Source: a virus. From it: a DNA stretch of 21,135 bases. Location: positions 1 to 21,135 of IMG/VR virus record IMGVR_UViG_3300013103_000073; one strand, given 5' to 3'. This document shows positions 1 through 21,135 of this stretch, piece by piece (within the stretch, counting starts at the first letter, position 1; each line of letters begins with the position of its first letter). A program made the translations under genes and the position numbers. The notes under the pieces were generated by a model. It had not been told where the DNA came from. It saw only the letters and a list, made by a program, of their open reading frames with translations, and did no database searches.

Positions 1-127
1 AACAATCAAAAACTACAAGATAATTTTCACCAACTCCCAAGTTGAATATAAGCGCATCCGTTGTTGGAGGAGTATATCCAGTACGGAGATTAAAAATTAT
101 TTCATCGGACGATGGTGGAGTATACAC
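1..127 (-). CDS. Partial repeat-containing virion/tail protein, cut by window edge
   Basis: This gene starts at a GTG at 127 and runs off the left edge after about 42 residues. The start is supported by a GGGAG ribosome site six bases upstream that overlaps the stop codon of the preceding gene (...TAAGGGAGACAAAAGTG). The visible protein carries two near-copies of a motif, YTPPSSDEIIFNL then YTPPTTDALIFNL, about 17 residues apart. Tandem 'Y-PP-x-D-x-I-x-FN' units occur in phage tail and adhesion proteins. It is the last visible member of the late operon and directly follows a propeller-bearing tail protein, so a surface-exposed tail role is likely. The function is inferred; most of the protein is missing. 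Confidence 0.6.
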   Translation of the reverse strand, partial: MYTPPSSDEIIFNLRTGYTPPTTDALIFNLGVGENYLVVFDC

Positions 128-138
128 TTTTGTCTCCC

Positions 139-1668
139 TTAAAGTGAAATTTCATATTGATGGATGGAATTTAAAGTTTCGCCCATACAATATAAATAGT
201 CCGTGCCCTCTACTGTTTCAATCCAGATTCCAAAAATGGAATTGTCAATGAAATTATAGGTGCTACAAGCAAAACGGCATGTGCTTATATCCCATGGAAT
301 TTCTAAATTGAATAAGTGAACCCCGCCTCCAGATACATACATTGACAAGCCGTCTGGACTAAAAAATAAACCAAACTGCCCTCCCGTATATGGGCTATGG
401 GGGAATTTTTGGTGGTAATATAAAGTAGTAATATCCCACGGAGTTGTTAATTTATATTGATAAGTAAAACTGCATGAATAACCTACAATATAACAATTCA
501 AGCCATCAGGGGAAAAAAATAAATCGCAAGGAGCAGAACAATCGTTCCTTAAATACATTGAACTATTTGAGGAATATGTAGCCCCTGCCAAATGATAAGC
601 AGTTGCCAAATTTATTTCCTTTACATAGCCCCCCGTAGCTCCTGTTACATACATTTTTGTACCGTCAGGATTGAAACGTAATCCCCGGGGTGCTGATTCT
701 CCTGATGTATACAAATTAATAGAATTATATGAAGCCGTGCTAACATCCCAAGGGGTTGTCATATCATATTCAAAAATACGATCTGAACCGTAACCACAAG
801 TATAAAATCGATGCCCATCCGGTGTAAAAAGTAAAGCGTCTGGATGGCCTTCTTGGGAACTACAATTATGGGTTTTACCCGTATAACTTTTTCGTTCAAT
901 ATCCCATGTAAGCGACCAGTCCCTTTTAGGCATCGTCCTAAAAACTTGATCGTTTACATTGTTTTGAGTTTCTGAACTCGCCACAACAAAAACTTCATCA
1001 GCTATTGCTGGACCTATAAAAGCAAACTCGCCTTCCTCGTTCGTAATCCCTTCGCCCATTAAATGCCCATTTTCCCGTAAATATGCCCTTACTTTAATAT
1101 CCTCATGTGGTACATTTTCTATTTTCGCAATGCCGCCATAAAGAGTTCTAAAACTCGTTTCTGATTTTTGGTCAGCAATAGGTATAATTCGCGAATCAGC
1201 CGAGTCAACAGCAATATGATTAAAAATAATACCATCATATAAAGTCACTGAATTAGCTATTGTTTCACCGTATACAAGGGATGTTACAATGGAGGAGGAA
1301 CATTTAATATGTGCTACTCTAACCCCGGCATTTCTTTCCCCCGAGTCGTGGTAATTGTCAATACGAATATTATCAATCTCCGTCAGTGTATTAAAAACAC
1401 AAATTAAACGTAGTGTTCCAGTATGAGAAGTCCTCCATCCATTATTGAGACTTGGCCCAGTTTTTGATAATGTGGTATTGAAAGCATTTTCTTTTTCCTC
1501 TCCCGTTTCCTCGTAATTACAATAAACCGTACAATTAACTCCTGGGATATTATCAATTACTTCTCCATTCCTTAAAAAATCAATTTGCCTAAGTCCATAA
1601 GAGTCATTACGATATTCCTCAAAATCAAAAATTACGGACCTGACAGCTAAGGGGTATGTGATAGCCAT
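139..1668 (-). CDS. Minor tail / adhesion-like protein with C-terminal beta-propeller repeats
   Basis: This 509-residue protein appears to have three parts. Residues 1-170 are beta-rich and resemble a jelly-roll (F5/8-like) region. Residues about 178-230 (KIENVPHEDIKVRAYL... EGEFAFIGPA) look like a carboxypeptidase-regulatory Ig-like domain. From about 275 to the end there are at least four repeats with the signature F-x-PDG-x-x-x-Y-x-x-G followed by Y-x-L/M-TTPWD-I/V-ST, seen near 281-312, 331-360, 385-415 and 436-462. This is a WD40/YVTN-type propeller of the kind found in phage tail proteins. The start has a GGAGG site nine bases upstream. Its place after the tape measure and minor tail genes suggests the tail tip or receptor binding. 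The receptor is unknown, and the number of blades cannot be fixed by eye. Confidence 0.75.
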   Translation of the reverse strand: MAITYPLAVRSVIFDFEEYRNDSYGLRQIDFLRNGEVIDNIPGVNCTVYCNYEETGEEKENAFNTTLSKTGPSLNNGWRTSHTGTLRLICVFNTLTEIDNIRIDNYHDSGERNAGVRVAHIKCSSSIVTSLVYGETIANSVTLYDGIIFNHIAVDSADSRIIPIADQKSETSFRTLYGGIAKIENVPHEDIKVRAYLRENGHLMGEGITNEEGEFAFIGPAIADEVFVVASSETQNNVNDQVFRTMPKRDWSLTWDIERKSYTGKTHNCSSQEGHPDALLFTPDGHRFYTCGYGSDRIFEYDMTTPWDVSTASYNSINLYTSGESAPRGLRFNPDGTKMYVTGATGGYVKEINLATAYHLAGATYSSNSSMYLRNDCSAPCDLFFSPDGLNCYIVGYSCSFTYQYKLTTPWDITTLYYHQKFPHSPYTGGQFGLFFSPDGLSMYVSGGGVHLFNLEIPWDISTCRFACSTYNFIDNSIFGIWIETVEGTDYLYCMGETLNSIHQYEISL

Positions 1669-1685
1669 TTATTTGTTCCTCCATA

Positions 1686-1744
1686 TTTTGGTTTTTAATA
1701 AATCGCTCGACCTTCCCCGGTCAAGCGATCAATAAAAACCAAAA
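1686..1744 (-). terminator. Two-part hairpin between tail genes, possible attenuator
   Basis: The outer arms 1686-1697 and 1733-1744 are perfectly complementary over 12 bp. The inner arms 1702-1712 and 1719-1729 pair over 11 positions with a loop of six. The only inner mismatch on the plus strand (C1708/A1723) becomes a G-U pair in the minus-strand transcript, so the structure fits leftward RNA. No clean U-run follows, so it may attenuate or protect RNA rather than fully terminate. Confidence 0.55.
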
Positions 1745-1746
1745 AA

Positions 1747-2178
1747 TTAGTTACCGTTAAAAGCCAAATTTTGAAACTGAAGGCTCGACCCATCGGCTAT
1801 GGTGTAATCGGTGCCAAAGTCAATACATCCAACCACGGTGTCATCTGTAGTTGAATCGTCATAAATGATCGCAGCTCCAGTAGGGCCAATCGATCCACCT
1901 GATGCCGTCCACGTGGCGTTCGTCCACGTTACGGAAACTCGATCGTTTGAATCGTCCTCCAAAACAGTGACACCTGCGAGAGCTTTGTCGTTTTGTGTAT
2001 ACCCGTTGCCCGTGGCTAACTGATGAGCAGTTACATTAGCCAGCGTGGCATGGGCATCTGGATCGAACGCAAACGTCGAATCGAGCAGGATGATTTTGAA
2101 AGTATCAGCTTCAAAATCAATTTTTTTAGTAGCCTGCATGTACTTAAAATGATTGGATAAAGTTGCAGTAATAGCCAT
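1747..2178 (-). CDS. Small virion protein, probable minor tail/structural
   Basis: This is a 143-residue, beta-rich acidic protein. It begins MAITATLSNHFKYMQATKKI and continues with D-F-x-A-D-T-F-K-I-I-L-L-D-S. The later pattern of tryptophan-rich strands (VTWTNATWTAS), AAIIYDD and VGCIDFGTDYTIADGS resembles a widespread uncharacterised phage structural family with the scheme 'IDF/SDTFKV-L ... V-W ... A-IYDD ... L-G--DFG'. This is recalled from family pattern, not from a search. A strong AAGGAG site sits nine bases upstream of the ATG. It lies between the tape measure block and the propeller protein, in the minor-tail part of the operon. It shares its first four residues (MAIT) with the downstream gene product. 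The exact virion position is unknown. Confidence 0.6.
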   Translation of the reverse strand: MAITATLSNHFKYMQATKKIDFEADTFKIILLDSTFAFDPDAHATLANVTAHQLATGNGYTQNDKALAGVTVLEDDSNDRVSVTWTNATWTASGGSIGPTGAAIIYDDSTTDDTVVGCIDFGTDYTIADGSSLQFQNLAFNGN

Positions 2179-2181
2179 TTT

Positions 2182-2526
2182 TTAATTCTCCTTGTCTAAA
2201 ATTAATATTTTCATTTCCAATTTACCGTTATCAGTTTTTAGCGATTTTATGGAGGTAAAAAATACGCCCTCTTTACATACCATGGTTAAATAAGCGCCCG
2301 AGTTAAAAAAATTCCAAATTATTTTTTCCTGCTCTCGGGAAATATCAGAATAAATCGTAACATTCCTATCAGATTCTGACACGCCCGAATGAATTGTTAC
2401 TGATCCGCCATCAAGCGTGGGAACCAAGACTACTCGGGCTGTGTTTTTATTAATCACCGTCTTTTCAGTTTCGTTAATGATAACATTCCCCTCTGTACTC
2501 AATTCAGTTTTTGATAATGATATCAT
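2182..2526 (-). CDS. Hypothetical minor tail protein
   Basis: I do not recognise this 114-residue protein. It looks beta-rich, with alternating hydrophobic strands (NTARVVLVPTLDGGSVTIHSG, NVTIYSDI) and a central EKIIWNFFNSGAYLTMVCKEGVF segment. It ends in a charged strand (GKLEMKILILDKEN). It starts four bases after the tape measure stop codon and ends three bases before the next gene, so it is translated as part of the same operon. The position just after the tape measure is where distal-tail and other baseplate proteins usually sit. That is context only, because the protein is shorter than typical distal-tail proteins. Confidence 0.5.
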   Translation of the reverse strand: MISLSKTELSTEGNVIINETEKTVINKNTARVVLVPTLDGGSVTIHSGVSESDRNVTIYSDISREQEKIIWNFFNSGAYLTMVCKEGVFFTSIKSLKTDNGKLEMKILILDKEN

Positions 2527-2530
2527 AGCC

Positions 2531-5200
2531 TTATATCCCTAATAAAAATTCGCTGGCTTCTGCCGTAGCACGAACTTGGACCTTTTTAATAATTTCCCAC
2601 ATGACCATCTCGAGTGCGGGTTCAAGTCCATTTGAGTCGATTGTTATCACACTTTCACCGTTCTCAAGTGCTTCAGTTTTCGCAGCCATATATTTTATTT
2701 GTTCATTCGTCAACTTTTCTTGGAGTTCAAAACTTTTTTCTCGCAGTTTCGCCTCGTCTCGCAGAATATCCTGTGCAGCCCATTTGGCCGAAAAATCATC
2801 AGAATCAATGGCACTTAACGCCTGGCCCATTAAATCAGCAGTGGAAGTAATCGAGGTATTGATCGAATCGTAAGCGTCCTCAATTATTTTTGCCTGGGCT
2901 TCAACTTCTGCGATATCGACCTTTGCTTCCCATTCAAAGGCTGATTGCACGACTTCAGCCTTAGCCTGAATCGCAGCAATTTCTTTATCGATTTCCCCTT
3001 GGAGCTGAATTTCAATTTGCTTCTCCGTGGGAATTTCCTCAATTTTTTTCTTAGCATCGTCAACACCTTTAGTTTCGACTGGCACTTCAATCGTATGCTT
3101 TACCCCTTCAACCCAATATTCAATGATTTCAGTAGCTTGAGTTAAATCGGCGTCTTTTACTTGGGGTTTTATATCGAGGGTTTTTCCTTCCCCGATATCG
3201 TTTAAAAGTTGTTCGACTTCATCAAATTTCCCTTGATTAATTAAAGCAGTTATTTCCGTTTGAATTTCAGGCGGGAGATTTGCCAAATTGCGATTAAAAT
3301 CCTCAAAGGCTTTATCGTCAGCCAAAGCCTTTATGCGAATTTCTTTCTCCTCGGCGGTTAATTCGTCAATTAATTCCTGGGCTCCCTCCAAATCGCCTTT
3401 TTCAATTAATACGAAAATTTCTGAAGTCTTGTTTAATGGAACCCCATCGAGTTGATCGGTTAATTTTTTAATCGCCTTTTGTTGTTCGTCCAGGGCTTTC
3501 ATCGTCTGCTCGTGATCGGCCCTCAACGGAGCAGTTGACCACTCGTTAAAGGCATACATCGCAGCACCTAAAGCGACAACGATTCCCGCAGGACCCGTAA
3601 GCAAGGCGATAACCGGACTTAATCCACCTAATGCGGTTATTAATCCACCGATGGCTGCCGTCGCAGCCGAGAGTGGAGCGGCGATCATCGAAAAGCCTAA
3701 CATTTTAGCGATAAAATTTTGAACCGGATCGCTTAAATCGTTGAACCATTCGCCTGCATCAACTAAAACTTCTTTTACCGGGGTTAAAACGCCAATGATG
3801 GTACTGGAAAAATTAGTCAGTGTTGTTAAACTGTCAATTATCGCCTGTATCGTGTCAGTGAGGCTTGCCGAATCCGATAAATTAATACCGAATAAATCAA
3901 GTATACTGTTTTTCAGATTGGTAATTGAATCAATAAAACCAGTAAAATCAACACCTTCCAACGCATCAGGCAAATTGGTTGAAAGTTCATTAAGTCCATC
4001 AGTCAAATCTACAATAAAATTATCGACTAAATCAATAATTGGGTCAAACGTACCTTTATCCACACCCTGCGATATTGAGTCCCAAAGACCTCCGAACGCA
4101 TCAATCAGGCTTTTTGAGCTATCTTCTAAACTACTCCCAAAACTTATCATCATTGTATCAAAAGAGTTAGTCATGCTTTGCCAGACCAGGGTGAGGTTAT
4201 TTTTCATCTGGTCAAAAGCAGACTCAGTAGCTCCAGTTTTATGAGCCATATCGTCAAGTGCTTTTTGAAAAATCCCGGCCTTGTCAGCTCCTAAGATTAA
4301 TGCACCTTGCAGGCCCTCAATCGATGGAATGAGTTTTTGCATCTCCTGAGTGTTCCCGCCGGTTTTTTCGTAGATCTCTTGTAGCACAGCAGGAAAGCCT
4401 TTTGAGTCGAGTGCTGCTTGCGATAAATCAATTCCTAATTCGCTAGCAGCCTTACGTGCACTATCAGTTGGTGCGACCAAAGCAGCAATCGCAGCCTTTA
4501 TTTTAGTAATCGCTTGCGATGTAGGGGCACCTGCTGCCGTCATCGCAGCGATTGCAGCACCAAGCGTTTCAAAACTGATTCCTGAACTTGCAGCAAGTCC
4601 CGTTACATCAGCAATGGAAGTCGATAACTCAGGAAGAGTAGTTTTACCATCCCGAATAATCGTAAAAAAGGCATCGGAATAACTCGTGGCTTGTTCAACT
4701 GGTGCACCGTAAGCGTTCATCGTACCAATCAAAACTTCAAGTGCACTATTTAATTCCGCCTTCCCTCCAACCGCCAGCTTTTCAGCCGTTGATAAAACGT
4801 CAAGGCTATTTGCATAATCCACACCTAGTGATGCTGCATTATACAATGCTAAATTGATTTGCTCGATTGATTGAGTTGAATCTTTAGCATAATTTAAAAT
4901 CTCGGCAGAGTAATCGCCTAATTGATTAGGAGCTAAATTTAATAAGGTATTAATTTCATTAACACCAGCTTTAAATTCGCCGGTTTTCGTAACAGCGAGA
5001 CCGATTGCGCCACCCGCTAATGCCGCAAAGGCTCCTTCCAAAGCAAGGATATTTTTTCCCACGTCTGCCAAGGGTTGAGTAATATCATTTACACTATTGC
5101 TAAAATCAGTAACCCCTGTCCCAGTATCCTTCAGGATTTTTGATAAACCATCGTCCTTTCCCGAAAAAATAATTTCAATAGTTTTAGCAATATCAGCCAT
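2531..5200 (-). CDS. Tail tape measure protein (TP901-type core)
   Basis: This protein sets tail length and is packed inside the tail tube; it may help DNA pass into the cell. It has 889 residues. Residues about 75-335 match the TP901-type tape measure core: TGEFKAGVNEINTLL, LYNAASLGVDYANSLDVLS, YGAPVEQATSYSDAFFTIIR, AGAPTSQAITKIKAAI and GNTQEMQKLIPSIEGLQGAL. A long hydrophobic stretch at about 497-551 (alanine- and glycine-rich, two or three possible membrane segments) is typical of tape measures. The C-terminal third is charged helix and coiled coil. The ATG has an AAGG site 11 bases upstream. By the usual 1.5 angstrom per residue rule the tail would be about 130 nm, an estimate only. It follows the chaperone frameshift gene directly, as in other siphophages. 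Confidence 0.92.
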   Translation of the reverse strand: MADIAKTIEIIFSGKDDGLSKILKDTGTGVTDFSNSVNDITQPLADVGKNILALEGAFAALAGGAIGLAVTKTGEFKAGVNEINTLLNLAPNQLGDYSAEILNYAKDSTQSIEQINLALYNAASLGVDYANSLDVLSTAEKLAVGGKAELNSALEVLIGTMNAYGAPVEQATSYSDAFFTIIRDGKTTLPELSTSIADVTGLAASSGISFETLGAAIAAMTAAGAPTSQAITKIKAAIAALVAPTDSARKAASELGIDLSQAALDSKGFPAVLQEIYEKTGGNTQEMQKLIPSIEGLQGALILGADKAGIFQKALDDMAHKTGATESAFDQMKNNLTLVWQSMTNSFDTMMISFGSSLEDSSKSLIDAFGGLWDSISQGVDKGTFDPIIDLVDNFIVDLTDGLNELSTNLPDALEGVDFTGFIDSITNLKNSILDLFGINLSDSASLTDTIQAIIDSLTTLTNFSSTIIGVLTPVKEVLVDAGEWFNDLSDPVQNFIAKMLGFSMIAAPLSAATAAIGGLITALGGLSPVIALLTGPAGIVVALGAAMYAFNEWSTAPLRADHEQTMKALDEQQKAIKKLTDQLDGVPLNKTSEIFVLIEKGDLEGAQELIDELTAEEKEIRIKALADDKAFEDFNRNLANLPPEIQTEITALINQGKFDEVEQLLNDIGEGKTLDIKPQVKDADLTQATEIIEYWVEGVKHTIEVPVETKGVDDAKKKIEEIPTEKQIEIQLQGEIDKEIAAIQAKAEVVQSAFEWEAKVDIAEVEAQAKIIEDAYDSINTSITSTADLMGQALSAIDSDDFSAKWAAQDILRDEAKLREKSFELQEKLTNEQIKYMAAKTEALENGESVITIDSNGLEPALEMVMWEIIKKVQVRATAEASEFLLGI

Positions 5201-5217
5201 TTATTCAATACCTTAGG

Positions 5218-5394
5218 TTATTTAACTCGGTTTCTTTTTTCGTTATAAAAACGTGCCCATAGCTCAAGTTCAACGTCGGTTAAGCGGCCTTGCGGAAATT
5301 TATCTGGTAGCAACTCAAATAAAGGTTTTCCCCATTTGTCTGCTAAATTCATCGTAAACTTAATATTTTCGTCTTCCCACAAGGCATCTATTCC
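5218..5394 (-). CDS. Tail assembly chaperone, -1 frameshift extension (GT-type)
   Basis: This is an open frame of 58 codons in the -1 frame relative to the upstream chaperone. It has no ribosome site of its own and ends 17 bases before the tape measure ATG. It reads GIDALWEDENIKFTMNLADK, then WGKPLFELLPDKFPQGRLTD, then VELELWARFYNEKRNRVK. It follows the usual T-domain pattern of an acidic helix, a small 'LP' motif, then an E-x-x-W-x-x-x-Y/F helix. In lambda-like phages such a segment is made only as a fusion to the G protein by programmed -1 slippage and links the chaperone to tail tube subunits. Here the fusion would be about 201 residues. The frame is directly visible; frameshifting itself is inferred from position, the G-run and the known arrangement. 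Confidence 0.75.
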   Translation of the reverse strand, partial: GIDALWEDENIKFTMNLADKWGKPLFELLPDKFPQGRLTDVELELWARFYNEKRNRVK

Positions 5395-5822
5395 CCCAAC
5401 TGACCGATTCCTGTTAACTCAATAATTTTATTGGTGATTTTGAAGAATATAGTCGGATGTACCCTTGCGATTTTTACGGCGAGTTCCTGAGAACACTCGG
5501 GATTAGTTGAACCCTGAACCAACATTGAAATTCTGCGAACGATATCAGTAGGAACTGAATCGCTTGGTAATCCCATAGCTTCTTTTATCGCCTGGATTTT
5601 TTCCTCGGTTACTTTTGAAGTAATTGCCGATACTAAAGCAGATAAATTTTGATTCGTGGAAATCGCTTCATTGACAATGGCTAACTCTTCGCCTGTCAGG
5701 CCCCGAACTTGCCAAATAGCCTTTTCATCCTCGGCATAAAAGTCTTTTAATTCCGGAACTTTAACATCAAAAGTCCTTTCCTTAAAAGTGGTTGTTTCAA
5801 ACTTATTTATATCAAAACTCAT
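5388..5822 (-). CDS. Tail assembly chaperone (G-type)
   Basis: This small acidic protein is expected to coat the tape measure during tail assembly and is absent from the finished virion. It is 144 residues from the ATG at 5822; the AAAGGG site eight bases upstream fits this ATG better than the in-frame ATG two codons earlier. It carries KAIWQVRGLTGEELAIVNEA near residues 35-55, a pattern common in phage tail assembly chaperones. It then has helical segments and ends GIGQLGE-stop. It lies between the major tail protein and the tape measure, the universal place for G/GT chaperones. A second frame opens across its stop codon. The family is inferred from motif and position. Confidence 0.8.
   Translation of the reverse strand: MSFDINKFETTTFKERTFDVKVPELKDFYAEDEKAIWQVRGLTGEELAIVNEAISTNQNLSALVSAITSKVTEEKIQAIKEAMGLPSDSVPTDIVRRISMLVQGSTNPECSQELAVKIARVHPTIFFKITNKIIELTGIGQLGE
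5393..5397 (-). other. Probable -1 ribosomal frameshift slip site (GGGGG)
   Basis: In the chaperone mRNA the last codons read CAG TTG GGG GAA TAG. The five-G run lets glycine tRNA on GGG move back one base onto GGG, after which the -1 frame is open for 58 codons. The -1 frame is closed upstream by a TGA eight codons earlier, so the shift must happen in this short window. An AGGA sequence about 11 bases upstream could act as a Shine-Dalgarno-like stimulator, as known for other -1 sites. The heptamer is not the classical X-XXY-YYZ type. Confidence 0.65.
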
Positions 5823-5843
5823 TTGCATATCCCTTTAAATTAA

Positions 5844-5867
5844 GCCCCGCTTCAAATGAAACGGGGC
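5844..5867 (-). terminator. Hairpin after major tail gene (GCCCCG/CGGGGC stem)
   Basis: GCCCCG at 5844-5849 pairs with CGGGGC at 5862-5867, with an inner TTCA/TGAA extension in the loop. It begins seven bases after the major tail stop codon, reading leftward, and is followed by TTAATTT. It may be a weak terminator or an mRNA 3' stabiliser. The same six-base stem follows the major capsid gene. Confidence 0.55.
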
Positions 5868-5873
5868 GAATTT

Positions 5874-6896
5874 TTAGCTTGCGAAGTCGGCACTTGGATC
5901 CTCGGCGGAAATCGTCAACGTAGCCTGATTCTGGCTGTCAACGGGGAAAGTTCGACTCATGCCCATAATTCCTTGCGTTAAAATATACGGCGCTTTGTTC
6001 CGATCGGGATAAAATTTAAACGTCAAAATCTCATCCTTGAGTCCAACCAAAGTGTCCGTGATATTGTCATTCATCAGCACAGTGACACCCGCCTGTCCAA
6101 GGGAGGATGAAACTGATCCCACGGTGCCGTTGTAATACTGGGTTGACGATAGGGAATGTGAATTTTCAGCTGGGACAAAATCAAAGGCTTTTGAAATTTC
6201 AGCGAAAATCGGCGAATAATAAGCGAGATAAATTCGTTTATAAGTTCCACCTGTGTGGATGGGACTACCAATCACGTCATCAAAGACGACATGAGCGTTT
6301 TTCTCCGCCGACGAATCGGCACTGTCACCTGAGCCTAAGTTTTTCGTCTTCCACGTGGGGTGGTCAAATCGTTCAGCATGTGTCCCCACGACTTGGAAAA
6401 TTTCAGTATTCTGAATCGGGGCTGAAGTATTCGAAGCAAACCTAACTTGCCCGATTTCAACAGAATCAGCGGGTATTTCAGGCGGACCTCCCGCTTCGCC
6501 ACGTTCCTCCGAAAAGGCAGAAGTGGACGAATCAGTTCCTTCAACCTCGACAATAGCGCCTGAATCGTCCATCGTGATTGAGTTGATTTTCGCCACTGCG
6601 GTAGCTGGTCGAGTAACCGTTATCGTCGTCGCTGCGACTTCTCGTAAAACGCCTTTTGAAAAAGCACTGAAGGCTGAAACGGTCAACTTATCGTCATCGG
6701 CATGTGGAGCCAGGATGTTTCGACCTGTTACAATTCCATTAGGTCGAACCTGAACCTCATATCCTGAACGTCCTGAAAAAACGGTAGCACCGGTCAAGGT
6801 GAAAACCTTGTGGTCACCTGAATCTTCCATCACAGCAAAATCTGAAAACGTTTGCCCACTTTCAAACAACATTTTACCTTTTTTACTTGTAGCCAT
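5874..6896 (-). CDS. Major tail (tube) protein
   Basis: This 340-residue protein is expected to form the stacked rings of the tail tube. It is beta-rich and acidic, with Ser/Thr/Gly-rich linkers (residues about 125-180), and lacks any enzyme motif. It starts MATSKKGKMLFESGQTFSDF and ends with DNQATLTISAEDPSADFAS-like strands (read SQNQATLTISAEDP). The C-terminal part contains DEILTFKFYPDRNKAPYIL and GIMGMSRTFP, consistent with a tube-protein beta-sandwich. An AAAGGAG site precedes the ATG. The call rests mostly on position (between tail terminator and chaperone) and on size. A GC-rich hairpin directly follows, and the gene looks richer in GC than its neighbours, as expected for a heavily expressed virion gene. 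Confidence 0.8.
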   Translation of the reverse strand: MATSKKGKMLFESGQTFSDFAVMEDSGDHKVFTLTGATVFSGRSGYEVQVRPNGIVTGRNILAPHADDDKLTVSAFSAFSKGVLREVAATTITVTRPATAVAKINSITMDDSGAIVEVEGTDSSTSAFSEERGEAGGPPEIPADSVEIGQVRFASNTSAPIQNTEIFQVVGTHAERFDHPTWKTKNLGSGDSADSSAEKNAHVVFDDVIGSPIHTGGTYKRIYLAYYSPIFAEISKAFDFVPAENSHSLSSTQYYNGTVGSVSSSLGQAGVTVLMNDNITDTLVGLKDEILTFKFYPDRNKAPYILTQGIMGMSRTFPVDSQNQATLTISAEDPSADFAS

Positions 6897-6917
6897 TCCT
6901 ATTCTCCTTTTTTTGTA

Positions 6918-7397
6918 TTAAAGCATCTGGTTGCTTTCAGTTATGAACTGTGCGGAAAAATTAATGATTCCAGCACAATATGGCTTTTGACCTTCGCCAA
7001 TTTGATAGTCATATCCAGTAAATATAAAATTTTCGATTAATCCACCTAAGTCTGAATCTGCCGGGTCAGTAGTAGCAGGAGATGAAGTATTACGATCAAG
7101 CGCAATTACGACATCCGAAACTAATTTATCAACAGTATCAGTAAAAGGCTCATCGTGTGTTTTCGTATGTATTTCAACTACGATATTTAGGTTTCTGTTG
7201 TCCATACCGTATTCACTTTGACTACTTTCTACATTTACGGGCCAAAAATTCACTGCCGGTAAATCGTGACCACTGAACGGTTTTAATCGAGCCCGACTAA
7301 CTTTCTTCACTGTGAAAAAATAACCATTATCAGTCGTAATATTTTTTAATCTGGCTTCAATTTCATCAAGGAAAACTGTAACTAAAGGTGTTGACAT
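6918..7397 (-). CDS. Tail terminator / tail completion-like protein
   Basis: This 159-residue protein has the usual plan of tail terminators. There is an N-terminal helix (VTVFLDEIEARLKNI), beta strands, then NLNIVVEIHTKTHDEPFTDT followed by a long helix (VDKLVSDVVIALDRN). It finishes with a strand ending in GIINFSAQFITESNQML. Terminators of the lambda gpU type cap the tube and make the joint to the head. The ATG lies two bases after the stop of the neck gene, with GAGG seven bases upstream, so the two are probably coupled. It lies directly before the major tail gene, the expected place. No sequence signature is decisive, so the name depends on context and fold pattern. Confidence 0.65.
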   Translation of the reverse strand: MSTPLVTVFLDEIEARLKNITTDNGYFFTVKKVSRARLKPFSGHDLPAVNFWPVNVESSQSEYGMDNRNLNIVVEIHTKTHDEPFTDTVDKLVSDVVIALDRNTSSPATTDPADSDLGGLIENFIFTGYDYQIGEGQKPYCAGIINFSAQFITESNQML

Positions 7398-7399
7398 TT

Positions 7400-7978
7400 T
7401 TATTCCTCAACCAAATTTTGTAATTCGTTAAGTAGGGTTTTGATTTCACCCTTTGCTGCATCGTGCATCCCGAGACGTGCTGGTATTTTTACTTTTTTAA
7501 CCAGTGAAAACATTCGTTTACCATTTAAATAAACGCCTTTACCTGCGATGTACCCACCTTGCGAAAATACCATTCTCGCAGTCATCCTTTGAACCCCAGC
7601 AGGTGTTTTATTTTCTTGCGTGGGGATGTTTAAATAAGGTCCACCTGGGACTTTTTTATAAGCATTTTTCGCTCGTATCGTCCCTCCGTATTCGTGAATC
7701 GGTGCATAAACTATTGATTGACCTCCAAGGCGACCAACGGTAAATAATGATCCTTTTAATGTTTTTATTTCATTTCCTGCGAGTAAAAATTTAATTGATC
7801 GTTTTAAATTCCCTGTCCTTACTTTTAAGCGGTTTGTCGCATTTTGTTTGGTTTTCCTATCAGCATTAGTCAAAGCCGTTAAAAAGGCACTTTTAGTTCG
7901 ATTAAACATCTGGTTTGGAAGCTTTGATAAGTAAGTTTCAACCTCACTTGAATCCACTTCCACATTGAGCTGGATCAT
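7400..7978 (-). CDS. HK97 gp10-like neck / head-tail joining protein
   Basis: This 192-residue basic protein matches the HK97 gp10-like family. It has a helix near the start (NRTKSAFLTALTNADRKTKQ), then VRTGNLKRSI at about residues 49-58, then YAPIHEYGGTI at about 91-101. The RTG-x-L-x-x-S and Y-x-x-x-x-E-YGGT motifs are hallmarks of the family. These proteins sit at the head-tail interface and help complete the neck. The gene follows the connector gene with only four bases between stop and start, and a GGTGAT site overlaps the upstream stop region. A stretch rich in Gly/Lys (about 140-165) is longer than in the shortest members. Family assignment is secure; the precise ring position is inferred. 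Confidence 0.88.
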   Translation of the reverse strand: MIQLNVEVDSSEVETYLSKLPNQMFNRTKSAFLTALTNADRKTKQNATNRLKVRTGNLKRSIKFLLAGNEIKTLKGSLFTVGRLGGQSIVYAPIHEYGGTIRAKNAYKKVPGGPYLNIPTQENKTPAGVQRMTARMVFSQGGYIAGKGVYLNGKRMFSLVKKVKIPARLGMHDAAKGEIKTLLNELQNLVEE

Positions 7979-7982
7979 AATA

Positions 7983-8537
7983 TCACCATTTTAAGGGATG
8001 TATTTCACTAGTTAGCATTCGTTGTATTTCCTTCAAAAGGCCAAGTTCAGGTGTCGAAACTGAACCTCCATCGGTGTAAACAGACGTGGCTCCGATGTGT
8101 TCCTTTGTTTGAAATTCATATATTGTTTGGAGTAATGCGGCTCGGTTTAATCGTGCTGAAACATCCTCATCAATTAACCCTCCTGTGTAAGTTACTTTTA
8201 CTTTAGAACGATTAATTGATGATAACAATTCAACACCATATTTTACGATCTGGAAATCGCTATCTGAAAGTGTTATTTCCTCGCCCCATGAATCAATTAT
8301 AATGGAGGAAACTGAATGAACTGGCAAAGCCTTGAGGTAAATCATTGAGGTAAAAGTTTTACCGACATAAATAGTTTCCTCACGTTCCTTTTGTGTTAAT
8401 TCACGACCGATAAATTCCTCAATCGCTGATGTTACTCCTTCGCGAATTATTGCCAATGCGGGGTATTCATCAATCGTATCCCCTTCAAGGCCTAAAACAT
8501 TTTTCAACTCGGAAAAACTAACAAGTTCAACGCTCAT
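7983..8537 (-). CDS. Head-tail connector (gp6-like)
   Basis: This protein is 184 residues from the ATG at 8537. That start is preferred over a GTG four codons upstream because GAGG lies six bases before it, and the GTG itself overlaps that site. It begins MSVELVSFSELKNVLGL and has an N-terminal helical part (ALAIIREGVTSAIEEFIGREL). Then comes YVGKTFTSMIYLKALPVHSVSSIII, typical of phage gp6-like connectors (residue + Y-G-x-x-x-x-L-x-L-P-x-x-P/V-V-x-S-V). It continues with VKVTYTGG and a helix RAALLQTIYEFQTKEHIG. These proteins form the ring below the portal and prepare the head for the tail. The gene order (capsid, small structural gene, connector, neck) agrees. Confidence 0.85.
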   Translation of the reverse strand: MSVELVSFSELKNVLGLEGDTIDEYPALAIIREGVTSAIEEFIGRELTQKEREETIYVGKTFTSMIYLKALPVHSVSSIIIDSWGEEITLSDSDFQIVKYGVELLSSINRSKVKVTYTGGLIDEDVSARLNRAALLQTIYEFQTKEHIGATSVYTDGGSVSTPELGLLKEIQRMLTSEIHPLKW

Positions 8538-8558
8538 TATGTTCCTCACTTTGGGTAA

Positions 8559-8594
8559 CTCGGATAAGAAAATTAAGCAATTTCCTTATCCGAG
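8559..8594. repeat. Ten-bp perfect hairpin upstream of connector gene
   Basis: CTCGGATAAG (8559-8568) is perfectly complementary to CTTATCCGAG (8585-8594), with a 16-base AT-rich loop that can itself extend the stem with one bulge. It sits in the gap between the small structural gene and the connector. No U-run follows on either strand, so it is not a standard terminator. It may be an RNA processing or stability element. Confidence 0.6.
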
Positions 8595-8600
8595 CATGTT

Positions 8601-8626
8601 AAATTAGGGTTAAAAATTAGGGTTAA
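8601..8626. repeat. Tandem 13-bp duplication
   Basis: AAATTAGGGTTAA occurs twice back to back (8601-8613 and 8614-8626), just downstream of the stop codon of the 128-residue structural gene. It is an exact duplication, probably from replication slippage. No function is evident. Confidence 0.85.
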
Positions 8627-8630
8627 AAAA

Positions 8631-9017
8631 TTATGCGGCGTCCGGGGCATCAACTGAAAGCAAAGGCCCAGAAACAGCAGTAACGCTTGCCACGCAAGTT
8701 CCGCCCAGCACAACTTTTAACCGAGAATACCTTGCTCGGGGATTCGGCACTTTAATCAAAGCACTTCCGGCTTCGGTCAAAGTAGCAGAAACAGTATTTC
8801 CTGCTTCGGTATCAGGTTCATCAGTCCAAGCAGAATTGTCATCGGAATACTGAAGGGTTGCTTCAAAACTTGTATCCCACGTGCCACACGATATCAAGAA
8901 GGCGGTACAATCAGCGGTTACAAGGTCTACTGCAGCAGTATAAACCGTCCCAGCTGTCCTTGATTTAGCATCCAAAACATCAACGATATCATAGTTTGAA
9001 CTTGGATCGTTTTTCAT
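8631..9017 (-). CDS. Small virion protein, possible capsid decoration protein
   Basis: This protein has 128 residues from the ATG at 9017; the adjacent ATG at 9020 is only four bases from the AAGGAG site, so 9017 is the better start. It is beta-rich and acidic. The central pattern FEATLQYSDDNSAWTDEPDT followed by YSRLKVVLGGTCVASVTAV resembles small phage structural proteins with a 'V-x-L-Q-x-SDD-x-x-W-T-D ... R-Y-x-R-L/V' plan. The gene lies directly after the major capsid gene, a common place for decoration or head-fibre proteins. Its product was not recognised at family level. The decoration role is inferred from position and fold pattern. Confidence 0.5.
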   Translation of the reverse strand: MKNDPSSNYDIVDVLDAKSRTAGTVYTAAVDLVTADCTAFLISCGTWDTSFEATLQYSDDNSAWTDEPDTEAGNTVSATLTEAGSALIKVPNPRARYSRLKVVLGGTCVASVTAVSGPLLSVDAPDAA

Positions 9018-9040
9018 CATTTATCTCCTTATTTTGTTTT

Positions 9041-9061
9041 AGCCCCGAAAAATCCGGGGCT
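9041..9061 (-). terminator. Hairpin after major capsid gene (same stem as 5844-5867)
   Basis: AGCCCCG (9041-9047) pairs with CGGGGCT (9055-9061) around a seven-base loop. Reading leftward it begins about a dozen bases after the capsid stop codon, and the next gene's ribosome site follows closely. The trailing sequence is TAAAACAAAAT, not a U-run. An attenuator or mRNA-stabilising role is more likely than full termination. Confidence 0.55.
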
Positions 9062-9073
9062 CGTTCATTATTT

Positions 9074-10291
9074 TTATGCGGAAATCTTCAGGCACCTAAA
9101 TGCTTCAGGAAGTGCAACACCTCCTCCAACTCGCTTTTTGAGGAGGAAACCGGTTTGATCGTATTCGGCATATCGCTCAACCAGTCGCTTAATCACGATT
9201 CCCGACCGGTCACGGATTTTATACCCACTCTTGAAATCGCCGAAAAGAACGGGATAATTGCCAGCAGAAATATCGGGCATACCCTCGGGATTGATGACTT
9301 TTTTGCCAAGCAGTGTTGGCACACCTTCCTTGTCCAACCCGGTATCCCAAAGATACCGACCATCGCCATCCTTCAGAGCTCGATAAACACCTTCAGTAGT
9401 TGAGTTCATTGCCCACGTTGCATTACGACGATACACTTTTTTCAGGGCATAAAGTATAGCCTTCAGCGCATCGATACCATTGTGAGTTGCATCGGAAATA
9501 TCGCCAGAAACACCGGACATGGTTTTATTCGCCTGGACCTGGGGGTGAACCAAAATTCCACGAGGTGAATCGGGCGAATCACCGGTAATGAAGGCATCAT
9601 CCTCGGCTTCAGCAACTGCGAGTTCAAAAGCCTGGGCAAGTTCGCCCATAATGTCAGCGGCAGTATCGTCAAGAGTATCATTGGAAACCAGGTGAAGAGC
9701 TCGAATGTTCTTAACCGGGATGATAATTCCCCCAGTGCCCAGAGTTTTTTCGTCAACGGCGAGACCCCGAGTTCCCCATGCCACAACAGGTTTTCCGAGT
9801 GCGCCCATTTTAACCGAATCCCTTGAAGTAGTTCCCACCTGACAGAGTGGGCGAACTTCGGCAAGGTCAAATGCTTTCATAATGAGATTCGTTTCAAAAT
9901 CAGAGGGAACCAAAAACTGGCCGTCATCGTCGGCGGTACCTGCGAGTGCCCTTTTTTCCTCCGGCGACATATCAACAGCAGCGTTCTCGCCCATGCCATA
10001 CCGGATATATTTTTCATATGCCTGAGCTCGCAGCTCCTTTTCGGCATCGTCCCCGCCTTCAGGGGTTTTCAGGTTCCCAGTGCGGCCTGCACGTTTCTCA
10101 ATTTCCTCAATGGACTTTTTCAGCTCCGTAATCGTTTCATTCAGGGCATCGACTTTTTCCTGAGTCTCGGCGGTAGCCTTACCCCCACGGGTTTCTGCTT
10201 CCTTCAGGGCTTTGTCGTTGGCCTCCTTGAACGCCTCAAAAGTCTTACCCATTTCTTCCTGCAAATCTTTCAGTGTTAATTCATCAGCCAT
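9074..10291 (-). CDS. Major capsid protein (HK97 fold)
   Basis: This 405-residue protein forms the icosahedral shell. Residues 1-70 are a long, highly charged coiled coil (LKDLQEEMGKTFEAFKEAND, then EKVDALNETITELKKSIEEI). This is the scaffolding 'delta' domain expected to be removed by the protease encoded just upstream. The mature part starts near residue 110-125 with GTADDDGQFLVPSDFETNLI, a typical HK97 N-arm entry. It contains FELAVAEAEDDAFITGDSP and RGILVHPQ, and near the end the family pattern LLGKKVINPEGMPDISAG and PVLFGDFKSGYKIRDRSGI. An AAAGGAG site lies nine bases before the ATG. The gene is visibly richer in GC than most of the window. The exact cleavage point cannot be read from sequence. 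Confidence 0.93.
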   Translation of the reverse strand: MADELTLKDLQEEMGKTFEAFKEANDKALKEAETRGGKATAETQEKVDALNETITELKKSIEEIEKRAGRTGNLKTPEGGDDAEKELRAQAYEKYIRYGMGENAAVDMSPEEKRALAGTADDDGQFLVPSDFETNLIMKAFDLAEVRPLCQVGTTSRDSVKMGALGKPVVAWGTRGLAVDEKTLGTGGIIIPVKNIRALHLVSNDTLDDTAADIMGELAQAFELAVAEAEDDAFITGDSPDSPRGILVHPQVQANKTMSGVSGDISDATHNGIDALKAILYALKKVYRRNATWAMNSTTEGVYRALKDGDGRYLWDTGLDKEGVPTLLGKKVINPEGMPDISAGNYPVLFGDFKSGYKIRDRSGIVIKRLVERYAEYDQTGFLLKKRVGGGVALPEAFRCLKISA

Positions 10292-10319
10292 TTTCTAAAT
10301 CTCCTTTATTTAATTAAAA

Positions 10320-11354
10320 TTAAAGCCTACTCCTAAAATCAATCAAAAAATTTATAATCTCCTTGGCTCCGGTTTCATCGACAACTTCCTTTTTCCTAAA
10401 GTCCAGGAGGTTAAAAAATCGTTCCTTTTCAACGTTTGAAAATCCCGAGTTCCGGAACTCATCACAAAGAGCTTCAACTTTAGCCCGTCGCAATTCCTTA
10501 TAAGCGGCCTGAAGTTCCTTCGGGGCTTTTTCCATTTTTGCCCTGCCCTCATAGGAAAGCAGCTGATTGCGAGTTAATTGCTTAACCTCTTCATCGGTAA
10601 AACCCGTTTGGTTTTTCAAGTCGTCAAAATCAGTAGAATTTAAAACCTTTTGAACGCTTGTTCTTAATTCACGAGGTGGTTCACCTGTGCGATTTTCGTA
10701 GCGATCATACCAATCCTTCAGCCAATCAAGGTATGCGGTATGGAATTTTGAAATCGCAACATCCATCAGAGGAAGAATGTTGTCCAATTTATCGCTATTA
10801 GGGCCCCAATAAATATCATCGAGAGTAATACTCAACGCATCGATGAGTTCGTACCTTTTACGTCGGAGAGCATTTTCCTCAATAGTTTCGTCAAAATCCT
10901 CAGCACGAATACCTGTAATTTTCGCCTTTTCGTTCGCAGGAAAAACTACAGGTCCACACTCAACGACATCCACTTCCTGAATCGACCGAATCCCGTTTTT
11001 CCATCTGTCCCTAAGCGTGGTAAAACCGAATGAAAAACATTGCACGTCACCGGCTTTAACATGCTCAAAAGCCTCTTTACCGGTCCGTGTATTAAGGTTA
11101 AATTGCACTTTAACCTTCGGACCGGTGGAATCTTCAGAAACTTCAAGGACTTTACCCGCAAGCTCCTCGTGATTCCAAATTAATTTAATACCTTCAGCAC
11201 CCCTTTTTTTGAACGACTTTTTAAAAGCCCCTTTCTCAAAAGTGGTATCCCATGAATCAACAGTATCCCATCGGGTTAAATAGGCTTCACAGATACCTTC
11301 TCCCTCTGTGCTTCTTATTTCACCCGACGAACGAACTTCAAGTTTTTTATCCAC
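10320..11354 (-). CDS. Prohead protease (HK97/S78 type) with long helical C-terminal extension
   Basis: This protease is expected to trim the scaffold part of the capsid protein during head maturation. The chosen start is a GTG at 11354, six bases after AAGGAG; the in-frame TTG at 11360 touches that site and cannot be used. The first about 150 residues are the protease, with the catalytic histidine in LIWNHEE (H62) and the catalytic serine in CFSFGF (S108). These are followed by VDVVECGPVVFPAN, the usual end of the fold. Residues about 155-344 are an extra charged helical region with no known active site (e.g. DWLKDWYDRYENRTGEPPRE). Many family members are only about 180-230 residues, so the tail is long. 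It may act as scaffold; that is inference. Confidence 0.9.
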   Translation of the reverse strand: MDKKLEVRSSGEIRSTEGEGICEAYLTRWDTVDSWDTTFEKGAFKKSFKKRGAEGIKLIWNHEELAGKVLEVSEDSTGPKVKVQFNLNTRTGKEAFEHVKAGDVQCFSFGFTTLRDRWKNGIRSIQEVDVVECGPVVFPANEKAKITGIRAEDFDETIEENALRRKRYELIDALSITLDDIYWGPNSDKLDNILPLMDVAISKFHTAYLDWLKDWYDRYENRTGEPPRELRTSVQKVLNSTDFDDLKNQTGFTDEEVKQLTRNQLLSYEGRAKMEKAPKELQAAYKELRRAKVEALCDEFRNSGFSNVEKERFFNLLDFRKKEVVDETGAKEIINFLIDFRSRL

Positions 11355-11378
11355 AATCAACTCCTTACTTAAATTAAT

Positions 11379-13322
11379 TTATTCGCCCACGGAGTAAAAT
11401 AACGTGCATCGACAATTTACCCTTTCCCCTGGGCTTAATCGGTTATCAAGCGGGAACAAAGCCTTTTCGCTCCCTACGATAAAATACTCGTCAATTTTTA
11501 TTGTTTGCCCTTCCAAAGCTTGATGACTTTCTCTGACCTCAAAACCTGCAGTGGTCCAAGTTTTCATTGTTGCACCGGCCAGAGTGGCACCATGAATTTG
11601 GCCTAAATTAGAAGCTGTTCCAGTAATGGTTCGTGATAGCATCAAAGCTCTTTTTTCGTCAAAAATTCCACAATCCACGATGGCCTGTTGAACTTCATTC
11701 ATTGTCGCACCTGTGCCGAGTGCTTCCTTGGCGATATCAACTATTTTAGTTGCGGTAGTTTCATCGATCAAGGAAATTTCAGTTAGAACGACATCCTCCT
11801 GATATAAATAATTCTCAATTTCCTTTGCCAAGTCATCCTCGATGGATCTTTTTTCAATCACCATATCCGCACCAAAAAATAGCGATGTCTCAATATATAT
11901 TTTTTCTAAAGCATCCTTCCACAGTGAGGCTGATTCGGCAATTTTCTCGTCAATGCCTTGTGTTACAATTCCTTTCTCATCAAAGAAATCAAAAATGCTC
12001 TCCTGTTGGGTTTGGAGCAAATCGTGAATGACTTTTTGATTCAATTTTTCCTGTTTCTTAAGCAACTTATTGTAATTACTGGCTCGTTTTTCAACCAGCG
12101 TATAACGCCTTTTCGACGTGGAACGTTCTGATTGCGATTCCTGCTCCATGGATTTTTGATTCAGTGGATTGCTTTGTTCCCATCCTTCAAACTCCTGAAA
12201 GCCGAGTTTAAAAATTTTATTCAGCTGCTTAAATGGAACTCCCATATCGTAGAGATTTTTCGCAACCTTCGTTTTTGATAGCATCGCTTCACGAATCGCT
12301 GGAACCCCGGATAAATCGTAAACAAGTTGTTCCCCAGGTTTTAATTGATCGCTTAACGAAAAATTAAACGTGTCCTTCAAATCATCGAGAAGAAATAACA
12401 TCGTACCAAACCAAAAAACAAGTTCACTTGTTTTATAATTATTCAGAGTTGCTGCTTGCATAATTCCGGCATAAACAGGAGGAACACCGAAGGCGACAAA
12501 AATTTCCTCCATGCTCTTACGACCTGAATTTAAAAAGTCCATTTCCACGGGTGTCAACGCCGTTCTGATGTATTTAGCATTAGAACCCAGTACGCCGAAT
12601 GTTCGCTTCCCTCGGTATTTCTCATTCAATCGATCGGACACGGCATCAGCTTCATCCTGACTTGCAAAGTTCCGTTCAAATGAAAAAACCCCATCAATGA
12701 CGCCTCGATTTTGCGTTGACGCCAGATTGAAGTCTTTCTGTGCGTTATCGATATCAACTGATTTTGCAACTGCTTCCAACGGTGAAATTCCTAAAAGCGG
12801 ATTAGCAGGATTAAAATATTTATTGTGGATAATTTCCTCGGGCTGGAATGTAACTTTCCTGCTTTGATCTAATGAATATCCCTCCATCCATTTTATTACA
12901 TTTTTCGTAGGAACGGGTTTTAAGCGATCTGGCGATATCGGCCAAAGTTCCTTTACTTGTCCACCTACCAAAACTTTTTTCATATACGAATTACCTGTTA
13001 ATTCGAGCCAGGCGATGATCAATTCAAATAAGTCTTGACGAGAAATAAACGGATTCGGTCGCTCAAAAAGCATTGTCAACGGGTGACCGTCAATTTTCTT
13101 TCCGTCCGAATCCGCAACATACCAATTTACTGAAGCCCCTGCTTTAGCCTTCAAAAATACCGATCGGTAAACCCACGGATTTTTCTTGTACCCTTCCTTG
13201 ACTGCGGATTTTAAGGACCAAGTGGAAAAAATGGGCGATGGAGTTTTATAATGGTAGCTCTCCGCAACCGCATAATTACGTTTTTCCTTAACTAAATTAT
13301 AAAAAAATGTGAGTGGGTTCAT
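11379..13322 (-). CDS. Portal protein fused to a MuF/SPP1 gp7-type C-terminal domain
   Basis: This 647-residue product forms the dodecameric portal through which DNA is packaged. The start is the ATG at 13322, nine bases after AAGG and ten bases beyond the upstream stop; a longer frame starting at 13367 would overlap the previous gene without a good site. The first about 400 residues are an HK97-type portal: NPWVYRSVFLKAKAGASVNW, PNPFISRQDLFELIIAWLEL, TGNSYM, PGEQLVYDLSG. A charged linker follows. Residues about 545-647 match the MuF head morphogenesis domain: ALMLSRTITGTASNLGQIHG, SHQALEGQTI, and the ending RLSPGERVNCRCTLFY. Portal and MuF are usually separate neighbouring genes, so the fusion is a notable variant. 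Both assignments rest on clear motifs. Confidence 0.93.
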   Translation of the reverse strand: MNPLTFFYNLVKEKRNYAVAESYHYKTPSPIFSTWSLKSAVKEGYKKNPWVYRSVFLKAKAGASVNWYVADSDGKKIDGHPLTMLFERPNPFISRQDLFELIIAWLELTGNSYMKKVLVGGQVKELWPISPDRLKPVPTKNVIKWMEGYSLDQSRKVTFQPEEIIHNKYFNPANPLLGISPLEAVAKSVDIDNAQKDFNLASTQNRGVIDGVFSFERNFASQDEADAVSDRLNEKYRGKRTFGVLGSNAKYIRTALTPVEMDFLNSGRKSMEEIFVAFGVPPVYAGIMQAATLNNYKTSELVFWFGTMLFLLDDLKDTFNFSLSDQLKPGEQLVYDLSGVPAIREAMLSKTKVAKNLYDMGVPFKQLNKIFKLGFQEFEGWEQSNPLNQKSMEQESQSERSTSKRRYTLVEKRASNYNKLLKKQEKLNQKVIHDLLQTQQESIFDFFDEKGIVTQGIDEKIAESASLWKDALEKIYIETSLFFGADMVIEKRSIEDDLAKEIENYLYQEDVVLTEISLIDETTATKIVDIAKEALGTGATMNEVQQAIVDCGIFDEKRALMLSRTITGTASNLGQIHGATLAGATMKTWTTAGFEVRESHQALEGQTIKIDEYFIVGSEKALFPLDNRLSPGERVNCRCTLFYSVGE

Positions 13323-13332
13323 TATGCCGACC

Positions 13333-13596
13333 TTAAATAAAATTGATTGTTGTGGAAATCTCCACACGGGTTACTCGTACAGTATCGCCAGTGGGCAAAG
13401 CAGGAATATGTATCCCTTGGGTTTTTAGTTTGTTTGAACCGACCATCAAAATTAAATAGCAATCATCAGGTGGAACTTCCTCAGAATCGCAAATAATGAT
13501 GTCGCCTTCCCCTGCGATTCGAAGGCACTCAATTTCAGTTCCTGCTCGATCCTCGAGGGTTTTTCTAAAAATTTCCTTATCCACCTGTAGTTCCAT
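13333..13596 (-). CDS. Hypothetical small protein between terminase and portal
   Basis: I do not recognise this 87-residue protein. It begins with a short helical part (MELQVDKEIFRKTLEDRAGT). Beta strands follow (IECLRIAGEGDIIICDSEEV, CYLILMVGSNKLKTQG), then HIPALPTGDTVRVTRVEIST. The ATG lies five bases after AAGG, which overlaps the terminase stop region, and the stop is ten bases before the portal start. This tight spacing and a good site argue it is real. Small genes between terminase and portal are common in phages and often encode head-completion or packaging helpers, but no role can be claimed. Confidence 0.6.
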   Translation of the reverse strand: MELQVDKEIFRKTLEDRAGTEIECLRIAGEGDIIICDSEEVPPDDCYLILMVGSNKLKTQGIHIPALPTGDTVRVTRVEISTTINFI

Positions 13597-13605
13597 AATA
13601 TCCTT

Positions 13606-15048
13606 TCAACCAACGAAAATTTCATTGTTTAAAATTTCAGGGTAAATATATGCCACCTCGATTGCACTCATTGTGCAGTCAAAAGCATCATCGAATGACC
13701 CGTTCGGGAAGGTCATTGCTTCGTCTGTAATTACATGCACATCCGGGACTTGCACGTTGAGAAAAACCTTCCCCGCTTTAATTTCAGGGCCGGCATCATA
13801 AGCCCTTGTTACTTTATCCGTCGTTCGTGGAATCCCATTTACTTTGTAATTTTTTTCTTCAAATCGTTGAACTAACCCGATTCCTGAGCTTTTATCTTCA
13901 ATGCACATGCCACGAAAAACTCCGCCGTTAAAAGGTTCAGCGTGTTTCAAATAAAAAATCTCGGCTTCCCGTTCAACCTCGGGAACTGTGAATTTTTTAT
14001 GAACATGGTCGATTAAATAGATGTTCCCATCGTGACCATGACCCCAAAATTGGAAGTCAGTATAATCGTTTTGATTTCCCTTTTTCTGCGCTGTGTCCGC
14101 AACAATATAAGTATAATCGAAAAGCGGTAAAGCTTCCCACCATTGCCACCATTCCCGATGAATCATGTTTCCACTTGCTTTAACTGGGTTCTGTTGATAT
14201 AGCGATTCCCACGATGCAGACAGCAGGACCTTTTTCTTTTCGGTTAAAAAACTCAACGATTTTAATTCAGGGAATAACGGTTCTCCTTGTTTTCGATATT
14301 CCTCGTCTTGTTCAGCAATCGCTTGGAATTTAAAAAGTGTAATACGATCCATGCCATATTTTTTAATCAACCTACCAACCAAGTCATCAATATGCCAACG
14401 AGTGGCGGTAACGATAAAACCGGCGTCATCAGCAAAACGAGTACCAAAGTCATCACAAAACCAATTCCAAACTCCATCACGAATCAGTTTTGATTCAGCC
14501 TCCTTGCGGCCTTTTATTGGGTCGTCAATATAACCGATATCAAGTCCTTCCCCCGTGATCGGTCCATTAACCGTAGTATTACGAAAAGAGCCAGTTTTGT
14601 TGATAAATTCAATCAGAGTTGAATTTTTCTTGTAAGTATTAGAAAGAGTTACAACGTTTTTACTATTAATCATCGTATCGGGAAAAATCTGTTGATATTT
14701 TTCGCCTATGATCGTCCTTTGAATACCAGCATTACAACGAACCCCCAGGTTTTCAGAAAATGACGCATAAACCTGTTTTAAATTTGGATTTTGTCCAGCG
14801 ATCCATGAAATGATATCCTCGATGCTCCATGATTTCCCATGCTGTGGAGGACAAGTAATGATTAGAATAGGACGTTTTTGTGATAAGTAATCCACGTAAA
14901 ACTGTTGTAAAGCAGCCGATAAATCCTTAATGAACCAACCAATTTTAAAATTACTGGCTCTCATAAATTGGCGATATGCCCAAAAATTTACTCGGGCTTT
15001 TTTAACCCACCAACTCTCGAGTATATCAATATCCTCATATGCTAACAT
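13606..15048 (-). CDS. terL: Terminase large subunit (DNA packaging ATPase and nuclease)
   Basis: This 480-residue motor cuts phage DNA and drives it into the head. The start used is ATG 15048, with TGAGG seven bases upstream and overlapping the small subunit's stop; a longer frame from 15081 lacks a site. The ATPase domain shows Walker A CPPQHGKS (66-73), Walker B IGYIDD (about 171-176) and the coupling region VTATRWHIDDLVGRL (213-227). The nuclease domain shows acidic residues in VADTAQKKGNQNDYTDF (D318), CIEDKSSGIG (E384) and SFDDAFDCTM (D453/D454). This is the full two-domain plan and all key residues are present. It overlaps the preceding small subunit by 14 bases, which suggests coupled translation. 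Confidence 0.95.
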   Translation of the reverse strand: MLAYEDIDILESWWVKKARVNFWAYRQFMRASNFKIGWFIKDLSAALQQFYVDYLSQKRPILIITCPPQHGKSWSIEDIISWIAGQNPNLKQVYASFSENLGVRCNAGIQRTIIGEKYQQIFPDTMINSKNVVTLSNTYKKNSTLIEFINKTGSFRNTTVNGPITGEGLDIGYIDDPIKGRKEAESKLIRDGVWNWFCDDFGTRFADDAGFIVTATRWHIDDLVGRLIKKYGMDRITLFKFQAIAEQDEEYRKQGEPLFPELKSLSFLTEKKKVLLSASWESLYQQNPVKASGNMIHREWWQWWEALPLFDYTYIVADTAQKKGNQNDYTDFQFWGHGHDGNIYLIDHVHKKFTVPEVEREAEIFYLKHAEPFNGGVFRGMCIEDKSSGIGLVQRFEEKNYKVNGIPRTTDKVTRAYDAGPEIKAGKVFLNVQVPDVHVITDEAMTFPNGSFDDAFDCTMSAIEVAYIYPEILNNEIFVG

Positions 15049-15430
15049 CAGGAACCTCAATATCAGGAATGGGAATCCCACGTACTTTCATAATTTCCTC
15101 AGGGTTTTCCACTGAGGTCTGGTCCCTAATCGTAGTTACATGCTCCTCGTTTATGCCGTATACGTTACTGGCCAATAATGTAAGGAGTTTCGTATTCGAG
15201 TCCTTGGGCGGACAAAAGGCCAAGCTAAATATGATTTTTCGTAGTTTTTGTTCGCCTTGTAACAAGCCTTTTTGAATCGACCAAAGAAAACTGGGGCTTT
15301 CTGATTTCCATTTTTCCAACGTTTCCTCGGAAATATTGAACTCAAGACATAAGTCCAACTCTGAAGCCAGAGGCTTGGTCAAGATTTTGTATGCCCGGTC
15401 GTCGTAATTTTTTTTATATTCGGTTCCCAT
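15035..15430 (-). CDS. terS: Terminase small subunit-like DNA-binding protein
   Basis: This 131-residue protein probably recognises the packaging site and recruits the large subunit. The N-terminal third reads AYKILTKPLASELDLCLEFN then ISEETLEKWKSESPSF, a helix-turn-helix of the type seen in small terminases ('...ELA..LGVS..TI..W......F'). A helix follows (WSIQKGLLQGEQKLRKIIFS), then LLTLLASNVYGIN, similar to the oligomerisation region. It ends in a Pro/Val/Asp-rich tail (GIPIPDIEVPDVSI). Its start codon directly follows the stop of a 36-codon leader frame (TAAATG), with only a weak GGGG site, so translation may be coupled. It overlaps the large subunit gene. Assignment rests on position and the HTH pattern. 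Confidence 0.78.
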   Translation of the reverse strand: MGTEYKKNYDDRAYKILTKPLASELDLCLEFNISEETLEKWKSESPSFLWSIQKGLLQGEQKLRKIIFSLAFCPPKDSNTKLLTLLASNVYGINEEHVTTIRDQTSVENPEEIMKVRGIPIPDIEVPDVSI

Positions 15431-15541
15431 TTAAGCCCCGGTCTTATTAAAAATGCCAGTATATCGTAAAAAATCGTAAAATCGTAGGTTACGAAAACCC
15501 CTTCTGGTAGCCTTATCTCCGGTAAATATATTTTTATTCAT
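15431..15541 (-). CDS. Possible 36-residue leader peptide at the late promoter
   Basis: This open frame starts with ATG at 15541, about one base from the predicted transcription start, so its mRNA would be essentially leaderless. It encodes MNKNIFTGDKATRRGFRNLR followed by FYDFLRYTGIFNKTGA, a basic peptide. Its stop codon abuts the small terminase ATG, which itself has only a weak site. The frame stays open across the ATCGTAAA repeats. It may be translated to couple the start of the terminase gene, or it may simply be a 5' leader. No homolog is recognised. Confidence 0.3.
   Translation of the reverse strand: MNKNIFTGDKATRRGFRNLRFYDFLRYTGIFNKTGA
15463..15486. repeat. Repeated ATCGTAAA operator-like sites
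   Basis: ATCGTAAA occurs at 15463-15470 and 15473-15480, then ATCGTA at 15481-15486, spaced by 10 and 8 bases. The reverse complement TTTACGAT occurs again at 16634-16641, upstream of the other leftward promoter. Located just downstream of the late promoter, these could bind a regulator. Function is inferred. Confidence 0.4.
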
Positions 15542-15548
15542 AAACACA

Positions 15549-15577
15549 ATTCTACAATAATTAATATAAAATGTCAA
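15549..15577 (-). promoter_or_regulatory. Strong sigma-70-type promoter for the packaging/virion operon
   Basis: On the minus strand TTGACA (rc of 15572-15577) and TAGAAT (rc of 15549-15554) are separated by exactly 17 bases. Transcription would start near 15542 and run leftward into the terminase genes. The -35 is consensus and the -10 differs by one base, so this should need no activator. Confidence 0.8.
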
Positions 15578-15667
15578 TAAAATATTTACAATAATTCGAT
15601 CAACACATTTTGACATTTCATTCAATCATAATATCGCATATATCGAGCGTATACACGTATTTTATCG

Positions 15668-15684
15668 ATGTTTACAATAAACAT
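15668..15684. repeat. Inverted repeat ATGTTTA-caa-TAAACAT
   Basis: Perfect 7-bp arms flank a 3-base centre, in the gap between the nuclease gene and the late promoter. It lies about 90-110 bases upstream of the promoter, so it may be an operator or a small transcript-end hairpin for the nuclease gene. Confidence 0.5.
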
Positions 15685-15711
15685 ATACAATTACATTCAT
15701 ATTGTCGCAAT

Positions 15712-15724
15712 GTCAAAATTTGAC
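15712..15724. repeat. Palindrome GTCAAA-a-TTTGAC at the nuclease stop codon
   Basis: Perfect 6-bp arms around a single base, overlapping the nuclease gene stop (15713-15715). It is of operator size. A related GTCAAA/TTTGAC string is also part of the nearby promoter region. Chance in AT-rich DNA cannot be excluded. Confidence 0.4.
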
Positions 15725-16096
15725 GTGTTTATGATCGTTTTTTCGATATTCGTTTTTCATCCATCGAATGAAATCCTCCTCCTTCATTTCAACATAGCCA
15801 TAAGGGTCCTTGGGAATCAAAAATTTCCACGGGAGTTTATTCCGTCGGTAGCAAACTACTGGAATTAATCCCGGCATTTTTCGACTTGCCTTCTTTACTT
15901 GCAGCCACCACTTGCGTTGAGCTAATAGCTCACATCGTTTAATTTCAAAAATAAAGGGAGGGAAAACTATATCGGCCCCGCCATTCCTCACTTGATCGAG
16001 ATTCCGTTCAGGGGTGATCGGCAAATCAAGTTTTTCCTGCAGCCATTTGCAAAACTCCCGCTCACCCCTTGCTCCCTTTGCACGAGCATTAACCAT
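15713..16096 (-). CDS. Small PDDEXK-type nuclease (Hjc/VRR-NUC-like)
   Basis: This 127-residue basic protein has the layout of small phage PDDEXK nucleases. GARGEREFCKWLQ gives the first acidic residue near E12-E14. GGADIVF gives the metal-binding aspartate (D42), and FEIKRCE gives the E51-x-K53 pair, followed by a helix with QVKKASRK. Such proteins cut branched or single-stranded DNA; in phages they often act as junction resolvases or aid replication and packaging. The start has GAGGAG eight bases upstream, within the end of the preceding gene. It lies four bases after the 141-residue orphan and is separated from the terminases by the late promoter. The fold is well supported; substrate is unknown. 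Confidence 0.75.
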   Translation of the reverse strand: MVNARAKGARGEREFCKWLQEKLDLPITPERNLDQVRNGGADIVFPPFIFEIKRCELLAQRKWWLQVKKASRKMPGLIPVVCYRRNKLPWKFLIPKDPYGYVEMKEEDFIRWMKNEYRKNDHKHVKF

Positions 16097-16100
16097 AATT

Positions 16101-16526
16101 CTAACTCCTCATAAGTTTTATTACTTCTTTCTGCAGTTGATTTTTTATTTCCCGTTCGTCCACTTCCAGTTTTATCTTCATAAGGGACATTAATTTAATC
16201 GCCTCATCGAGAGAAATTTTTCCCTGGCTTATTAATTTGATAATATCCTTTGATGATTGAGCCTCAATTTTCCGGGTTGCTTGAGCATCTTTTAGTAAAG
16301 GCTCGACCATTGAAACAATTTGCTCCAATTTGGTATGGTCAAAATTAACATAGCCACGGGGTAAACCCGCCTTTACTGCTTCATCTTCATCTTCCAACAT
16401 CCGATTGGTCGCAAAAATAAATTTCCACTGTAAGATTTGGTAAGTGTTTGCAACCAATTTATCCACGATATCCGACAGGGACGGTTCATCGTCTTTTGGA
16501 AAACCAATTGGCTTTGATAGTTTCAT
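16101..16526 (-). CDS. Hypothetical helical protein upstream of the nuclease
   Basis: I do not recognise this 141-residue protein. It is largely helical. The N-terminal part contains DIVDKLVANTYQILQWKFIF, and the middle is LEQIVSMVEPLLKDAQATRK. The end reads DIIKLISQGKISLDEAIKLM, resembling the short 'SHOCT-like' helical hairpin (I-x-x-G-x-I-S/T-x-x-E-F/A) that often ends DNA-binding or oligomerising proteins. It has an excellent AAAGGAGGAG site and its own promoter with a palindrome over the -10 box. It precedes the nuclease with a four-base gap, so the two form an operon. A role in DNA packaging or recombination is possible from context only. Confidence 0.65.
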   Translation of the reverse strand: MKLSKPIGFPKDDEPSLSDIVDKLVANTYQILQWKFIFATNRMLEDEDEAVKAGLPRGYVNFDHTKLEQIVSMVEPLLKDAQATRKIEAQSSKDIIKLISQGKISLDEAIKLMSLMKIKLEVDEREIKNQLQKEVIKLMRS

Positions 16527-16576
16527 TACATCTCCTCCTTTAATTCAGTCCTAAACGTCCGTTTTTATAGGAATAA

Positions 16577-16589
16577 GTCTATATTAGAC
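16577..16589. promoter_or_regulatory. Operator-like palindrome over the -10 box
   Basis: GTCTA-TAT-TAGAC is a perfect 5-bp inverted repeat centred on the -10 hexamer (16581-16586) of the leftward promoter. A second palindrome, AAACG-tc-CGTTT, lies at 16553-16564 downstream of the start point. Both are placed where a repressor would block transcription of the 141-residue gene and the nuclease. Confidence 0.45.
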
Positions 16590-16609
16590 GTTTTTAAAAC
16601 TTTTTTCAA
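16581..16609 (-). promoter_or_regulatory. Sigma-70-type promoter for the 141-residue gene and nuclease
   Basis: On the minus strand TTGAAA (rc of 16604-16609) and TAATAT (rc of 16581-16586) are 17 bases apart. The transcript would begin near 16574 and reach the ATG at 16526 with a strong ribosome site. Confidence 0.7.
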
Positions 16610-16688
16610 TAGGTTTTATTTATTTTATGTTAATTTACGATTTTACTTCAAAAAGGCCGTAAAATAAGCGATTTTATCCTTTTTACTA

Positions 16689-16712
16689 TAACTAGTTGAT
16701 ATCATTAGAAAT
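16689..16712 (+). repeat. 24-bp repeat, copy A (contains IHF-like core)
   Basis: TAACTAGTTGATA followed by TCATTAGAAAT. Its first 13 bases, read on the other strand, are TATCAACTAGTTA, matching the IHF consensus WATCAANNNNTTR at every fixed position. Positions 8-24 differ from copy D by one base in 17. Confidence 0.6.
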
Positions 16713-16740
16713 TATTTTTTTCTATTTATTTTTTCTGACA

Positions 16741-16764
16741 TAACATATTGATATTATTGCAATT
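16741..16764 (+). repeat. 24-bp repeat, copy B (IHF-like core)
   Basis: TAACATATTGATA then TTATTGCAATT. The first 13 bases on the other strand, TATCAATATGTTA, match the IHF consensus fully. The right half is more diverged than in the other copies. CGTACTAG follows at 16773-16780, mirrored by CTAGTACG at 17173-17180 after copy D. Confidence 0.5.
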
Positions 16765-16798
16765 ATTGATAGCGTACTAGATTCGATTCAAATTTTTT

Positions 16799-16854
16799 AT
16801 CGACACACATTTTTATGTATCGACACACGCAAAAAGTGTCTCAAAAGTGTCTCA
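16799..16854. repeat. Iteron-like GACAC/GTGTC direct repeats
   Basis: ATCGACACAC occurs at 16799-16808 and 16819-16828, exactly 20 bases apart. AAGTGTCTCA occurs at 16834-16843 and 16845-16854, exactly 11 bases apart, and again at 16924-16933. The two motifs share a GACAC core in opposite orientations. Helical phasing places sites on one face of the DNA, as for initiator or activator binding sites. Just rightward lies the first sigma-54-like promoter. Confidence 0.6.
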
Positions 16855-16868
16855 TTTTACGCATTTTG

Positions 16869-16892
16869 TAACTTACTGAAATCATTATAAAT
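16869..16892 (+). repeat. 24-bp repeat, copy C (next to sigma-54-like promoter)
   Basis: TAACTTACTGAAA then TCATTATAAAT. It resembles copies A and D over its length but breaks the IHF core at two positions. It sits six bases before the first sigma-54-like promoter, between it and the iteron cluster. Confidence 0.5.
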
Positions 16893-16897
16893 ATCGG

Positions 16898-16913
16898 TGG
16901 CACGTTCTTTGCT
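16898..16913 (+). promoter_or_regulatory. Sigma-54-type promoter 1
   Basis: TGGCACGTTCTTTGCT matches the -24/-12 consensus TGGCAC-N5-TTGCW at every fixed base. Transcription would start near 16924 and run rightward. No gene lies in that direction before 19681, and the replication gene is antisense, so any transcript would be noncoding or antisense. Repeats at 16799-16854 are placed like activator sites. Confidence 0.6.
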
Positions 16914-16927
16914 TGTGATACAGAAGT

Positions 16928-16950
16928 GTCTCATCTTCCACGTATGAGAC
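16928..16950. repeat. Inverted repeat GTCTCAT-N9-ATGAGAC
   Basis: GTCTCAT (16928-16934) and ATGAGAC (16944-16950) are perfect arms around nine bases. The left arm is part of the third GTGTCTCA repeat. It lies about 120-145 bases before the second sigma-54-like promoter, the usual distance of an enhancer-binding protein site. In RNA from promoter 1 it would form a 5' hairpin. ATGAGAC recurs at 17189-17195. Confidence 0.5.
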
Positions 16951-17007
16951 TGCTAGCGTGTTAGAAAAGCGTATCAGCACTTTTTCCTAGTGATATTAAT
17001 ATGTTAT

Positions 17008-17025
17008 TATATATATATATATATA
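17008..17025. repeat. (TA)9 tract
   Basis: Nine uninterrupted TA steps. Such tracts unwind easily and are found at replication origins and as flexible segments between activator sites and promoters. Simple slippage is also possible. Confidence 0.8.
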
Positions 17026-17070
17026 CTTCTACTGAAATACGCAAAACCAAAAAAAAAAGACCTCTCTGGC

Positions 17071-17086
17071 TGGCACGCTTTTTGCT
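17071..17086 (+). promoter_or_regulatory. Sigma-54-type promoter 2
   Basis: TGGCACGCTTTTTGCT again fits TGGCAC-N5-TTGCW fully and shares TGGCACG and TTGCTTG with promoter 1, 173 bases away. Transcription would start near 17097, in the GC-rich island, and run rightward through a long inverted repeat into the 3' end of the antisense replication gene. Confidence 0.6.
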
Positions 17087-17113
17087 TGAGGGGCGGCCGC
17101 ACCCCCGGAGTCG

Positions 17114-17187
17114 CAGGGAGCGTATAAGCGTAGAAGATTGCTGTAACATATTGATTTCATTAGAAATAGTTGCTAGTACGCCCCCTG
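17114..17187 (+). ncRNA. Possible structured RNA downstream of sigma-54-type promoter 2
   Basis: CAGGGAGCGTA (17114-17124) pairs with TACGCCCCCTG (17177-17187) over 10 of 11 positions, closing a 52-base loop that includes copy D of the 24-bp repeat. It would lie about 17 bases into a transcript from promoter 2. No coding frame with a ribosome site is seen. Whether RNA is made is unknown; the same arms could be a DNA binding site. Confidence 0.3.
17144..17167 (+). repeat. 24-bp repeat, copy D (IHF-like core)
   Basis: TAACATATTGATT then TCATTAGAAAT. Its first 13 bases on the other strand, AATCAATATGTTA, match the IHF consensus fully. It shares TAACATATTGAT with copy B and CATTAGAAAT with copy A. 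Confidence 0.6.
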
Positions 17188-17213
17188 TATGAGACGTTTT
17201 CGCCGTGTAAGAT

Positions 17214-19478
17214 TTATAATCGTTTGAATGTAAGTCTTGCATGCCCATATAACTCCAAAGTTTCGTCCTTACCTAATTGGTGGATGTTTACATCTCGCAG
17301 CAATGAATACTTATTCCGGTTAAATTCGTTTAATTCGCGTTCTGATAGCTTCCTCAATCGCCGATTTATCTTCCGACGCAGTGGAACCCATTCCATCGCC
17401 CCATCTTTTAGTTCCTTTTCTCCCACTCCCCATAGTGATTTTTTATAATGTTTTATAAGTGGTGTCATATCGCCGATAAAAATCTCCTCAATTTTCTTAA
17501 TTAATTTATCGAGTTCAGAATCAAAGACGCCTGTCTCCTCCTGCTTCCTGTGGGCATTAAACTCAGCAAATAACGATTTTTCAGCGATTTTCAAGTGATC
17601 GTTGGTAATTAACGGTTTTTCGGGGTTATCACAGACTGCGAGAATACCAGCATAGGCCGGGACTCGTTCATAAAGCCTCCCATAGAACGTGGATTCGTAA
17701 TCATCCCGGTTGAGTGCGGCTTTATTTTCTTGATCGAGCCAATACTGCCAACGACTCTTAAAAAACTTTTCGTCAGCATATTGAATATAAATCCAATGCT
17801 TTGGTTCCAACGGCCTCGTGCAGTCTTTTTTATTGGGATCGGAGGCTATTTTATATAATTGATTAATTAGTTTCCTTATTTTGGTTGGGACCTTATCAAT
17901 TCGATTTGTATTCATCGGAGCTTTAATCGGATCGATGATGACGTGGCTCCTTCGACCTGCGACACCAGCAACTGTTGTTTGGTTCATTACGTCAGCATCG
18001 GACTGAATTTCAGCAACCGACTCCCTGATAGTTGTTACGCCAGGTGAATATAAAGCGGGAATTTTATCGTTCTGGGCTCCGGAGGAGATATAGCCCGATT
18101 CACCTGACTCCGTGGAAAATTCCAATTCATATGCCATTACTCGGCTCATGTCTCCTGCTTTTGATTTATCTGACTGGCCTGATTCGGTTCGAACTGATAA
18201 AAGTGAATATTTTTCAGTGAGGTCTTCAACCATATTTTTTACGGACGTGTAATATTGGGCACCCAGAAACTCCTGACTCCTGCTTCCTAAAACAAAATTA
18301 TCAAGTACCCATATGAAAAACTTCTTTATATTACTTTTTCCAATCGTCGAACGTCCAGTAATTAATGCCGTTAATGCGATTCCCTTACCCGTGGGAAGTG
18401 TATAACTACGAGCACCCAACGTGGAAATTACCGTTCTGGCAGCAGTAACAGCTATTTGTCGATTGGGAAATATCATCCAGTCCATACAACATTTTACAAG
18501 TTCCTCAAATAATCCACCTTGATCAGGATACCTTGTATATACCCTTTTGTCCGTTCGTTTTTCCTCCTCGACTTGCCAGTGGTCGTCATTTTCTGGATGC
18601 TTAAATTTACTAGCCGCAGCATCGACTAAACGATTCAAATCCTCCTTATATTTTTTTAATTTATCATCATTCATGTTCCAGCCAGACGTCAAACCATGCA
18701 AGGTGGCTTTTATCGCTTCAGGCTTGCGCCCATCCTGAATATTGCCATAAATATATTTATTAATTGAGGCGTGCAAAGGAGAAATGCCATGAACGATATT
18801 ATTTACTATTTCTGATTCAGGACAATAGCTAGTAGTACCAGTAGGTAAATTTTGTTTAGACCCAGGCCCCATAGGTGTTAAATCTTCACCTGAAAAATGA
18901 TAAAAACTTTGGTATTCAGAAACACCTGGGTCTGGCACGGCGGGCAGGAACCACATTTGTGGAAGTGTAAATGATTCATTCGATTGCTTCAAGTCCTTAC
19001 AATTAATCAGGTCATATAATTTTGAAACGGTGGCTACATGCCGCTGCTTCAAAAATGATCCCTTTTTTAATTCACAAGGAACGATCAATCGCCATTTGAA
19101 AACTTGTGGTGGGTTATACGAGGAAGTTGTATAAATAATATGATTAATATTTTGAGCTTTTAATGATTGGTGAATTAAAATCGGATCGATGCAGGAATCA
19201 GGGTTATCAACTGATTGGTCGCCGTCGATGCACACACACCAACTTGACACGTGGGTTTTTAGGTTCCTTCGGTAATGATCCTTGTCCCTGCCGTCCTTTG
19301 TATTTTCTTTTGATGCAGGTGTTAACTCTACCTCAGATGCGGTAGTAAAATAAAATCCTCCTTTGCTTCCTTTTAATGGGTCCTTGACGAATTTTTCATA
19401 AAAATCCGATAAGGAGTTAATTTCAAATGGCTTTAAAACAGCCGTATGCTTATGCTCCCCGATATATACTTGTTCCAT
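17214..19478 (-). CDS. Primase/helicase-like replication protein (AEP-type N-terminus, P-loop ATPase)
   Basis: This 754-residue protein is likely the phage replication initiator or primase-helicase. The N-terminal part has WCVCIDGDQS (D85-x-D87), then HIIYTTSSYNPPQVFKWRLI with R130. This is the hDhD...s-S...K-x-R-h-h pattern of archaeo-eukaryotic-type primases found in phages and plasmids. The C-terminal part has a Walker A motif GRSTIGKS (375-382) within LTALITGRSTIGKSNIKKFF, in a DUF3987-like ATPase context. A possible acidic motif follows (YELEFSTESGESGY, about 450-463). The ATG has GGAG seven bases upstream. A consensus promoter precedes it, and the repeat-rich block immediately follows. 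Domain identity is by motif only; polymerase activity is not implied. Confidence 0.75.
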   Translation of the reverse strand: MEQVYIGEHKHTAVLKPFEINSLSDFYEKFVKDPLKGSKGGFYFTTASEVELTPASKENTKDGRDKDHYRRNLKTHVSSWCVCIDGDQSVDNPDSCIDPILIHQSLKAQNINHIIYTTSSYNPPQVFKWRLIVPCELKKGSFLKQRHVATVSKLYDLINCKDLKQSNESFTLPQMWFLPAVPDPGVSEYQSFYHFSGEDLTPMGPGSKQNLPTGTTSYCPESEIVNNIVHGISPLHASINKYIYGNIQDGRKPEAIKATLHGLTSGWNMNDDKLKKYKEDLNRLVDAAASKFKHPENDDHWQVEEEKRTDKRVYTRYPDQGGLFEELVKCCMDWMIFPNRQIAVTAARTVISTLGARSYTLPTGKGIALTALITGRSTIGKSNIKKFFIWVLDNFVLGSRSQEFLGAQYYTSVKNMVEDLTEKYSLLSVRTESGQSDKSKAGDMSRVMAYELEFSTESGESGYISSGAQNDKIPALYSPGVTTIRESVAEIQSDADVMNQTTVAGVAGRRSHVIIDPIKAPMNTNRIDKVPTKIRKLINQLYKIASDPNKKDCTRPLEPKHWIYIQYADEKFFKSRWQYWLDQENKAALNRDDYESTFYGRLYERVPAYAGILAVCDNPEKPLITNDHLKIAEKSLFAEFNAHRKQEETGVFDSELDKLIKKIEEIFIGDMTPLIKHYKKSLWGVGEKELKDGAMEWVPLRRKINRRLRKLSERELNEFNRNKYSLLRDVNIHQLGKDETLELYGHARLTFKRL

Positions 19479-19527
19479 ATGATATCTCCATATATAATGA
19501 TATTAAATCTGGCGTGAAACAATTTTA

Positions 19528-19556
19528 AATATATCATTTAAAAAAATTAGTGTCAA
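19528..19556 (-). promoter_or_regulatory. Sigma-70-type promoter of the replication gene
   Basis: On the minus strand TTGACA (rc of 19551-19556) and TATATT (rc of 19528-19533) are 17 bases apart. Transcription starts near 19521 and reaches the ATG at 19478. It lies back to back with the plus-strand promoter at 19609-19637, so the two may share control. Confidence 0.8.
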
Positions 19557-19608
19557 TCTATTATACTTGGTATGATAATTGCTTATAACTTTTTTCTTAG
19601 TTTTTCTG

Positions 19609-19637
19609 TTGACAGGAGCTAAAAGTCATGTTAATTT
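19609..19637 (+). promoter_or_regulatory. Plus-strand promoter, copy 1 of a duplicated control region
   Basis: TTGACA (19609-19614), 17 bases, TAATTT (19632-19637). The -35 and the following GGAGCTAAAA are identical to the promoter at 20781-20809. Downstream, CCATGATTAAC (19642-19652) is also shared. GTTAAT and ATTAAC flank the -10 region as an inverted pair, resembling an operator. Confidence 0.75.
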
Positions 19638-19680
19638 ACCCCCATGATTAACTTAATCCTAATAAGGAGGATGTTCTAAA

Positions 19681-20370
19681 ATGATGACTCGAAAAAACGT
19701 TCTTGACAAAATTTTGAAACTGTTGGCCCTGTCTAAAAACAATTCTGAGACCCATGAAGCAAAGGCTGCCAAGGCCAAAGCTGCAAAGCTGATGGCACAA
19801 TTTGACATAAAAATTGCCGAGGCTGAAGAAAAACCGCTCTTTACCGAGCAGGAAGTGGGAATCAAATCAAAAAATCCCCAAAAATATGATACCACCCTCC
19901 GTTCAAGCATTGCTAATTTCAACGGTGTGGCACTTATCATGAGAAAACTCCACTCCGGTAGTGCGTATCTCTATGTAGGACGTACTGTTGACATCGAACA
20001 AGCCCTATATATGAGTGATATTATATACCGGCAAAGAGATATAAAATGGAAGGAATATTTGAAATCATTACCTAAATTGACCACATCTCAACGTGGAAAG
20101 GAACGGCGGCTTTGGAGGGCAGGATTCGCCCTTGGCATACGTGAAAAGCTCAAAGAGCTTACGGAAATGAAAAATACCCACATCCAGGAACGTGGGTTAA
20201 CAATCGTGCCCTTGAACGTTCAGGCGTTAAGGGAATTTAAAAAAAATAATCGGCTCCAATATTCCCGGAGTCGGGGATCATCATATTCGGATGCTGGCTT
20301 CCAGGCTGGGAAATCGACGTCCATCCATAAAGGTGTGTCAAAACAAAGTTCGATAAAACGCCTTAATTAA
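19681..20370 (+). CDS. DUF2786-domain protein
   Basis: This 229-residue basic protein carries the DUF2786 signature in its first 45 residues: ILKLLALSKNNSETHEAKAA then AKLMAQFDIKI. This is the pattern K-x-L-x-L-A-x-S-x-N-x-x-E-A-x-x-A-x-x-x-A-x-x-L-M. A second conserved block, RRLWRAGFALGIREKLKEL (about 139-157), resembles the C-terminal part of the family (DUF7168-like). The C-terminus is Ser/Arg/Lys-rich and probably disordered. Such genes are frequent in phages and mobile elements; their biochemical role is not established. The start is the first of two adjacent ATG codons, ten bases after AAGGAGG. It is divergent from the replication gene and is the first gene of the rightward unit. Confidence 0.8.
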   Translation: MMTRKNVLDKILKLLALSKNNSETHEAKAAKAKAAKLMAQFDIKIAEAEEKPLFTEQEVGIKSKNPQKYDTTLRSSIANFNGVALIMRKLHSGSAYLYVGRTVDIEQALYMSDIIYRQRDIKWKEYLKSLPKLTTSQRGKERRLWRAGFALGIREKLKELTEMKNTHIQERGLTIVPLNVQALREFKKNNRLQYSRSRGSSYSDAGFQAGKSTSIHKGVSKQSSIKRLN

Positions 20371-20423
20371 ATTCAGGTCCTGGGCATGACAATAAAAGGC
20401 CCATACTCGTGGAGGCTATAAGG

Positions 20424-20771
20424 ATGCGGATGTGGATGATTGATGTAAAATATATGTGTGGTTACCATATAATAAAGGAGCATAATGATATTCACAGGCT
20501 CCTCTGGTTACTCGAATCAAAAAAATTTGACCTAACCCGATATAATTTTCCGATTATACGATTAGAGCCACAGTCGATTGAGGAGAGACACGATGCCCTT
20601 AAAAGAGAGATGGAACGGAGGCATATAGTGCATATAGGGGAAATCGGACACGTTACCCTATGGCCCTATTTAGCATATCAAATCAATGTTAAAGTCGACC
20701 TTTGGCATAATGCCAAGGAGCTTTGCCGAACCTGCAGCAGTTGCAGGAAAAAAATTTTAAGAAAAAACTAA
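20424..20771 (+). CDS. Hypothetical small protein with C-terminal Cys cluster
   Basis: I do not recognise this 115-residue protein. The start is ATG 20424, eight bases after GGAGG; a GTG at 20409 in the same frame overlaps that site. It is rich in His, Arg and Trp, e.g. YHIIKEHNDIHRLLWLLESK and REMERRHIVHIGEIGHVTLW. It ends with C101-RT-C104-SS-C107-RKK, a spacing that could bind a metal but is short of a full four-ligand finger. It follows the DUF2786 gene by 53 bases and probably shares its promoter. Expression is likely from the good site; the role is unknown. Confidence 0.5.
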   Translation: MRMWMIDVKYMCGYHIIKEHNDIHRLLWLLESKKFDLTRYNFPIIRLEPQSIEERHDALKREMERRHIVHIGEIGHVTLWPYLAYQINVKVDLWHNAKELCRTCSSCRKKILRKN

Positions 20772-20780
20772 AGTTTTCTA

Positions 20781-20809
20781 TTGACAGGAGCTAAAAACTG
20801 TAGTATTTT
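20781..20809 (+). promoter_or_regulatory. Plus-strand promoter, copy 2 of the duplicated control region
   Basis: TTGACA (20781-20786), 17 bases, TATTTT (20804-20809). It shares TTGACAGGAGCTAAAA and CCATGATTAAC (20814-20824) with the control region of the DUF2786 gene. The ribosome site is also alike (AATAAGGAG). It starts ten bases after the preceding stop codon. Confidence 0.75.
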
Positions 20810-20848
20810 GTAACCATGATTAACATAAACATAAATAAGGAGAACACG

Positions 20849-21135
20849 ATGACCTCACTCAAAACTCAAAAAGAAATGGTCGAATACCTGAATGTATTAA
20901 GAATCGAAAATGGCAAGAAACCCTTGAAAAACTGCCGGGCCTCTAAAAAGGAAGTTCGGCTTTGGATCCTGAAAGAAACGAATGAAAAACTTGAAAGGGC
21001 CGAGACCGAGTCTGAGAAAGTTGAAACTGAAACGACCGAGGCTGAGAAAATTGAAAAGGCCGAAGTTGAAACTGAGACCGAGACTGAAACTGAAGCCGAA
21101 GTTAATGCCGAGACCGAGACCGAGACCGAGACCGA
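20849..21135 (+). CDS. Partial protein with Glu/Thr low-complexity repeats, cut by window edge
   Basis: The ATG at 20849 has AAGGAG six bases upstream. About 95 codons are visible and the frame is open at the right edge. Residues 1-50 look like a compact, basic helical domain (MTSLKTQKEMVEYLNVLRIE ... KEVRLWILKETNEKL). From about residue 51 the protein becomes a highly acidic Glu/Thr string, ending in ETETETET encoded by exact GAGACC repeats. The basic head with acidic tail suggests a DNA- or protein-binding domain on a flexible arm, but no family is recognised. It has its own promoter, copy 2 of the duplicated control region. Length and function beyond the edge are unknown. Confidence 0.6.
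   Translation, partial: MTSLKTQKEMVEYLNVLRIENGKKPLKNCRASKKEVRLWILKETNEKLERAETESEKVETETTEAEKIEKAEVETETETETEAEVNAETETETET
21110..21135. repeat. (GAGACC)n tandem hexamer repeat reaching the window edge
   Basis: At least four exact GAGACC units end the window, each encoding Glu-Thr. Related GAGACCGAG and GAAACTGA variants begin near 21000. Unit length keeps the frame, so copy number can vary without breaking the gene. Confidence 0.8.

Follow-up and report, generated by a model that had tools for sequence, protein, structure and literature searches.

IHF acts at sigma-54 promoters in Desulfovibrio, and in the orp operons of Desulfovibrio vulgaris, a −24/−12 element is accompanied by a nearby WATCARxxxxTTR motif and by candidate activator repeats upstream (PMC3897727). 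The locus analyzed here has comparable components, but unlike those operons it sits in a phage, contains two predicted promoters, lacks an adjoining activator gene, and is antisense to the next gene. Another point of comparison is offered by the intragenic sigma-54 sites of E. coli, which likewise have no adjacent target gene, and some of which give rise to messengers whose 5′ UTRs are exceptionally long (PMC4591121); these sites are chromosomal and located inside genes, whereas the ones described here are intergenic and paired, and are densely arrayed in other phages. For phages, PMC3391216 and PMC7693777 mention a sigma-54-type regulator gene and a protein that is putatively sigma-54-like rather than sites, and none of the top-ranked open-access titles and abstract beginnings listed reports clustered sigma-54 sites in phages. 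Rhodoferax phage P26218 and Alteromonas phage vB_AmaS-R9Y1 resemble the sigma-54 arrays in carrying clusters of short motifs at a similar genome position, i.e., in the gap that separates replication genes from packaging genes (L146:2662–3170 and L148:3582–4006), but those clusters are built of CTGCTACAA-like and AACGTTACA-like motifs, unlike sigma-54 sites.

The window, i.e., the whole stretch of 21135 bases that was analyzed, is a complete virus record of a tailed phage. All recognized genes left of 19.5 kb are on the minus strand, and include tail and portal genes, the terminase large subunit (TerL), a PDDEXK nuclease, and a 141-codon gene. The TerL gene (13606–15081, minus strand) was named through Pfam (Terminase_6N, E 7.4e-12); neither the window nor its near relative yielded a PHROG 2 match. 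Its best matches were found in a Desulfobacterales MAG among genomes (44%) and in Yersinia phages in the phage collection (45%). The start end of the 141-codon gene lies at 16526 and is followed by a 687-base intergenic gap (16527–17213), which we propose as a control region, and then by the gene for a 754-aa primase (17214–19478, minus strand; PHROG 3022 DNA primase, E 1.5e-18). Beyond the primase, the early module opens with two plus-strand genes, encoding a DUF2786/DUF7168 protein (19681–20370) and a Pyr_excise-like protein (20409–20771).

Within the gap, we identified two plus-strand sites that match TGGCACNNNNNTTGCW without a mismatch, the only such sites of the window: P1 (TGGCACGTTCTTTGCT; 16898–16913) and P2 (TGGCACGCTTTTTGCT; 17071–17086), separated by 173 bases from start to start. 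Both match TGGCAC-N5-TTGCW in full and share the flanking bases TGGCACG...TTGCTTG, exactly as the preliminary description had reported, and in both the TGGCAC and TTGC elements retain the invariant GG and GC at the fixed spacing. Transcription starts, placed 12 bases past the −12 C according to the −24/−12 geometry, are predicted at 16924 and 17097, i.e., at the same positions as in that description. Shuffled windows contained the full consensus 0.01 times on average and none of 100 shuffles had two sites, while the weight-matrix scores of P1 and P2 (21.1 and 20.5) exceeded the top score of 60 Markov-shuffled windows (19.7).

P1 and P2 lie 1.8–2.0 kb from the 5′ end of the terminase gene and point away from it, into the primase 3′ end in antisense, and onward toward the early genes. 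The rightward orientation antisense to a replication gene is thus supported, the gene in question being the PHROG-named primase. The statement that the sites face no gene holds locally, where the primase gene is antisense, but not further on, where early genes occupy the same strand from 19681. Since these early genes share the strand of P1 and P2, a read-through early promoter is possible. A weak third sigma-54-like site on the plus strand (TGGTATGATAATTGCT; 19568–19583; two mismatches) precedes the first early gene by ~100 bases and has a counterpart with one mismatch in the near relative (TGGCATGATAATTGCT; G001:40149–40164), although taken alone its score in the window (14.1 vs a mean null best of 13.1) does not exceed what chance gives. 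Near this third site, a strong sigma-70-like promoter (TTGACA-17-TATATT, 11/12) was seen on the minus strand at 19528–19556, before the primase gene.

Next, we evaluated conservation of the locus. The near relative, IMGVR_UViG_3300005264_000129 (G001; 42871 bases), encodes a primase 96% identical to that of the window, and is probably circular or permuted, as the window alignment spans both of its ends. Its early module extends over ~16 kb on the same strand as the sites, apart from one picked 80-codon frame, and includes ligase-like, polymerase, helicase, annealing protein, methylase, and other genes (some of these names being assigned by eye). P1 and P2 are letter-identical in G001, spacers included (G001:42818–42833 and G001:42644–42659), while the whole gap is 76% identical, the stretches adjoining the sites 47–72% identical, and only 9.8% of 16-base windows elsewhere in the aligned, site-free gap are fully identical. 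Bases 17087–17118, immediately after P2, are 47% identical, and the following block (17119–17213) 92% identical. The two sites are therefore conserved beyond their surroundings in one near relative. The expectation that related phages would keep them was borne out in G001 but not in the distant relative L004, a 10-kb contig with a 60% identical primase, in which no P1/P2-type site was found and genes occupy the position of the gap. In the gap upstream of the early genes of that contig (L004:1440–2160), many GAGTAATA/TATTACTC-like repeat copies are present in place of sigma-54 sites. DNA relatives of the gap were absent from the phage collection, as were primase relatives from the genome contig collection.

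The gap also contains five copies, with up to 4 mismatches, of a 24-base element, three of which include a perfect IHF consensus on the minus strand (WATCARxxxxTTR, taken as printed in PMC3897727). These perfect sites are located at 16689–16701 (TATCAACTAGTTA, replaced by AATCAATATGTTA in the same place at G001:172), 16741–16753 (TATCAATATGTTA, with TATCAATACTTTA at G001:121), and 17144–17156 (AATCAATATGTTA, identical at G001:42575), so that G001 retains the full consensus at all three positions, twice with changes at free positions and once without any. Only 0.0875 perfect sites would be expected in 687 bases, and none of 2000 shuffles reached three. The remaining two copies, each with 4 mismatches, are found immediately upstream of P1 (16869–16892, plus strand) and, inverted, between P1 and P2 (16983–17006, minus strand). 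An IHF site near the promoter, a common but not universal trait of sigma-54 promoters, is thus present, although the interval from −32 to −114 holds degenerate copies only, and the perfect sites do not take the usual position between activator site and promoter: in the orp operons, IHF sits between the two, whereas the perfect sites of the window are further up- or downstream (PMC3897727). The idea that the 24-base element is an unknown operator was dropped, given the exact IHF consensus in three of its copies. A more degenerate, IHF-like copy of the element with 5 mismatches was also seen after a TTGACA in an early-module gap (L015:17900–17923, corresponding to G001:27151–27174); as no sigma-54 site was seen in that gap, sigma-54 sites are not the only context of the element.

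Upstream of P1, a direct repeat of AAAAGTGTCTC (16832–16853, plus strand; copies at 16832 and 16843) spans −92 to −71 and represents a candidate activator (UAS) site. A third copy with one change (AGAAGTGTCTC; 16922–16932, plus strand) coincides with the P1 start, i.e., −175 to −165 of P2, and is kept in G001, where the second copy of the pair is intact and the first altered. The upstream repeats of the preliminary description are hence real, and comprise these AAAAGTGTCTC-like copies at 16832, 16843, and 16922 along with the five-copy 24-base element. The AAAAGTGTCTC-type copies lie at distances suitable for activator binding, for which about 80–200 bases upstream is typical, and this makes them candidates for this role. 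An activator gene (PF00158), which a phage with such promoters need not encode itself, was detected in neither of the two records, the window (a fragment) and G001, and a host activator would therefore have to serve. Overall, the exact consensus, the identity of the sites in G001 as opposed to their diverged flanks, and the IHF sites support the identification of P1 and P2 as sigma-54 promoters, and the sequence evidence that sigma-54 polymerase would bind there is strong but indirect.

We then searched for similar sites across phages. Arrays were defined as at least 3 sites with neighbors no more than 120 bases apart, a definition that excludes the window pair, with its two strong sites 173 bases apart. 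A scan for site pairs 140–170 bases apart recovered four contigs, G001 and three others, and the latter hold arrays of 6, 10, and 12 sites. A scan for close pairs, which imposed two sites per array, same-strand order, and 2–30 bases between them, detected at least 120 stretches in phage contigs, compared to none when the motif was reversed and a single one, in a simple-repeat tract, when the 4-base spacer was replaced by a 5-base spacer. The same close pairs were absent from 398 Pseudomonadota and 297 Desulfobacterota genomes, the phyla to which G012 (Limnobacter) and G003 (Desulfobacterales) belong, so that clusters of sigma-54 sites in phages are a pattern without match in the bacterial genomes checked (0/695). 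Total numbers of full sigma-54 sites ranged from 0 to 10 per record in ten bacterial genomes and from 2 to 12 in twelve phage records.

Among the matches listed, removal of near-duplicates left 95 of 122 loci, 63 of which had at least 3 sites, with a maximum of 13. Within arrays, sites are either lined up head to tail or show alternating directions, and distances between same-strand sites peak at 26 and 28 bases, and at 43–47 bases. As 43 of these 63 arrays, again among the matches listed, carry at least 3 different 4-base spacers, the arrays are not copies of one repeat. IHF sites were more frequent within 300 bases of arrays (11 in 46 kb) than elsewhere (42 in 491 kb), possibly in part because these gaps are AT-rich. 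Arrays of 8–13 sites, head to tail or mirrored, were observed in different phage contigs (L081:1964–2251, L013:4944–5280, L124:212–676, L072:3562–3779, and others), less than 2 kb from the terminase gene in L013 and L072 and 6–9 kb away in L081 and L124. None of 13 phage-collection records chosen by terminase similarity (3 of them metagenome assemblies) included a full-consensus site, while scattered one-mismatch sites occurred in 10 of the 13. Rhizobium phage RHph_Y25 has a single one-mismatch site, possibly a chance occurrence (TGGCAGG-N4-TTGC; L154:3057–3071), in a gap ~1.6 kb upstream of its terminase gene and directed away from it. Separately, a 59-codon frame of MW202489 (L155:4993–5172) is labelled class D beta-lactamase OXA-58, for which it is far too short, and is probably misannotated.

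To describe the placement of the arrays, TerL was located with PHROG 2 in 65 records with at least 3 sites among the matches listed, 13 of which had no phrog_2 match; L052 and L076 are near-duplicates included in these 65, and neither contributes to the near-TerL records. In 32 of the 52 records with a match (among the matches listed), the array lies on the upstream side of TerL, 0–3 kb from its 5′ end. The description of sigma-54 promoters as uncommon in phages understates the case, as clusters of these sites recur in phages, in those 32 records just upstream of the terminase. The other 20 of the 52 listed records did not have an array near TerL, and 3 of these would do so only if the contig were circular. 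When contigs of at least 25 kb were considered, the array was near TerL in 15 of 27 (matches listed) vs 1.83 expected at random (0/200000 simulations), although part of this positional effect would arise if, as may be the case, large intergenic gaps are most frequent near packaging genes. One-directional arrays near TerL mostly point away from it (11 away and 2 toward among the matches listed, or 12 away if the 5-kb contig L128 is circular), and those not near TerL include 5 pointing away (L043, L131, L119, L108, and L143) and 3 pointing toward it (L081, L134, and L129). For records with two sites, 15 of 32 were taken into this test, and 6 had a TerL match, with 1 near it (matches listed). The window pair shares the usual, though not universal, placement and direction of the arrays, lying 1.8–2.0 kb upstream of TerL with its sites on the plus strand and TerL on the minus strand. 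Based on crude frame picking, a downstream frame was predicted for 14 of the 19 wholly or mostly away-pointing arrays. The L132 array faces an anti-restriction gene, a gene of unknown function, and thymidylate synthase, which look like early genes.

Taken together, these observations lead us to lean, with modest confidence, toward the gap being a sigma-54/IHF control region that produces a rightward RNA, and toward the pair being a sparse form of a phage-wide layout. Host RNA polymerase carrying sigma-54 would sit on P1 and P2 as closed complexes, as their consensus and conservation suggest, and IHF would bend the DNA of the gap at the IHF sites. A host AAA+ activator, perhaps bound at the AAAAGTGTCTC repeats, would then open these complexes when nutrient or stress conditions in the host are suitable. 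Transcription would proceed rightward, yielding an RNA that is antisense to the primase gene and may continue into the early module. Judging from its place and direction, the window pair would belong to the layout of clusters located upstream of the terminase and pointing away from it. For the window, the IHF sites, the conservation, and the presence of two spaced promoters favor regulated transcription that leads away from the packaging genes, while a decoy or occupancy role is equally likely for the dense and mirror-image arrays seen elsewhere. IHF at Desulfovibrio sigma-54 promoters and the Desulfobacterales match of the terminase point in the same direction, with the Yersinia phage match as a counterweight. 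Whether for control or as decoys, it is also conceivable, with the balance tipping slightly toward doubt, that tailed phages of many lineages carry sigma-54 clusters bordering their packaging module, the window pair representing a two-site form.

A decoy or occupancy function in general, which we regard as rather unlikely, would mean that sigma-54 polymerase is kept in closed complexes on the sites, and to a greater extent on the arrays, which would lower host sigma-54 transcription after phage DNA amplification, a transcript being unnecessary. Sigma-54 polymerase waits in closed complexes, and arrays with up to 13 sites, many 26–28 bases apart, or with mirror-image (+−+−) arrangements would make poor promoters; in addition, none of the 32 array records inspected, which include many fragments, carried an activator gene. 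A decoy, however, needs no fixed place, yet arrays are preferentially found upstream of the terminase, where those with a single direction mostly point away from it. Two sites, as in the window, would moreover titrate little, and conserved IHF sites better suit a regulated promoter. If the decoy function holds, the comparable cases would be Xp10 P7 and T7 Ocr, which represent phage inhibition of host polymerase, although these are proteins whereas the sigma-54 sites are DNA. Both are said to act on the sigma-54 form of the polymerase.

The strict version of the preliminary interpretation, i.e., a dedicated short noncoding antisense RNA directed against the primase messenger and controlled by host state, appears unlikely to us. 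It fits the direction of the sites into the primase 3′ end, the two predicted starts, and the 92% identity of the block at 17119–17213. Yet to end a short RNA there is no convincing terminator: the nearest plus-strand terminator-like match is the only one, weak and distant at 18569, with shuffles giving 2.4 in the scanned region. Similarly, none of 4227 Rfam families matched the window at gathering score, and a weak match in the region to mir-434 (E 0.5) is implausible. A short structured RNA was rejected on these grounds. Across away-pointing arrays, the first downstream frame, as crudely picked, shares the strand of the sites in 9 of 14 cases and is antisense in 5 of 14. Overall, the observation of the two sites is confirmed, and the interpretation placed on it partly supported.

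The regulated rightward transcript that we favor could alternatively encode a protein. A 92-codon plus-strand frame with a TTG start (17170–17448) is open to the same stop in the window and G001, and overlaps the conserved primase 3′ end in antisense. As third positions of the two frames coincide, the observation that 19 of 28 substitutions in the overlap fall on third positions of both frames can be explained by the primase alone. Upstream of the overlap, third positions account for 2 of the 6 substitutions, and residue differences amount to 15 of 92 in this frame vs 5 of 77 in the primase part. This provides no coding signal, and we weakly reject the frame as a gene, a small protein being possible. 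A 95-codon minus-strand frame (16961–17248) was also rejected as coding, differences between the window and G001 being mostly amino-acid changes when inspected by eye.

An origin of replication or a pac/cos structure, in which the AT-rich stretch, repeats, and IHF sites of the gap would serve replication or packaging and TGGCACG-N4-TTGC would be read by a phage protein with a sigma-54-like motif, seems quite improbable. The gap does lie between the primase and the packaging genes, with an AT-rich run (~17007–17026) and repeats, and IHF acts at lambda cos and att. The replication-packaging border may also be a general place for arrays, which would be compatible with an origin or packaging role, since P26218 and R9Y1 carry arrays of other motifs there. 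Against this, the sigma-54 spacing is kept exactly: in the 63 arrays (matches listed, two sites per array being imposed by the search), 319 sites have a 4-base spacer, none a 3- or 5-base spacer, and 27 other lengths between 0 and 10. At positions free of the search pattern, 32 arrays show T/C before TGG and A/T after TTGC, the further letters of the sigma-54 consensus, and this across contigs of 35–67% GC. Furthermore, a protein with the sigma-54 DNA-binding domain was found in none of 38 records (36 array records, the window, and G001). The GC-skew minimum of G001 is near 39–40 kb, beside the primase start and outside the gap; as skew in this genome tracks gene direction, it gives no decision on the origin. 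Finally, although long sequences yield matches to a short consensus at random, chance is rejected as a very remote explanation for P1 and P2, as 0.01 sites were expected and two were found 173 bases apart, both identical in G001.

Because an activated AAA+ protein is required, sigma-54 phage promoters would directly tie part of the phage program to the nitrogen, stress, or membrane state of the host. A recurrent cluster at a preferred place in many phages provides a concrete handle on how phages sense host physiology, and also on the possible titration of a host sigma factor by the phage DNA itself. If this is true, these clusters would represent a phage-specific element linking phage transcription, or the sigma-54 capacity of the host, to infection.
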